Positions 1 through 52,657 of a stretch of 52,657 nt of DNA are shown here, one piece after another (position 1 is the stretch's first letter; the number at the start of each line of letters is the position of its first letter). The DNA is from Clostridiales bacterium. GTDB taxonomy: Bacteria; Bacillota; Clostridia; Saccharofermentanales; Saccharofermentanaceae. Below the pieces are notes generated by a model that saw only the letters and a list, made by a program, of their open reading frames with translations, was not told the DNA's origin and made no database searches. The DNA is taken from assembly GCA_017649645.1 (NCBI GenBank), contig JAGCGK010000124.1, positions 1 to 52,657 of the forward strand. The letters are read 5' to 3'. Position numbers and translations under genes: made by a program.

Positions 1-1345
1 TGCTGCAAGCGTCTTCAACAGAAGGATATACGCCGCAAGCAACTGCTGCGAGAATAGCACCGCCCAATGCAGGACCTTCCTCGTTCTCTGTCTGTACAAG
101 GGTAATGTTGAGAATGTCCGCAATGATCTGTCTCCAGAGCGGACTCTTGGCACCACCGCCACACACACCTGACTTCTCAATGTTAACGCCGATGGACTTT
201 GCAGCCTCAAAAGAATCTCTGAGTGCAAATGCAACGCCCTCAAAAACAGCCTGGATCATATCCTGACGAGTTGTATCCATGGACATACCGATGAATGTAG
301 CTCTTGCATCAGGATCATTGATAGGAGATCTCTCACCCATGAGATAAGGAAGGAAGAATACTTTGTTCTTACCGAGTTCCTTGATGCCGGCCTGTTCTGT
401 CTTGAAATCATTTGTCTTGAGGATCTCTTCCATGAACCACTTATTGCAGCTTGCAGCAGCGAGCATACAACCCATGAGGTGGAATCCGCCGTCAGCGTGG
501 TCGAAAGAGTGAAGTGCGTTGTTTGCATCAACGCCGAAAGAATCGTTGGAAATGAAGATCGTACCTGAAGTACCGAGGGAGATATTACATCCGCCCTTAC
601 CTACGATACCCATACCTACAGCTGCTGCAGCGTTGTCGCCAGCACCTGCTGCGATGATACAATCCTTGGAGATGCCGAGTTCTTCAGCGATCTCAGGCTT
701 AAGGTTACCTGTCTTCTCATAGCTCTCGAAGATCTGTGGAAGCCAGTTCATATCGATAGAACAGATGTCGCACATTTCCTTGGACCATGTTCTGTTCTTA
801 ACGTCAAAGTAAAGCGTACCTGAAGCATCAGATACATCTGTTGAGAATACGCCGCTCAATCTGTAAGCGAGGTAGTCCTTAGGAAGACAGATCTTAGCGA
901 TCTTAGCGAAGTTCTCAGGCTCGTTAGCCTTAACCCAAAGTACCTTTGGAGCCGTGAAACCTGCGAAAGCGATATTTCCTGTATATTCAGTGAGCTTATC
1001 CTTGCCGATAACGTTGTTGAGATATTCAGTTTCCTTGTAGGATCTTCCGTCATTCCAAAGGATCGCAGGTCTGATGACCTTATCCTCAGAATCGAGCATA
1101 ACGAGACCATGCATCTGGCCGCCGAAACTGATACCCTTAACTTCGTTGCCGTCAAAGCCCGCGATCAATTCCTTGATACCCTCAACGGATTTGTCGAACC
1201 AATCATATGGATTCTGCTCTGACCAACCTGAGTGTGGAAAATTAACCGGATACTCCTTAGAGACAACTTTAAGAACCTTGCCGCCTTCATCTGCCAAAAT
1301 AAGCTTGACAGCGGACGTTCCAAGGTCAACACCGATAAATAACAT
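1..1345 (-). CDS. xylB: Xylulokinase, 3' end outside the window (partial)
   Basis: FGGY-family sugar kinase that phosphorylates D-xylulose to xylulose 5-phosphate in the cytoplasm, feeding the pentose phosphate pathway. The N-terminus MLFIGVDLGTSAVKLIL is the ATPase phosphate-1 motif, followed by SGWSEQNPYDW, the GGQMHGLV substrate loop typical of XylB, AGAGDNAAAAVG, and GVCGGGAKSPLWRQI near the C-terminal adenosine site. About 448 codons are present, so roughly the last 40-60 residues of a typical ~490-500 residue enzyme lie before position 1. The ATG start has a GGGAGG ribosome binding site 7 nt upstream. The divergent neighbour is an AIM24-family gene. Identification is firm; substrate preference within FGGY kinases is inferred from motif similarity. 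Confidence 0.93.
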   Translation of the reverse strand, partial: MLFIGVDLGTSAVKLILADEGGKVLKVVSKEYPVNFPHSGWSEQNPYDWFDKSVEGIKELIAGFDGNEVKGISFGGQMHGLVMLDSEDKVIRPAILWNDGRSYKETEYLNNVIGKDKLTEYTGNIAFAGFTAPKVLWVKANEPENFAKIAKICLPKDYLAYRLSGVFSTDVSDASGTLYFDVKNRTWSKEMCDICSIDMNWLPQIFESYEKTGNLKPEIAEELGISKDCIIAAGAGDNAAAAVGMGIVGKGGCNISLGTSGTIFISNDSFGVDANNALHSFDHADGGFHLMGCMLAAASCNKWFMEEILKTNDFKTEQAGIKELGKNKVFFLPYLMGERSPINDPDARATFIGMSMDTTRQDMIQAVFEGVAFALRDSFEAAKSIGVNIEKSGVCGGGAKSPLWRQIIADILNITLVQTENEEGPALGGAILAAVACGVYPSVEDACS

Positions 1346-1769
1346 ACGTGTTCCTCCCGTAAAGCCTAATAAACTACAATAAATATAAAAATTATCTATT
1401 TAAAAAGCAATTTCTATTTTGACAAACAAAAAAGGTAATTTTCTACAAATAGCACAAATTTTACACATATTGCGTTTTCGTATAAACCCCTGTTTTCAGC
1501 GCTTTCAGAACTTTTTCGAAAAAGCAAAGCCACATTCTTTGGATTTTTCGAGCGCAAAACGTTACGCGATAAAGTGTCCGAAAATGCCTGTTGATTTAAC
1601 GAATATTGCTATTCCAAAAGAACGATCATAAAGGTTCATTTACATCTTACAGTTTATATTAGAAGTGACCTTTTCCGAGAGAAAAAATGTATTAAATCTG
1701 CAAGAAATCCTCCCCCATATAAGGACATTTGTATTAGAATATAAATATCAATTCACGGGAGGTAATTAT
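1346..1769. other. 424-bp AT-rich divergent intergenic region with a possible cre site
   Basis: The region separates xylB from the AIM24-family gene and carries no convincing gene. At 1494-1508 the sequence reads TGAAAGCGCTGAAA on the minus strand, close to the CcpA catabolite-response element consensus TGAAAGCGCTTTCA. It lies about 70 bp upstream of the predicted xylB -35 box, so a role in xylB repression is uncertain. At 1512 there is also a copy of the palindrome TTTTCGAAAA that recurs throughout the window. Confidence 0.35.
1397..1425 (-). promoter_or_regulatory. Predicted sigma-A promoter of xylB
   Basis: On the minus strand TTGTCA (1425-1420) and TAAATA (1402-1397) are separated by 17 bp, about 50 nt upstream of the xylB start codon. 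This is the best promoter match in the interval. Confidence 0.5.
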
Positions 1770-2447
1770 ATGCAGTACGAGATTAAAGGTCAGCCGTTTC
1801 CGGTTGCAATTTGTACTCTTAACAACGGCGAATCCCTCATCACTGAGAGAGGTTCGATGAGCTGGATGTCAGACGGTCTTAAGATGGAGACAGTAGGCGG
1901 TTCCATCGGTAAGGCTTTCGGAAGACTTGTATCCGGTGAGTCCATGTTCCAGAACAAGTATACAGCTCAGAAAGAGGGCGCTTACATTGCATTCGCTTCC
2001 AGCTTCCCTGGCGAGATCAGAGCACTTGATATCAGACCTGGTCAGGAAATGGTAGTTCAGAAGTCAGGATTCCTCGCAAGCGAGCAATCCGTAGAGCTTT
2101 CCATCCACTTCAAAAAGAAGTTCGGCGCAGGACTTTTCGGTGGTGAAGGTTTCATCATGCAAAAGCTCTCCGGTAACGGAACAGCATTCGTAGAGCTTGA
2201 CGGTTCCGTTGTTGAATATAATCTCGCTCCGGGCGAGACAATGTACCTCGACACAGGTTATCTTGCAATGATGGATGCTACAGTTCAGATGGATATCGAG
2301 ATGGTCAAGGGTGCCAAGAACATCTTCCTCGGCGGCGAAGGATTATTTAACACCAAAGTAACCGGCCCTGGCCGTGTTTGGATCCAGACAATGCCGATCC
2401 CTACACTTGCTATGTCTATCGCTACATACATCCCTACCAAGGGCTGA
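1770..2447 (+). CDS. AIM24 / TIGR00266-family protein
   Basis: A 225-residue protein of the AIM24 family (DUF124, TIGR00266), a beta-rich fold of unclear bacterial function related to mitochondrial Aim24. Visible family features are the early MQYEIKGQPFPVAICTLNNGES segment, a glycine-rich middle (KKKFGAGLFGGEGFIMQKLSG), the DGSVVEYNLAPGE segment, and the C-terminal GEGLFNTKVTGPGRVWIQTMP. No signal peptide or membrane segment is seen. The ATG at 1770 has a GGGAGG ribosome binding site; a longer frame to 1665 lacks one. It is transcribed alone and closed by a strong terminator. Family assignment is firm; function is unknown. Confidence 0.9.
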   Translation: MQYEIKGQPFPVAICTLNNGESLITERGSMSWMSDGLKMETVGGSIGKAFGRLVSGESMFQNKYTAQKEGAYIAFASSFPGEIRALDIRPGQEMVVQKSGFLASEQSVELSIHFKKKFGAGLFGGEGFIMQKLSGNGTAFVELDGSVVEYNLAPGETMYLDTGYLAMMDATVQMDIEMVKGAKNIFLGGEGLFNTKVTGPGRVWIQTMPIPTLAMSIATYIPTKG

Positions 2448-2471
2448 TCTATCAGTAATCTATAAAATGAA

Positions 2472-2499
2472 GAGCGCTGTCAGCGACAGCGCTCTTTTT
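2472..2499 (+). terminator. Rho-independent terminator of the AIM24-family gene
   Basis: A perfect 10-bp stem GAGCGCTGTC / GACAGCGCTC with a 3-nt loop is followed by TTTTT. It slightly overlaps the 3' end of the convergent small membrane-protein gene. Confidence 0.9.
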
Positions 2500-2689
2500 A
2501 TCTCTTCGAAAACACTTTCCTGAATGTAACGAATGAAAATGCCAGAAGCGAAACCAAAGCTCCGGCTCCGCAGATCCTGATAACGGTATCCGGAATACTT
2601 ACTCCGAATGCAATTCCGCTCAGCATCACGATCAAAAATCCTGCCAGCAGGATCCCGCTTACGATCCATAATACATTGATCTTTCTCAT
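2498..2689 (-). CDS. Small two-TM membrane protein downstream of XRE regulator
   Basis: A 63-residue protein with two hydrophobic segments (about residues 5-23 and 33-52), a charged N-terminus MRKINVLW and a basic tail ending FSKR. I do not recognise a family. The ATG at 2689 has an AAAGGAG site overlapping the stop of the upstream XRE gene, and the two genes are only 4 nt apart, so they are almost certainly translated from one mRNA. Pairing with a membrane-tethered regulator suggests it senses or modulates that regulator; this is inference only. Confidence 0.7.
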   Translation of the reverse strand: MRKINVLWIVSGILLAGFLIVMLSGIAFGVSIPDTVIRICGAGALVSLLAFSFVTFRKVFSKR

Positions 2690-2693
2690 TTGT

Positions 2694-3218
2694 TCATGAC
2701 TCCTTTTCTTCGGAGTCCAGACCAAGAAGTCTTCTCTTGAAATCGCAGAATTTACTCAGTTTACCGGTCATATATAAGATCACAAAGATCAATACTCCAA
2801 TGGCAAGTCCCAATGTAAAGCTCATGCCAAATCCTGACCAGAATGAATCCTGAAGTTCAAGGCATTCCAGTATCAGATGAACGATCAGAGCAGTAAGTCC
2901 TATGAACGTATACGCCATTACTGTTCTTGATAATCTAACATTACGATCATTCTGGTATTCAGCTACCTTTAAAACAGTTTCTTTTGTTTCCCGATCCAAC
3001 ATCTCGTTTTTCCTCGCTCCGTCTAATATTTCACGGAGATCGACTTCATAAAGATCAGACAATTCCATTAAAAGATCAATGTCAGGAAGATTACTTCCAG
3101 TTTCCCATCTGGAAACTGTTCTTCTTGCAACTCCCAATTTCTCGGCGAGCTGCTCCTGAGTAAGATTTTTCTCTTTACGAAGTTCTGAAAGAAATCTTCC
3201 TATCTTTGCCTGATCCAT
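2694..3218 (-). CDS. XRE-family regulator with C-terminal membrane segments
   Basis: A 174-residue protein. Residues 1-65 form a Cro/CI-type helix-turn-helix (LRKEKNLTQEQLAEKLGVAR, then TVSRWETGSNLPDIDLLMEL). After a charged linker, two hydrophobic helices follow (about 100-120 and 132-152: TVMAYTFIGLTALIVHLIL and TLGLAIGVLIFVILYM), then a basic tail. A DNA-binding domain anchored in the membrane is a recurring Clostridial arrangement. The ATG has GGAGG at 7 nt. It heads a two-gene operon with the small membrane protein at 2498-2689. Target genes are not evident; autoregulation is plausible. Confidence 0.85.
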   Translation of the reverse strand: MDQAKIGRFLSELRKEKNLTQEQLAEKLGVARRTVSRWETGSNLPDIDLLMELSDLYEVDLREILDGARKNEMLDRETKETVLKVAEYQNDRNVRLSRTVMAYTFIGLTALIVHLILECLELQDSFWSGFGMSFTLGLAIGVLIFVILYMTGKLSKFCDFKRRLLGLDSEEKES

Positions 3219-3400
3219 AAGTCAACCTCCTTGATGTCCACAGACTAGCTTTTCGAAAACGAGAGTTAAAGGACACAAAGTGAGCATTTAGTTTTTTTAC
3301 CTTGTGACAACAATGTCTCATATCGCTAAACAGCTGATACATCGCAGTTTTCTAAATTTCAATTCATTATACTACAATTCGCCCGACTCGAAAAAAACGC

Positions 3401-3432
3401 AAAAAAGATCCCTCGGGCGAACCCGAGGGATC
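3401..3432 (-). terminator. Terminator of the SPFH/zinc-ribbon gene
   Basis: On the minus strand an 11-bp perfect stem GATCCCTCGGG / CCCGAGGGATC with a 4-nt loop is followed by TTTTTT, 23 nt after the SPFH stop codon. Confidence 0.92.
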
Positions 3433-3454
3433 GATAGATCAAATCAGATCAACA

Positions 3455-4816
3455 TTATGGCTGTGGCTTACCGCAGTTGCTGCAGAACTTACCGGAGTTT
3501 GTCGTGCCGCACTCGCATGTCCAGTCACCTGATGGCTGTGGCTTACCGCAGTTGCTGCAGAACTTACCTGTGTTAGTAGCACCGCAACTACATGTCCAAG
3601 AACCTGCAGGAGCAGCAGGTGCCGGCTGTGGCTTACCGCATGTTCCGCAGAACTTACCCTGGTTAACAGCACCGCACTCGCATGTCCATCCGCCCTGTGG
3701 AGCCGGTGGAGGGTTGCCGCCGCCAACTACTGCGCCGCCCATAGCGCCGCCTTGCTGGCCGCCCTGATTGTTCTGGAGCATTCCGAAAGCACCGTTGGAC
3801 ATAGCGCCCATGCCTCCCATGCCTCCGACCATACCCATGCCCATGAAGCCGTTAACTGCGCCGTTAGCGTTAGCAGCAGCAGTATTCATAGCCTCTGTCT
3901 GGCCAAGGATAGCCTGTGTAGCAACAGCATTCGGATTGTTTGCGAATACAGCTGCGTTGTCGTACTTCTCGATTCTCTCTCTGGACTTCTCGTCTGGCTG
4001 CGGGATACCGAGAGCTACTTCCTCGACGATCATACCACGGCCCTTGAGCCACTTCTCGTCAAGAACTGTCTGCATATTCTCACGAAGCTTTGTCTTATTA
4101 CCAGGGAGCTGTGCGAATTCAATCTTATCTACTGTACCGCAAAGGTTCAATGCCTCTGTCATAAGGTCAAGGAACTCAAGACGCGGTTGCTTAGGATCCT
4201 TAGGTGTACCCATGAGATCGATCGTTCTGTACTCACCGGAGATGCTGGAGCAAACGTTTCTCCAGAATGTGATAGGATCAGCGATCTTGAATGTGAAAGA
4301 TCCGTTGAGCTTAATATAGATATTTCTGTAAACAGGATCCGGATATGGAACAGGTGAAGAAGTACCGAACTTCTGATCCCTGATCTCCTGCATGTTTACA
4401 TAGTAAACGAGCTGCTCTTGCATGATCTCTCCGCCGGCTCTCATACGATTCCATGTATCAACAACGGAAGCCTTGAGGTTCTGGAAGAAGTGCTCATTAG
4501 CAAGACATGAAGGAGCTGTGGAAGAATCGAATGAATACATTCCGCCCTCACCGTCAGCTACATAGTCAACTACCTGTCCGTTATTAACAAGGATAAGTGC
4601 GTGATTCGGTGGTACTACGATCTTAGAACCGTTAGAAATAACGTCTGAATTTCCCTTATTGTTTCCCTTTGTAATCTTGTTAGCGCCCTTTCTGCACAAA
4701 ACTTCCTGTCCAAGTGCATCGGTCGTGAAGAATTCCAAATACTGATCAGCGAACTGTGAAGAAATAGATCCGCCGACTGTACTTGCAATGTTGCCAATCA
4801 ATTTGATCAAGCCCAT
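3455..4816 (-). CDS. SPFH-domain protein with three C-terminal zinc ribbons (YdjI-like)
   Basis: A 453-residue protein of the SPFH/virion-core-like group related to Bacillus YdjI. Residues ~1-315 are the SPFH (band-7) part, including LVNNGQVVDYVADGEGGMYSF and the MIVEEVALGIPQPDE segment. A Met/Gly/Ala-rich linker (~330-385) follows, then three near-identical zinc ribbons, each of the form W-T-C-x-C-G-x-x-N-x-G-K-F-C-x-x-C-G-K-P-Q-P. SPFH proteins usually scaffold membrane microdomains, and YdjI-type proteins lie near stress ABC or phage-shock-like systems. The ATG at 4816 has GGAGG at 9 nt; an upstream in-frame start lacks one. Monocistronic, with its own promoter and terminator. The function of the ribbons is unknown. 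Confidence 0.88.
   Translation of the reverse strand: MGLIKLIGNIASTVGGSISSQFADQYLEFFTTDALGQEVLCRKGANKITKGNNKGNSDVISNGSKIVVPPNHALILVNNGQVVDYVADGEGGMYSFDSSTAPSCLANEHFFQNLKASVVDTWNRMRAGGEIMQEQLVYYVNMQEIRDQKFGTSSPVPYPDPVYRNIYIKLNGSFTFKIADPITFWRNVCSSISGEYRTIDLMGTPKDPKQPRLEFLDLMTEALNLCGTVDKIEFAQLPGNKTKLRENMQTVLDEKWLKGRGMIVEEVALGIPQPDEKSRERIEKYDNAAVFANNPNAVATQAILGQTEAMNTAAANANGAVNGFMGMGMVGGMGGMGAMSNGAFGMLQNNQGGQQGGAMGGAVVGGGNPPPAPQGGWTCECGAVNQGKFCGTCGKPQPAPAAPAGSWTCSCGATNTGKFCSNCGKPQPSGDWTCECGTTNSGKFCSNCGKPQP
3457..3568. repeat. Direct repeats encoding the zinc ribbons
   Basis: A 37-bp stretch is identical at 3457-3493 and 3532-3568 (75-bp period, exactly one ribbon). A third, diverged copy begins near 3624, offset by 90 bp. 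Near-identity of two units indicates recent in-frame duplication. Confidence 0.85.
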
Positions 4817-4862
4817 AATACAAGTTCCTCCTAAATGATTTATACTTCCAAAGTACAAACAA

Positions 4863-4891
4863 ATTTTATCATTAAAGGAAGGATTTCACAA
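4863..4891 (-). promoter_or_regulatory. Predicted promoter of the SPFH gene
   Basis: Minus-strand TTGTGA (4891-4886) and TAAAAT (4868-4863) have a 17-bp spacer, about 45 nt before the GGAGG/ATG of the SPFH gene. Confidence 0.6.
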
Positions 4892-4910
4892 CAATTTTAA
4901 CAAGCCAAGG

Positions 4911-5603
4911 TCAGTAATTATACGTTATATTTCGCTTAATGCACAAAAATTCGCCGGGTTTATTCAGAGTAGCAAGAGTATTGTCATCAAATCGGCCATC
5001 CAGAACAGATGTCGCCACGAGAGGAACACCCACCTTTTCCGATACGTTGTGGATGATCTCATTTCCGCGAATAATATCCTCAAACTGCGTCTCATCAAGA
5101 AGGTTCGTGTTATTGATAAATCCGGTTATCGGAAGCTTCGCTGCTGCCTCAAGATCCTTAGCCATTTGGATAATGGAATCCTCGTCGGAAGTAAACGGTC
5201 TTAATGTGTTTATGACCATGAAAAGGTTGTAGTCGATACCCAAAAGCCTGTTGTGCATGGATCCCAATACATTTGCGCCCATATCTTCTCCGCCTATATC
5301 GAAAACACCCACATAACTTTCATCATCGAAAATGGAATAGACCTCGCCTGAAAGTGCAGGAACATCGACGTTTGAGTTCGCGTAAGAAGGAGATATTACT
5401 CGGATGTCGAGATTATCGAGTTTTCGAGCGGCATCGGCAGAACGATAGAAAGGATTAACGATATCAAGGTCTGCCAAAAGGACCTTTGCTCCGGGATTTC
5501 TGGTCTTGATCCCGACTGCGCAGTTGACCGATATCTCGGACTTGCCGCTTCCGTATGCTCCTATGAAAATGTTCAATCTCTTGCTGTCAAATATGCTGCT
5601 CAT
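4911..5603 (-). CDS. P-loop ATPase of the MinD/ParA/CobQ class
   Basis: A 230-residue cytoplasmic ATPase with an N-terminal Walker A motif GAYGSGKSE (about residues 16-24), a switch-like LLADLDIVNPFYRS, and VFDIGGEDMGANVLG in the position of a deviant Walker B. SIMIBI-class proteins of this kind often sit beside redox enzymes. Here it lies 8 nt downstream of a nitroreductase, whose stop overlaps its weak ribosome binding site (AGAGG), which suggests translational coupling. No partner or cargo can be named. It is the last gene of a run reading from dnaE through uvrB-independent genes; a promoter within the run cannot be excluded. Confidence 0.75.
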   Translation of the reverse strand: MSSIFDSKRLNIFIGAYGSGKSEISVNCAVGIKTRNPGAKVLLADLDIVNPFYRSADAARKLDNLDIRVISPSYANSNVDVPALSGEVYSIFDDESYVGVFDIGGEDMGANVLGSMHNRLLGIDYNLFMVINTLRPFTSDEDSIIQMAKDLEAAAKLPITGFINNTNLLDETQFEDIIRGNEIIHNVSEKVGVPLVATSVLDGRFDDNTLATLNKPGEFLCIKRNITYNY

Positions 5604-5611
5604 ATTATTCT

Positions 5612-6205
5612 TTAACCTCTGAATTCGACTATGTCTTCTGTTGTTTTTCTCGGTCTCATTTCAGGGACCTCATTAGGGAAACCGACTGCGATGGCGCCCG
5701 CCAGCTGATTCTCGCTGCCGAGGAATGCACGGAGCGGCTCGTGAGCGAAGAAAGTGTTGGCGATCCAAAGGGTGCCTAAGCCTTCCTCTGTTGCCGCAAG
5801 GAGCATGTTCTCGACGGAAGCACCGATGGAAAGACAGTCAGTGATCTCCATGATCCTTCCGAAGATATCCTGCGGCGGACCAAACGGAGTAGTTCCGTTG
5901 GTGTTGATGATAAGGATGATGGTCGGAGCGCCGCGCATGATGCGGAGAGTGTTCTGCGCGTCAAGGACGCCCGGCTTCGCGCCTTCAGGCAAAGAAGGTT
6001 CGTTCAATGCGGCGATTAGGCCCTGCTCCATTACGCCGAGCATGATCTCGCGCTGCTGTCCTTCAAAGACGATGTATTTCCAAGGCTGTCTGTTCTTGGC
6101 GGAAGGAGCCATCCTTCCTGCTTCGATCATCTTCATGATGAGGTCTCTCGGGACCTTCTCGTCCTTGAACTTACGAATACTTCTTCTATTAAAGATCGCG
6201 TCCAT
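5612..6205 (-). CDS. Nitroreductase-family FMN protein
   Basis: A 197-residue nitroreductase-fold flavoprotein that would reduce nitro or quinone-like substrates with NAD(P)H. It opens with MDAIFNRRSIRKFKDEKVP, whose R-R-S-x-R is the FMN phosphate-binding segment, followed by AGRMAPSAKNRQPWKYIV and the C-terminal GLGTLWIANTFF and AVGFPNEVPEMRPRK. Length and order fit the family. GGAGG lies 8 nt before the ATG. Its physiological substrate cannot be read from sequence. Confidence 0.9.
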   Translation of the reverse strand: MDAIFNRRSIRKFKDEKVPRDLIMKMIEAGRMAPSAKNRQPWKYIVFEGQQREIMLGVMEQGLIAALNEPSLPEGAKPGVLDAQNTLRIMRGAPTIILIINTNGTTPFGPPQDIFGRIMEITDCLSIGASVENMLLAATEEGLGTLWIANTFFAHEPLRAFLGSENQLAGAIAVGFPNEVPEMRPRKTTEDIVEFRG

Positions 6206-6222
6206 TTAAGTAACCTCCGTTA

Positions 6223-8688
6223 TCAATATAGCTCTGCTATGGTCACGCCGTCGTCGCCTTCGCCTATCGTTCCGAGGCGGTGGGACTTAACGCGTCTGCT
6301 CTGTCTTAAGTAATCGTCAACCGCGCTTCTTAAGGCTCCTGTTCCCTTGCCGTGAACGATCCTTATCTTCTTGATGCCGCTTAACGAACAATCGTCGATA
6401 TAACTGTCGAGGATCGATGTAGCTTCGTCAACACGTTTTCCGAGGAGCATTACCTCAGGCATCGTGGAAGAGGATTTCTGCATTGCGATCACGGTCGCAG
6501 AATCGTTCTTCTTCTCGATCGGACGGTCACGTCTGGTCTTCGTCTCCTTAGGCGGCTCTTTCTGCTCTCTGGTTGGAAGCCTCAGTGCTTCTTTTTCCAT
6601 TGTCATCCTCATGGTGCCTGATTCGATCTGGACCTTTCCTGATTTGTTCGGAAGGCTTACGCAGGTTCCGAGCATATCAAGATGAGGAATATAGTACTTC
6701 TCACCGATCTTAAACTCCTTCGGGACTTCACCCGGAAGAGATGTCTTATCCAGGATCTCGTCATCGGCGGAGTCGTCGGTCAGATCCTTAAGACCTGCAC
6801 GAAGACGTCTTCTGACTTTCTCCATCTCATCCATTGCTTCGCGCTTGTCTTTGTTCTTGCCGGCCTTTTTGAGCTTACGGATAAGTTCGTCCAGCTCCTC
6901 CTCTTTTTCTTCGAGAAGTTCGCGCTGCTCTTTACGGGAGTCGTTGAGGATCTTGGTCTTGGAAGCCTTGAGCGCTTTCTTTTCTTCTTCGAGAGCATTC
7001 TTTGCTTCCTGAAGTTCCTCATTGAGTTTTTTGTTCTCTTCGAAAAGTCTCTTCGCCTCGCGGTTGTTTTCTTCCGCAGACTCCAAAAGTCTTTCAAAAG
7101 CAAGTTCGTCGTTACTTAAGTTGACCATGGCGGAGTCGATTATCTTTGAAGGAACGCCGAGCTTTTTCGAGATGACGAAAGCGTTACTTACACCCGGCAT
7201 ACCGATAATGAGCCTATAGGTAGGCGACAATGTGTCGGTATCAAATTCGCAGGCAGCGTTCATGACGCCTTCTTTTTCTATGGCATAAGCTTTGAGTTCC
7301 TTGTAGTGAGTGGTTGCCATGGTGGTGCAGCCGCGCTCAAAAAGCTCGTCGAGGATGGCGATCGCGAGTGCCGCGCCCTCGGCCGGATCGGTACCGGATC
7401 CGAGCTCGTCCAAAAGAACGAGAGAGTTCTTACGGGTGTTTTTCAGGATGAAAACGATGTTGGACATGTGAGCCGAGAAAGTCGACAGGCTCTGCTCGAT
7501 GCTCTGCTCATCGCCGATGTCGGCAAGGACCCTGTCAAAACATGCGATCTCGGATCCCTGGGCACACGGAAGCATGAGGCCTGCCATAGCCATCAGGGTA
7601 AATAGTCCGCAGGTCTTAAGGGATACCGTCTTACCGCCGGTATTCGGACCCGTGATGATCAAAGATCTGTAATCCTTACCTAGCTCAATGTCGACAGGAA
7701 CGACAGATTCCTTAGGAATGAGCGGATGCCTTGCCTTAACGAGGCGGATGTAGCTCTTATCGTTAAGGACCGGCTTTGAAGCGTTCATCCTCATAGCAAG
7801 TTCCGCCTTGGCGCAGACAAAGTCGATATCGGCAACGAGCACGATATCTGACTCGAGAGAATCGGATTCTCTTAAGACACGCTTGGTAAGTTCTTCAAGG
7901 ATGCGCTGGATCTCTTCCCTCTCTAAAGCTACGAGTTCTCTGATCCTGTTGTTGGCTTCAACAACTGCCAAAGGCTCGATGAAAACTGTCTGACCCGTTG
8001 AAGATGTGTCGTGAACGATACCCGGAAGCCTGGACTTACATTCGGCCTTGACCGGTACGCAATAACGGTCTCCTCTTATCGTAATGATCGCTTCCTGAAG
8101 GATATCTTCGCTGTTACGGATAACGCGGTCGAGCATCACTCTGATGTTCTGCTGGATGTCTTTCTTCTCGCGGCGGAGCGAATACAAAGTGTCGCTGGCG
8201 CGGTCGTTCATCTCATCTTCGTTAACAATGGAAGCTGCGATGTCTTTCTCGAGAGAAGAAACTGTAGAAAGAGCACCGATGGAACTAAAAAGATTCGTTC
8301 CCTCCATGTCGGAATGTTCGTTGGAGATAACTAAAGTCAGTCTCTCAACAGAACGAAGGAATGATGCGACATCCAAAAGCTGCCGCATGGTAAGGACACC
8401 GCCTGCCCTCGCAAATGAAATGCAGGATTTGATGTCGCCAAATCCAGAGAGCGGCAATGGTCCGTATTTGTTCATGTAGATGAATGCTTCTTCTGTATCA
8501 TCAAGTCCGTCCTTGACGATGGTTGCATCAGTAGTAGGAAAGAGATCTTCAGCGATCGCTCTTCCGTAACTTGTTCTCGTGCAATCGAGAAGCATGTTCT
8601 TGATCTTGTCGAATTCGAGGACACTCAGGACACGTCCGCGTATCTGCTTGCGGCGTTCTTCTTCCTCAAAAGTTGAATATCTGTACAT
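6223..8688 (-). CDS. mutS2: MutS2 family ATPase/endonuclease
   Basis: An 821-residue MutS2 protein, linked to recombination control and to rescue of collided ribosomes. The core lever and ATPase show Walker A (TGPNTGGKT, ~346-354) and Walker B/signature (LVLLDELGSGTDPAEG, ~423-438). A long charged coiled coil (~520-650) follows. The C-terminal Smr nuclease domain contains IRIVHGKGTGALR. About 20 N-terminal residues (MYRYSTFEEEERRKQ) precede the usual start at VLEFDKI; no later ATG with a ribosome site exists before the conserved core, and the site before 8688 is weak. It lies 27 nt after pfkA and 17 nt before the nitroreductase. Confidence 0.95.
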   Translation of the reverse strand: MYRYSTFEEEERRKQIRGRVLSVLEFDKIKNMLLDCTRTSYGRAIAEDLFPTTDATIVKDGLDDTEEAFIYMNKYGPLPLSGFGDIKSCISFARAGGVLTMRQLLDVASFLRSVERLTLVISNEHSDMEGTNLFSSIGALSTVSSLEKDIAASIVNEDEMNDRASDTLYSLRREKKDIQQNIRVMLDRVIRNSEDILQEAIITIRGDRYCVPVKAECKSRLPGIVHDTSSTGQTVFIEPLAVVEANNRIRELVALEREEIQRILEELTKRVLRESDSLESDIVLVADIDFVCAKAELAMRMNASKPVLNDKSYIRLVKARHPLIPKESVVPVDIELGKDYRSLIITGPNTGGKTVSLKTCGLFTLMAMAGLMLPCAQGSEIACFDRVLADIGDEQSIEQSLSTFSAHMSNIVFILKNTRKNSLVLLDELGSGTDPAEGAALAIAILDELFERGCTTMATTHYKELKAYAIEKEGVMNAACEFDTDTLSPTYRLIIGMPGVSNAFVISKKLGVPSKIIDSAMVNLSNDELAFERLLESAEENNREAKRLFEENKKLNEELQEAKNALEEEKKALKASKTKILNDSRKEQRELLEEKEEELDELIRKLKKAGKNKDKREAMDEMEKVRRRLRAGLKDLTDDSADDEILDKTSLPGEVPKEFKIGEKYYIPHLDMLGTCVSLPNKSGKVQIESGTMRMTMEKEALRLPTREQKEPPKETKTRRDRPIEKKNDSATVIAMQKSSSTMPEVMLLGKRVDEATSILDSYIDDCSLSGIKKIRIVHGKGTGALRSAVDDYLRQSRRVKSHRLGTIGEGDDGVTIAELY

Positions 8689-8715
8689 ATTATCTTCGAC
8701 TCAAGACAGATCGGA

Positions 8716-9771
8716 TCAGCCAAGGAGTGCGAATTTATCAAGCTCCGTCTGATTAATGGTCTTCTTCATCTCAAGACCTTCTTCTATATCGACGTCAGTA
8801 ATCTTTCCGTCCTTGAGAACGACCAATCTGTTAAGTCTTTTCTCCTTAATGCATTCTATGGCATGCGCACTCATAAGCGTTGCCATTGTTCTGTCACGAA
8901 GCGTCGGGCTTCCACCGCGCTGTAAGTGACCTAAGATCGTAGGTCTAGCCTCGATGCCTGTTGCCTCTTCGATCCTGACAGCGATATCCGTAGCGGAACC
9001 TGCTCCCTCGGCAACGATAACGATGTAGTGTCTCTTACCCTTGTTTCTGCCGTCGAGGATAACTCTTATTACGTCCTTATCGAAATCATAAGGAACCTCA
9101 GGGATCAAAAGACACTCGGCACCTGTAGCGATACCTACGTTAAGTGCTATATAACCTGCATGTCTGCCCATTACTTCGATAACGCTGCAACGCTCATGTG
9201 AAGATGCAGTATCACGAAGTTTATCGATACATTCCATAGCTGTGTTCATAGCCGTGTCGTAACCGATGGTGTATTCGGTCGAAGCGATATCGTTATCGAT
9301 CGTTCCAGGAATACCGATTACAGGAACGCCGACTCTCGCCAGGGCTCTCGCACCCTTATAGGAACCGTCACCGCCGATAACTACCAACGCATCGAGTCCG
9401 TAGACTTCCATCATGCGTGCGCCTTTGATAACGCCTTCCTTTGTCATGAAAGTCTTGGATCTCGCAGTCATGAGGAATGTTCCTCCGCGCTGCAATGTCT
9501 CGGATACGTCTCTGGTATTGATCTGGCTCATCTCGCCTTTCCAAAGACCGTGGAAACCTCTGGTTACACCGAAGATTTCAAGACCGCTGTTGATACCCGT
9601 TCTAACAACAGAACGGATAGCTGCGTTCATTCCCGGAGCATCACCTCCGCTGGTCAAAACGCCTACTCTCTTAAGTTCCGGGATATCGGAAGTATCTATA
9701 TTGTCGTAGTTCTTTGCACGTAAAGTATCTATATCAGGTACATTGGACTCATCGTAAAGAAGATTTAGCAT
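8716..9771 (-). CDS. pfkA: ATP-dependent 6-phosphofructokinase
   Basis: A 351-residue glycolytic enzyme converting fructose 6-phosphate to the 1,6-bisphosphate. Motifs: GVLTSGGDAPGMNAAIR, GGDGSYKGA (Gly after Asp, as in ATP- rather than PPi-dependent enzymes), PGTIDNDI, catalytic TIDND, MGRHAGYIAL and LGHLQRGG. An N-terminal extension of about 33 residues precedes the normal start. The only start with a ribosome site (GGGGTG) is at 9771, so the extension is probably real. It lies 70 nt after dnaE and 27 nt before mutS2. Confidence 0.95.
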   Translation of the reverse strand: MLNLLYDESNVPDIDTLRAKNYDNIDTSDIPELKRVGVLTSGGDAPGMNAAIRSVVRTGINSGLEIFGVTRGFHGLWKGEMSQINTRDVSETLQRGGTFLMTARSKTFMTKEGVIKGARMMEVYGLDALVVIGGDGSYKGARALARVGVPVIGIPGTIDNDIASTEYTIGYDTAMNTAMECIDKLRDTASSHERCSVIEVMGRHAGYIALNVGIATGAECLLIPEVPYDFDKDVIRVILDGRNKGKRHYIVIVAEGAGSATDIAVRIEEATGIEARPTILGHLQRGGSPTLRDRTMATLMSAHAIECIKEKRLNRLVVLKDGKITDVDIEEGLEMKKTINQTELDKFALLG

Positions 9772-9841
9772 AATAATTCACCCCTAGTTTTAGACTAAAC
9801 AAATAATATCATTACAGGGCAAATTTTAAAAGAAACAGATT

Positions 9842-12800
9842 TTAATTGATCTGTATATTTTCCTCACCGCAAAGTTTGGTTATCTGAGCTATGACATCAG
9901 GATCATCATCGATAAAGCACTGCTGGTTGACGTTACGAAGCTGATTTGTCTCAGGAAGGAACAGCTTGACGGTACAGTTGCCGTGGTAATACGCCAAAAG
10001 GTTCATAAGTCTTCTATAAGAATCATCTCCGACCGCACCCGTAAATCTGATCGCAACATAGTGCTCCTCTGACTTAGGAAGGATAAACGACTCTTTCATA
10101 GCTGAAGGCGCCGGAGCTGCAACAGGAACAGGGGCCGGTGTGATATTCATATTGGAAGCGTTAAGGAACGGCTTGATGAAAGGATCCTGACGAAGCGACT
10201 GCGCCTGAACATCGTTTTCGGGCATAGGCATGATCCTGTCGACATAAAGTGAGAATGTGTCGTCTTCCCTTACCCTTCGCTTGCCGAAGATCAGGTATGA
10301 CTTGTTAACGGCAAGGATCGGATTATAGCGCTCCAGGATCTTACCGAAGATCGCACACTCGTATGGTCCGAACATGTCTTCGAACTGCAAGATCGCCATC
10401 ATGGTCTTTGCCTTGGTGGAACGCATCTGCTTTTTCATGAGAAGGCCTGCCATGATGACGGACTTATCGTCGTTTATGGCCTGCATATTCTCGCTGTCCT
10501 TATACTCTTTGACGTCGTTCATTCCGAAGGTCACGAATTCCTCGATGTAATCGCGGTAACCCATGAGAGGATGACCCGAGATATAGATCCCGAGTACGTC
10601 TTTTTCGTAGAAGAGCTTCTCTTCGATGTCGTATTCCTTTACGTCCTTGATGTCGATGGAAGGTGTGGAATCAACAACGGAACCGTCACTTCCGCCCATA
10701 TCGAAAAGACTAAGCTGTCCTTCCATCCTGCCGGAATTATTGCGGTTAAGCTTATCGAGCTCAGTCTGGATCGTCATTATCATGGAAGCACGGTTAAGTC
10801 CCGTGAAATCCAGCGCTGAAGCAAAGATCAACGACTCGATCATCTTCTTGTTAAGAGAACAGGATTCTGCTCTTATGAGGAAGTCGGTAAAGTCCTTGAA
10901 AGGACCTCCGGAATTACGCTCCTTAACAAGAGCCTCAACTGCGCCCTCACCTACATTCTTGATAACCGAAAGACCAATCCTTATGCAGCGTTTGCCGTCA
11001 TCCGAAACTTCAGTCGAGAACTTCGCCTTACTCATATTGACGTCAGGCGGCAAGACCCTGATGTTCATGGCAGGACAGCAACTGATGTACCATGCTGCCT
11101 GGGAAAGATTGAACCTGAATGAGTTCATCATGGCCGCCATGAACTCAGTCGGATAATAGTACTTAAGATAAGCCGTGTAGTAACCGACAAGAGCATAAGC
11201 TGCAGCGTGTGATTTATTGAATGCGTATCCTGCAAAGTTACTTACATCGTTAAAGATCTTATCTGCGACTTCCGCAGGAACACCATGTTCGATGGCACCG
11301 GAGACCGCGTTGCCGGAATCGTCCTCACCGCCGTATATGAAGATCTTACGGTACTTTTCCATCAATGCTTTGTTCTTCTTACTCATGGCTCGTCTTATGT
11401 TATCGGACTGACCCATGGAAAAACCTGCAAGATCACGAACGATCTGCATTACCTGCTCCTGGTAGACCATACATCCGTAGGTAACGTCAAGGATAGGCTC
11501 AAGAAGCGGATGATCGTAAGTAATGTTTCTCGGATCATGCTTACAAGCGACATACTTAGGGATCTGATCCATCGGACCAGGTCTATAAAGTGAGATACCT
11601 GCGATGATATCCTCGAGAGACGTCGGCTTAAGTTCTTTCATGAACGAGGTCATGCCGCGGCTTTCAAGCTGGAACACTCCGATCGTATCACCGTTACCGA
11701 TCATCTTATAGATCTCTGGATCGTCAGTCGGGATCGAATCAAAATCGATCTTTACGCCGTAGTTCTCAAGGACCATATCAGCGGTATCACGCATAACGGT
11801 CAGAGTACGAAGACCTAAGAAGTCGAACTTAAGAAGGCCTACGCTCTCGATATCGTATTTGGCGAACTGAACTACCACGTTGTCATCGTTTACGGAAAGC
11901 GGTGCGATGTCCGTAATAGGTTTACCGGAGATTATAACGCCTGCTGCGTGAGTGGACGTATGTCTCGGCATACCCTCGAGTTTTCGAGAATAATCAAGGA
12001 TCTTATGTACGTTATCGTCGCTCTCATATTCCTTGAGTAGTTCGGAATTCATGTCAAGAGCTTTGTCGATGGTGATTCCGAGATTTTCCGGGATCATCTT
12101 CGCGACCTTGTCGGCGGTAGCATACGGAAGGTCCATAACGCGGGCAACGTCTCTAATACAAAGACGAGGCTGCAATGTTCCGTATGTGATAACCTGGGCA
12201 ACTCGCTCAGTACCGTATTTCAGGGTAACATAGTCAATTACTTCCTGCCTTCTCTCATAACAGAAATCGATATCAAAGTCAGGCATGGATACACGTTCGA
12301 TATTAAGGAATCGCTCGAAAACAAGTCCGTACTTAAGCGGGTCGATATTGGTTATTCCGATGGCGTACGCAACAAGAGAACCTGCACCCGAACCTCTTCC
12401 CGGGCCTACCATGATGCCCTTGGACTTGGCGTAGAAGATAAAGTCCCAAACGATGAGATAATAATCGGTATAACCCATCTTGGTAATGACTGAAAGCTCA
12501 TAGTCCATCCTCTTATGGTATTCCTCAACGGATACCGAAGGAGGAACTGCCTTGAACCTCTCCTGAAGTCCCGAATAGGATAGACTAGTCAGATATTCCG
12601 CATTGGAACTGAATCCTTCAGGAACATCAAACTGAGGAAGATGGATAGTGTTAAAGTCGTATTCGACATTACACATGTTGGCGATCTTGGTCGTGTTCTC
12701 TATTGCTTCATCCAGTTCAGGGAAGAACCTTCTCATCTCGGTTTCAGACTTAACGTAGAAATCGTTGACGGACATCTTGAACCTGTCGGTATCAGACTGC

Positions 12801-13528
12801 TTGGCGCCCGTCTGCATGCATAGAAGAACATCGTGAACTTCGTAGTCTTCGCTCTTAAGGTAGTGACAGTCGTTAGTAGCGACCAAAGGTATTCCGGTCT
12901 GTCTGGAGATCTTAACGAGAGCACTGTTAACGATAGCCTGTTCGCGCAAAGTATTGCTCTGGATCTCAAGATAATAATTTCCTCTTCCGAAAAGATTGTC
13001 ATACCACAAAGCAGTTTCTGTTGCTTTGCCGATATCATCATTCAGGATGTTCGTTGCGATCTCTCCGGCAATACATGCGGAAAGACAGATGAGACCTTCG
13101 TGATGCATCTCAAGAAGTTCCTTATCTATTCTCGGCTTACGGTAAAAGCCTTCGATAAAACCCTTGGAACAGAGCTTATTCAGATTCTTAAGTCCCTCGT
13201 TGTTCTTGGCAAGAAGGATAAGGTGGTTATATGCTTTCTCATTGGGATTATAGTTTCTGTTAAAGCGATTATCGGTTGCAACATAAAGCTCACAACCGAT
13301 TATTGGATGAAGTCCCTTGGCCTTCATTCGTCTGTAAAAATCTACGACACCGTACATTACTCCGTGATCTGTGATGGCACATGAAGTCATGCCCATATCA
13401 GCAAGGCGGTCAGGCAGATCCTTAAGTCTGATCGCACCGTCAAGGAGGCTGTACTCCGTGTGAAGATGGAGGTGTACAAAACCTGTCACGTTAGGAGGAG
13501 ATATCTTGTTGTCGTTATCGTTACCCAT
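9842..13528 (-). CDS. dnaE: DNA polymerase III alpha subunit
   Basis: A 1228-residue replicative polymerase. The PHP domain opens with FVHLHLHTEYSLLDGAIR (~residues 17-34). The catalytic site has PGRGSGAGSL and MPDFDIDF, with the invariant acidic residues. The finger and helix-hairpin-helix regions are present (YTAYLKYYYPTEFMAAMMN), and an OB fold is visible near LLMKKQMRSTKAKTMMAIL. The C-terminus after ~1090 (PAPVPVAAPAPS linker and a compact end domain) is less conserved. GGAGGG lies 5 nt before the ATG; the gene follows uvrB by 14 nt, so the two are probably co-transcribed and share LexA control. Confidence 0.97.
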   Translation of the reverse strand: MGNDNDNKISPPNVTGFVHLHLHTEYSLLDGAIRLKDLPDRLADMGMTSCAITDHGVMYGVVDFYRRMKAKGLHPIIGCELYVATDNRFNRNYNPNEKAYNHLILLAKNNEGLKNLNKLCSKGFIEGFYRKPRIDKELLEMHHEGLICLSACIAGEIATNILNDDIGKATETALWYDNLFGRGNYYLEIQSNTLREQAIVNSALVKISRQTGIPLVATNDCHYLKSEDYEVHDVLLCMQTGAKQSDTDRFKMSVNDFYVKSETEMRRFFPELDEAIENTTKIANMCNVEYDFNTIHLPQFDVPEGFSSNAEYLTSLSYSGLQERFKAVPPSVSVEEYHKRMDYELSVITKMGYTDYYLIVWDFIFYAKSKGIMVGPGRGSGAGSLVAYAIGITNIDPLKYGLVFERFLNIERVSMPDFDIDFCYERRQEVIDYVTLKYGTERVAQVITYGTLQPRLCIRDVARVMDLPYATADKVAKMIPENLGITIDKALDMNSELLKEYESDDNVHKILDYSRKLEGMPRHTSTHAAGVIISGKPITDIAPLSVNDDNVVVQFAKYDIESVGLLKFDFLGLRTLTVMRDTADMVLENYGVKIDFDSIPTDDPEIYKMIGNGDTIGVFQLESRGMTSFMKELKPTSLEDIIAGISLYRPGPMDQIPKYVACKHDPRNITYDHPLLEPILDVTYGCMVYQEQVMQIVRDLAGFSMGQSDNIRRAMSKKNKALMEKYRKIFIYGGEDDSGNAVSGAIEHGVPAEVADKIFNDVSNFAGYAFNKSHAAAYALVGYYTAYLKYYYPTEFMAAMMNSFRFNLSQAAWYISCCPAMNIRVLPPDVNMSKAKFSTEVSDDGKRCIRIGLSVIKNVGEGAVEALVKERNSGGPFKDFTDFLIRAESCSLNKKMIESLIFASALDFTGLNRASMIMTIQTELDKLNRNNSGRMEGQLSLFDMGGSDGSVVDSTPSIDIKDVKEYDIEEKLFYEKDVLGIYISGHPLMGYRDYIEEFVTFGMNDVKEYKDSENMQAINDDKSVIMAGLLMKKQMRSTKAKTMMAILQFEDMFGPYECAIFGKILERYNPILAVNKSYLIFGKRRVREDDTFSLYVDRIMPMPENDVQAQSLRQDPFIKPFLNASNMNITPAPVPVAAPAPSAMKESFILPKSEEHYVAIRFTGAVGDDSYRRLMNLLAYYHGNCTVKLFLPETNQLRNVNQQCFIDDDPDVIAQITKLCGEENIQIN

Positions 13529-13542
13529 CTATCCCTCCGTAG

Positions 13543-15546
13543 TTATTTGTCAGTCTTGCCGCCTTTGAGCATGATTATTGTATCACGAAGCTCGGCTGCA
13601 CGCTCGAAGTCGAGTTCCTTAGCTGCCTTAGCCATCTCCTTCTCAAGCTTCGAGATGAGTTTCTTCTTCTCTTCTTCGGAAACCGATGAAGTACCGTCCT
13701 TAAGGATCTTCTTAACTTCAGATGTCGACTTGGTGTCTTTCTTACCGTCATCACCGACGAAGTCAAATACTTCGCGGATCTCCTTCTTGATCGTCTTCGG
13801 AACGATATGGTGTTCTTCGTTATATCTTTGCTGGATCTCACGTCTTCTGTTGGTCTCTGAGACAGCTGCCATGATGGAATCCGTCATCTCGTCAGCGTAC
13901 AGAACTACGCGGCCCTCGCTGTTACGCGCACATCGGCCGATGATCTGGATAAGAGATCTCGTAGATCTTAAGAATCCTTCCTTATCTGCATCAAGGATCA
14001 TGAGAAGCGATACTTCAGGAAGATCGATACCTTCTCTTAATAGATTGATTCCGACGATTACATCTGTCTCACCTGTACGGAGCTTTCTTAATATCTCCAT
14101 ACGTTCAACCGTATCGATGTCGGAATGAAGATACGTGACGTTGATGCCTTCGTTCTGCAGAAAGCCCGTCAAGTCTTCTGCCATCTTCTTGGTAAGCGTC
14201 ATGATAAGGCTCTTGTCGCCCTTCTTGATGTTCTCACGAAGTCTCTCGATGATATCTTCGATCTGACCTTCAACAGGATGGATATGGATCTCAGGCTCCA
14301 AAAGACCCGTTGGTCTGATGATCTGTTCAACGACCTGAGTACTGTGTTCCTTCTCATAATCTGCAGGAGTAGCTGATACGAAGATGGTATTTCCCATCTT
14401 CTTTTCAAATTCCTCAAACTTCAGCGGTCTGTTGTCGTATGCAGACGGAAGTCTGAAGCCGTATTGTACGAGCATATCCTTACGTGATCTGTCACCGTTA
14501 TACATGGCTCCTACCTGAGGAACCGTTACGTGGGACTCGTCGATCAAAAGAAGATAATCTTCAGGGAAAAAGTCCATGAGCGTACAAGGCGGCTCGCCTG
14601 CTTTTCTTCCTGAGATATGTCTGGAATAGTTCTCGATGCCCTTACAAAATCCGGTCTCGTTGAGCATGTCGATATCGTATCTGGTTCTCTGCTCAAGACG
14701 GTATGCCTCTATGAGCTTACCTTCTTCGCGAAGCTTGGAGACCTGCTCTTCAAGTTCTTCCTCGATGGTAACAAGAGCACGCTTAAGCTTCTCACGTCCT
14801 GTCGCATAGTGAGACGCAGGAAAGATCTCAACGAAGTTTCTGGACCATAAGGTCTTACCTGATACGTGGTGAATAAATGAGATCCTGTCGATCTCGTCTC
14901 CGAAGAATTCGATCCTCGTTACTGCTTCTTCGGAATCAGGTGTGAAGACATCTATAACATCTCCTCTGACTCTGAAGGTACCACGGATAAGATCGATGTC
15001 GTTACGGTCATACTGGATGTTGATGAGCATCGCCATTACTTCTTCCCTGGTGATCTGCATTCCGACACGGAGCATGACCATCAAGGACTGATAATCTTCC
15101 TTCTCGCCGATACCGTAGATACACGAAACCGAGGCAACGACGATAACGTCATTACGAGTAAGGAGCGATCTGGTGGCGCAGTGACGCATACGGTCGATCT
15201 CATCGTTGATGGAACTGTCCTTCTCGATGTAAGTGTCCGATGCAGCGATATATGCCTCAGGCTGGTAGTAATCGTAGTATGAGACGAAATATTCTACGGC
15301 ATTATCCGGAAACAGTTCCTTAAACTCACTGTATAGCTGTCCTGCTAAAGTCTTGTTGTGCGCCAAAACGAGAGTAGGACGCTGAACTTTCTCGATGATG
15401 TTGGCCATGGTAAATGTCTTACCGGAACCCGTGACACCCATGAGCACCTGACCTTTGTCACCGCGAAGAACGCCCTCCGAGAGCTTCGCTATAGCCTGGG
15501 GCTGATCGCCGGTCGGCTTATAATCTGAAACTATCTTAAAATCCAT
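13543..15546 (-). CDS. uvrB: Excinuclease ABC subunit B
   Basis: A 667-residue helicase-like subunit of the UvrABC nucleotide excision repair complex. Walker A is [14 protein letters not shown]; the damage-probing beta-hairpin region contains [13 protein letters not shown]; helicase motifs include DESHVTVPQ and [12 protein letters not shown]; the C-terminal UVR motif that binds UvrC is present ([22 protein letters not shown]). I place the start at the ATG (15546), 7 nt after AGGCGG, rather than at the TTG one codon upstream. A LexA-like box lies 53 bp upstream. Confidence 0.97.
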
Positions 15547-15598
15547 CAATGATCCGCCTTGATTCTTTTTCGAATATTATACTCCACATGCAACAAAA

Positions 15599-15612
15599 AG
15601 AAAATATGTTCG
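15599..15612 (-). promoter_or_regulatory. Putative LexA (SOS) box upstream of uvrB
   Basis: On the minus strand the sequence is CGAACATATTTTCT, matching the Firmicute LexA/DinR consensus CGAACATATGTTCG at 12 of 14 positions. A TATAAT -10 box lies just downstream (about 15567-15562 region), so the operator sits where LexA binding would block uvrB transcription. uvrB is a classical SOS gene. Confidence 0.65.
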
Positions 15613-15622
15613 CGTGTTTTCG

Positions 15623-15657
15623 AAAATAAAAACGGGCCGCCCGATAAGAACGACCCG
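15623..15657 (-). terminator. Terminator of the ABC exporter operon
   Basis: Minus-strand stem CGGGTCG / CGGCCCG (7 bp, one G-U pair), with an 11-nt loop, is followed by TTTTTATTTT, 28 nt after the permease stop. Confidence 0.8.
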
Positions 15658-15685
15658 CCAAAACGGTATATGATATTGAAAAATA

Positions 15686-17278
15686 TCAAGCCATCTCTTT
15701 TCTCTTGATCAAACTCGTTCCGATGAGCGATGTGATGACCATGAGAACTGCCATTATTGCAAATGCAATCGCCATAAATCCCGTGTATCTGAAGTTGAAT
15801 ACCAAAGAGCAGATAAATGCAGGTAACAAAGCAACTCCGAGAAGTGTGATAAATGAGAACTGGCGAAGTACCATTGCAGGTGTTTTCGACATGTAGTTGA
15901 ACAAAGATGCAACGATGTTTGCAATAAAGATGCATGTGATGTCAGCTACGACGAAGAATGCAAATGTTGCTAGGATAAACGGAACTGATGCCACATCCTT
16001 AAGGAAGTATGCAAAGATTCCTGCGCCAACCAATGCGTTAACGATAACTTCAGGAATGCTTCCAGCGATGCAAGCCCAGAGCTTCTTGCTCATCTTCTCA
16101 GGAATGAGGAAGAAGTACGGCTTGTTGTATTCGAGAACGGACTTACCGCCTGCAAAGATCATCGTGTCGAATATTGTTGCCATCATAAGTCCGGCTGCAA
16201 ACAATGCCTTAGGAGTACCTATGGAATTCTTCATGATGAAGATATAGATGATCGTAACAGCCTTATAGATAAGCATCGTCTTGTTGATAAAGAAGAGCTT
16301 ACTGAAGCGCTTGTTCTCCAAAAGATGCTTATAGAAGAATACGGATGCGCCGGAGCCCTTGGTAAAGCCTGTTCCGTCAACCTTGATCTTCGATGTGTCA
16401 ACAGCGCTTATATCCTCAACACCTGCGGTCTTGGCTGCCATCTTCTCAGCCATCTTCTGAGCTGCTGCGATTGCTTCCTCATAGTAATCGAATTCGATGT
16501 TGTTGAAGAGGATAACGATGAGTGCAACAGAAGCAACCAAAAGGACGATACCGAGTACGAGCTTAATAGCAGAAGACATATAGATACCGTCGAAGATAAG
16601 TGTAGTCCAACCGCCGATAGGGATGAGCTTCAGGAAGAAGCTGGTGCCGATCGTACCGATGATCTTGGAAGTTCCGAGAGATGAGATCGCAGAAAATGAT
16701 CCTGCTTCGTTATAAAGTGAAGCAACTGATGTGATGATAAGAAGAACGTGGAATGCGATGAATACACCAAGGATGATGTTCTTCGCTGTCTTCTTGTTGT
16801 GGATAGCAGCGTTGATGATCTGGGACAATACGCTGCCCAATGCCGTTACCACGAATACTCCGCCTACTGCGAGGAATGCGTCACGGGAACGAAGACCCAT
16901 GAGATTTGAAAGGTTTGCTGCCTGCATTGATACGATAAATACCATGAGGAAAGCAGTCTTCAAACTGGAAACTATCGGAATTATCAGATTGAACTTCTTC
17001 GTGAACGGTCCCGCGAACATGAAGTTAACGTCCGGGTTCGTATACATGAGCATTCCGCTGGCTACATTGATAAATGAGAAATCAAATACCAACAACGTCA
17101 AGATGGAAATCCCGCCGCAGATCAAAGAAGGATCGAACTCCTTGTTGTTTCCGTATGTAATAAAACCGGTAATAGCGAGCATTAAGATAGTTCCCGCTAC
17201 TGCAAGGATAGTAAGTACTACGTTTAACTTCCTTTTGAAAAAGCTGTGTGAAGCCTGATACAGATAAGCTTTGAGCAT
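15686..17278 (-). CDS. ABC exporter membrane subunit (putative ABC_export family)
   Basis: A 530-residue polytopic membrane protein with around a dozen hydrophobic segments. It starts MLKAYLYQASHSFFKRKLN and has a long cytoplasmic loop near 255-310 (EAIAAAQKMAEKMAAKTAG, acidic). This resembles the 'putative ABC exporter' permeases of Firmicutes that pair with a single ATPase. The ATG at 17278 is 11 nt after AAGGA. A GTG at 17287 overlapping the ATPase stop is an alternative. Together with the upstream ATPase it forms an efflux or membrane-maintenance transporter of unknown substrate. Confidence 0.75.
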   Translation of the reverse strand: MLKAYLYQASHSFFKRKLNVVLTILAVAGTILMLAITGFITYGNNKEFDPSLICGGISILTLLVFDFSFINVASGMLMYTNPDVNFMFAGPFTKKFNLIIPIVSSLKTAFLMVFIVSMQAANLSNLMGLRSRDAFLAVGGVFVVTALGSVLSQIINAAIHNKKTAKNIILGVFIAFHVLLIITSVASLYNEAGSFSAISSLGTSKIIGTIGTSFFLKLIPIGGWTTLIFDGIYMSSAIKLVLGIVLLVASVALIVILFNNIEFDYYEEAIAAAQKMAEKMAAKTAGVEDISAVDTSKIKVDGTGFTKGSGASVFFYKHLLENKRFSKLFFINKTMLIYKAVTIIYIFIMKNSIGTPKALFAAGLMMATIFDTMIFAGGKSVLEYNKPYFFLIPEKMSKKLWACIAGSIPEVIVNALVGAGIFAYFLKDVASVPFILATFAFFVVADITCIFIANIVASLFNYMSKTPAMVLRQFSFITLLGVALLPAFICSLVFNFRYTGFMAIAFAIMAVLMVITSLIGTSLIKRKEMA

Positions 17279-17283
17279 AGATA

Positions 17284-18015
17284 TCACAATCCTTCCTGCT
17301 CAGCGGCAACTTTTGTATCAGAAGCTCCTTCGGTGATCTGGAAGAACAGATCTTCGAGGCTCTGCTCGTTGCTTGAATCTTTTCTGTTGTGCTTCGTAGC
17401 AACGATCTTACCGTTCATCATGATATGAGCTACATCCCAGTAATCTTCAACTGTATCGATCATGTGTGTTGAGATGATGACTGTCTTTCCCTGGGACTTA
17501 AGTTCGCTGAAAAGATCCTTCAATTCCTTGATGGCATGAGGATCAAGACCTACCATAGGCTCATCGAAAATGACTACCTTCGGATCGTGGAGAAGTGCAC
17601 AGCAGATGGACACCTTCTGCTGCATACCCTTTGAAAGTTCCTTACCGAGTTTCTTTGTCTTGTCAGTAAGCTCGAATCTCTCAAGAAGTGAATTGATATG
17701 AGAAGTATCCTGAACCCTATAAGCTCTTCTTACGAATTCGAAGTGTTCCTCAACTGTGAGAAGATCATATAAAGCAGGGATCTCAGGAACGAATCCGAGA
17801 AGTCTCTTTGCTTCGATGGATGTGTTATTGTAACCGCAGATGCTGATGTCTCCCGAGTATCTCAGAAGACCTGCGATGGATTTGATGATAGTGGATTTAC
17901 CCGCACCGTTAGGTCCGAGAAGGATTCCGATCTCGCCGTCGTTTACTTCGAACGACAGATTGTCGTTTGCGAGATACCTTCCGTATTTCTTTGTGACGCC
18001 CTTTACTACAAGCAT
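17284..18015 (-). CDS. ABC transporter ATP-binding protein
   Basis: A 243-residue ABC ATPase: Walker A LLGPNGAGKST, Q-loop region FVPEIPALYDLL, signature LSKGMQQKVS (slightly divergent from LSGGQ), Walker B VVIFDEPMVGLDPHA and H-loop STHMIDT. It energises the adjacent permease (15686-17278). The ATG has CGGAGG at 8 nt. Overlapping palindromes upstream (18051-18073) suggest operator control. Confidence 0.93.
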   Translation of the reverse strand: MLVVKGVTKKYGRYLANDNLSFEVNDGEIGILLGPNGAGKSTIIKSIAGLLRYSGDISICGYNNTSIEAKRLLGFVPEIPALYDLLTVEEHFEFVRRAYRVQDTSHINSLLERFELTDKTKKLGKELSKGMQQKVSICCALLHDPKVVIFDEPMVGLDPHAIKELKDLFSELKSQGKTVIISTHMIDTVEDYWDVAHIMMNGKIVATKHNRKDSSNEQSLEDLFFQITEGASDTKVAAEQEGL

Positions 18016-18050
18016 TTCAATATCCTCCGTTTTCGATTATGACCACATTC

Positions 18051-18073
18051 TAAACATGATGTTTAAAAACATC
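18051..18073. promoter_or_regulatory. Two overlapping palindromes upstream of the ABC operon
   Basis: TAAACATGATGTTTA (18051-18065) is a perfect palindrome, and GATGTTT / AAACATC (18058-18064 and 18067-18073) is a second inverted repeat sharing its right half. Such nested dyads 40-60 bp before a start codon are typical of repressor operators (GntR or TetR type); the regulator is not in the window. Confidence 0.45.
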
Positions 18074-18132
18074 GTCTACAAAAGTTTAAGAAAGTATAAA
18101 GATTGCCTCAAATCGGGTATCACATTATAAGT

Positions 18133-18585
18133 TTATTTGATTATCTCGTCCGAATCCATGATAACGGTGAACGGTCCGTCATTAAGAAGTTCCACCTTCA
18201 TATCCGCACCGAATATTCCGTGCTCCGGTCTAAAACCGGAATCGCTTATCCTATTAAGGATGTGTTCGTATAAAGAGTTGGCCATATCAGGAGAGCCGGC
18301 ATCCGTAAATGACGGACGGTTTCCTCTTCTCATATCCGCATATAAAGTAAACTGCGAGATCACAAGAAACTCGCCTCCCACATCACCGATGGAAAGATTA
18401 GTCTTCCCTTCATTATCTTCGAAAATGCGAAGCTTAATGAGCTTATCAGTCATCTTATCCGCGATCTCTTCAGTGTCATTAACGGAAACGCCGACAAAGA
18501 CCAAAAGTCCCTTATCTATTTTACCGACAGATTCTCCGTCAACTTTTACTTCTGCTCTCTTAACTCTCTGAACCAAAAATCTCAT
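18133..18585 (-). CDS. dtd: D-aminoacyl-tRNA deacylase
   Basis: A 150-residue enzyme that hydrolyses D-amino acids (and Gly from tRNA-Ala) mischarged on tRNA. Diagnostic motifs are FLVQRVKRAEVKVDG, SQFTLYADMRRGNRPSFTDA (the SQFTLY motif) and the C-terminal NDGPFTVIMDS (Gly-cisPro replaced by the usual N-x-GP-x-T). GGAGAAAG lies 5 nt before the ATG. It follows the metallophosphoesterase by 14 nt and is probably in its operon. Confidence 0.96.
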   Translation of the reverse strand: MRFLVQRVKRAEVKVDGESVGKIDKGLLVFVGVSVNDTEEIADKMTDKLIKLRIFEDNEGKTNLSIGDVGGEFLVISQFTLYADMRRGNRPSFTDAGSPDMANSLYEHILNRISDSGFRPEHGIFGADMKVELLNDGPFTVIMDSDEIIK

Positions 18586-18599
18586 ATGCTTTCTCCGCG

Positions 18600-19652
18600 T
18601 TATCTTATGTTAATGAATACGATCTCATTTTTTACCATGTTCTTAAGCGGAACTTCTCCGCTTGATGTTCCTGCATTAACGATGAAATATGTATCACCGA
18701 TCTTGGCCATGCCGTAGATGATATCATCTTTTTTGGAGATCAGCTTATAAACAACGTTAACCGGGAAGATCTGTCCGCCGTGCGTGTGACCGCTTAACAT
18801 AAGATCCACATCAACATCCGGATCTTCTGCCACATACCGAAGGTTAAACGGACGGTGATCGAGGACTATGACTTTCTTACCGGTAGTATCGATCCCCGAT
18901 CCGGAGACGATCTTAGATAAAGATGAACGGTCTTCGAAATCACCGTCAAGTCTTCCTATGAGAACAAAGTCATCACCTATCTCACAGACCTTATCATCCA
19001 ATACATTTACGTTGTTATTCTTAAGTTCTCTTACCAAAGTCTGATATCCGTTCTTGACCTTTTTGTACATACCCATGTTGTCTTCGTGATTACCCGGAAT
19101 AAAGTATGTTCCGTATGTGGATCTTAAAGTCGAAAGTACTTCGCATGCTTCCCTCATCTCGGTCAAGGTAGTGTTTTCGTCAACGAGGTCGCCTGTTATA
19201 ACGACAATGTCAGGCTCGTTCTCGTTTATGAGATCCACACATTTTCGAAGATCATCAACATCAAAATAAGAACCGATATGTGTATCGGAAATATGAGCGA
19301 TCTTAAGCTGGGCACCAAGGTCGATATCATAGTTTTTGATGACCAATCCCTGAGCCACGATAAAGGCATGAGTAAAATAGATCGTCGTAAGGATGATCCC
19401 GACAATATGAGGAATAAATCTGTTGAACTTGTTCTTACAAAGCGCGCGGATTATCTCAACAGCGGCAACCAGACAACTAAGCACCATAAAGACCATGGCC
19501 GAAGCGATGGTACTATATAGCGCAATGGCAAATGCTATCGCTACGTAAATACCGCAGGAAATAAGGATACCTTTGAGGTTACCCTTAAACGTTGATCTGA
19601 CGATGATAAATACCAAGATCAGAAGAGATCCGATAATCAAAAACGGAAACAA
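18600..19652 (-). CDS. Membrane-anchored metallophosphoesterase
   Basis: A 350-residue protein. Residues 1-100 hold three or four membrane helices; the rest is a calcineurin-like phosphoesterase domain with IAHISDTHIG (~121), VITGDLVDE, IPGNHED and MLSGHTHGGQIFP, the complete two-metal ligand set. It resembles YkuE/YaeI-type enzymes that act on lipids at the membrane. The start is TTG, supported by GGAGG 8 nt upstream and the absence of any other good start; the ATG inside GGAGGAAATG is out of frame. Confidence 0.9.
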   Translation of the reverse strand: MFPFLIIGSLLILVFIIVRSTFKGNLKGILISCGIYVAIAFAIALYSTIASAMVFMVLSCLVAAVEIIRALCKNKFNRFIPHIVGIILTTIYFTHAFIVAQGLVIKNYDIDLGAQLKIAHISDTHIGSYFDVDDLRKCVDLINENEPDIVVITGDLVDENTTLTEMREACEVLSTLRSTYGTYFIPGNHEDNMGMYKKVKNGYQTLVRELKNNNVNVLDDKVCEIGDDFVLIGRLDGDFEDRSSLSKIVSGSGIDTTGKKVIVLDHRPFNLRYVAEDPDVDVDLMLSGHTHGGQIFPVNVVYKLISKKDDIIYGMAKIGDTYFIVNAGTSSGEVPLKNMVKNEIVFINIR

Positions 19653-19717
19653 GTCATTTCCTCCATCCCTTTAAAACTTCGTCTATTATACACGAACGTT
19701 TTCGAAAAGGACAAAGG

Positions 19718-19760
19718 AAAAAAGGCATTCTTCCAGCAATAATTGCAATAGGAAGATGCC
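19718..19760 (-). terminator. Terminator after the 35-residue membrane peptide gene
   Basis: Minus-strand stem GGCATCTTCC / GGAAGAATGCC with a 16-nt loop is followed by TTTTTT. It separates the small gene from the metallophosphoesterase operon. Confidence 0.8.
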
Positions 19761-19766
19761 CATCTG

Positions 19767-19874
19767 TCAAGCTTTATTTCCTTTGAGCCTGTTCTTAAGA
19801 TCCATCTTGTTCCAAAGACCCGTGACCTTAAGGAGCAGCAGACATATCATTATGAAGGTCATCGTATTATCCAT
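19767..19874 (-). CDS. Putative small membrane peptide (35 aa)
   Basis: The frame encodes one hydrophobic helix (MTFIMICLLLLKVTGLW) followed by a basic tail (NRLKGNKA). It lies neatly between its own near-consensus promoter (19923-19896) and a strong terminator. The first ATG (19874) directly follows AAAAAGG; the second Met, four codons later, has AGGATGG at 8 nt and may be the true start. It sits just behind the LanFEG-like exporter. No family is recognised; a small non-coding RNA is the alternative. Confidence 0.5.
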   Translation of the reverse strand: MDNTMTFIMICLLLLKVTGLWNKMDLKNRLKGNKA

Positions 19875-19895
19875 CCTTTTTATTCGTTTAGTGTA

Positions 19896-19923
19896 ATTTT
19901 ACACCATACGAATAAAATTGCAA
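19896..19923 (-). promoter_or_regulatory. Promoter of the small membrane peptide gene
   Basis: Minus-strand TTGCAA (19923-19918) and TAAAAT (19901-19896) with a 16-bp spacer, immediately after the exporter operon stop codon. Confidence 0.65.
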
Positions 19924-19926
19924 TAT

Positions 19927-20652
19927 CTATTTCACACACCTCTTCTCGAAAACGATCGCTCCCGCAACCAAAAGCGCAATGCTCCATATCCCCTGGACCG
20001 CAAGTCCCTTCGAAATCTCAAGATAGTTCGGAAGTTCATATACGAAAAATCCGTTCATCGCAGAAACGACCGGAAAGTATCTGAAGATCCGTCCGTACTG
20101 AAGGAGCAGGTTACCAAGTCCGAGGATCAGGGCTACGGGGATCGACATTGAAACTATCATGGACTTTGAAAGAATAACCGCCGCGCAGGTAATGACGACC
20201 AGTTCAACCGTCGAAATAAAGCACGGAGAAAGTGTTTTGGCAATGTCCTTAAGCTCGGAAAGGCCAAGATCATTTCCACTGTTCATATATAAAGCAGCAA
20301 TTGCAATCACCGAACTTAACATAAAGATCCCTGTTGTCCATATAAGGATGCTCATGAACTTTGAGATGAGAAGCTTATGTCTTACGGGTGAGCTTAATAA
20401 ACTGGTTCTAAGCGAAGACCGCAGATACTCTCTTCCGAAGTATAGTCCCGCCAGGATAACGAATCCTGCCTGTCCCAGATAAAAGCCCTGGATGAGTTTG
20501 CTCTTTGTGAGAATAAATCCGGTCTCACCAAAATACGATCCCAATGTAAAAGCCATAACGGGAATAAAAACGACTATGGCAACAGCAGCTATAACAAACC
20601 ACGGATTACATATGATCTTATACTGCTCGCTTTTTAGATATCTGATAAGCAT
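19927..20652 (-). CDS. ABC-2 type permease (LanG/LanE-like), second subunit
   Basis: A 241-residue permease with six predicted helices, opening MLIRYLKSEQYKI like lantibiotic-immunity (LanE/LanG, BcrB-type) permeases and containing FGREYLRSSLRTSLLSSPVRHKLLISK, the conserved intracellular segment. The ATG at 20652 overlaps the upstream stop (TGATG), with AGAGGTG 7 nt before; a TTG one codon upstream is possible. It would form a heteromeric exporter with 20652-21437 and the ATPase. Confidence 0.85.
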   Translation of the reverse strand: MLIRYLKSEQYKIICNPWFVIAAVAIVVFIPVMAFTLGSYFGETGFILTKSKLIQGFYLGQAGFVILAGLYFGREYLRSSLRTSLLSSPVRHKLLISKFMSILIWTTGIFMLSSVIAIAALYMNSGNDLGLSELKDIAKTLSPCFISTVELVVITCAAVILSKSMIVSMSIPVALILGLGNLLLQYGRIFRYFPVVSAMNGFFVYELPNYLEISKGLAVQGIWSIALLVAGAIVFEKRCVK

Positions 20653-21437
20653 CAATACTCACCTCTTAAGTCCTTACGCGAGAACATAAAATATCCCGTT
20701 ACCATGAAGACTAATATCCACAACAAAAGGATAGAAAATGTCTTTATCGGAGCAGTCGAATAGATATCGGGAGAACTCGGTATCAACGAGTTGGAAAGAT
20801 GTATCGGAAGATATCTGCAGATACGAAATTTACCTGCCAGAAGCTCCCCGATGTTATACGCCTGAACAATGAGAAATATCATAGGTACGATCGAAGTCTT
20901 GAAGATAAATCCCATGGCATATGAAAGTAGCGTAACGGCCGTAAGCGAGATCGAAGTTGACAGGATGAACTTCCAGACAGTCATGTTAAAAACGACTAAC
21001 GGCAGTCCCTGATCTTTGAATGTCATGTGCGTCACAAGTATAGTCATGAACACTGAAACAAAAGAAAGCACAAACGATAACAGAGCAACCGCGGAGGTCT
21101 TCGATATAAGAAGGTCTCTCCTGTTTCCCATATAGACCAATGTCGTCCTCATACAATGGCGTTTATATTCCATCGCTCCGAATATCGCTCCCATAACAAT
21201 AAGCGCCATAACAGACAAAAGTACCACATCGAATCCGAAATACTCGATCGGAGGCATTGCTTCAATGAGGTTATTTTCCTTAGTCGGAACTGCATCAAGT
21301 CCCACAGACAGTATCTGTTTTGCTGAAACAAAACCCAGTGCCGACTGTATAGGGATAATTATGATCGCGACTACCAAAAACACCTTCGTGCTCATGAGCT
21401 TAATAAGTTCGCTTCGTACCTTTCTGATTATTCCCAT
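20652..21437 (-). CDS. ABC-2 type permease (LanE/LanG-like), first subunit
   Basis: A 261-residue permease with about six helices. It begins with a short basic segment (IRKVRSELIKLMSTKVFL) and has the same intracellular motif as its partner (GAMEYKRHCMRTTLVYMGNRRDLLISK). Two adjacent ATGs (21440, 21437) exist; the second is 7 nt after GGAGG and is chosen. Translationally coupled to the ATPase, whose TGA overlaps the start. Paired dissimilar permeases of ~250 residues plus one ATPase are the layout of peptide-antibiotic immunity exporters. Confidence 0.85.
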   Translation of the reverse strand: MGIIRKVRSELIKLMSTKVFLVVAIIIIPIQSALGFVSAKQILSVGLDAVPTKENNLIEAMPPIEYFGFDVVLLSVMALIVMGAIFGAMEYKRHCMRTTLVYMGNRRDLLISKTSAVALLSFVLSFVSVFMTILVTHMTFKDQGLPLVVFNMTVWKFILSTSISLTAVTLLSYAMGFIFKTSIVPMIFLIVQAYNIGELLAGKFRICRYLPIHLSNSLIPSSPDIYSTAPIKTFSILLLWILVFMVTGYFMFSRKDLRGEY

Positions 21438-22150
21438 CATCTTCCCTCCTCTTCGGTCAGGCTGAAGAACAGATCCTCGAGTGAAGAGATATCCTTCATA
21501 ACATAGTCCAGCGTTCCCTGCGATACTATCTTTCCGTGATTGATGATGACCACATCGTTCGTGACCGCCTCGACTTCAGAAAGCATGTGAGATGATAAAA
21601 GAACCGTCTTTCCCTTCTTAGCCTGATCCTTGATAAACTCCCTGAACCACCTTATTCCGCTCGGATCAAGTCCGTTCGTTGGCTCATCGAAAACAAGGAA
21701 GTCCGGATCTCCTAATAAAGCTGCTGCGATTCCCAATCGCTGCCCTTCGCCAAGCGAGAGATTACCGACCTTAGATCTTTTTTTATGAGTAATCCCCGTA
21801 AGTTCCATTACCTCATCTATTCGACTCTTTTTTAACCCTGCACTCATGGAGATTATCCTTAAGTGCTGATATACGCTTCTGTCATTAGGCGAACCTACTC
21901 CGTCAAAAGATGCTCCGACTTTTCTAACGGGATCTTTCCAGCTTGAATAGTTTTTGCCGTCTATCAGAGCTTTCCCGCTCGTGGGTCTGTCCAATCCGAG
22001 AAGTATCCTCATCGTAGTGCTCTTACCTGCACCGTTCGGACCTAGAAAAGCTGTTATCCTTCCTTTTTCGGCGGTAAAACTAACATCTTTTAATATCTCT
22101 TTATTGCCATAGTTCTTACATAGTTTCTCAATGGTAATTGTCTGATGCAT
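21437..22150 (-). CDS. ABC transporter ATP-binding protein (LanF/BcrA-like)
   Basis: A 237-residue ABC ATPase: FLGPNGAGKSTTMRILLGL (Walker A), SLGEGQRLGIAAAL (signature SLGEG rather than LSGGQ), FLVFDEPTNGLDPSGI (Walker B), LLSSHMLSEVE (H-loop) and the C-terminal LEDLFFSLTEEE tail typical of BcrA/LanF. The ATG at 22150 has AAAGGAG at 6 nt; an upstream in-frame start lacks one. It is first in the exporter operon and faces the LytTR regulator gene across a phased repeat array. Confidence 0.93.
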   Translation of the reverse strand: MHQTITIEKLCKNYGNKEILKDVSFTAEKGRITAFLGPNGAGKSTTMRILLGLDRPTSGKALIDGKNYSSWKDPVRKVGASFDGVGSPNDRSVYQHLRIISMSAGLKKSRIDEVMELTGITHKKRSKVGNLSLGEGQRLGIAAALLGDPDFLVFDEPTNGLDPSGIRWFREFIKDQAKKGKTVLLSSHMLSEVEAVTNDVVIINHGKIVSQGTLDYVMKDISSLEDLFFSLTEEEGR

Positions 22151-22180
22151 ATGTATCTCCTTTGCGCTTTTTTCGAGTGT

Positions 22181-22209
22181 ATTATGGACAATCAAAAATA
22201 GCCGGACAA
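22181..22209 (-). promoter_or_regulatory. Predicted promoter of the LanFEG-like exporter operon
   Basis: Minus-strand TTGTCC (22209-22204) and CATAAT (22186-22181) with a 17-bp spacer. The LytTR-type repeats begin 9 bp upstream of the -35 box. Confidence 0.55.
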
Positions 22210-22218
22210 GGTCAAACG

Positions 22219-22269
22219 AATACCTTGAACGGCCATATGCATACCTTGCAAGTTTGAGCGCATACTATG
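22219..22269 (+). promoter_or_regulatory. Three 21-bp-phased direct repeats, putative LytTR operator
   Basis: AATACCTTG (22219-22227), CATACCTTG (22240-22248) and CATACTATG (22261-22269) recur at exactly 21 bp, two helical turns. LytTR proteins such as AgrA bind 9-bp direct repeats separated by 12-13 bp, which this matches. The array lies between the divergent promoters, 3 bp before the regulator's -35 box and 9 bp before the exporter's. Confidence 0.7.
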
Positions 22270-22272
22270 CAA

Positions 22273-22301
22273 TTGACTTTGATTATCGGTGATGTTTAGA
22301 A
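22273..22301 (+). promoter_or_regulatory. Predicted promoter of the LytTR regulator gene
   Basis: TTGACT (22273-22278) and TTAGAA (22296-22301) with a 17-bp spacer, 33 bp before the TTG start. Confidence 0.5.
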
Positions 22302-22333
22302 TTAATTATCAACAAATCTACGGATGTGATGAA

Positions 22334-22780
22334 TTGAAGATCAAACTTATCGCCAGTGATGAACATTATGACGAGATCGCAAATGAGCTCAAGGAAAAAG
22401 GTATTGAACTAAGTGACAGTTCAAACCTTGTTCTGACTGAGCAAAATGCAAAGATCTCACATATCATAGGCAAGAAAGATGATGAGATATTCAGGCTTGA
22501 TATCTCTGATATCTCGCACTTCGAAAGTTTTGCTCATGACGTAATCGCCTACACGGCTAACGACAAATATAAGATCAACGAGCGTCTTAAAAATCTGGTG
22601 GTTATCCTGGATCCTAATTCTTTCATCAGGATCAGCAATTCGGTAATCATCTCTGTTGATCATATAAAAAGCATCAAACCTGCTTTTACGCAGAAATTCA
22701 TCATAACAATGAAGAACGGTTATACGGTCGATGTCACTAGATCCTATTACTACTCGTTCAAAGAATTCATAGGCATCTGA
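22334..22780 (+). CDS. LytTR-family DNA-binding regulator
   Basis: A 148-residue protein with a short N-terminal region and a C-terminal LytTR domain (~residues 50-148) containing DISDISHFESFAHDVIAYT, LDPNSFIRISNSVIISVDHIKSI and MKNGYTVDVTRSYYYSFKEFI. It lacks a receiver domain, as in stand-alone LytTR regulators that sit beside membrane proteins. I choose the TTG at 22334 (MKIKLIASDEHYDEI), because GGATGTGAT, one mismatch from the ideal Shine-Dalgarno, ends 4 nt upstream; ATG at 22292 lies within the promoter. It probably controls itself and the divergent exporter through the 21-bp repeats. Confidence 0.88.
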   Translation: MKIKLIASDEHYDEIANELKEKGIELSDSSNLVLTEQNAKISHIIGKKDDEIFRLDISDISHFESFAHDVIAYTANDKYKINERLKNLVVILDPNSFIRISNSVIISVDHIKSIKPAFTQKFIITMKNGYTVDVTRSYYYSFKEFIGI

Positions 22781-22790
22781 GGTGAACCAC

Positions 22791-23399
22791 ATGAAAGCTC
22801 TGGTAATCATACTTCTGACAATACTCATCGTATTACTCTTATCCGCATCTGCAACAGTGATCTATTATCTGATCTACAAAAAAGCGATCAATAAGAGGAT
22901 CGAATCAGGTCTTGGAAATAATACAAAAAAGAGAAGATTCCTTAATCCTCTTCTCTTTTTCGTAATAGTTACAGCAACTCTTTTGCTGTTATCATTCGGA
23001 GTTTTGATGTTTACTTCAGTCAATCCTTCGAACTCGGCGGTCAGAACACCTGTTTTCGAGAGACTGGATGATGATGGTACTGCGATCCTTTTTGATGAGA
23101 ACACTACCATTCCGGGATATGAAAGATCAGTAATAGATGAAACGGATTCATTTAAGATCGTTGTCTACAAGAGAAAGGAATCATCCTCTTCGTTCCCGAA
23201 TTATCTCATCCATATCGGCTCGACTTCCGATTACGAACTGGTCTTCAGTTTTGTAAATGACAAGGTCGTGACCGACGGCAGCAGTGAAAAAAGCAATTCC
23301 GGATGGTATTCCGTTGACCGCAACAGATCTAAAGGAACGATGGAGTTTTATGTGAAGAACTCAGAAGAAGAACTGTCATTTACTATAGAACTTCGTTAA
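22791..23399 (+). CDS. Membrane protein co-transcribed with the LytTR regulator
   Basis: A 202-residue protein with two N-terminal helices (about 3-26 and 49-72, separated by a basic loop) and a ~130-residue probably extracytoplasmic domain containing DDDGTAILFDENTTIPGYERS and a C-terminal beta-rich end. No family recognised. GAGGTGA lies 6 nt before the ATG, 10 nt after the LytTR stop. LytTR regulators are often inhibited by a membrane partner encoded next door, so it may be a sensor or anti-activator; this is inference. Its 3' end overlaps the convergent SGNH gene by 17 bp. Confidence 0.75.
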   Translation: MKALVIILLTILIVLLLSASATVIYYLIYKKAINKRIESGLGNNTKKRRFLNPLLFFVIVTATLLLLSFGVLMFTSVNPSNSAVRTPVFERLDDDGTAILFDENTTIPGYERSVIDETDSFKIVVYKRKESSSSFPNYLIHIGSTSDYELVFSFVNDKVVTDGSSEKSNSGWYSVDRNRSKGTMEFYVKNSEEELSFTIELR

Positions 23400-24009
23400 T
23401 GAGCTTCTCATAGACCACTTCGGAAAAGATCTCATGACCTTCTTCGTTAAAGTGTTCCTCGTCTACCGAACTTGCTTTGACATAGTCCGAAGCAGCAAGG
23501 AACTTGGTTCCCCACTTCAAAGATATCTGACTATAGACATCCTTAAGCTTTTTGCTGACTTCTACGGACTTTGTGTCAAATTCAGGATCCTTATCTTCTC
23601 TCCATACTTCGTCACCCAAATGGATCGGAGATATTAAAAGGATCTTATCAGGTTCAACATACTTAGTAAGCTGACCAAGTAATAGTTCGATCCCCTTGCC
23701 AATTGTGTGAGCCGAAACACCATAGATCGTCTTACAATCATTAGTACCGAGCATGACGATCGCGGAATCAATAGGATCATTACTCTCAAGGATCTCGGGA
23801 AGTGAGTCTATGCCTCGTCTATTAGGCCTTAATGAATCCTCGAAAACGGTTGTCCTGCCGCAAAGACCTTCTTCTATTACACGCACATCAGGAAGTTTAT
23901 TCTGAAGAAGTCCGGTCCATCTCGTTTCCCAGGAAAACCTCTGATGAGGATAAGTTCCCGGAATAAGACCCCAGGTATTCGAATCACCAAATGCAAGTAA
24001 AGATCTCAT
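23383..24009 (-). CDS. SGNH/GDSL-type hydrolase
   Basis: A 208-residue esterase-like protein. The block I motif is FGDSNTWG (Ser nucleophile), the block III Asn is in MLGTNDCK and the block V catalytic Asp/His is near SVDEEHFNEEG. It resembles arylesterase/TesA-type enzymes without a signal peptide, so it is likely cytoplasmic. It is last in the metQ transcript, 4 nt after the AhpD-like gene. Confidence 0.88.
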   Translation of the reverse strand: MRSLLAFGDSNTWGLIPGTYPHQRFSWETRWTGLLQNKLPDVRVIEEGLCGRTTVFEDSLRPNRRGIDSLPEILESNDPIDSAIVMLGTNDCKTIYGVSAHTIGKGIELLLGQLTKYVEPDKILLISPIHLGDEVWREDKDPEFDTKSVEVSKKLKDVYSQISLKWGTKFLAASDYVKASSVDEEHFNEEGHEIFSEVVYEKLINEVL

Positions 24010-24013
24010 AGTA

Positions 24014-24571
24014 TCACTTCTTAATATCGTTTCTCCATGTAGCAGGCTTAAACTCGCCGATGATCGGGAGAAGACGCTGATCTACATCTATCTTCAATAC
24101 GGAGTTGAAATTGTTGGTAGCGATCATCTGACCTGCAAAGCCGACAATAACAACGATCTCTCTGTCGTCAAAATACTTTCTCAAACCGTCAAACAGTTCA
24201 TCGGAAACTGATGTAGGATCCTTAACGATGGACTGTGCCAAAGATGAAAGGAGCTTTTCCTTCTCATCATAAACAAGGTTGTTCGGATCAAGTCCCAATC
24301 CCTTAACATCACTGATGAAGAACAGTGAGCACAACTGACATGAATTAGTAGTGGAGATGGCATGCGCATAAAGTACTGCGTCCTTCTCACCGATGACTTC
24401 TACAAGTCTGTTCCAGGATGTATACCAAGCCATATATGCATCATATGTTGCAGCATCATTAAGAAGACCTCTCTTCATGTTTGTAACTGCATTTCTGCCT
24501 GCGAGCTCGTCATAACGCTCCTTCTCTGCTCCTGTTACTTCGTTCTGTTCCAATAATTTGATTCTAGCCAT
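24014..24571 (-). CDS. Carboxymuconolactone decarboxylase / AhpD-like protein
   Basis: A 185-residue CMD-superfamily protein. It has the redox-active Cys pair in TTNSCQLCSLFF (C-x-x-C, ~residues 77-80), the preceding Glu replaced by a polar context (AHAIS), and helical flanks typical of AhpD folds. AhpD-like proteins are thiol peroxidase reductants. AAAAGGAG lies before the ATG. It lies between an Fe-alcohol dehydrogenase and an SGNH hydrolase in the metQ operon, suggesting a link with thiol or sulfur metabolism. Confidence 0.8.
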   Translation of the reverse strand: MARIKLLEQNEVTGAEKERYDELAGRNAVTNMKRGLLNDAATYDAYMAWYTSWNRLVEVIGEKDAVLYAHAISTTNSCQLCSLFFISDVKGLGLDPNNLVYDEKEKLLSSLAQSIVKDPTSVSDELFDGLRKYFDDREIVVIVGFAGQMIATNNFNSVLKIDVDQRLLPIIGEFKPATWRNDIKK

Positions 24572-24607
24572 TTTTCGTTTCTCCTTTTCTACTGATAAAA
24601 TCGTTAT

Positions 24608-25768
24608 TTAGATTGCAAGTTTTAATATTTCCTGAATGTCTTCAGAACCAATCGGTACATAATGTCCGACCTTGCCGTTTTTAGTTGCCCTGTCTGCCAT
24701 CACCTTAAAATCGGAATCTCCGATATTAAGCTCGGAAAGTCTTGTCTTAAGTCCGAGTTTGCGGAAGAATTCTTCCAACTTTTCCGACAGTATGAGCGCT
24801 CTTTCCTCCTCACTGAAATCGTAAGGATCTATTCCATAAACTCTGCTGGCAAGAAGGGCAAGTCGCCATGGCTTGATCTTTGCGATGTACTTTGTCCAGG
24901 CGACAAATACTACTGCCATTCCTTCACCGTGAGTTATGTTATATTGTGCTGACAGTTCATGTTCGATTCGATGTGAGCCCCAATCTGCTCTTCTTCCTGC
25001 ATCAAGGAAGTTATTATGGGATACGCTCGCAAGCCATTGGATCTCGGCTCTTGCATTTATATCACGAGGATCTTTTATAAGCCTTCTGGCATTCGCCGTA
25101 AGTGCCTTTATAGCACCCTCGATCAAGTAGTCCGTAGTATCCGAGTTCTTCTCATCCGAGAAATATCTCTCTAGAAGATGTGAAAGGACATCTGCGATTC
25201 CTACATATGTCTGATAAGCAGGAAGATTTACCGTATATCTCGGATTCATTATCGCGAACTTCGGTATTATCCTGTCATCTTCAAAACCGAGTTTCCATTC
25301 GCCATTCGAAAGGATTGCAGCGTTGGAGGTTTCCGATCCGCTTGATGCTGTTGTAGCGATTACTCCTATACCGATAACCTTTTCCGGGCTGATGCCTTTA
25401 GAGAAGAAATCCCAAACATCTCCGTCATATGGTATTCCGATAGCTACCGCTTTTGCTGTATCGATGGAACTTCCGCCTCCTACAGCCAGCACAAAATCCA
25501 CTTCGTCTTTTTTACCTTGTGCAACCAGTTGCCTAACCAGGTCGATGCTTGGATTTGGTACGACATCACCGCTCTCACTGAATTTGATGTTGAGTTCCTC
25601 GACCCCTTTTTTGATCACATCATATATTCCCAGGTCTTTTATAAACGCTCCGCTGTACACCAACAGCAAAGACTTAACATTTTGATCTTTCAGAAGGCTT
25701 ACTAAACTTTTTTCACTTCCTTCACCGAAAACGATCTTAGCCGGGTTGTAATACTCAAATCCGATCAT
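24608..25768 (-). CDS. Iron-containing alcohol dehydrogenase
   Basis: A 386-residue group III (Fe-ADH) oxidoreductase similar to butanol dehydrogenases/YqhD. It starts GFEYYNPAKIVFGEGS, has the NAD(P)-binding AVGGGSSIDTAKAVA, and TTASSGSETSNAA. Metal ligands appear in ADVLSHLLERYF (Asp/His) and in SHRIEHELSAQYNITHGEG (two His). AAGGAG lies 8 nt before the ATG. It lies 11 nt after metQ and so falls under the same Rrf2/leader control. Confidence 0.93.
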   Translation of the reverse strand: MIGFEYYNPAKIVFGEGSEKSLVSLLKDQNVKSLLLVYSGAFIKDLGIYDVIKKGVEELNIKFSESGDVVPNPSIDLVRQLVAQGKKDEVDFVLAVGGGSSIDTAKAVAIGIPYDGDVWDFFSKGISPEKVIGIGVIATTASSGSETSNAAILSNGEWKLGFEDDRIIPKFAIMNPRYTVNLPAYQTYVGIADVLSHLLERYFSDEKNSDTTDYLIEGAIKALTANARRLIKDPRDINARAEIQWLASVSHNNFLDAGRRADWGSHRIEHELSAQYNITHGEGMAVVFVAWTKYIAKIKPWRLALLASRVYGIDPYDFSEEERALILSEKLEEFFRKLGLKTRLSELNIGDSDFKVMADRATKNGKVGHYVPIGSEDIQEILKLAI

Positions 25769-25779
25769 ACTATTTCTCC

Positions 25780-26613
25780 TTAGTTAAGCGGAACTACTGC
25801 ACCGTCATAAGTGTCTTCAATGTATTTCTTTACTTCAGGTCCCTGCAAAACTTCTACCAGGATCTTAAGAGATTCATCATCTTTTTTATCAGGGCTTGTT
25901 GCAATGATATTTCCGTATGTCTGTGCTGCAAGACCATCATTTGCCTCTACTGCCAATGCCTGACTTACATGAAGTCCTCCTTCGATTGCATAGTTACCGT
26001 TAATAACAGCAATCTCAACATCCGGAAGAGAAGCTACAAGCTGCTCAGGAGCGATCTCCTTGAATTCGATGTTCTTCGGGTTATCTACTATATCTTCAAC
26101 TGTTGCATTGATACCTGCATCATCCTTAAGAGTAAGCAATCCTTCCTGCTGCAAAAGAAGAAGAGCTCTTGCTTCGTTTGTTACGTTATTAGGAACTGCA
26201 ACAAGTGCTCCGTCAGGAAGATCTTTGAGATCCTTTGTCTTACCTGCATAGATACCGAATGGTTCATAATGGATAGCACCGATGGATACCAGATCAGATC
26301 CGTTTTCCTTATTGAACTGCTCGAGATATGGTACATGCTGGAAATAGTTTGCATCTAAGCTTCCCTCAATAACTCCGGTATTAGGTGTAACTGAATCTTC
26401 AAGCTGAACGATCTCAAGTGTTATACCTTTCTCTGCAAGGATAGGCTTTGCAACTTCAAGAATCTCCGAATGAGGAGTGATGTTAGCGCCAACTTTAATT
26501 ACCTTGCTGTCTCCATCTTCTGCATTTGCCTTTTTTGAGCAAGCTGCAACTGATACTAAAAGTGTTGTAGCCAAAGCTATTGATACGATTTTTCTGATAA
26601 AATTGTTTTTCAT
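25780..26613 (-). CDS. metQ: MetQ/NlpA-family substrate-binding lipoprotein
   Basis: A 277-residue substrate-binding protein for methionine or related sulfur amino acids. The signal peptide ends in a lipobox (LLVSVAAC, Cys ~25). The NlpA fold signature is VIKVGANITPHSEIL, with EGSLDANYFQHVPYLEQFN, AVPNNVTNEARALLLLQ and the C-terminal TYDGAVVPLN. The ATG has AGGAG 10 nt upstream. It is the first gene of its own transcript, and its MetN/MetI partners are in a separate upstream operon with the same operator and leader type. Confidence 0.93.
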   Translation of the reverse strand: MKNNFIRKIVSIALATTLLVSVAACSKKANAEDGDSKVIKVGANITPHSEILEVAKPILAEKGITLEIVQLEDSVTPNTGVIEGSLDANYFQHVPYLEQFNKENGSDLVSIGAIHYEPFGIYAGKTKDLKDLPDGALVAVPNNVTNEARALLLLQQEGLLTLKDDAGINATVEDIVDNPKNIEFKEIAPEQLVASLPDVEIAVINGNYAIEGGLHVSQALAVEANDGLAAQTYGNIIATSPDKKDDESLKILVEVLQGPEVKKYIEDTYDGAVVPLN

Positions 26614-26657
26614 GATTTTGTTTCTCCTAGTCTGATAATTAATCTGTGTTTTTGGTT

Positions 26658-26691
26658 AAAAAAACCGAGGGCCTATCTATTAAGCTCCCGG
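26658..26691 (-). terminator. Attenuator terminator in the metQ leader
   Basis: Minus-strand stem CCGGGAGC / GCCCTCGG (one mismatch, one G-U), loop of 11 nt, then TTTTTTT, located between the leader peptide gene and metQ. Its 5' arm and flank (ATTGCCCGGGAG) can instead pair with CTCCCGGGCAAT inside the leader peptide gene (+ strand 26774-26793), giving mutually exclusive structures. Confidence 0.7.
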
Positions 26692-26719
26692 GCAATTGGC
26701 ATAGTGATGTTCAGTGTCT

Positions 26720-26845
26720 TCAACATCGTTCAAATTCGAGGCGTGAGGATCTTTTCTCAAACGCTCGAGCCACAATTATTGCCCGGGAGTTAAGCATTCG
26801 ACAGCACATCATTGTATCTGTTCTATAACCAATGTTCTTGGACAT
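26720..26845 (-). CDS. Putative Cys/Met leader peptide upstream of metQ (41 aa)
   Basis: The ATG at 26845 has AAAGGAG at 8 nt, as strong as any gene here, and lies about 25 nt after the predicted transcription start. The peptide begins MSKNIGYRTDTMMCCRMLN and ends in ERC. Two Met, two Cys and another Met codon lie in a row immediately before the segment that can form an antiterminator, the arrangement of classical amino-acid attenuation. A related peptide lies in the metN leader. Its function as a regulatory peptide is inference. Confidence 0.65.
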   Translation of the reverse strand: MSKNIGYRTDTMMCCRMLNSRAIIVARAFEKRSSRLEFERC

Positions 26846-26877
26846 CTTCACGTCTCCTTTCGTCGTTCATGATGTTG

Positions 26878-26905
26878 ATTATATCCCATCAACCTACTAT
26901 GTCAA
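26878..26905 (-). promoter_or_regulatory. Promoter of the metQ operon
   Basis: Minus-strand TTGACA (26905-26900) and TATAAT (26883-26878), both perfect consensus, 16-bp spacer. The -35 box lies within the Rrf2-type operator. Confidence 0.85.
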
Positions 26906-26910
26906 TAGGT
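26892..26910. promoter_or_regulatory. Putative Rrf2 operator overlapping the metQ -35 box
   Basis: ACCTATTGACATAGTAGGT (minus strand) is an inverted repeat with arms ACCTA / TAGGT. The same 19-mer with one difference occurs before metN at 29115-29133, next to the Rrf2 gene. Binding would occlude the -35 box. Confidence 0.7.
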
Positions 26911-26953
26911 GAAACAATACGGTAAATCTATAGCATGTTATAAGTAAAATTTA

Positions 26954-27154
26954 TCACTCGCGAATCTTTCTTGGTATCAACGCTATTACCAGTGCTATTA
27001 AACCAGTAACAAATAGCACTCCGGCAACTACGTAATTACGGATATATACGTTGGTAAATTCTATTCTTACGGTATATAGCGGTTTATTGTAAACTCCCGC
27101 ACTGTCATCAGCTTTTTCAATAATATCATCATAAAGTCTCCGTTTATTACTCCC
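26954..27154 (-). pseudogene. Possible 3' remnant of a membrane-protein gene
   Basis: An open frame of 66 codons between metI's terminator and the metQ promoter ends in a convincing membrane helix (VVAGVLFVTGLIALVIALIP) followed by RKIRE and TGA. It has no in-frame ATG or ribosome site; an ATG after GGAG at about 27133 is in another frame. This looks like the tail of a decayed gene or a frameshifted small gene. It could also be chance. Confidence 0.3.
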
Positions 27155-27160
27155 TCATAT

Positions 27161-27191
27161 CAAAAAGCACGGCTTACTTATGCCGTGCTTT
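27161..27191 (-). terminator. Terminator of the metNI operon
   Basis: Minus-strand stem AAGCACGGC / GCCGTGCTT (9 bp, 8-nt loop) followed by TTT(T)T, 14 nt after the metI stop. It shows that metQ is transcribed separately. Confidence 0.85.
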
Positions 27192-27204
27192 GGAAAAATA
27201 GAAC

Positions 27205-27858
27205 TTATACTTTGCGTTTTTTCTTGGCTAACAACCCGCCTATTCCTTGTATGAGCATTACCATGATCACAAGAAGTGCAACTGTTGTCCAAAGAACATC
27301 TTTTTGATAACGGTAATAACCATACTGCAGTGCTATCGCACCAAGACCGCCGCCTCCGATGACTCCTGCCATTGCCGAATATCCGAGAACGGTCGCCACG
27401 TTGATCGCAGCACCCTGTAAAAGTGATGGTGTCGCTTCAGGCAGAATGAAGTGGATGATTATATATAAAGGAGAAGCACCCATTGAATTTGCAGCTTCAA
27501 TAATACCTGGCTGCACTTCACAAAGTGATGCTTCAACCATTCTGGCAACTATAGGGATCGCTCCTACTGTCAGCGGAACGATGGAAGCAACCGTACCTAT
27601 AGAAGAACCTGTAACGAATCTTGTAAACGGGATCAGCAATACAAGGAGAATAAGAAACGGAAGAGAACGCATGATGTTTACGATCGTTCCCAAGACCAGA
27701 TTGACGATCCTGTTTTCGAGAAGACGGCCCTTGGAAGTCACATAAAGGATAACGCCGAGAGGAAGTCCGATAATATATGAAAGCAATGACGCACAGAAAG
27801 TCATCTCAAGCGTCTCTAGGATACCTTTTTGAATTATCTGAATAATATACTCACTCAT
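27205..27858 (-). CDS. metI: Methionine-type ABC transporter permease
   Basis: A 217-residue permease with five helices. It carries the MetI-type EAA loop EAANSMGASPLYIIIHFILPEA and the Gly-rich YSAMAGVIGGGGLGAIALQYGY near the C-terminus. GGAGG lies 12 nt before the ATG, and the gene overlaps metN by 8 bp. It forms the MetN2I2 importer with metN and probably uses the MetQ encoded at 25780-26613. Confidence 0.94.
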   Translation of the reverse strand: MSEYIIQIIQKGILETLEMTFCASLLSYIIGLPLGVILYVTSKGRLLENRIVNLVLGTIVNIMRSLPFLILLVLLIPFTRFVTGSSIGTVASIVPLTVGAIPIVARMVEASLCEVQPGIIEAANSMGASPLYIIIHFILPEATPSLLQGAAINVATVLGYSAMAGVIGGGGLGAIALQYGYYRYQKDVLWTTVALLVIMVMLIQGIGGLLAKKKRKV

Positions 27859-28861
27859 GATCTCTTGCTACCTCCGATACTGTAAGTCCGCTTTTCTTGA
27901 AAAAATCTATAACCACATCCTGTTCAGCTTTGTCCCTTGGAAGTTCAAGAACCATCTGGCCATAACCAATCCCTCCTACGCTTCTTGTATTGGCGCTGAG
28001 GATATTTACTTTCTTACCCGTGGTTTCCACCAGATTAGCTATAAAAGGTTCGCTTGCCTCAAGTCCGTCAAACACGATCCTTATGAGACGTCCGTCAGGA
28101 TCAGACGGATCAAAAGGATTACTCGGGAACACCAGTTTCTTAGCAGCCTCAGACTGTGGATTTCTGAATACTTCCTTCACTTCACCCACTTCAGCTAGCT
28201 TACCGTCATCTATGATGGCAACTCTGTCACAGATCTTTTCAATAACAGACATCTCATGGGTAATGATTATTATCGTGATCTTACGCTCCTCGTTTATCTT
28301 CTTGAGGAGCTCCAATATCTCCCCTGTTATCTTCGGATCCAGGGCACTTGTCGCTTCATCACAAAGAAGGACTTTAGGAGATGCAGCAAGGGCTCTTGCA
28401 ATAGCTACTCTCTGCTTTTGTCCTCCTGATAATCTGGCAGGATATGAATTCTCTTTATCCTCAAGGCCTACGACTTTCAGCATTTCACGGGCCTTTTCTT
28501 TTCGTTCTTTTCGAGAAACACCTGCAATACGAAGAGGTTGTTCAACGTTAGTTATTACTGTTCTTTGGCTAAGAAGATTGAAACCCTGAAAGATCATGGA
28601 GATCGAATGTCTTACTTCACGAAGTTCCTTAGGCTTAAGAGCCTTAAGGTCCTTGTCATAGTACTTGATACTTCCTTCGGAAATCTCCTCCAGACGGTTA
28701 AGGGTCCTAACCAAAGTGGATTTACCTGCACCGCTCATTCCAATAATGCCGAAGATCTCGCCTTCCTTTATCGAAAGGCTGACGTCTTTAAGCGCAGTGA
28801 ATTCTTTACCGTCGTTTTTGTATGTTTTATAGACATGTTCCAGTTCAAAAACATTACTCAT
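27851..28861 (-). CDS. metN: Methionine-type ABC transporter ATP-binding protein
   Basis: A 336-residue ATPase: Walker A GMSGAGKSTLVRTLNRLE, signature LSGGQKQRVAIARALA, Walker B VLLCDEATSALDP, H-loop IITHEMSVI. The C-terminal ~90 residues form the NIL domain that binds methionine for trans-inhibition in MetN (LEASEPFIANLVETTGKKVNIL). I take the ATG at 28861 (MSNVFELEHVYKTY), with AAAGGG 12 nt upstream, not the ATG at 28888, which lies against the leader hairpin. Confidence 0.94.
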   Translation of the reverse strand: MSNVFELEHVYKTYKNDGKEFTALKDVSLSIKEGEIFGIIGMSGAGKSTLVRTLNRLEEISEGSIKYYDKDLKALKPKELREVRHSISMIFQGFNLLSQRTVITNVEQPLRIAGVSRKERKEKAREMLKVVGLEDKENSYPARLSGGQKQRVAIARALAASPKVLLCDEATSALDPKITGEILELLKKINEERKITIIIITHEMSVIEKICDRVAIIDDGKLAEVGEVKEVFRNPQSEAAKKLVFPSNPFDPSDPDGRLIRIVFDGLEASEPFIANLVETTGKKVNILSANTRSVGGIGYGQMVLELPRDKAEQDVVIDFFKKSGLTVSEVARDHE

Positions 28862-28891
28862 AGAATTTATGATCCCTTTCATTTTCATTAA

Positions 28892-28930
28892 ATAGCCCGA
28901 GGCTTATTTATAAGCTCCCGGGCTATCGGC
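28892..28930 (-). promoter_or_regulatory. Conserved leader hairpin before metN
   Basis: Minus-strand ATAGCCCG / CGGGCTAT (8 bp) continues after a small internal loop into GCTTA / TAAGC. The block GCC-AT-GCCCGGGAGCTTA is shared with the metQ attenuator. Only a short U tract follows (ATTTAA), so it may act as a weak terminator or by masking the metN ribosome site. CTATAGGC inside the leader peptide gene (28996-29003) can pair with GCCGATAG at its 5' side (28923-28930). Confidence 0.6.
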
Positions 28931-28966
28931 ACAAATATTGTCTTAATTAAACAATACTCAGATAAA

Positions 28967-29062
28967 TCAAAGCGAGAAGAATGCCCGTTGTAATGGCCTA
29001 TAGTTCATATGCATTCGAATACACATATATCCGCACATGATGTTCTTCTCTGATCTTGTCAT
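28967..29062 (-). CDS. Putative Cys/Met leader peptide upstream of metN (31 aa)
   Basis: The ATG at 29062 has AAAGG at 7 nt and lies ~30 nt after the predicted transcription start. The peptide MTRSEKNIMCGYMCIRMHMN continues to RAFFSL. It shares the pattern K-N-I, M-C-x-R-M, N-x-R and R-A-F with the peptide before metQ, despite different DNA. Met and Cys codons precede the segment that pairs with the following hairpin. A regulatory role is inferred. Confidence 0.6.
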   Translation of the reverse strand: MTRSEKNIMCGYMCIRMHMNYRPLQRAFFSL

Positions 29063-29099
29063 TTGATTGCCTTTCTTTTTTGGTTTACAGGATGATGTG

Positions 29100-29128
29100 A
29101 TTATATTCATACTTACCTACTGTGTCAA
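29100..29128 (-). promoter_or_regulatory. Promoter of the metNI operon
   Basis: Minus-strand TTGACA (29128-29123) and TATAAT (29105-29100), perfect consensus with a 17-bp spacer. Confidence 0.87.
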
Positions 29129-29133
29129 TAGGT
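29115..29133. promoter_or_regulatory. Putative Rrf2 operator overlapping the metN -35 box
   Basis: ACCTATTGACACAGTAGGT on the minus strand, 18 of 19 identical to the metQ operator (26892-26910). It lies between metN and the divergent Rrf2 gene. Confidence 0.7.
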
Positions 29134-29142
29134 AATTAGTTC

Positions 29143-29177
29143 TTGATTTACCCTATTACCTTTCGGTATAATGGGTA
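29143..29177 (+). promoter_or_regulatory. Promoter and possible auto-operator of the Rrf2 gene
   Basis: TTGATT (29143-29148) and TATAAT (29167-29172), 18-bp spacer. An imperfect dyad TACCCTATTACC (29149-29160) / GGTATAATGGGTA (29165-29177) covers the spacer and -10 box, so the regulator could repress itself. Confidence 0.55.
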
Positions 29178-29200
29178 AAAACGAAAAGAGGTATAATCGT

Positions 29201-29608
29201 ATGATTTCTACAAGAGGACGCTACGCTCTAAGGGTTATGATGGACCTCGCTGAAAATGATAATGGCAGTTTTATCCCTCTTAAGGATATTGCTGAAAGGC
29301 AAGGCATCTCAAAAAAGTATCTTGAGATCATCGTTAAGGATATGGTTGCCGGTGGCCTGATAGTTGGAGCCAGCGGTAAAGGCGGCGGATATAAACTTTG
29401 TAAGAAACCCGAGAAATATAAGATCGGAGAGATCCTTGAACTTATGGAAGGTACTTTATCTTCTGTTGCCTGTTTGGCTGATAAAGATTTTACCTGCGAC
29501 AGGAGATCTCAGTGTCAGACTCTTCCGATGTGGAAGGAATACGATAAGATGGTCCACGATTTCTTCTATAAAAAGAAACTAAGCGACCTGATCCCGAAAG
29601 ATAAGTAA
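29201..29608 (+). CDS. Rrf2-family regulator with three cysteines
   Basis: A 135-residue winged-helix regulator: MISTRGRYALRVMMDLA, IPLKDIAERQGISKKYLEIIVKDM (HTH), the wing GASGKGGGYKL, and the three-cysteine segment ACLADKDFTCDRRSQC (C-x7-C-x5-C) where IscR-type members bind an Fe-S cluster. CymR-type members lack these. The ATG at 29201 follows AGAGGT; an ATG at 29171 overlaps the -10 box. It stands divergent to metN and two matching operators precede metN and metQ, so it most likely represses sulfur amino-acid import, in response to cluster or thiol status (inference). Confidence 0.9.
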   Translation: MISTRGRYALRVMMDLAENDNGSFIPLKDIAERQGISKKYLEIIVKDMVAGGLIVGASGKGGGYKLCKKPEKYKIGEILELMEGTLSSVACLADKDFTCDRRSQCQTLPMWKEYDKMVHDFFYKKKLSDLIPKDK

Positions 29609-29615
29609 TCATCAG

Positions 29616-29645
29616 AAGGCTGCCACAATGGCAGCTTTCTTTTTA
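29616..29645 (+). terminator. Terminator of the Rrf2 gene
   Basis: Stem GCTGCC / GGCAGC extended by AAG/TTT pairs, 5-nt loop, then TTTCTTTTTT. Confidence 0.85.
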
Positions 29646-29724
29646 CTCAAAATATCAAGTAAGATACTTTCATTTTGCTATACTAAAATTAGGATCGATC
29701 CTACAAATCCAAGGAGGAAACAGC

Positions 29725-30525
29725 ATGAGCAAGCTGGAGCTTTTGGCTAATGCTCTCGAATATATCGAAGAGCACATAACTGAAGATCTTCGCACTGAGG
29801 ACATCGCCAAGGCATGTTTTTGTTCACGCTCTTCCCTCGAGAAGCTTTTCCGCTTTGCAAATCACATCTCCGTAAGGGATTACCTGATAAGAAGAAGGAT
29901 GACCAAAGCCGGAAAGACACTTGTCGAGAACAATGATATCAGCATCCTTGATGTGGCAGTCATGTACGGCTATTCAAGCAACGAAGCTTTTACCAGGGCG
30001 TTCAGACAGGTGTGGAATCAGTTACCATCCGATTTCCGCTCTAAAAAGCGCATATCGGAAATTTACCCAAGGATGAATCCCGTCTTGGAGTCAGGAGATG
30101 ATCTTATGAAAACAAAATTCGACCTAAGTAACCTTTATGACCTTTTCTGTTCCCGTGAGAACTGCTGGTTTATCTGCTGCGATATCAATAGCCTCATTCC
30201 GATTAATAATATTTCCCGTAAAGCAGGAGATCTTGCTATACTCGAATCCATGAAAAGACTGGAAGAAGTTGCTGATGACAACGATCTGGTCTTCAGGATC
30301 GGCGGAGACGAATTCGTTATCCTTACCGATAGTCCGGATGAGACTAAAGCTCAGGAGAAACTTAACAAGATCCTAGCCAGGAACGGTGAATGCATAGAAT
30401 TCGAAGGTCAGGATATCCCTCTTTCGCTATACGGCTGCAAAGTAAAGCTCGAGAAAATGACTCGCTACAGCGAACTGTTTTCATCACTGTGGAAAGCCAT
30501 CACAGATTGTAAAGAAGGAAAATAA
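29725..30525 (+). CDS. AraC-type DNA-binding domain fused to a GGDEF-like domain
   Basis: A 266-residue protein. Residues 1-108 are an AraC/XylS double HTH (LRTEDIAKACFCSRSSLEKLF and ISILDVAVMYGYSSNEAFTRAFRQ). Residues ~130-266 look like a GGDEF domain: CCDINSLIPINNISRKAGD aligns with the D-x-(D/N)-x-F...N...GxxxGD substrate region and FRIGGDEFVIL holds an intact active loop. The domain is short (~135 rather than ~165 residues) and has no RxxD inhibitory site. Whether it makes or only binds a nucleotide is open. AAGGAGG precedes the ATG. Monocistronic. Confidence 0.8.
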   Translation: MSKLELLANALEYIEEHITEDLRTEDIAKACFCSRSSLEKLFRFANHISVRDYLIRRRMTKAGKTLVENNDISILDVAVMYGYSSNEAFTRAFRQVWNQLPSDFRSKKRISEIYPRMNPVLESGDDLMKTKFDLSNLYDLFCSRENCWFICCDINSLIPINNISRKAGDLAILESMKRLEEVADDNDLVFRIGGDEFVILTDSPDETKAQEKLNKILARNGECIEFEGQDIPLSLYGCKVKLEKMTRYSELFSSLWKAITDCKEGK

Positions 30526-30538
30526 AGCCCTCTTAAAG

Positions 30539-30575
30539 GACGTGCGCAAACGAAAAAGTCTGCGTGCGTCTTTTT
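30539..30575 (+). terminator. Terminator of the AraC-GGDEF gene
   Basis: Stem GACGTGCGCA / TGCGTGCGTC (10 bp, two G-U pairs), 12-nt loop, then TTTTT; it overlaps the last bases of the convergent gene. Confidence 0.75.
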
Positions 30576-31050
30576 ATGATTCGTTTACGAGTTTACCCGT
30601 CATATGCTCAGGGATAAGTTCCAGAAACTGTGCGCGCGGCAATGCTTGTGTGATCTCTCTTTGGATATATTCCTCATCATCGGAAAATTTACGGCAGAGA
30701 TTAATTCCTATCTCTTTTGCTTTTTCCGGATCATTTACGAACTTCATCCTTCCGAATATTATCACGCTCTTTATGTTTAATGCCCACTCGCCTTCTTTTC
30801 GAAAACCTTCGTCCATTACGACGAAGCTTACCTTGTCATTTTTCATCAAAGAGTCGATCTTATGACCTTCCTTGGCTCCGTGAAAATACAATCTCCCGTC
30901 TTCTTCACAGTACCAGTGATCGATCGGAATGCCGTACGGATAGTCGTCGTCACCTATCATCGACAGGACGCCTCTCGGTGCATTCTTAAGTACTTCGATG
31001 CACTCCTCATCACTGATCTGCTGCTTAAATCTTCTCATCTTTCTGAACAT
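30574..31050 (-). CDS. Pyridoxamine 5'-phosphate oxidase-like (NimA-type) protein
   Basis: A 158-residue split-barrel flavoprotein-like protein: MRRFKQQISDEECIEVLKNAPRGVLSM, DDDYPYGIPIDHWYCEEDGRLYFHGAKEGHKIDSL, and KVSFVVMDEG. These are hallmarks of the NimA/PNPOx-like family, some members of which reduce nitroimidazoles. AAGGAG lies 6 nt before the ATG (31050); a longer frame lacks a site. It follows a GNAT-fusion gene by 10 nt. Substrate unknown. Confidence 0.85.
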   Translation of the reverse strand: MFRKMRRFKQQISDEECIEVLKNAPRGVLSMIGDDDYPYGIPIDHWYCEEDGRLYFHGAKEGHKIDSLMKNDKVSFVVMDEGFRKEGEWALNIKSVIIFGRMKFVNDPEKAKEIGINLCRKFSDDEEYIQREITQALPRAQFLELIPEHMTGKLVNES

Positions 31051-31060
31051 AATCGACTCC

Positions 31061-31978
31061 TTATTTAGTGATAAAATACAGCTCATTCCATCTGATCTTG
31101 CCTTCCTTAAGGTCATCCATGAACGCCTTAAGCTTCATCGGCTCATGCGCTACATCCTTGGACTTTTCCTGAATGCACAAAAGGACCGCAACCTTCTTTT
31201 CCGGTGATCCATCAAGATAGAATTTAAGAAGTTTTCGAACAAGAGATTCATACTTAGGATTAACCCTGAGATATGGTCCCTCCTTCATCTCGAAAAAGTA
31301 CTCTATCAGATTAACCTCATAAGGAAACCACGGAAGATACCAAACTCCTTTAAGATCATATGCAGTCGAAAACGGATAGAATTCCGTATCCCAATAAAAC
31401 GGTTTGGACTTGGCTTTTCCTAAGTTTCTCTTATAGGCCTGAAACCTGAGCTTATCCTTAAGTTCAGGATAAGTCTTCTCGGTCTGACCGATGCTTATGA
31501 TCCCGAAATCAACCAAGATACCGCACCATAAAAGCTTATACATCTCAATACATTCAAATGTACCGCTCTTCTTTTTATGTTCATCAGAGATTCGATATCC
31601 GAGCTTCTTATAAAAGTCCACGGCATTGGTCCTGCTGTCGATCACGACCTTGAAAAAACCGAGTTCGCTTATCCATTTCTCGGCTTCCTCGATAACTCTT
31701 CTTCCAAGTCCCTTTCCGCGGTATTCGGGAAGAACTACAACACGGCCGAGGGAGATATTATTAACACCGCTTATCCTTGAAGGAACCTCATAGAATCTGC
31801 ATGTGGCAACCGGATATCCGTCATCCAGAAGAACGATATATCTCGTACCATCACAGTCATGCTCATCAAATTCCTCACGCAAAGGAATATGATGCTGACG
31901 GTTCATTCCCTCGATCCTGACGGAATACGCACCTGCACGCTGCCATTCTTCTTCAGCTCTTAATACTTCGATAGCCAT
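31061..31978 (-). CDS. GNAT acetyltransferase fused to an unrecognised C-terminal domain
   Basis: A 305-residue protein. Residues ~1-150 are a GNAT domain (LGRVVVLPEYRGKGLGRRVIEEAE with the acetyl-CoA loop, DFYKKLGYR), ending at the usual CIEMYK. Residues ~152-305 form a second, aromatic-rich domain (FYWDTEFYPFSTAYDLKGVW, PWFPYEVNLIEYFFEMKEGP) I cannot place. The ATG at 31978 has GGGAGA at 9 nt; a TTG two codons earlier is possible. An extended -10 TGTTATAAT lies upstream (32022-32014). Confidence 0.8.
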   Translation of the reverse strand: MAIEVLRAEEEWQRAGAYSVRIEGMNRQHHIPLREEFDEHDCDGTRYIVLLDDGYPVATCRFYEVPSRISGVNNISLGRVVVLPEYRGKGLGRRVIEEAEKWISELGFFKVVIDSRTNAVDFYKKLGYRISDEHKKKSGTFECIEMYKLLWCGILVDFGIISIGQTEKTYPELKDKLRFQAYKRNLGKAKSKPFYWDTEFYPFSTAYDLKGVWYLPWFPYEVNLIEYFFEMKEGPYLRVNPKYESLVRKLLKFYLDGSPEKKVAVLLCIQEKSKDVAHEPMKLKAFMDDLKEGKIRWNELYFITK

Positions 31979-32013
31979 AAGCAAGCATCTCCCAAATCAT
32001 ATTATCTTCTCGG

Positions 32014-32022
32014 ATTATAACA
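32014..32022 (-). promoter_or_regulatory. Extended -10 promoter element before the GNAT-fusion gene
   Basis: TGTTATAAT on the minus strand, directly after the response-regulator stop codon and ~35 nt before the GNAT start. The same nonamer precedes five other starts in this window. Confidence 0.5.
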
Positions 32023-32652
32023 TCACTTGTTACCGGTTAGATAGTAGACTGCCAGCTGCGTTCTGTGAGACAGACCTTCTTTCAGAAGGATATTGCTGAT
32101 ATAGTTCTTGACCGTTCCTTCAGAGATAAACAGTTTCTCCGCTATTTCCTTATTGGAAAGACCTGAAGCTACAGCCTCGATTATCTCGATCTCACGCTGA
32201 GTATACTTTTCCTTATCGAAATTATTGTTCGGCCTTATTCCCGCATCAACAAACTTATCGAAAACCTGTTCATCCATGACCTTCGCACCCTGATGGATGG
32301 ACTTTATCATCTGCTTAAGATCTTCAGGCTTATGATTCTTAATGAAGTATCCCTTGGCACCGTTCTTTACTGCCTGATCAACGAGCTTGTCATCATCGAA
32401 AGTCGTAAGGATCATGACCTTGCCGAGGCCTTCCTCAGCAAAGATCTTTGTCGCTTCTATACCGTCCATAACAGGCATCTGGATATCCATCAGTACAACA
32501 TCGCATTTGTTCTGGCGCGCGAGCTCAACAGCCTCTTTTCCGTTACCTGCAACACCGATAACATCAAAGTCATCATCCACATCAAGGATGATCTTCATTC
32601 CGTCTCTTACAAAGTCACTGTCATCCGCGATTATTACTTTGATCGGTTCCAT
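32023..32652 (-). CDS. NarL/LuxR-family response regulator
   Basis: A 209-residue two-component regulator. Receiver domain 1-120 with phospho-acceptor Asp in CDVVLMDIQMPVMDGIEA, acidic pair DDSD, conserved Thr in MILTTFDDDK and Lys in KGYFIKNH. LuxR-type HTH at the C-terminus (TQREIEIIEAVASGLSNKEIAEKLFISEGTVKNYI). GGAGG lies 6 nt before the ATG, inside the 3' end of the kinase gene (32-bp overlap). It probably regulates its own ABC operon via TGACTTTAGTCA at 36913-36924. Confidence 0.95.
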   Translation of the reverse strand: MEPIKVIIADDSDFVRDGMKIILDVDDDFDVIGVAGNGKEAVELARQNKCDVVLMDIQMPVMDGIEATKIFAEEGLGKVMILTTFDDDKLVDQAVKNGAKGYFIKNHKPEDLKQMIKSIHQGAKVMDEQVFDKFVDAGIRPNNNFDKEKYTQREIEIIEAVASGLSNKEIAEKLFISEGTVKNYISNILLKEGLSHRTQLAVYYLTGNK

Positions 32653-33802
32653 CTGTTTCCTCCGTTTTCTTCACTATAGGAAGTATCATATTTATCGAAA
32701 ACCCGTTCTCGGATTCGATATCGATATATCCCTTTACGTTTCTTACACGGGTCTTCATTCCCTGGATACCCATGCCTTCTTCTATGTGGGATGCTCCCTT
32801 ACCGTTATCTTTTATCGTCGCTCTTACTACTTCTCCCAAAACATTGATATTGATGTTTATCTCAGTACAACCTGAGTACTTGAGAGCATTCGTTACCGCT
32901 TCGAAAGTATTATCCAATATGATCTCCCAGATGTTCTCCGAGATCTCTTTGTCGTTTGCTTCCACCTCAAGCGTTGCCTTGATGTTATACTCTTCCTCAC
33001 ACTCATTACAAAGAGCCTGAAGTGATTTAAGAGCCATTCGCTTTTTATCGGGACGCTCATTACGGATAATAACTCTGATCTCATCCATACTGCCTCGAAG
33101 ATTATCGATTACTTCCTGAAGGATGGTCTTACTTTGTTCAGGCTTACTGTCCATAATGGCCTTCGCTGCTTCAAGCTTATAAAGCGATCCGTTAATGCTG
33201 TGACCGAGCTTATCGTGCAGAGCCTGTGAAAGTCTTCCCTTTTCTTCGAGAAGTTCGTTTTCGTGTATCAGACGGGACTTATTTAGTTCGTCACGGTGAG
33301 CGATATTTGTGTGCTCCATATCGGACTTAAGTCTCGATTCGTTTTCGATGTTTTCCTTATTAGTCTTTTCATACCAGTTGATGATCTTATAATGCTGAAA
33401 ATAAAGGACCAGTATTAAAGTCATTATGATGGTCGTTGACGGCAGGTCTATGTCTGCTTTGTAAGAAACCAACAGTAAAAAGTAGATCGCAAAGTAAAAC
33501 TGTGTTCCAAGATTCGACGTCAGATCGAGAATGAAGATGGTCGCATAGAAAATGCCTGTAACTGGAAAAAGGAATAAGGCAGAAACTGCCGTTATTCCCT
33601 CTCCGGATAGCCATATATATTTACGTTTGTTCTTATTGTCCAATTCCTTTGCGCAGGAAAAGAACAGGAATAAAGCTCCTATAAGGAAGTACATGACCAC
33701 GGACTTAAGATTCCTGTAATAGAGCACACTGTGCGCTATCAAAGCGAGTATTCCGACAACTTTGACAAACACGAAATAGTTGTTCCTAAGAAGCCTTTCC
33801 AA
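32621..33802 (-). CDS. Sensor histidine kinase (HisKA_3 type)
   Basis: A 393-residue kinase with about five N-terminal helices (1-130), a coiled-coil linker (ENIENESRLKSDMEHTNIAHRDELN), the HisKA_3 H-box ALHDKLGHSINGSLYKLE (~residue 194) and an HATPase_c domain (N-box DNTFEAVTNALKYSG, G1 KDNGKG, MGIQGMKTRV). Only short loops face outside, as in intramembrane-sensing kinases of antibiotic-stress systems. The start is TTG with GAGGT at 11 nt (8 nt spacer after GGTAA); no better start exists. Confidence 0.92.
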   Translation of the reverse strand: MERLLRNNYFVFVKVVGILALIAHSVLYYRNLKSVVMYFLIGALFLFFSCAKELDNKNKRKYIWLSGEGITAVSALFLFPVTGIFYATIFILDLTSNLGTQFYFAIYFLLLVSYKADIDLPSTTIIMTLILVLYFQHYKIINWYEKTNKENIENESRLKSDMEHTNIAHRDELNKSRLIHENELLEEKGRLSQALHDKLGHSINGSLYKLEAAKAIMDSKPEQSKTILQEVIDNLRGSMDEIRVIIRNERPDKKRMALKSLQALCNECEEEYNIKATLEVEANDKEISENIWEIILDNTFEAVTNALKYSGCTEINININVLGEVVRATIKDNGKGASHIEEGMGIQGMKTRVRNVKGYIDIESENGFSINMILPIVKKTEETDGTDQSNNRG

Positions 33803-33821
33803 GTAGTCTTACCTCAACATC

Positions 33822-34976
33822 TTATTCTTTCTCTGCGACCTTCAGCCCTAAAAGTCCGATCACAATCATTATAACCAAATATCCCAGTGTTACGCAAAGG
33901 AGCAAAGGGTATCCTGAGTTATCGTGATTCATGAATCTTGTTACGGTAACAAGGGCCCAACGCTGAGGCATCAGAAGCGCTGCTTTCTGGTATGTCTCAC
34001 TGGCTTCGGAGATATCGAAATATGCTCCTGCTACCAGTGCCGAGAAAGACCAGATGGTAAATGACATAATTGATGCTCCTGCCATTGAATTAAACATGAT
34101 CCCGCCGCAAAGACTAATGAGATTAAATACAAGTCCCGTCAGAAGGACAACAAAGAAGAATTGAAGCCCTGAGATACCTACATCGACCTTAACCAAGAAC
34201 TCAAATGAAATAGTCATGCAGATCGACTGGAACAGTGCGGTTCCTATCGAAAGGATGAGCTTCGATAACAGGTAACTTGCCTTATTTGCTTTGGTAAGAA
34301 GGATCCTGGAGTAAGCATTGTCTCTCTTCTCGGAAATGACAGTACCAAGAACAAGTACTCCTCCGAAGATGGAAGCCAGTGTTCCGATCGCAAGGCTGTA
34401 TGAAAAATTACGAGTCTTAAAGTAATCTACATCATCACCTGAGCTGACTTTAAGAAGGGATACTTTCGATTTGTCGGAAGTATAAGGACCGTTTGCAAGG
34501 ACCATGGATACGGTATCTTCAAGAAGTTCGTATCTCTCGTCATCACCGACACTGAAAAGTTCCGTTTCCTCAGGGTCTTCTTTTAGTACGATTACTGCTG
34601 CGACACGATCTTCCAAAGCTGACTTTTTATAGCTCTTCTCGATCTTATCGTAAGGAACATCTTTACATTCGGCTCTGAACATCTGGAACATTCCGGCTTT
34701 ACCGATCTCGTCGCAGATATTTTTCGAGTAGTCAGAGCAGACTGTGTCATAGACCTTTACAGGCATCCTGTAAAAATCGATATGATAGGCCATCTGTTCA
34801 TCAATGGATTTCAGTTCGTAGGTAGTCTCTACCTTCTCGTCGGTCGGGATCTTGTACCACATATTCATGAGGAATGGTGCAAGAAGCGGGATCAGTATTC
34901 CGATAACAAGAAATGCCTTGTTGCGGATTATGAGCTTAGCTGAATACTTTGCTAATCTTAATGCGTTTTTAAGCAT
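33822..34976 (-). CDS. ABC-2 type permease with large extracytoplasmic domain, distal subunit
   Basis: A 384-residue ABC-2 permease of the LnrM/LnrN (YfiM/YfiN) kind: one N-terminal helix (about 15-38), a ~160-residue external domain (SIDEQMAYHIDFYRMPVK ... VSLLKVSSGDDVDY), then five C-terminal helices including SYLLSKLILSIGTALFQSICM. It lies 4 nt after its sister permease and 19 nt before the kinase gene. Confidence 0.88.
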   Translation of the reverse strand: MLKNALRLAKYSAKLIIRNKAFLVIGILIPLLAPFLMNMWYKIPTDEKVETTYELKSIDEQMAYHIDFYRMPVKVYDTVCSDYSKNICDEIGKAGMFQMFRAECKDVPYDKIEKSYKKSALEDRVAAVIVLKEDPEETELFSVGDDERYELLEDTVSMVLANGPYTSDKSKVSLLKVSSGDDVDYFKTRNFSYSLAIGTLASIFGGVLVLGTVISEKRDNAYSRILLTKANKASYLLSKLILSIGTALFQSICMTISFEFLVKVDVGISGLQFFFVVLLTGLVFNLISLCGGIMFNSMAGASIMSFTIWSFSALVAGAYFDISEASETYQKAALLMPQRWALVTVTRFMNHDNSGYPLLLCVTLGYLVIMIVIGLLGLKVAEKE

Positions 34977-34980
34977 TGTC

Positions 34981-36057
34981 TTACACCTCCTTCTTCAATT
35001 TTGTGGCGATCATGCCGACAGCAGAAAATATAACCGTCATGGCGATCATGATGATCACACAAGGAATCGCATAATCGCTTTTTCCGTTTACCGACATCTC
35101 GATAAGGGACCTGTTCAGATAATACAAAGGTGACAGTCTCTTGATCGTTTCAGGGATGGAGCTGTAGATATATGTCTCGTATACACCGCCAAGAAAAGAG
35201 ACAAACCATAAGATCATAAACAACGAGCCGATGGAGACTGCAGGCTGTTTGAAAAAGATGAAGAACAGTATTCCGAATGAAGTAAATCCGAGTCCGGCCA
35301 GAGCCAGAAGCCCTCCATAGATAAGAAGGTTACAAGGCTTCATGTCAAACAGCAGACAGAATGCCAATGTACCGAGAAGCGGGAAAGTTACCATCGTTGT
35401 GATGAAACTTGCCAGGTATTTTCCAAGATATACGGAAACTGAACCTGTCTTACCGGTCTTATATCTTTGCCATATCCTGTTCTTTCTGTCTTCATAGTAG
35501 ATAACACTTAAAAAGATCGGCGAGATCGACAGAAAGCAGCATATAAATGCATGGCAGTAATAGTTCTCCGCGTCAGGAGTCTTTGTCGTAGGAAGTTCGG
35601 ATTCCTTGAGATCGACAGATTTAAGTCCGCCGCTCATAAATGCATTCATGTTGCGCTCAACGTTAAAAAGAGAATACTGGATCATCCTCGTCTCGATAGA
35701 TCTTTTCTCGCTTCCGACGATGCTGTAGCTATCCTTCTCGAAAGTAACAAATACATCCTGCTCGCCTGATTCGATCAGCTTATCCACTTCTGCAGAATTG
35801 TATTTTTGAGTTACTATATCTTCCTTTTCCAATTCATCCATCAAGGTATCGATGACAAGTTCGTATTTACTGCCCTCGGCTACCGTATATCCGAGCTTAA
35901 ACCCTTGCGCATCATCTGCCTTATCAAGGAGCGTATGGAAGGCATTGGCTACTGCGGCAGTTGTAGCGATCATTCCCACAAGAGCAATAATGATCATAAC
36001 TTTACGACGCCATAGAAGCTTCAGGTTATTCTTGGTCATTATCCAGATCGTATTCAT
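34981..36057 (-). CDS. ABC-2 type permease with large extracytoplasmic domain, proximal subunit
   Basis: A 358-residue permease with the same plan as its neighbour: an N-terminal helix after MNTIWIMTKNNLKLLWRRK, an external domain (~45-160) and five or six helices, with YLGKYLASFITTMVTFPLLGTL. The two permeases would form a heterodimer on the ATPase at 36062-36829. The layout ATPase-permease-permease-kinase-regulator matches the linearmycin-resistance locus lnrJKLMN of Bacillus, with order altered. Confidence 0.88.
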   Translation of the reverse strand: MNTIWIMTKNNLKLLWRRKVMIIIALVGMIATTAAVANAFHTLLDKADDAQGFKLGYTVAEGSKYELVIDTLMDELEKEDIVTQKYNSAEVDKLIESGEQDVFVTFEKDSYSIVGSEKRSIETRMIQYSLFNVERNMNAFMSGGLKSVDLKESELPTTKTPDAENYYCHAFICCFLSISPIFLSVIYYEDRKNRIWQRYKTGKTGSVSVYLGKYLASFITTMVTFPLLGTLAFCLLFDMKPCNLLIYGGLLALAGLGFTSFGILFFIFFKQPAVSIGSLFMILWFVSFLGGVYETYIYSSIPETIKRLSPLYYLNRSLIEMSVNGKSDYAIPCVIIMIAMTVIFSAVGMIATKLKKEV

Positions 36058-36061
36058 CTTC

Positions 36062-36829
36062 TTATCCTTCCACGTAATCCCTGAGTTTCTTTCCTGTCAG
36101 AGTCAGGAATACCTGCTCGAGTGAAACTTCCCCATCAGGATCCTTTCTAACCATATTCTTAAGTTCTTCCTTGGTTCCGCATGCAACGATCTTGCCGTTA
36201 TCCATGATGGCAATCTTGGAACAGATCGCTTCAACTTCTTCCATGTAGTGACTCGTATATATAACAGTCGTACCCATCTTGTTTATGGCCTTGATCTTCT
36301 CGAGGATGAAGTTTCTCGACTGAGGATCGATACCAACCGTAGGTTCATCAAAGATAAGAAGTTTCGGTTTATGTCCTAAAGCACAGGCGATATTAAGTCT
36401 TCTCTTCATTCCTCCCGAAAACGTCTTCGCAAACGAATTACGTTTCTCGGAAAGTCCTACAAAATCCAATGCCTCGTCGATCGCACCTTTAAGTTCTTTT
36501 CCCTTGATGTCATAAAGAGATGTGAAAAGTTCAACGTTTTCCCAGGCTTTAAGATTTCCGTAGATCGCGAGTTCCTGCGGGATGTATCCGATAAGAGGTT
36601 TGATCTTATTTAAGTCCTTCTTTATATCCATTCCGAAGACTTCAACGCTTCCCGCCGTCGGATTAAGAAGTGAGCAGATCATGTTCATCGTTGTCGACTT
36701 ACCTGCTCCGTTTGGTCCGAGAAGTCCGAAGATCTCGCCTTCTTTTATTTCCAGTGACAGACCGTCAACGACCGGTCTGTTATCGTATTTCTTGATCAAG
36801 CCGTCAAGTTTGACTACTGTATCGTTCAT
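36062..36829 (-). CDS. ABC transporter ATP-binding protein (LnrL-like)
   Basis: A 255-residue ATPase: Walker A LLGPNGAGKSTTMNMICSLL, signature FSGGMKRRLNIACAL, Walker B LLIFDEPTVGIDPQSRN, H-loop YTSHYMEEVEAI and the C-terminal VSLEQVFLTLTGKKLRD tail of drug-efflux ATPases. The ATG at 36829 follows CGGAGGG; an upstream in-frame start at 36925 lies within the regulatory region. First gene of the five-gene operon ending with the response regulator at 32023. Confidence 0.94.
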   Translation of the reverse strand: MNDTVVKLDGLIKKYDNRPVVDGLSLEIKEGEIFGLLGPNGAGKSTTMNMICSLLNPTAGSVEVFGMDIKKDLNKIKPLIGYIPQELAIYGNLKAWENVELFTSLYDIKGKELKGAIDEALDFVGLSEKRNSFAKTFSGGMKRRLNIACALGHKPKLLIFDEPTVGIDPQSRNFILEKIKAINKMGTTVIYTSHYMEEVEAICSKIAIMDNGKIVACGTKEELKNMVRKDPDGEVSLEQVFLTLTGKKLRDYVEG

Positions 36830-36878
36830 TCTTTTTCCCTCCGTACTTGTTATGATCCCATTGTAAAAAAATCTGCCT

Positions 36879-36924
36879 TTTCGCGAAAATGCCAAAAGAC
36901 AGATTTCATATATGACTTTAGTCA
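36879..36924. promoter_or_regulatory. Putative response-regulator operator and palindrome upstream of the LnrL-like operon
   Basis: TGACTTTAGTCA (36913-36924) is an inverted repeat very close to the GACTTT-x-GTC type sites of LiaR/VraR-group NarL regulators. About 25 bp nearer the gene lies the perfect palindrome TTTTCGCGAAAA. A TACAAT -10-like box lies between this and the start; the -35 is poor, as expected for an activated promoter. Confidence 0.5.
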
Positions 36925-36958
36925 CATCCTTATTTCAGTGCGGATGATAAAAGTAAGG

Positions 36959-37318
36959 TCAGCCTTTTTGATTGCCTCCCATTCCCCAGTTCTCGAGGGG
37001 CGGTTCATTAAAGACGATAAACACGTCGGAAGGTGCTATTCCCAGCTCTTTGTTAAGATTACCGGTGATAGTACTGATCGCGTTTTTCTTCTGCTCTTTG
37101 GTCCTTCCCGGGAAAATGGTCAATTCGATAATGATAAAATCTTCTGTTTTAAATGACGGGATCTCAAAATCGTCGCGGTCGTATTCTGCGATCCTTTGAA
37201 ATCTGTCCCAGTCTTCTATGCCGAGAGTTTCCATCAGACAGTCATGGATAACATCCAACAGTTTCTTTTTGTATTCGGAACTCTTTCCTTTTATCATTTC
37301 CACTTTTACTAACGGCAT
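36959..37318 (-). CDS. Tautomerase-superfamily protein
   Basis: A 119-residue protein with the hallmark Pro directly after the initiator Met (MPLVKVEMIKGKSSEYKKKLLDVIH), which becomes the catalytic N-terminal Pro. Two beta-alpha-beta units are visible, the second at FIIIELTIFPGRTKEQKKNAIS with FNEPPLENWGMGG at the end, as in fused 4-oxalocrotonate-tautomerase-like or MSAD-type members. Its ATG is 1 nt after the FliB-like stop, with GGAGAA at 9 nt. Substrate unknown. Confidence 0.87.
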   Translation of the reverse strand: MPLVKVEMIKGKSSEYKKKLLDVIHDCLMETLGIEDWDRFQRIAEYDRDDFEIPSFKTEDFIIIELTIFPGRTKEQKKNAISTITGNLNKELGIAPSDVFIVFNEPPLENWGMGGNQKG

Positions 37319-37319
37319 A

Positions 37320-38114
37320 TTAAAGGTTCTCCATAGTCTCGTTATTTATATCTGAATATTCAACTTCAGCGGAATACATCCTGCAAAGGTCAACCAGCGG
37401 CAAGCCCGTGTTGGCACATAATTCAGCAATGAGCCAGCAACTTTGCGCAACATATTGCCTATTTCCTTTGTGCCTGTAGAGAAGGTATATCATGAGGTTT
37501 CTGAAAAGTCTCGGGTGATCATCTATTACTTCATCACGGATACTCTTTTCAACAGGTTCAAATTCAAGTCCGCGAAGCAGTTCATCCCAGTACTGATCAA
37601 GTATCTCGAAGTTCAGATAGAGATCTACTCTTTCAGCGCATGTTTTATCATCTGATGCCAGTTCACGAAGAGCATCGGATATCTTACCAGGATAATCATT
37701 TGCCCAATCGATCCCGTATGGGAGCTTGGTCTCAGGGATAAGAGAAAACTTATCTTCTCTATTCAGGATAAGATCGCATGCAGCTTCACAGCAAAGACCA
37801 AGACCTAGATATTCGTTATCACCTTCATAGTTACGAAATCTCGGATGGTCTGTGCAGATGTCGCACAGGATATCTTCACCGTACTTAAGGATGAGGTCGC
37901 AAAGACCGTTTTCGAGAAGGAAAGGACAACGTTCGGATGGTCCCTCCAATATGAAACTCGAATCCTTTATATGTTTTTTGATGTACGGAATATCATCGTA
38001 GACTTCCATGGAGTCTTCGTCAACGTCGATCTCCCAACCTGCGCAGCATGTGTGCTTGCAGGCATCTGCGATGCATTTGAAATCGTCATAATAATTCGGT
38101 CTAAAAGTATTCAT
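37320..38114 (-). CDS. FliB-like (flagellin lysine N-methylase family) Cys-cluster protein
   Basis: A 264-residue protein with the YkgJ/FliB cysteine signature DACKHTCCAGWEIDVDEDS near the N-terminus (C-x3-C-C), further Cys at RCPFLLENGLCDL, CDICTDHPRF and LCCEAACDL, which may hold an Fe-S cluster. FliB methylates flagellin lysines in enterics, but relatives are common in non-flagellated Clostridia and no flagellar gene is near. No ribosome site precedes the ATG, and TATAAT ends 6 nt upstream, so the mRNA is probably leaderless. Confidence 0.85.
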   Translation of the reverse strand: MNTFRPNYYDDFKCIADACKHTCCAGWEIDVDEDSMEVYDDIPYIKKHIKDSSFILEGPSERCPFLLENGLCDLILKYGEDILCDICTDHPRFRNYEGDNEYLGLGLCCEAACDLILNREDKFSLIPETKLPYGIDWANDYPGKISDALRELASDDKTCAERVDLYLNFEILDQYWDELLRGLEFEPVEKSIRDEVIDDHPRLFRNLMIYLLYRHKGNRQYVAQSCWLIAELCANTGLPLVDLCRMYSAEVEYSDINNETMENL

Positions 38115-38120
38115 ACCGAG

Positions 38121-38129
38121 ATTATAACA
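38121..38129 (-). promoter_or_regulatory. Extended -10 (TGTTATAAT) giving a leaderless FliB-like mRNA
   Basis: TGTTATAAT on the minus strand ends exactly 6 nt before the ATG, so transcription should start at or within a base or two of the initiation codon. Confidence 0.6.
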
Positions 38130-38144
38130 CTCATCTGCCGGGTT

Positions 38145-38606
38145 TTATCTCGAGAATCTGATCATGTTCGCCACCTGCATTATAAGGTCGTAATTCACAG
38201 GTGCGATATTATCAGGAAGATCATCAATATCGAAAAAGCGCTGAGCCACCACTTCCTCTTCCTGGATCTTCAATTCGCCAGAATAATCCCTGCATATAAA
38301 AAGTTCAGACGCGAGATAGACCTCGTCCCCGTTCGGATATTTGTAGTTGGTGCTCTTGCCGGAATAATTAGTAAAATGCGTCAGCTTTCCGCATACCAGA
38401 CCTGATTCTTCAAATACTTCTCTTCTGGCACATTCCTCAAAAGATTCACCGAGTTCCATTGAACCTGCAGGATATGCCCAGCATCCGTTGTCGGCTCTTT
38501 TCTGGAGGAGTATCTCATCTTTTTCATTGATGATGATAACACCTGCTCCGGCCATAATAAGCGGTCTGCTGCCCAATTCTTTTCGAAGATCCAAGATATA
38601 ACCCAT
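38145..38606 (-). CDS. Nudix hydrolase
   Basis: A 153-residue Nudix protein. The box reads G-SMELGESFEECARREVFEESGL, with the E-x-x-E-E metal ligands intact. The N-terminus GYILDLRKELGSRPLIMAGA is typical of an ADP-ribose/nucleotide-type subgroup often annotated MutT-like. GGGAGA lies 7 nt before the ATG at 38606. Substrate cannot be deduced. Confidence 0.92.
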   Translation of the reverse strand: MGYILDLRKELGSRPLIMAGAGVIIINEKDEILLQKRADNGCWAYPAGSMELGESFEECARREVFEESGLVCGKLTHFTNYSGKSTNYKYPNGDEVYLASELFICRDYSGELKIQEEEVVAQRFFDIDDLPDNIAPVNYDLIMQVANMIRFSR

Positions 38607-38723
38607 ATTCATTTCTCCCATGTGAAAACTTTCGATATTTTATCATACAAGAAGATGCTTATTATCTTTAAAGTGTGGCATTTATAGGGGTTTTGACGCT
38701 TTTAGTTTTTTCCGAAAAAGGGG

Positions 38724-38751
38724 TTTACAATTCAAATTTCGGTGGTAGAAT
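38724..38751 (+). promoter_or_regulatory. Promoter of the structured RNA locus
   Basis: TTTACA (38724-38729) and TAGAAT (38746-38751), 16-bp spacer, predicting a start near 38757. Confidence 0.65.
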
Positions 38752-38756
38752 ACAAC

Positions 38757-38840
38757 ACATAGATGAAGGAAGTGCCTGTCCGACATCTGAACTTACAAGA
38801 GCAAATGTAGGATCAGATTTCAGCGCGCTTCCTATTTTTT
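38757..38840 (+). ncRNA. Putative ~85-nt structured RNA ending in a terminator
   Basis: A 9-bp closing stem AGGAAGTGC (38767-38775) / GCGCTTCCT (38825-38833) surrounds an inner hairpin (ATCTGA/TCAGAT then CTTACA/TGTAGG with one mismatch) and is followed by TTTTTT. G-U pairs in both stems show the + strand is the RNA. Element AAGTGCCTGT (38770-38779), half in the stem and half in the internal loop, is exactly complementary to the loops of two hairpins at 39009 and 39051. No known riboswitch or 6S/4.5S signature is seen. It may be a free small RNA or the attenuated leader of the 23-codon frame that follows. Confidence 0.6.
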
Positions 38841-38854
38841 GAAGAAAGGACGAC

Positions 38855-38926
38855 ATGGATATGAAGATCTTTGTCATAGACATATATCATTACGATTACG
38901 ATGTTTGCGGGCGATCCGGAAGCTAG
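38855..38926 (+). CDS. Possible 23-residue peptide gene between two terminators
   Basis: ATG follows AAAGGA at 4 nt. The frame MDMKIFVIDIYHYDYDVCGR ends SGS and TAG, 14 nt after the first terminator and 30 nt before the second. Aromatic and acidic composition; no family. Coding status is uncertain. Confidence 0.3.
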   Translation: MDMKIFVIDIYHYDYDVCGRSGS

Positions 38927-38955
38927 TCTTTTGTTGTGCAAAAACAGTTTTCGAG

Positions 38956-38991
38956 TCGTCCGGCTGCATAAAGCTCCGGGCGATATTTTTT
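38956..38991 (+). terminator. Second terminator in the RNA locus
   Basis: Stem TCGTCCGG / CCGGGCGA (8 bp, one G-U), 12-nt loop, then TATTTTTT. Confidence 0.75.
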
Positions 38992-39008
38992 GCCCTGAAA
39001 CAGAAAGC

Positions 39009-39085
39009 AAGACTGTAAAACAGGCACTTACGGTCTTTGTTTCATAAAACGGGGAAAGATAAAACAGGCACTTTTGTCTTTCCTC
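39009..39085 (+). ncRNA. Tandem covarying hairpins with CAGGCAC loops, upstream of tRNA-Tyr
   Basis: Hairpin 1: AAGACTGTAA (39009-39018) / TTACGGTCTT (39028-39037), 10 bp, 9-nt loop. Hairpin 2: GGGGAAAGATAAAA (39051-39064) / TTTTGTCTTTCCTC (39072-39085), 14 bp, loop CAGGCAC. The loops share ACAGGCACTT while the stems differ at most positions yet stay paired, and a U-G pair is kept at the same height. They end 6 nt before tRNA-Tyr, so they may be the leader of the tRNA transcript. Their loops are complementary to AAGTGCCTGT at 38770. Confidence 0.6.
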
Positions 39086-39091
39086 TAATTC

Positions 39092-39178
39092 GGGTCCGTA
39101 CGAGTAGTGGCGATCTCAACTGACTGTAAATCAGTGACATAAGAAACACCGCAGGTTCGACTCCTGCCGGGCCCACCA
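39092..39178 (+). tRNA. tRNA-Tyr (GTA)
   Basis: Acceptor GGGTCCG / CGGGCCC, anticodon arm ACTGA-CTGTAAA-TCAGT giving GTA, a long (class II) variable region as expected for bacterial tRNA-Tyr, T arm GCAGG-TTCGACT-CCTGC, discriminator A and encoded CCA. Confidence 0.93.
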
Positions 39179-39182
39179 TAAC

Positions 39183-39259
39183 AGACATTTAGCTCAGCAG
39201 GTCAGAGCAGCAGCCTTATAAGCTGCAGGTCCGGAGTTCGAGTCTCCGAGTGTCTACCA
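39183..39259 (+). tRNA. tRNA-Ile with UAU anticodon (TAT)
   Basis: Acceptor AGACATT / AGTGTCT, D stem GCTC/GAGC, anticodon arm GCAGC-CTTATAA-GCTGC with TAT at positions 34-36, T arm CGGAG/CTCCG, discriminator A, CCA encoded. UAU reads AUA (Ile). Most bacteria read AUA with a CAT-anticodon tRNA modified to lysidine, so this is an unusual species. Confidence 0.85.
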
Positions 39260-39261
39260 AT

Positions 39262-39336
39262 GGTCCCATCGTATAACGGCAATTATATCGGATTGTCTCT
39301 CCGAGGATCGGGGTTCAACTCCCCGTGGGATCGCCA
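39262..39336 (+). tRNA. tRNA-Asp (GTC)
   Basis: Acceptor GGTCCCA / TGGGATC, anticodon arm TCGGA-TTGTCTC-TCCGA giving GTC, T arm CGGGG/CCCCG, discriminator G (an Asp identity element), encoded CCA. Confidence 0.9.
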
Positions 39337-39340
39337 ATAT

Positions 39341-39415
39341 GTGGTTGTTCGTCTAGCGGCAGGACGGCTGTTTGTGGCACAGCAGAGGCAGGTTCGACTC
39401 CTGTACTTCCACCCA
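39341..39415 (+). tRNA. tRNA-His (GTG)
   Basis: Anticodon arm GCTGT-TTGTGGC-ACAGC giving GTG. The 5' G opposite C73 is the extra G-1 of tRNA-His. D stem GTC/GAC, T arm GCAGG/CCTGT, CCA encoded. The acceptor stem has two adjacent U-U mismatches (positions 4:69 and 5:68), which is odd. It ends 1 bp before the convergent DUF3267-like stop codon. Confidence 0.88.
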
Positions 39416-39416
39416 A

Positions 39417-39983
39417 TTACAGATACCAATAGGAACGTAGTCCGTGGAGATATGTCTTGGCTCCTCTCGGCATCTGATCGATCACTTTAATGATATTGAT
39501 ATAGTCTCTGAAACCCATACCAATGCAAAGCGTTCCGAAGACTCCCAGACCAAATATCTCAGGCCTGAAAAGGAAAGCTACATAAGGGATAAGTCCGAAT
39601 ATGATATTCGGAAGGATCTTCATATATATAAATCTTGCTTTGGAAAAGTCCTCCGTTCCGTGCACGAAGATCAGATATCTGGCAGGACTCAGATAAAGAA
39701 ACACATGTTTTCGAAAACACATGGCATGAATGAGTTCGTGTGGAAAGATCGTAAGAATACCAAGTGCAGAGCCCATGATCAAAGCATGTCTAGTGAAGTA
39801 ATCTCCACCGAAAACAAACACTAATGCTCCCAGAAGGATCATCAGGAGAACTCCTCCCAGGTTGGAAACGACGACATAAGATCTCGTGTCAGGATCTTTG
39901 ATCTCAACAGCATCAGGATGAGGATCCCTGCGCATCTTGAGATCAGCATCTGTTATGTATGTCCCGCCATAGTGAAGTCTCAT
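39417..39983 (-). CDS. DUF3267-like putative membrane zincin
   Basis: A 188-residue membrane protein with about four helices and a single H-E-x-x-H motif (IFPHELIHAMCFRK, ~residue 81) inside the second to third hydrophobic region. This is the plan of DUF3267 putative zincin peptidases. Whether it is proteolytically active is unknown. GGGGG lies before the ATG and an extended -10 TGTTATAAT about 28 nt upstream (40020-40012). Its last codon abuts the tRNA-His CCA with no terminator between the convergent genes. Confidence 0.8.
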   Translation of the reverse strand: MRLHYGGTYITDADLKMRRDPHPDAVEIKDPDTRSYVVVSNLGGVLLMILLGALVFVFGGDYFTRHALIMGSALGILTIFPHELIHAMCFRKHVFLYLSPARYLIFVHGTEDFSKARFIYMKILPNIIFGLIPYVAFLFRPEIFGLGVFGTLCIGMGFRDYINIIKVIDQMPRGAKTYLHGLRSYWYL

Positions 39984-40011
39984 ATCGCCCCCGATGATTA
40001 TTATCGGCGAT

Positions 40012-40020
40012 ATTATAACA
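40012..40020 (-). promoter_or_regulatory. Extended -10 promoter element of the DUF3267-like gene
   Basis: TGTTATAAT on the minus strand, ~28 nt before the start codon. Confidence 0.5.
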
Positions 40021-40087
40021 CTGGCGAGAAATTTTTTGTAACATTCACACGTCTTTGCTGTCTATATAAGTAAAGGAGGTCATTACT

Positions 40088-40288
40088 ATGTTGATCGAAC
40101 CAAAACGCGGGTATAAAAAGCCATTATATATTGCCGGCCTGTCTGTAGCGCTCAGCGCTGCCATGCTCCTCGGAACTGCTTGTACCGACACTCCGATTGA
40201 AAGCGAAGCCGAAACAGAAGAAACGGGAACGACCGTAATATCAGTTGTTACTGCAGGTTTCGTATGTGATTTATGTCATTTTTTGTGA
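40088..40288 (+). CDS. Small putative lipoprotein (66 aa)
   Basis: A strong AAAGGAGG lies 8 nt before the ATG. A basic start (EPKRGYKK) and hydrophobic stretch end in a lipobox AMLLGTAC (Cys ~32). The mature part is an acidic, Thr-rich stretch (ESEAETEETGTT) ending in a hydrophobic CDLCHFL. The C-terminus is unlike a mature lipoprotein, so the gene may be truncated or frameshifted from a longer one. It converges on the metallopeptidase operon. Confidence 0.6.
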   Translation: MLIEPKRGYKKPLYIAGLSVALSAAMLLGTACTDTPIESEAETEETGTTVISVVTAGFVCDLCHFL

Positions 40289-40290
40289 AC

Positions 40291-40314
40291 AAAATCCATA
40301 CACGGAAATATGGA
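40291..40314 (-). terminator. Weak terminator after the metallopeptidase operon
   Basis: Minus-strand stem TCCATA / TATGGA with an 8-nt loop followed by TTTTG, 14 nt after the stop. Confidence 0.4.
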
Positions 40315-40327
40315 GGATCAGAAAGTA

Positions 40328-41995
40328 TCAGTCATCGAATTCTTTGTACTTATCCGGGACATCATCATATATCTTGTCAATGATCCCGTCATAGATCGAA
40401 CAGGATTTCCCGAAGATCTTTTCGGCTTGTGAATGAACGTCACCGTTAAAACTTTGCGCAAATATCGTTGCAAAGAATTCTGCTTCCAGTTTCTCTTTAA
40501 TGGTATCCGAAGTCTTACCTTCATACCAATAAGTATAACCCTGAAGACACTTTATCAGATCTTCTTCACTGCTGATATCAGTTGGTATATCCCTTCTCGG
40601 ATGCCCAAAGACTCCGCCAAACTGGTTGTTTGTTATGCCGCCTACAATATCATCCACGACTCTGTTGCTCTCCTGCTCATAGGAAAAGCCACCCATGGAA
40701 TGATGAGGAACAGAAATGTCATAATACTTTGTTCCGCGGCCATATATATATTCTCTATATCCGTAATAATCCCTCAGATAGAAGAACACATCCTTTTGTT
40801 CCTGACTCCAGTCAGCAGGAAGGTAATGATCTTTTTCCTTTCCCATAGGCTTCACGTTTATATTTTTATTGCTTATAACAAAATCAAACAGTGCCTTTAT
40901 CTCATCCTTACTTAATGAATAGTTGCTTTGTTTAATAACACTATCCATATGATCCTTAAAATCCTCGATCAATTGATCATGAATAACCTTTGACGACATT
41001 CCGAAAGCATTTGAATAATCATCCAATGCATGACCAAATTCATGAAAGAAACCATTAAAGAACTCTGAACTATCAGACGTAAATCCTGACAGATCAATAT
41101 AGATATTATTGTCAAAATCATTATAGTGCGGGTTAGCGGCTTCGTAATCCGCAAGTTTTACCTTCGAAAGATAGTATAAGGTTATGGATCTCAGCTTCGG
41201 TTCCTGCGTGTATATCGCGTATTTGATCACATCCATTTTCATGATAGAAAAAACTGCTTCGTCTTTTATAACATCTTTGAAAAACTTATCAGTTGCAGTC
41301 TTTGCCAGGGGATTAAGCAATTCAAATACACGTACACAATTAGAACAGGTATCATAATCAGTCTTAGATATATCTTTTTCCTCACCATATCTGTTTTTTA
41401 CATAATAGTGATACAACTTTTTGAGCCTGTTATAATCCATCAAAGGAAGATCCTTAGCTTCCATTTTTCTTTGAGCGATATCATCAAGGAATGCAGTAAC
41501 AGCTCCTTGGTCAAGGATCCCTCCGTCTATATCCACTTCGGCATCTATAATAAAAGTCCAGAATCTGTTTTTCAGGTTCTTGCATTTTTCTCTGTCGATC
41601 CCTGCCGCCTTTATATCACCGGAAGTTACTTCAGTTCCCTTATATTTTCCGACTCCGTCCAGCATATCACATATATTAGACATTGATCTGTTGGACTCAT
41701 CGATCAGCATGCAAATCATCCTTGCCATAGTAAAAACATTATTCGAAATAGAATCAACTTCTCCATAGAAAGTTTCAAGAACACCCTGAAGTTCAATAAG
41801 TTTATTATTAACTCTCGCTACATGATCATATGCATTCTGAGCAATATCGATCCCGCGCATCTTATACGCATAGCTCTTCCCGTCTGCCTGTGCATTTCTT
41901 ATAGGCGTCGGATAATAACTCAGATCTGCCGCCTCACTTACGTTCTTTATGGATCTTTTCAGATCATCCAGATAATCACTGCCGTAGTATCTCAT
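40328..41995 (-). CDS. Putative secreted zinc metallopeptidase effector with helical N-terminus (type VII/LXG-like)
   Basis: A 555-residue protein. Residues ~45-115 form long helices (HVARVNNKLIELQGVLETFYG, SNNVFTMARMICMLIDESNR) like the helical N-termini of WXG100/LXG effectors. Residues ~290-555 form a zincin domain: GFFHEFGHALDD (His318, Glu319, His322) and the downstream EAEFFATIFAQSF (candidate third ligand Glu, ~504-506), the pattern of lethal-factor-like gluzincins. No signal peptide, consistent with type VII export or cytosolic action. It is last of four co-translated genes (ATG 1 nt after the previous stop). No immunity gene follows. Type VII export is inferred from architecture; no secretion machinery is in the window. 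Confidence 0.65.
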   Translation of the reverse strand: MRYYGSDYLDDLKRSIKNVSEAADLSYYPTPIRNAQADGKSYAYKMRGIDIAQNAYDHVARVNNKLIELQGVLETFYGEVDSISNNVFTMARMICMLIDESNRSMSNICDMLDGVGKYKGTEVTSGDIKAAGIDREKCKNLKNRFWTFIIDAEVDIDGGILDQGAVTAFLDDIAQRKMEAKDLPLMDYNRLKKLYHYYVKNRYGEEKDISKTDYDTCSNCVRVFELLNPLAKTATDKFFKDVIKDEAVFSIMKMDVIKYAIYTQEPKLRSITLYYLSKVKLADYEAANPHYNDFDNNIYIDLSGFTSDSSEFFNGFFHEFGHALDDYSNAFGMSSKVIHDQLIEDFKDHMDSVIKQSNYSLSKDEIKALFDFVISNKNINVKPMGKEKDHYLPADWSQEQKDVFFYLRDYYGYREYIYGRGTKYYDISVPHHSMGGFSYEQESNRVVDDIVGGITNNQFGGVFGHPRRDIPTDISSEEDLIKCLQGYTYWYEGKTSDTIKEKLEAEFFATIFAQSFNGDVHSQAEKIFGKSCSIYDGIIDKIYDDVPDKYKEFDD

Positions 41996-41996
41996 T

Positions 41997-42281
41997 TCAT
42001 TTTCCCAGTTTATTTCCTTTTACGATCGCAATATTATCGTCCTCACACTGTTCAAGATTAGTCAATGCGTTCTGGAGATAATTTGAAGTACTTGAATACA
42101 CCCTTTTGATGTTTTCGACATAAGCATCATAACTTCTCAGACAGCGATCGATCTCGTTTATAGCACTGCCTTTCGAGTTAGTAAAACTAGGTGTTGAAAA
42201 ATCGATAAAATAGTATTTCAAATTGTATCCGAAATCTTCAACATCATATCTAAAGCTTTCCAGATCTACATTCATCTTCAT
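41997..42281 (-). CDS. Small helical protein, candidate effector-targeting partner
   Basis: A 94-residue all-helical protein (MKMNVDLESFRYDVEDFG; SKGSAINEIDRCLRSYDAYV; SSTSNYLQNALTNLEQCED) without a signal peptide. Size, helicity and position immediately before the large effector resemble the WXG100-like 'Lap' proteins encoded ahead of LXG toxins in Firmicute type VII loci. No W-x-G motif is visible, so family assignment is tentative. The ATG at 42281 has GGAGG at 9 nt, 4 nt after the previous stop. Confidence 0.6.
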   Translation of the reverse strand: MKMNVDLESFRYDVEDFGYNLKYYFIDFSTPSFTNSKGSAINEIDRCLRSYDAYVENIKRVYSSTSNYLQNALTNLEQCEDDNIAIVKGNKLGK

Positions 42282-42285
42282 ATCA

Positions 42286-42597
42286 TCAATCCTCCAGAAC
42301 ACTTGAAGCCAGCTTGTTTTCGCGCTCTATAATATCGCATTTGATGAAGTTGATCATACTGTCGATCATCTTGTCGGCACCATCCATCGCTTCGTATATA
42401 GCCTGTAATTCAGAGACCAGCACTTCTGCAGTTGTATGTACTGAAGAATTATCTTCAGGAGCAAAATCGTTTTTGCATAATTTGGATAACTTGTCGGTGT
42501 AATTAAGCATAGCTAATTTGGCATCAAGACCGACACCTTCCGATAATTTCTTGTAATTATCAAACTCCGCTACGTCCAGTTTAGTTATTTTGCTCAT
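42286..42597 (-). CDS. Second small helical protein, candidate effector-targeting partner
   Basis: A 103-residue helical protein (ITKLDVAEFDNYKKLSEGVG; AEVLVSELQAIYEAMDGADKMI; MINFIKCDIIERENKLA). Two small helical proteins in a row upstream of one large effector is the layout known for Lap1/Lap2-LXG sets. AAGGAG lies 8 nt before the ATG. No database family is recognised by eye. Confidence 0.6.
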   Translation of the reverse strand: MSKITKLDVAEFDNYKKLSEGVGLDAKLAMLNYTDKLSKLCKNDFAPEDNSSVHTTAEVLVSELQAIYEAMDGADKMIDSMINFIKCDIIERENKLASSVLED

Positions 42598-42609
42598 TTC
42601 TCATTCTCC

Positions 42610-42888
42610 TTAAGTGATCGAATTGCGGATCGACCTTATCAGCGCATCGTAATCCTCGTCACATGCGCGTTCATTAAGCGTACGTCTGATCCTGGCTCTG
42701 GCCATGCCAATGATCGGCGACGAATCATCAATTTGCGGCAGCGCTGAAATCAATGAAGAAACATCATCATCGTACAGATCTTTGCTGTTCTTTACCGCAC
42801 TTGCCAATAAAGACAGCTTCATATTTTCGTTTCTGCGTTTCTGTTTTAATTCTTCCTCAGTCAGATCATTATCATTTTCTGCAGCCAT
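42610..42888 (-). CDS. Hypothetical charged helical protein, first gene of the metallopeptidase operon
   Basis: A 92-residue soluble protein beginning MAAENDNDLTEEELKQKRRN, with helices continuing to a C-terminus EDYDALIRSIRNSIT. No family recognised. The ATG at 42888 has GGGGAG at 7 nt. A longer frame (to 43020, GTG start) has no ribosome site and lies in the leader. Position suggests a chaperone or regulator for the three following genes; this is inference. Confidence 0.6.
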   Translation of the reverse strand: MAAENDNDLTEEELKQKRRNENMKLSLLASAVKNSKDLYDDDVSSLISALPQIDDSSPIIGMARARIRRTLNERACDEDYDALIRSIRNSIT

Positions 42889-42919
42889 TTCATATCTCCC
42901 CGGCCCACACAAATATAAA

Positions 42920-42942
42920 ACGATATCCGTTGGAAATATCGT
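42920..42942. promoter_or_regulatory. Dyad in the 5' leader of the metallopeptidase operon
   Basis: ACGATAT (42920-42926) and ATATCGT (42936-42942) form a perfect 7-bp inverted repeat with a 9-bp spacer, between the promoter and first gene. It could be an operator or an mRNA hairpin. Confidence 0.4.
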
Positions 42943-43025
42943 ATGAGCCTTTATCAAATTATAGGAAAACTGAGAAAACAAAGCATTTAAAGCTACTATA
43001 TTCCAGTCCCTTGATTCCACCGATT

Positions 43026-43054
43026 ATTATGTCATAAAACGGATAATGTGTAAA
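43026..43054 (-). promoter_or_regulatory. Predicted promoter of the metallopeptidase operon
   Basis: Minus-strand TTTACA (43054-43049) and CATAAT (43031-43026), 17-bp spacer, giving a ~130-nt leader before the first gene. Confidence 0.6.
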
Positions 43055-43073
43055 TATATCTTGTTTTCGAGCA

Positions 43074-43108
43074 AAAACAAAAGACCCCGAGACGGCTGTC
43101 TCGAGGTC
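43074..43108 (-). terminator. Terminator of the HerA-like ATPase gene
   Basis: Minus-strand stem GACCTCGAGAC / GTCTCGGGGTC (11 bp, one G-U), 4-nt loop, then TTTTGTTTTT. Confidence 0.9.
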
Positions 43109-43132
43109 ATTGTGTTTATGTTGAACGAACGA

Positions 43133-44755
43133 TCAGAGATTCGGTGTCTTGTTGTACTGTGTTCTCTCACTCTTTGTAACGTGGATGAACATGTTGTGCA
43201 AGAGGTTAACACTCGTAAGGATAACTTCACCCTGGTTGAGCTTTCTGACGTGCTTGATAGCATAATCGTCAAGGTGAGTCTCAACCGCACGGATCTCATC
43301 GTTGAGCATGAGTCTGTGGATGAGCATCGTACCTATCTGACCGAAGAGGACAGGAGATACGTCCTTAGGGTTCTGAGTTGTAAGGTAAAGGAAGATACCC
43401 TTCTTACGACCCTCTCTAGCGAGGAGTGTCAAACCGCCGTGGAACTCTTTATCGGAGTAACGGGACTTAGCATATCTGTGAACCTCATCGATGAAGAATA
43501 CGAATGGATGGATGTTGTCCTGGGAGATAACGAAATTACTTACCAAGTCGATGACCATACCACCGATACCTTCGGAAGCACCGAGCTGTGAAGAGTCGAT
43601 GTAAAGTGTTGTCTCAGGCTCGTGTACGAACTCTTCGATTACGTCGAGGAGGTTGTACATTCCAGGAGCGCTGGAGAAGAATGACAAGAATCTTGTGTTT
43701 GTCATCTGATACTGGATCTTACGGATAAGGGATGCATTAAGGTTAGCCTTAAGAGCATCATAACGATATCTGAAGTTGTAGTTATCATCTCTGTCAGGCT
43801 CACAAACAGACTCTGCGTGGATCTGCTCTGGGAGAAGGTCAAGATCGAAGTCGTTATCCTCACCTGTAAGAGAAGCAAGGTTCTCCTGGATCTGGTCGAT
43901 ACTCTCACCAACCTTGTAGTAGTGCTTGTGCTCACCGATCTTCTTCATGTAACGAAGAGATGTGATAGCCTCGGAAAGAACTGCACCCTGGCTGCTGTTC
44001 TCAGTCTCGAAAAGTTTCTCCCACTGCTCCATTGTGATCTTACTCGGAGAGATAGTTGTATCAACACCAAGTGTGAGCTTCATAACCTCATCGCTGGAGA
44101 AAGCGTTTCTGTACTCACCTGTAGGGTCAACGATAAGAGCCTTTCTCTTGGAAGATACGAGCTTATCGAGGATAGCAAGTGCTGTTGTGGACTTACCACT
44201 GTTAGTAGCACCGATACAAACGAGGTGACGGTTGAAAAGTGTACTAGGCTTAAGTCTAACGTCTGCCTGTGATCTGTTAAGGTATGTAGCGAATGCCGGA
44301 AGACTCTCCTCTTCCTCGCTGGAGAACTCAAGAGACTGAACGAACAACTTATAAACCTCGTCAGTAGCAAGATAAACCTTATCGGAAATACCAACAGTAC
44401 TGAAACCTGCGAGATTGAACTTTCTGTCTTCAGGTCTCATGAGAGCTATAGTATCGATAATAAGTTCCTGATGTGTATCACTGACAGGTGAACCCAAAGA
44501 AGAAATCTTGGATCCTGTGCTCTCCTTAGCTGACTTGTTCTCGAATACCTCACCCAAAAATACGCCCAAAGTGGATTCGATACAAACAAAATAGTTGATC
44601 GTATTTGGCAAGAAAGATTTCTTGAACTTGCTTCTGTCATTCATGATAGCGAAGTTCTCAACCTGAGCAATACTGTTGCTTCTGAAAACCTGCGAAATCT
44701 TTCCCAAATAATAATCTTGAAGATTTAGACCTGCATAAAGTGTCTCAAGTGTCAT
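43133..44755 (-). CDS. HerA-like (DUF87) hexameric ATPase
   Basis: A 540-residue HerA/FtsK-superfamily ATPase. An N-terminal HAS-barrel-like region (1-190) precedes Walker A CIGATNSGKSTTALAIL (~201), and VDPTGEYRNAF. A middle helical insertion follows, then Walker B HPFVFFIDEVHRYAK, and LTLLAREGRKKGIFLYLTTQNPKDV with the sensor Gln/Asn and arginine-finger region. HerA works with NurA in archaeal DNA-end processing and with SIR2, DUF4297 or other nucleases in bacterial defence, but no such partner is adjacent. GGGGAGG lies 8 nt before the ATG. It has its own promoter and terminator. Confidence 0.88.
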   Translation of the reverse strand: MTLETLYAGLNLQDYYLGKISQVFRSNSIAQVENFAIMNDRSKFKKSFLPNTINYFVCIESTLGVFLGEVFENKSAKESTGSKISSLGSPVSDTHQELIIDTIALMRPEDRKFNLAGFSTVGISDKVYLATDEVYKLFVQSLEFSSEEEESLPAFATYLNRSQADVRLKPSTLFNRHLVCIGATNSGKSTTALAILDKLVSSKRKALIVDPTGEYRNAFSSDEVMKLTLGVDTTISPSKITMEQWEKLFETENSSQGAVLSEAITSLRYMKKIGEHKHYYKVGESIDQIQENLASLTGEDNDFDLDLLPEQIHAESVCEPDRDDNYNFRYRYDALKANLNASLIRKIQYQMTNTRFLSFFSSAPGMYNLLDVIEEFVHEPETTLYIDSSQLGASEGIGGMVIDLVSNFVISQDNIHPFVFFIDEVHRYAKSRYSDKEFHGGLTLLAREGRKKGIFLYLTTQNPKDVSPVLFGQIGTMLIHRLMLNDEIRAVETHLDDYAIKHVRKLNQGEVILTSVNLLHNMFIHVTKSERTQYNKTPNL

Positions 44756-44814
44756 TAAAAAAGCCTCCCCAAAAAAAGTCGAAATGAGTTACATCCGAAT
44801 ATGGACCTTATTAT

Positions 44815-44843
44815 TATAAAGGACAGAGGCAAAAAAGTGTTAA
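44815..44843 (-). promoter_or_regulatory. Predicted promoter of the HerA-like gene
   Basis: Minus-strand TTAACA (44843-44838) and TTTATA (44820-44815), 17-bp spacer, about 60 nt upstream of the start. Confidence 0.45.
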
Positions 44844-44947
44844 CTTTTGTGAAAAAAAACAATAAATAAATCATAAATACAATAATATGGACATATTCAG
44901 CGGCAATTGATTTTCACTTGAAACCCTTGCCACGTCTACATTTGCAA

Positions 44948-44975
44948 GAAAAAAGCCGTGATCCTGTCACGGCTT
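44948..44975 (-). terminator. Terminator of the methyltransferase/serine hydrolase operon
   Basis: Minus-strand stem AAGCCGTGA / TCACGGCTT (9 bp, 5-nt loop) followed by TTTTTCTT. Confidence 0.9.
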
Positions 44976-45011
44976 AAGATTTTATAAATTCGTCTTGATC
45001 TTGTATCGCTG

Positions 45012-45827
45012 TCATGATTTTTTCGCAGTTACCAGAAAATGAGGGCTCATACCCATGATAGTCTCATCGTATTCCGTAAGATGAAGGATCTCCAACAATC
45101 TGTTCCGCGATTCAGGATCTTTCCATTTATCGTTTAAAGCCGGCGAGATCCAGATACTTCCCTCCACAGCATGAGCATTGAGGACCTTAAAACCTCTCTT
45201 TTTGATCTCGGCTTTTAACTCACCCGGTGTATGAAAATAGGCATTGGCGATAAAATACGGATACTCCTTCGGTCTGTTATGCTCACCTGTTAAGATCTCC
45301 TGCCTTAGCATGTTCATGTATATCTCATCATCTATAAACTCATTTCCGTTGCCGTAGACAGAGAGCGCCCAGGTTGTCGAGCTGAACTTCGATATGCCCG
45401 CTGCTATAAGAAGACCTCCTGTCTTTAACACACGATATGCTTCTTTGAGGACTTTTGTGCGTTCGGACTTATTCTGCAGATGATACAAAGGTCCCATCAA
45501 AAGAACCACGTCCGCGCTGTCATCAGGAAGATGAAGATCTCTGGCGTCACCGACTAGTGCCTTATATGGGGTCGTCATGTTCTTTATGGCATGATCAACA
45601 GCTGTCGGAGCATACTCGATCATCGTAACATCGTGTCCCTGCTCGGCAAGCCACGACGAGTATCTGCCGATGCCTCCTCCGATATCGTAAATGACGCTCT
45701 TACCGTTCAGATACTGGGATATGATCTCCTTTGATCTGTAGAACTCAACAATACCAAGGCCACGTTCGAGACGATCTATCTCAGCACCGTTATTGTAGAA
45801 CTCATATACTTCGTCCATGTTTTCCAT
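45012..45827 (-). CDS. Class I SAM-dependent methyltransferase
   Basis: A 271-residue methyltransferase: motif I SVIYDIGGGIGRYSSWLAEQG, acidic residue of motif II in VTMIEYAP, GDARDLHLPDDSADVVLLMGPLYHL (motifs III/IV) and LKTGGLLIAAG. The lid region (YPYFIANAYFHTPGELK) resembles UbiE/small-molecule methyltransferases. The ATG at 45827 is 8 nt after AGG. It follows the serine hydrolase by 54 nt, and both share one terminator. Confidence 0.9.
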   Translation of the reverse strand: MENMDEVYEFYNNGAEIDRLERGLGIVEFYRSKEIISQYLNGKSVIYDIGGGIGRYSSWLAEQGHDVTMIEYAPTAVDHAIKNMTTPYKALVGDARDLHLPDDSADVVLLMGPLYHLQNKSERTKVLKEAYRVLKTGGLLIAAGISKFSSTTWALSVYGNGNEFIDDEIYMNMLRQEILTGEHNRPKEYPYFIANAYFHTPGELKAEIKKRGFKVLNAHAVEGSIWISPALNDKWKDPESRNRLLEILHLTEYDETIMGMSPHFLVTAKKS

Positions 45828-45881
45828 TTCATTTACCTGTCTTCCCAAAGAATTCTTTCAGTCTATGATATCACCATTCAG

Positions 45882-47048
45882 CTAAGAAAACATTCTGTCC
45901 AGATTCTGTACTATCAGCTTACTTTTATCCTCACCAAGATTAGCAAAAGTTAAAACGTAGAGTTTCTTGCCGTCCTTCTCCAGGATAAAGTTCGCCGTCT
46001 GGAATCTCGGGATCGCTCCCCTATGACCGATATAACCCATTTCGTTTTCCCAACCGCAGCCGTATCCGTCTATAAAGTTCAGAACTTCCTTCATTGAGTC
46101 TTCATTCAGAATATAGCCTCCGAACAAAGCGCGATCGAACTTGATCATGTCAACTGCGTTCGTGTGGATATCACCTGCTCCCTTCAGAAACTCAGGATCT
46201 TTGAGGTAATCCAGTTCAGGATCATCCTTAAATGACGCCGTTACCGGTTCGCCTGAAACGGCTGATGTAGATGTCATCTTACATGGCTCGAAAATAACCT
46301 CGTTAACATACTCCTCATAGCTCTTGCCGCTAACGTTTTCGATAATGAGAGCAAGGAGATGATAGTTGGAGTTGTTGTATGAATATTCAACATTAGGCTC
46401 GATCGCCATCTCGTTTGTGAAGATCAGTTCCAGGAACAATTCATCATCGATGATCTTTTCCATCTTGCTATATGCTTCAGCCCATGGAGTACTCGCAGGA
46501 TCAGGGCCGAAGATCTCATAGACCCTCTCTTCACCCAGAAATTGGTCAGGTCTGTTTACATAATCGATAAAGCCGGTACGCATATGAAGAAGATCGCTAA
46601 CGGTGACCTTTGATACCTTCTCGAAGTTCGGATATGAACTAAAGTCAGGATATATATCTCCCAAAGTATCAGTGATCTTAAGTTTGCCGTCTTCAACAAG
46701 TTTCATAATGCAAACGCCCACAAAGGCCTTGGAACATGAACCGATCTCATATGTAGTGAACGGGGTTACTTCATTACCGTCGACATCAAGGAGTCTCGCA
46801 CCTGCGGTAAAAAGCACCTCATCATCTGTAGCAACTATAACTGTTCCTCTGAAATCAGTCTCCTGAACCTCATATTTGAGCCATTTTACGATGCTGTCAT
46901 AATCTTCGCTCTCACTATAGTAAACGTTATTATCTGTCTTCATCTTGGCTAGTTCATCTTCAACATCAAGCTTAGGTCCTGACGAACTGCAGCCGACAAA
47001 AAGAAGAACATTGATCATGACAAGGAAAATGCTTAAAAGCTTCTTCAT
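45882..47048 (-). CDS. Beta-lactamase-family (class C-like) serine hydrolase lipoprotein
   Basis: A 388-residue lipoprotein with signal LLSIFLVMINVLLFVGC. The serine-hydrolase fold has the S-x-x-K tetrad in EIGSCSKAFVGV (~residue 103), the Tyr motif in VEYSYNNSNYHLLAL, and IGHRGAIPRF in the KTG/HxG position. These are typical of penicillin-binding-protein-like esterases rather than true AmpC. It is probably anchored outside the membrane and acts on peptidoglycan or an ester. Its gene starts 2 nt after the AraC/GyrI regulator stop. Confidence 0.9.
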   Translation of the reverse strand: MKKLLSIFLVMINVLLFVGCSSSGPKLDVEDELAKMKTDNNVYYSESEDYDSIVKWLKYEVQETDFRGTVIVATDDEVLFTAGARLLDVDGNEVTPFTTYEIGSCSKAFVGVCIMKLVEDGKLKITDTLGDIYPDFSSYPNFEKVSKVTVSDLLHMRTGFIDYVNRPDQFLGEERVYEIFGPDPASTPWAEAYSKMEKIIDDELFLELIFTNEMAIEPNVEYSYNNSNYHLLALIIENVSGKSYEEYVNEVIFEPCKMTSTSAVSGEPVTASFKDDPELDYLKDPEFLKGAGDIHTNAVDMIKFDRALFGGYILNEDSMKEVLNFIDGYGCGWENEMGYIGHRGAIPRFQTANFILEKDGKKLYVLTFANLGEDKSKLIVQNLDRMFS

Positions 47049-47050
47049 AA

Positions 47051-47941
47051 TTATTTTTTTATCCTTCTTACCGGTATCCATATCTCGTTATAAAATCCCG
47101 TGCCGTCCTCGTTAGGGATTCCGTAGCGCTCGATATTATATTCATCGACTACTTCATACTCATCGACATCAAAGAGCCACTCGCCGAATATATAACGGCG
47201 CATCTCCTGAGTTACTTCGCTCGAATTATCCCTGCACCTGAACTTGGCCCAGATCGTCTCAGGAATCTTTACGACCTTCATACCATCCGGAACTTCTCCG
47301 CCTTTGTAATCGGTTCCGACCATGAAGAGAAATCTCTCTTCGAATGTTATTCCCTCATGATCTTTGTACCACGGCTTACCTTCCTCATTTAAAACGGTAT
47401 CGCATTCGCCGACGCTTAAGCCGTAATATATGTTCTCTTCCCGATCTTTCATAAAGTCATAAATGAATCTCGGTATCTTTTGAAAACATGTGTCGTTATC
47501 AAACACATCAGAGACACCGGCGATCTTAAACTCCGGCATCTTCTCGAAAACAACATCGATCGTGTCCGCGCCTTTTACCGAAAACGTCAGTTTTAGAGGC
47601 AGGAAAGCCTTCGCGGGCTTATTCTTCTTTTTGACTTCGTTAGGAGTAGCGTCATGAAAACGCGTGAATGCTTTGGTGAAACTTTCCGGTGTTTCGTAGC
47701 CGTATCTGGCGGCAATGTCGATGATCTTCTCATCTTTTTCGATAAGATCCATGGCAGCAAGATAAAGTCTTCTGCTTCTTATGTATTCACCGATCGTGTA
47801 ACCTGTTATCATCTGAAAGCTGTTTTGCAGATAACTTGACGAGACATGTACTTCCATAGCAACCTCCTTCGGGCCCTGAACAGTCATGATATTGGTTTCC
47901 AAATATCGAAGTGTTTCATTGATCACGTTGGCCCAATTCAT
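47051..47941 (-). CDS. AraC-family regulator with GyrI-like effector-binding domain
   Basis: A 296-residue regulator. Residues 1-105 carry the double HTH (VSSSYLQNSFQMITGYTIGEYI; YETPESFTKAFTRFHDATPNEV). Residues ~120-296 form a GyrI/SOUL-like ligand-binding domain (FKIAGVSDVF ... FGEWLFDVDEYEVVDEYNIERYG ... EIWIPVR), as in Rob/BmrR-type drug sensors. GAGGAT lies 10 nt before the ATG. It heads an operon with the serine hydrolase and methyltransferase, likely drug-responsive. Confidence 0.93.
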   Translation of the reverse strand: MNWANVINETLRYLETNIMTVQGPKEVAMEVHVSSSYLQNSFQMITGYTIGEYIRSRRLYLAAMDLIEKDEKIIDIAARYGYETPESFTKAFTRFHDATPNEVKKKNKPAKAFLPLKLTFSVKGADTIDVVFEKMPEFKIAGVSDVFDNDTCFQKIPRFIYDFMKDREENIYYGLSVGECDTVLNEEGKPWYKDHEGITFEERFLFMVGTDYKGGEVPDGMKVVKIPETIWAKFRCRDNSSEVTQEMRRYIFGEWLFDVDEYEVVDEYNIERYGIPNEDGTGFYNEIWIPVRRIKK

Positions 47942-48033
47942 TTGTTTTTTATCCTCGTCTTTAAAGTACTATGTCTCGTTTATGAATTCCTGTCATGGAA
48001 TTCGAAGTTTTGTCTAATTATATCAAATGCTGA

Positions 48034-48618
48034 TCAGAATCTCTTCTCATTGGCATGAGCGTAGAAGATCACCTTAGGGTTATATGACAGTACTTTTTCC
48101 CAGTCATTCTTCAAACTGATGTTATCTTCGTAGCCGCCTAAGTATTCGTAAGGCTCCAGATCGCCGACTAAGCATGTTCCGTCATCAAGGATAACGGAGA
48201 TGCAATCTTCACTGTGGCTCGGTGTCAGGATGATCTCGCCTTCGATTCCAAGGTCTCTAAGGAAATCCCTGCTTCCGGAAGCTGAGATAACCGTTGCAGA
48301 TGATTCATCTATGGGCTTATATCGAAGCTTCGGTGTTCTCGAAAATATCTCGTCAGAATAGTGAACAAGGCTAACTTGGGAATCTACCAGGAGCAGCTTT
48401 ACTCCCTGCTCCATAAGTTCGCTTATAAGTCCGATGTGATCAGGATGGAAGTGTGAAGCAAGAACATAATCGATATCCTTTACGGCTATTTTGTTTTCTT
48501 TGATCGCTCCGTAAAACAACGGCAAAGTTCCGGCATAATCCGTATCAAACAGGATGCTTCCGCTATTGCCGCGGATCAAAAATGTATTCGTATTTCCATA
48601 TTTAAGTTTAGTGATCAT
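48034..48618 (-). CDS. MBL-fold metallohydrolase
   Basis: A 194-residue metallo-beta-lactamase-fold hydrolase: metal-binding ASHFHPDHIGL (H-x-H-x-D-H), LTPSHSEDCISV (second His) and GDLEPYEYLGG (bridging Asp), with a His near the C-terminus (FYAHANEK). Start at ATG 48618 (MITKLKYGNTNTFLI); the longer frame has no support. Divergent from a Nudix gene through a symmetric promoter region (48665-48700). Substrate unknown. Confidence 0.9.
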   Translation of the reverse strand: MITKLKYGNTNTFLIRGNSGSILFDTDYAGTLPLFYGAIKENKIAVKDIDYVLASHFHPDHIGLISELMEQGVKLLLVDSQVSLVHYSDEIFSRTPKLRYKPIDESSATVISASGSRDFLRDLGIEGEIILTPSHSEDCISVILDDGTCLVGDLEPYEYLGGYEDNISLKNDWEKVLSYNPKVIFYAHANEKRF

Positions 48619-48664
48619 ATATATCCATTCGCTTTTACACAAGTTTGACAGATCGGTTTTAAGG

Positions 48665-48700
48665 ATTATAACACAGTGGTTTTAAGCACTATGTTATAAT
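48665..48700. promoter_or_regulatory. Symmetric divergent extended -10 promoters
   Basis: TGTTATAAT occurs on both strands: minus at 48673-48665 (for the MBL gene) and plus at 48692-48700 (for the Nudix gene). The two form an inverted repeat TTATAACA / TGTTATAA, and inner GTG/CAC bases also pair. The plus-strand -10 ends 6 nt before the Nudix ATG. Confidence 0.6.
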
Positions 48701-48706
48701 TCCCCT

Positions 48707-49390
48707 ATGATCAAAGAAACTAATAAAATTGACATCAGACAGGTCTCCATTGATGATCCTTTTAAGGATCACAGAGATGATATAGAAAAGTTCTGGGAGG
48801 GTTTTCGAAAAGAAAATCCTGAAGCATATAGCGAGCAGATCCTTAATGTTTTCGAGATAGAGGAAAACGAGCGGGAGTATGTTCTTACTATAGGAATCAT
48901 AAACTTCTACGAATCTTTTTGCAGCAGAACGACCAAGATGTATAAGACGCGCGCACTGTTCTCGGGAGGGTATGTGATCACTTCTGACGGATATTACTGC
49001 GTTGCGGCAGATCAGAATATGGATATTAATCTTATCGGGGGACTGGCATCTTTGCTCGATATCAAAGACGGGAAATACGATCCGGAACTGTGTCTCATCA
49101 GAGAATTCAAAGAAGAGACGGGGGCTGATATCAAAGGTGCAGGATTCAGCTATGACCTAAGATATATCAAGGTTCCCGAAGGCGATGAAATATACTTCCC
49201 TGTCGGACTTATCTATGAAGTTAAGACGAGCCTTAGCAGAAAGGAACTGGAAGATATCTTCACGGAGAATGCACACGATAACGAACTTGGTTCGCTGGTG
49301 TTCTTCGAAAAGAACGAAAAGACCATCTTCGAGAATAACACGAGACGGCCTTATCTTAACGAATTGTTCGATATCCTGTTTGATAGATAA
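48707..49390 (+). CDS. Nudix hydrolase from a probable leaderless mRNA
   Basis: A 227-residue protein with a ~75-residue N-terminal region (DDPFKDHRDDIEKFWEGFRKENPEAY) and a Nudix domain (CLIREFKEETGADI, R-E-x-x-E-E-x-G-A intact; the leading G sits in GGLASLLDIKDGK). No ribosome site precedes the ATG, and the TATAAT box ends 6 nt upstream, so the transcript probably starts at the ATG. Substrate unknown. Confidence 0.88.
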   Translation: MIKETNKIDIRQVSIDDPFKDHRDDIEKFWEGFRKENPEAYSEQILNVFEIEENEREYVLTIGIINFYESFCSRTTKMYKTRALFSGGYVITSDGYYCVAADQNMDINLIGGLASLLDIKDGKYDPELCLIREFKEETGADIKGAGFSYDLRYIKVPEGDEIYFPVGLIYEVKTSLSRKELEDIFTENAHDNELGSLVFFEKNEKTIFENNTRRPYLNELFDILFDR

Positions 49391-49396
49391 TTAGGA

Positions 49397-49843
49397 TCAT
49401 TTCTCCATATAAACAAAGGTCAGTTCATCATCGATCATCTTCTCATCGAAGATCTTAAACCCGAGCTTTGAATAGAGCCTGATGTTATCAACACTTCTGG
49501 TGCTGGTAAAAAGCTCGTAGCGCTTTCCCGGAAAACATTCCTCAATCTTGGTAAGAAGAGCCGAACCGTAACCCTTACCGCGGAAGTCCGGGTGTACCAT
49601 AAGCTTACCGATATAGACTGTACCTTTATCTTCGTAAGCACGAACAGAACCGATGATCTCATCATTGTCCCCGATCATCTTAAGGATAATACCCTTGTTA
49701 AACTCTTCTATTATTTCTTCCAAAGTCTGCTTAAGCGGAGGAATGTCCTTAGTACCAAACAACTCAGCCTCCGACTGATAGGCAAGATATTGAAGTTTAA
49801 GTATTGTCTCAAGATCACTTTCGTTTGCATTAGTGATAGTCAT
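49397..49843 (-). CDS. GNAT-family N-acetyltransferase
   Basis: A 148-residue GNAT: MTITNANESDLETILKLQ, the acetyl-CoA loop VHPDFRGKGYGSALL, and IRLYSKLGFK. Two adjacent ATGs exist; the second (49843), 7 nt after GGAAG and overlapping the HD-gene stop, is preferred. It is downstream of, and translationally coupled to, the HD-domain gene. Confidence 0.9.
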   Translation of the reverse strand: MTITNANESDLETILKLQYLAYQSEAELFGTKDIPPLKQTLEEIIEEFNKGIILKMIGDNDEIIGSVRAYEDKGTVYIGKLMVHPDFRGKGYGSALLTKIEECFPGKRYELFTSTRSVDNIRLYSKLGFKIFDEKMIDDELTFVYMEK

Positions 49844-50763
49844 CATATTTCTTCCATCCCGTATATGTATCTGAACTTAAGAAGTGATGAAGAATCCTTC
49901 TTTTGACCTTCAAGTTCATCCCTCAATGAATTATCCTTATCGATAATGAAATAGATGATCTGACATCCGTATTCCTTCGCCTTAGGCATGAAGTAATCAG
50001 CAACCCATTCGGTATCCTGCGGATTATCTTCAAATCCGTCACGGGTATCAGCCACGTAGTTACAGCCTTCGTGTTCCCTTATAACTTTCAATGCACATTC
50101 AAGAGGAGCTCTGTACTGATCCAATTCGCAATACTTTTTCCAATGAACGAGAACTACGTTCTTGTCTTCCACATAGAAAACATCGCAAGATTCAGAAAGA
50201 TAACATGCCTCATCTATCTTATCGAGAGTATCCTTAAGGATCTCTTCACGTAAAGCCTTAAGCCAATTCGAAAACTCCACGGTATTATACGCATATGTCT
50301 TGTTCAGCTCAAATTCATTGTCGGCCCACGTATATAGCGGAGCTTCGTTATGCTGGATCAATGCCTCAAGTTTATCCAAAGCCTTATAAAGCTTTGATTC
50401 AGGGGTCTTCTGCGCATTCATTTCTTCATATAACTCAGAAAGATCTGCTGATACTTCCTCAGGCAAAGTCTTCATCCATTGATCGAGCAACTCATCTTCA
50501 GTCTTACGGTCACCATCTGTCTTAAGGAAAGCCGGAATATCTCCCGTAAAGCATTCACCCAGATCATGGATCAGACACATATCAACAACTCTGTCGATAT
50601 CAAGTTCGGGAAACTCACGCCTTAAAAGAAGCGCCATTAAAGATATACGCCAACTGTGCTCAGCAACACTTTCAGTTCTTCCTTTGGAAGTTGTGCTGTG
50701 ACGAGGTGTATCTTTCAACTTCTCCGCAATATGCAGGATTTCCAAATATTCTCCGGCGTTCAT
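49843..50763 (-). CDS. HD-domain nucleotidase-like protein with STAS-like C-terminal domain
   Basis: A 306-residue protein. Residues 1-190 are an HD phosphohydrolase like YfbR/HDDC2 5'-nucleotidases (AEHSWRISLMALLL, LIHDLGECFTGDIPA, and KALDKLEALIQHNE giving the H...HD...D metal set). Residues ~195-306 form a separate domain (FYVEDKNVVLVHWKKYCELD, WVADYFMPKAKEYGCQIIYFII) that looks like SpoIIAA/STAS folds. It precedes a GNAT gene and follows dcd by 12 nt, suggesting nucleotide-pool work. Confidence 0.82.
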   Translation of the reverse strand: MNAGEYLEILHIAEKLKDTPRHSTTSKGRTESVAEHSWRISLMALLLRREFPELDIDRVVDMCLIHDLGECFTGDIPAFLKTDGDRKTEDELLDQWMKTLPEEVSADLSELYEEMNAQKTPESKLYKALDKLEALIQHNEAPLYTWADNEFELNKTYAYNTVEFSNWLKALREEILKDTLDKIDEACYLSESCDVFYVEDKNVVLVHWKKYCELDQYRAPLECALKVIREHEGCNYVADTRDGFEDNPQDTEWVADYFMPKAKEYGCQIIYFIIDKDNSLRDELEGQKKDSSSLLKFRYIYGMEEI

Positions 50764-50775
50764 TTCTGTTCTTCC

Positions 50776-51309
50776 TTATTTGTCAGCATCCATGAATACT
50801 CTGGATCCGGTTGCACCCATCTGTCCCTGATATTTTCCGTTATAAGGATTCAATGCGTGATCATCCATCTGTGCGAAAACCAACTGACCGACTCTTCTTC
50901 CGCTCTTAAGCTCGATTGCACATCTGTTTGCGTTATAAAGTTCAAGAGTTATCTCACCTTTAAATCCCGGATCTACCCATCCGGCATTCTGAATGAACAA
51001 TCCCATTCTGCCCAAAGAACTTCTGCCTTCAACGAAAGCCGTCAGGTCATCAGGCAATTCAAAATACTCCATGGTAGTTGCCAGAACAAACTGTCCCGGC
51101 AGAATCAAATAAGTATCTGTAGTGATAGTCTTATAGTTTATCTGTGATCCCAGTGTTATTATTCCTGACGGTGTATCATCAACAACACTGAATGTATTTC
51201 CCAATCTGATATCAACACTTGCAGGCTGGATCTGCTCTTTGGTCAAGGGCTCAATAACAAGCGTTTTCTCTTCAAGCATTCTGCTAATCGTTTTATCTGA
51301 TATGATCAT
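50776..51309 (-). CDS. dcd: dCTP deaminase
   Basis: A 177-residue trimeric enzyme that deaminates dCTP to dUTP (or dUMP in bifunctional members). Motifs: [46 protein letters not shown] (catalytic Glu in GEITLE) and GQLVFAQMD. Start at ATG 51309 (MIISDKTI), 9 nt after GGAGG. It is first gene of the dcd-HD-GNAT operon, with an extended -10 upstream. Confidence 0.96.
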
Positions 51310-51353
51310 TTCAATCATCCTCCGATATCCATAGTGTTAATGTCTATTGGAAG

Positions 51354-51362
51354 ATTATAACA
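51354..51362 (-). promoter_or_regulatory. Extended -10 promoter element of the dcd operon
   Basis: TGTTATAAT on the minus strand, about 45 nt before the dcd start. Confidence 0.55.
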
Positions 51363-51401
51363 TAAGCATCCGGTCTGCCATTGTGTGTTTCTGAAGATTT
51401 A

Positions 51402-51794
51402 TTAATGATTCAGCAATCTCGTCTCGATTGGAATAATTACAAAAGCAAATGTTGCTACAGTGATCAGTATTCCCGCAAGCGAATTAATAATCCCCGACAA
51501 AGAAACTCCCACTCTGAAGATACTCTTATATTGTGCCGCAACCGGAAGTGACTTGATAGACAGAATAAAACCTACTATCCCTGACGCCAAGGCAGAGAAT
51601 CCAAGGAATATTGCAATGGCAATATCAAATTTCTGCATATAAGTGAAAAAATTAACGCCTGCAAGGATAACCGATACCAAACCCAGAAGACTGTGAATGT
51701 ATAGTTCTCCGGTAAGCGGATTATAAATCTTATAGGAGTTGTGACGACCCCATGAGCCATGCACTTCGAACCACTCTTCAAACCATTCTTTCAT
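51402..51794 (-). CDS. Hypothetical membrane protein
   Basis: A 130-residue protein with a polar N-terminus (KEWFEEWFEVHGSWGRHNSY) and three or four helices (about 36-52, 57-78, 97-123). No family recognised. AGAGGTGA precedes the ATG. It stands alone between the dcd operon and a methyltransferase gene. Confidence 0.75.
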   Translation of the reverse strand: MKEWFEEWFEVHGSWGRHNSYKIYNPLTGELYIHSLLGLVSVILAGVNFFTYMQKFDIAIAIFLGFSALASGIVGFILSIKSLPVAAQYKSIFRVGVSLSGIINSLAGILITVATFAFVIIPIETRLLNH

Positions 51795-51919
51795 AACTTT
51801 TCACCTCTACTCTCATTCTGAGGCATAACCGCAAAAAAGAAAAACAGAAAAACTTGATAATAGACGAAACGATAACTCTATAATTTCAATTATAAAGCAT
51901 TTATTTCGCTAGTGATCGC

Positions 51920-52543
51920 CTAATCGGCTCCTTGTACCTTTCTGCAGATGATCGTGTCCATACAGTGATAATGCGGGGTCCCTCCGCTATTATCTTCGAA
52001 AATAACTTCATCTATACGTTCTATCTTCCAATCGGCAAAATAAGTGAACAGTTCACCCGACTTCCACATCTTCTCTTCCCTGTCCCAATCAGGCGGTAAC
52101 TCAAGAAAAGATTTCTCGACAAAAACATTAAAAAACACGATCCCGTTCGGCTTAGTCATTTTCTCTATCTTCTCGAAAAAGCTCTTCTTATTCTCATCAA
52201 ACAGATACTGAACCGTACCGGTGGAATAGATGATGTCATACTGATCATCAGGCACGAAAGTATTGATATCATCAACATAAGCCTTGATGTTTACGCCTCT
52301 GTCAGAAGCCAGGCGTATGGTCTTCCTGATGCCGTTATCGGTCAGATCAAAAGCTGAAACGTCAAAACCCTTTTGAGCCATATAAACCGCATCTTTTCCC
52401 TCACCGCAACCGATATCGAGAACTTTGGTATTCTCGGAAGGCGGACAAAGACTTATCAGTTCATCAAGAAAACTCCCCGGTTCCAGACCCCAGTAGTAAT
52501 CATCTCCCTCATACCATTTCTCATAGTTTGTTCTGATACTCAT
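51920..52543 (-). CDS. Class I SAM-dependent methyltransferase (TehB-like)
   Basis: A 207-residue methyltransferase: TKVLDIGCGEGKDAVYMAQKG (motif I), VSAFDLTDNGI, DDQYDIIYSTGTVQYLF and IVFFNVFVEKSFLELPPDW, similar to TehB/thiopurine-type enzymes. AAAGGAG lies 7 nt before the ATG, which overlaps the stop of the upstream gene (ATGA), showing translational coupling. Confidence 0.9.
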   Translation of the reverse strand: MSIRTNYEKWYEGDDYYWGLEPGSFLDELISLCPPSENTKVLDIGCGEGKDAVYMAQKGFDVSAFDLTDNGIRKTIRLASDRGVNIKAYVDDINTFVPDDQYDIIYSTGTVQYLFDENKKSFFEKIEKMTKPNGIVFFNVFVEKSFLELPPDWDREEKMWKSGELFTYFADWKIERIDEVIFEDNSGGTPHYHCMDTIICRKVQGAD

Positions 52544-52656
52544 CTGATATCTCCTTTTTCAGATCTTTGCTTCCTTATAAATGAAACAAGCATAAGAATG
52601 TAGCACACTGTCTTCGGAAGCATGAGCATTCCGAGCATAGGAAGCAAAGATGCAAA
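52540..52656 (-). CDS. C-terminal end of a membrane protein (partial)
   Basis: The last 38 codons of a gene entering from the right edge: a hydrophobic stretch (SLLPMLGMLMLPKTVCYILM) followed by FIRKQRSEKGDIR and TGA overlapping the methyltransferase ATG. Family cannot be judged from this fragment. Confidence 0.6.
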   Translation of the reverse strand, partial: FASLLPMLGMLMLPKTVCYILMLVSFIRKQRSEKGDIR

Positions 52657-52657
52657 G

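Follow-up and report, generated by a model that had tools for sequence, protein, structure and literature searches.

Do the two met transcripts of this region let amino-acid supply decide whether their transporter genes are transcribed? A preliminary description of the window (the whole stretch of 52,657 nt that was analysed) had noted a short peptide with a ribosome site before both metQ and metN, with motifs common to the two, and the hairpin block GCCCGGGAGCTTA after each, ending in U7 before metQ. It proposed that a ribosome stalled at Cys/Met codons frees an antiterminator in both leaders. The peptides, their ribosome sites and the common motifs are all present on the minus strand, on which the met leaders and met genes are read, with the Rrf2 gene on the plus strand (Table 1); GCCCGGGAGCTTA occurs at both hairpins, and the metQ one ends in T7 at 26664..26658.

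Table 1. Leader, promoter and gene features of the met region, in window positions
Feature	Positions	Strand	Basis
CCTATTGACATAGTAGG palindrome over metQ -35 box, probable Rrf2 operator	26893..26909	-	Comparison of metQ loci
metQ promoter, sigma-70 type, TTGACA-16 nt-TATAAT	26878..26905	-	Consensus match only
uORF1, SD GGAG, MSKNIGYRTDTMMCCRMLNSRAIIVARAFEKRSSRLEFERC, 41 aa leader peptide, MMCCRM core, C-terminal RC	26720..26845	-	Frame tests
uORF1 conserved core ATG TGC TGT CGA ATG (Met-Cys-Cys-Arg-Met)	26795..26809	-	
metQ antiterminator 5' arm CTCCCGGGCAAT(aattg)TGGC	26769..26789	-	Sequence, covariation, folds
metQ shared arm GCCAATTGCCCGGGAG, partner of antiterminator arm or start of terminator	26685..26700	-	Sequence, covariation, folds
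metQ intrinsic terminator CCGGGAG...CCCTCGG then T7	26658..26692	-	Sequence, folds
metQ, MetQ/NlpA-family substrate-binding lipoprotein	25780..26613	-	Best family match, under curated cut-off
CCTATTGACACAGTAGG palindrome over metN -35 box	29116..29132	-	
uORF2, MTRSEKNIMCGYMCIRMHMNYRPLQRAFFSL, 31 aa leader peptide with MC and MCIRM	28967..29062	-	
metN leader, diverged leader copy	28889..29026	-	Model R1, 28.5 bits, E 1.9e-8; antiterminator arm deleted in alignment
Stable hairpin before metN, without U-run	28892..28926	-	Sequence, folds
metN, ABC ATPase	27851..28858	-	MetN best match, under curated cut-off
metI, ABC permease	27205..27858	-	Family match above cut-off
Rrf2-family regulator, divergent from metN	29201..29608	+	Above cut-off for the Rrf2 superfamily, below it for the CymR and IscR models

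Conservation of the metQ leader

We collected metQ loci of the same genus by their protein, not by their leader, which gave 29 loci with upstream DNA (L006 has none and stands outside the leader counts). The search of related genomes that the preliminary description had called for found the Cys-codon core, both pairing arms and the T-run in all 29. The core is exact in 24, each of the five variants keeps at least one Cys codon, and a start codon preceded by a Shine-Dalgarno (SD) sequence is present in 28, leaving only L013, which lacks SD, promoter and operator alike and has different upstream DNA. In ten further genomes the exact core stands some 200-280 nt ahead of the metQ start, whose position is extrapolated from the match. 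No exact core was found in two genus members whose MetQ is more distant (G011, 63%; G014, 52%), and in G011 no leader was found with model R1, which we built from 55 hand-picked leaders of a non-redundant set of 101, including the metQ leader of the window and excluding its metN leader.

Alternative pairings and ribosome position

The complementarity reported for the first leader, CTCCCGGGCAAT with ATTGCCCGGGAG, is a perfect 12-nt match that none of 3000 shuffled uORF tails equalled, and the helix is lengthened by TGGC/GCCA beyond a 5-nt bulge. Covariation analysis, likewise suggested at the outset, found two-sided changes at 4 of the 16 antiterminator pairs in alignment A1, which holds 27 of the 29 metQ leaders (omitting L013 for its different 5' end and L029 as a near copy of L019). 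When the arms of each leader were paired with each other or with swapped partners, the energies were -27.5 versus -25.7 kcal/mol (z -6.9, a value inflated by relatedness; 0 of 10000 permutations equal), and a control stretch gave hardly any gap (-10.8 versus -10.7 kcal/mol).

To relate these structures to the ribosome, we folded the 101 non-redundant leaders, picked by core motif and predicted terminator, with the ribosome at successive positions; a terminator is predicted in 148 of 166 leaders, and 18 have none. Placing the ribosome at the last Cys codon gave the antiterminator in 67 leaders, the terminator in 8 and neither in 26. Neither structure formed in 63-80 of the 101 at +2 to +6 codons, and the terminator formed in 84-98 at +7 to +12. 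Past +13 the outcome is mixed, the antiterminator being back in about half (58/100 at +14; 36-48 of 95-100 at +20 to +25), so for termination the ribosome would have to cover the arm as the terminator emerges, a timing that we assume. Without a ribosome, 63 leaders formed the antiterminator and 30 the terminator. The positions of further Cys codons can be set beside these zones: they are rare at offsets 9-13 (13/505), commoner at 14-20 (79/683) and form the last codon in 45 of the 101 leaders, although 17 have one at +8, within the terminating zone.

The metQ leader therefore combines a short ORF with Cys codons, an intrinsic terminator and a mutually exclusive antiterminator that shares an arm with it, and a stall at the Cys codons and an advance to +7 to +12 favour opposite structures in the folds. 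We consider it highly likely, on this comparative and folding evidence, to be a cysteine-responsive, ribosome-mediated transcription attenuator, in which the Cys codons very probably decide whether transcription goes on into metQ. RNA polymerase would start at the metQ promoter, overlain by the probable Rrf2 operator, and a ribosome would translate the leader peptide. Were Cys-tRNA short, it would stall at the tandem Cys codons with its front edge just 5' of CTCCCGGGC, leaving that arm free for GCCCGGGAG, so that the terminator would be blocked and metQ transcribed; were cysteine plentiful, it would advance over CTCCCGGGC, the terminator would form and transcription would end in vivo. The E. 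coli trp-type attenuators also rely on a stalled ribosome to free an antiterminator arm, but in the metQ-type leaders the untranslated default is predicted to be antitermination, and the uORF runs a median of 25 codons past the Cys codons.

Cysteine is the best-supported signal. An equal response to methionine is possible, though rather unlikely: ATG precedes the Cys codons and recurs two codons past them in nearly all metQ leaders, and uORFs before metN read MCM...MCM or MMMC in G011 and in two genomes from other families of the order (L053, L056, L057). However, the residue found repeatedly at the later permissive positions is Cys, not Met, the Met often present at +10 is part of an AUGGC/GCCAU pairing, and the genes downstream of the leader elsewhere include cysK, glutamate-cysteine-ligase-like and cystine-permease-like genes.

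The metN leader

Attenuation at Cys/Met codons, as proposed for both leaders, finds strong comparative support for metQ, with Cys, but not for metN. The metN leader is homologous to the family by model R1 yet is without the CTCCCGGGC arm, and its hairpin is followed by UAUUUAAUG, with no U-run. The 7/8 complementarity of CTATAGGC and GCCGATAG is present as reported but close to chance, since 201 of 3000 shuffled uORF tails (6.7%) contain at least one such match, and in constrained folds this pairing was absent at every ribosome position, the hairpin keeping 16 pairs throughout and the proposed pairing none. Since the arm is missing and its substitute is near chance and never folds, the idea that the partners differ between metQ and metN while staying complementary finds no support in this pair, although such partners do occur among other relatives (CCGAACA/TGTTCGG in L070, and the covarying columns).

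The metN leader accordingly lacks the mutually exclusive antiterminator and U-run terminator of an attenuator, and we believe that it is a diverged, decayed copy that lost its antiterminator arm and probably no longer switches. That it still functions as an attenuator by means of a substitute antiterminator is unlikely: family homology, an intact uORF with MC and MCIRM and the seven complementary bases speak for this, but the shuffles, the unvarying hairpin and the missing U-run speak against it, as does G019, which has the most similar MetN found (82% identical) but whose metN, despite its palindrome and promoter, is without a leader of this kind.

Of 20 upstream regions of metN, 18 contain a second leader type (alignment A2, including L064); none was seen in the upstream metN DNA examined for L059 and L076. 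In folds of the metN leader of L053 the terminator was kept at all ribosome positions but one, and for those of L056 and L057 the sequence was cut at a T-run earlier than the likely terminator; the case for the mechanism leaves these three folds aside.

Translation and the leader peptide

Frameshifts in the uORF, which would have counted against the proposal, are few: 54 of 57 gap runs within it are divisible by three versus 33 of 58 past the stop codon, and an SD with start codon lies in the core frame in 94 of 100 leaders, compared with 3 and 1 for the other two frames. Constraint on the peptide itself is weak, with pN/pS at 0.61 ahead of the core, 0.80 across core and arm and 0.92 in the tail.

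The TnaC leader peptide arrests its ribosome in response to tryptophan, and the metQ peptide might likewise stall the ribosome on free cysteine, methionine or a derivative rather than on uncharged tRNA. In its favour, the Arg-Met 3' of the Cys codons is near-invariant in the 29 metQ leaders (one has Gln-Met), and a C-terminal Arg-Cys-stop is kept in 28, L008 stopping short of it. We nevertheless hold such arrest to be very unlikely, given the tail pN/pS, residues from core to end that differ between families, a variable number and spacing of Cys (MMCRM, MCCCRM, MCSMWCRM) and a Cys at the end in fewer than half of the leaders across families (the 45 of 101 above); moreover, the uORF end GATGTT pairs with AACAT in several folds, so it may be conserved as RNA. 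That the leader is a structured or protein-binding RNA with no need of translation and an incidental uORF is extremely improbable, for despite strong nucleotide conservation of core and arms and the antiterminator default of the ribosome-free folds, the frame is kept in the ways described and neither the window leaders nor 20 loci match Rfam at gathering score.

A wider leader family with a probable Rrf2 layer

In gut and rumen Clostridia, leaders of the metQ kind also stand before metY, cystathionine-lyase-like, cysK, glutamate-cysteine-ligase-like, cystine-permease-like and transporter genes, and cultured carriers include Butyrivibrio sp. WCD3002 (L147) and Lachnospiraceae bacterium AC2029 (L120); outside the genus, only 5 genomes match in an evenly drawn sample of 391 Clostridia. 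The promoter palindrome accompanies 82 of 97 leaders, and a divergent Rrf2 gene like the metN-adjacent one lies upstream at 24 of 114 leader loci. Among the 29 metQ loci with upstream DNA, 27 have CCTA..TAGG, and L022 has CCCA..TGGG in its place, changed on both sides. We infer that the Rrf2 protein of the window is a probable repressor of both met promoters; it scores 81.3 bits with the CymR equivalog model, below the NCBIfam cut-off of 195. A viral-contig search with this protein confirmed no relative, and 3 kb of L158 compared with E. coli gave no match.

These observations would fit a portable two-layer cysteine switch, in which a palindromic Rrf2 operator on the -35 box and a Met-Cys-Cys attenuator form one conserved block of about 250 nt before metQ, metY, cysK, cystathionine lyases, cystine-type transporters and glutamate-cysteine ligase. 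It would be common to gut and rumen Clostridia and perhaps carried into Succinivibrionaceae, to which the contigs L093, L143 and L158 may belong, serving a regulon whose known means of control are T-boxes and S-boxes; we judge the chances of this broader picture to be even.

Comparison with known regulatory systems

An Rfam scan of the whole window returned four tRNAs and nothing else, scans of 20 relatives at gathering score gave no match to the leader, and a permissive scan of 26600-29200 (up to E 5) gave only three eukaryotic families far under their cut-offs. With these scans empty for the leaders, we rejected T-box, S-box and riboswitch readings: the T-box model had no gathering-score hit across the window and none within 26600-29200 even to E 5, and the Rfam SAM models matched in neither. 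L181 has one Clostridiales-1 RNA, which lies some 7 kb away from its Cys leader and is unrelated to it.

A literature search that included the peptide strings MCCRM, CCRML and MMCCRM found no description of the element, a provisional result as most subscription papers and all supplements lay outside its scope. Among the nearest systems is the uORFC-8-2 motif, with two tandem Cys codons in a uORF, a terminator and proposed ribosome-mediated attenuation; as described (PMC8632094) it comes from Rhodobacterales, lies only upstream of cysS and has its Cys codons within the first stem. The metQ-type leaders are clostridial, precede metQ, metY, cysK and others (metQ and metN in the window, not cysS), have a uORF spanning the antiterminator arm and a palindrome over the promoter; the two are set apart here by description, not by alignment. 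Polycysteine leader ORFs of mycobacterial cysteine operons also respond to cysteine through Cys codons but are leaderless by the title of Canestrari 2020, which PMC13236596 cites for translation attenuation. Mycobacterium, P. acnes and B. longum (cbs) have candidate Cys leader peptides that share Cys-codon runs before sulfur genes, but according to PMC1262725 the run lies near the stop codon with no conserved terminator hairpin. The clostridial cysteine-specific T-box (ubiGmccBA, cysK, cysP) serves similar pathway genes and stops transcription with charged tRNA-Cys, but there (PMC2940859) the RNA itself senses the tRNA with no leader peptide, and the metQ and metN leaders have no T-box match.

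For the sulfur amino-acid genes of Firmicutes, the controls described are T-boxes, S-boxes, LysR regulators and CymR-type repressors (PMC2940859), and at the time of PMC1262725 no Firmicute aminoacyl-tRNA synthetase gene was known to be under classical attenuation. A Cys leader-peptide attenuator that recurs across gut and rumen Clostridia and has no Rfam match would extend the known regulatory classes by one that gene callers easily miss because its uORFs are short. The family would offer a sequence signature for the cysteine regulons of uncultured bacteria, and would serve as a natural set in which coding and RNA-pairing constraints act on one stretch of sequence.

Anatomy of the two leaders

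The window is a 52,657-base part of a contig of 200 kb, in an assembly of 201 contigs. Both uORFs that the preliminary description had placed before metQ and metN are present, each leader lying on the minus strand, and the block GCCCGGGAGCTTA is common to the two as stated there. At metQ, where the hairpin ends in T7, the reported complement is real and extends over 12 nt, a match that shuffling the uORF tail 3000 times never produced. The 7-of-8 complement described at metN also exists, but 201 of 3000 uORF-tail shuffles give such a match, which puts it near the chance level, and no U-run was found at the end of the metN hairpin.

Features of the met region in the window
Feature	Position	Strand	Remarks
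Iron alcohol dehydrogenase gene	24608-25768		immediately after metQ
metQ	25780-26613	minus	leader 1 upstream
metI	27205-27858	minus	
metN	27851-28858	minus	leader 2 upstream
Rrf2 regulator gene	29201-29608	plus	divergent
Palindrome CCTATTGACATAGTAGG or CCTATTGACACAGTAGG	26893-26909 and 29116-29132	minus	over -35 boxes of both window promoters

Pairing and predicted switching

Covariation analysis with RNAalifold upheld the proposed pairing: in 27 leaders the antiterminator is a single 16-pair helix with a 5-nt bulge and two-sided changes at 4 pairs, with CAC/GTG in some leaders and TGC/GCG in others, for example. The consensus of 55 more diverse leaders retains 8 pairs, one of them with two-sided changes. 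For wider comparison, leaders were picked by core motif and terminator prediction, and the 166 collected were reduced to 148 with a predicted terminator and 101 non-redundant ones. Antiterminator arms of these 101 pair at -27.5 kcal/mol with their own terminator arms versus -25.7 kcal/mol with those of other leaders, the own-arm pairing being better than the row mean in 76. None of 10,000 arm-swap permutations attains the observed mean (z -6.9, a figure inflated by relatedness), and a control stretch hardly differs between own and swapped arms (-10.8 vs -10.7).

We then folded the 101 leaders with a ribosome-sized block placed at each codon. With the A site at the last Cys codon, the antiterminator formed in 67, the terminator in 8 and neither in 26. 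Neither structure was present in 63 to 80 leaders with the ribosome at +2 to +6 codons, and at +7 to +12 the terminator formed in 84 to 98 of 100-101 and the antiterminator in 0 to 2. Past +13 the outcome is mixed (at +14, antiterminator 58 and terminator 37 of 100); folds without a ribosome gave the antiterminator in 63/101 and the terminator in 30/101. When the ribosome occupies either Cys codon of the window metQ leader, the antiterminator has 16 pairs; at codons 22-27 it has none, and they are regained from codon 28 on. A leader of the metQ type is thus predicted by folding to be capable of switching between antiterminator and terminator. The compensating 8-nt pairing claimed for metN formed at no ribosome position in constrained folds, its hairpin holding 16 pairs throughout.

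Cys codon placement follows the fold map in part: residues at offsets 9-13 are Cys in 13 of 505 cases and those at 14-20 in 79 of 683 (Fisher p 2e-9, uncorrected for relatedness). Contrary to the map, however, 17 of 101 leaders have Cys at offset 8, within the terminating zone. The last uORF residue is Cys in 45 of 101.

Evidence for translation

When 27 aligned metQ leaders were checked for frameshifts, gap runs were multiples of 3 in 54 of 57 cases inside the uORF, compared with 33 of 58 after the stop. Of 100 non-redundant leaders, 94 have a Shine-Dalgarno (SD) sequence and start codon that share the reading frame of the core, whereas the two alternative frames have them in 3 and 1. These patterns indicate that the uORF is very probably translated. 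Constraint on the peptide is weak, pN/pS being 0.61 upstream of the core, 0.80 across core and arm and 0.92 downstream of them, a result that favours codon sensing over a nascent-peptide signal.

Conservation of the metQ leader in the genus

The MetQ protein served as query against 99 relatives, so that loci were not picked by their leaders; the best 30 were taken, including the window's own, and 29 had upstream DNA. All 29 carry a Cys-codon core, the CTCCCGGG and CCCGGGAG arms and a T-run. The exact core ATG TGY TGY CGA ATG occurs in 24; the variants have a single Cys codon (L003 and L021), TGG TGT at the Cys positions (L018), three Cys codons (L027) or CAA in place of CGA (L025). CGA follows the Cys codons in 28 of the 29, L025 excepted, and the next codon is ATG in all. 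A uORF start with SD was found in 28 (the exception, L013, has different upstream DNA), and a C-terminal Arg-Cys likewise in 28 (exception L008). Ten more genomes whose MetQ is close carry the exact core ~200-280 nt 5' of the extrapolated start. It was not found in G011 (MetQ 63% identical) or G014 (52%); metN of G011 is preceded by a different Met/Cys-rich uORF and terminator. ATGTGYTGYCGAATG is held by 61 of 85 genus genomes.

The metN leader and other met-gene leaders

A covariance model of 55 leaders, including the window's metQ leader and excluding its metN leader, scored 124 bits (E 6e-40) at metQ and 28.5 bits (E 1.9e-8) at metN, with a weak match on the opposite strand of the metQ leader (10.5 bits, E 0.016). 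The antiterminator arm is deleted from the metN copy in this alignment. The genome with the closest MetN found (G019) has the palindrome before metN and no such leader there. Our reading is that the metN leader is a copy in decay. A third leader of the window genome lies before metY on a separate contig.

Upstream of metN in other genus genomes, a second leader type occurs in 18 of 20 fetched regions; the gene behind it, where scanned (L103), is cystathionine-gamma-lyase-like. GDRYLSKG, which by eye looks like the C-terminal end of CysK, stands immediately 5' of metN in 19 of 22 loci. At L053, L056 and L057, metN is preceded by other Met/Cys-rich uORFs (MCM...MCM, NMMMCMM and NNMMMCH) with hairpins, T-runs and a different leader sequence.

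Promoter palindrome and Rrf2

CCTA..TAGG is found in 27 of 29 metQ loci, and L022 has CCCA..TGGG, altered on both sides, a compensatory change. Across families, CCYATTGA-N5-TRGG precedes 82 of the 97 leaders with enough upstream DNA; shuffling that DNA yields no occurrence. Upstream of 24 of 114 leaders (23 of 108 when only distinct sequences are counted), at a distance of <=700 nt, lies an Rrf2 gene with 63-81% identity to that of the window, divergent in every case. We infer that the Rrf2 protein represses via the -35 palindrome. A CymR identity for the window regulator falls under the NCBIfam cut-off; its Rrf2-family membership stands.

Taxonomic spread and genes behind the leader

Leader prevalence is patchy. 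In a sample of 391 Clostridia genomes drawn evenly, the covariance model matched 13, made up of 8 of the 11 listed genus members and 5 others; it also matched 7 of 148 in the family of G262 and 1 of 9 in that of G236. A pattern scan of an 84,980-species genome collection gave at least 120 matching stretches. Among the 80 titled matches listed are Saccharofermentans (Clostridia, Oscillospiraceae in NCBI taxonomy), many Lachnospiraceae (among them Butyrivibrio proteoclasticus P6B7, Butyrivibrio sp. WCD3002 and YAB3001, and Lachnospiraceae bacterium AC2029, whose titles bear no MAG mark), one bin from Christensenellaceae, and three MAGs whose labels read Aeromonadales, Succinivibrionaceae and Succinivibrio. 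On contigs with these last labels (L093, L143 and L158) the leader stands with metY, accompanied by a divergent Rrf2 gene in L093 and L143 and by metQ and divergent metN-metI in L158; either these leaders were transferred into a gammaproteobacterium or the contigs were misbinned.

Clustering of first downstream ORFs, in counts that include redundant loci, gave mainly Cys/Met PLP enzymes (84) and substrate-binding lipoproteins (39), followed by amino-acid permease/ATPase (4), iron alcohol dehydrogenase (2), LysR-like regulator (2) and 9 singletons, some plainly spurious. Scanned examples scored above cut-off as O-acetylhomoserine sulfhydrylase (L224) and cysteine synthase (L089); below cut-off were glutamate-cysteine-ligase-like (L127) and cystathionine-gamma-lyase-like (L103) genes and a permease matching ectoine and cystine permeases (L082). 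An iron alcohol dehydrogenase gene like the one after metQ in the window is the first ORF behind the Cys leader in L159 and L176. Behind another Cys leader, L106 2068-3819 fuses an N-terminal stretch, amino-acid-binding-protein-like by eye, to a MetQ domain (353-579). The leader core occurs twice in L099 1061-1202 (minus), 127 nt apart with an N run between.

Comparison with known systems

Mycobacterial cysteine leaders were reportedly treated by Canestrari in 2020. Cysteine leader peptides are described for the Rhodobacterales cysS motif (PMC8632094) and for actinobacteria and mycobacteria (PMC1262725), and clostridial mccBA and cysK are known to have cysteine T-boxes (PMC2940859). Rfam families did not match the present leaders, either in the window or in 20 loci, and no published description was found in the literature searched. 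Judged from its sequence, the present leader would work like the trp-type attenuators, whose anatomy it shares in the points examined.
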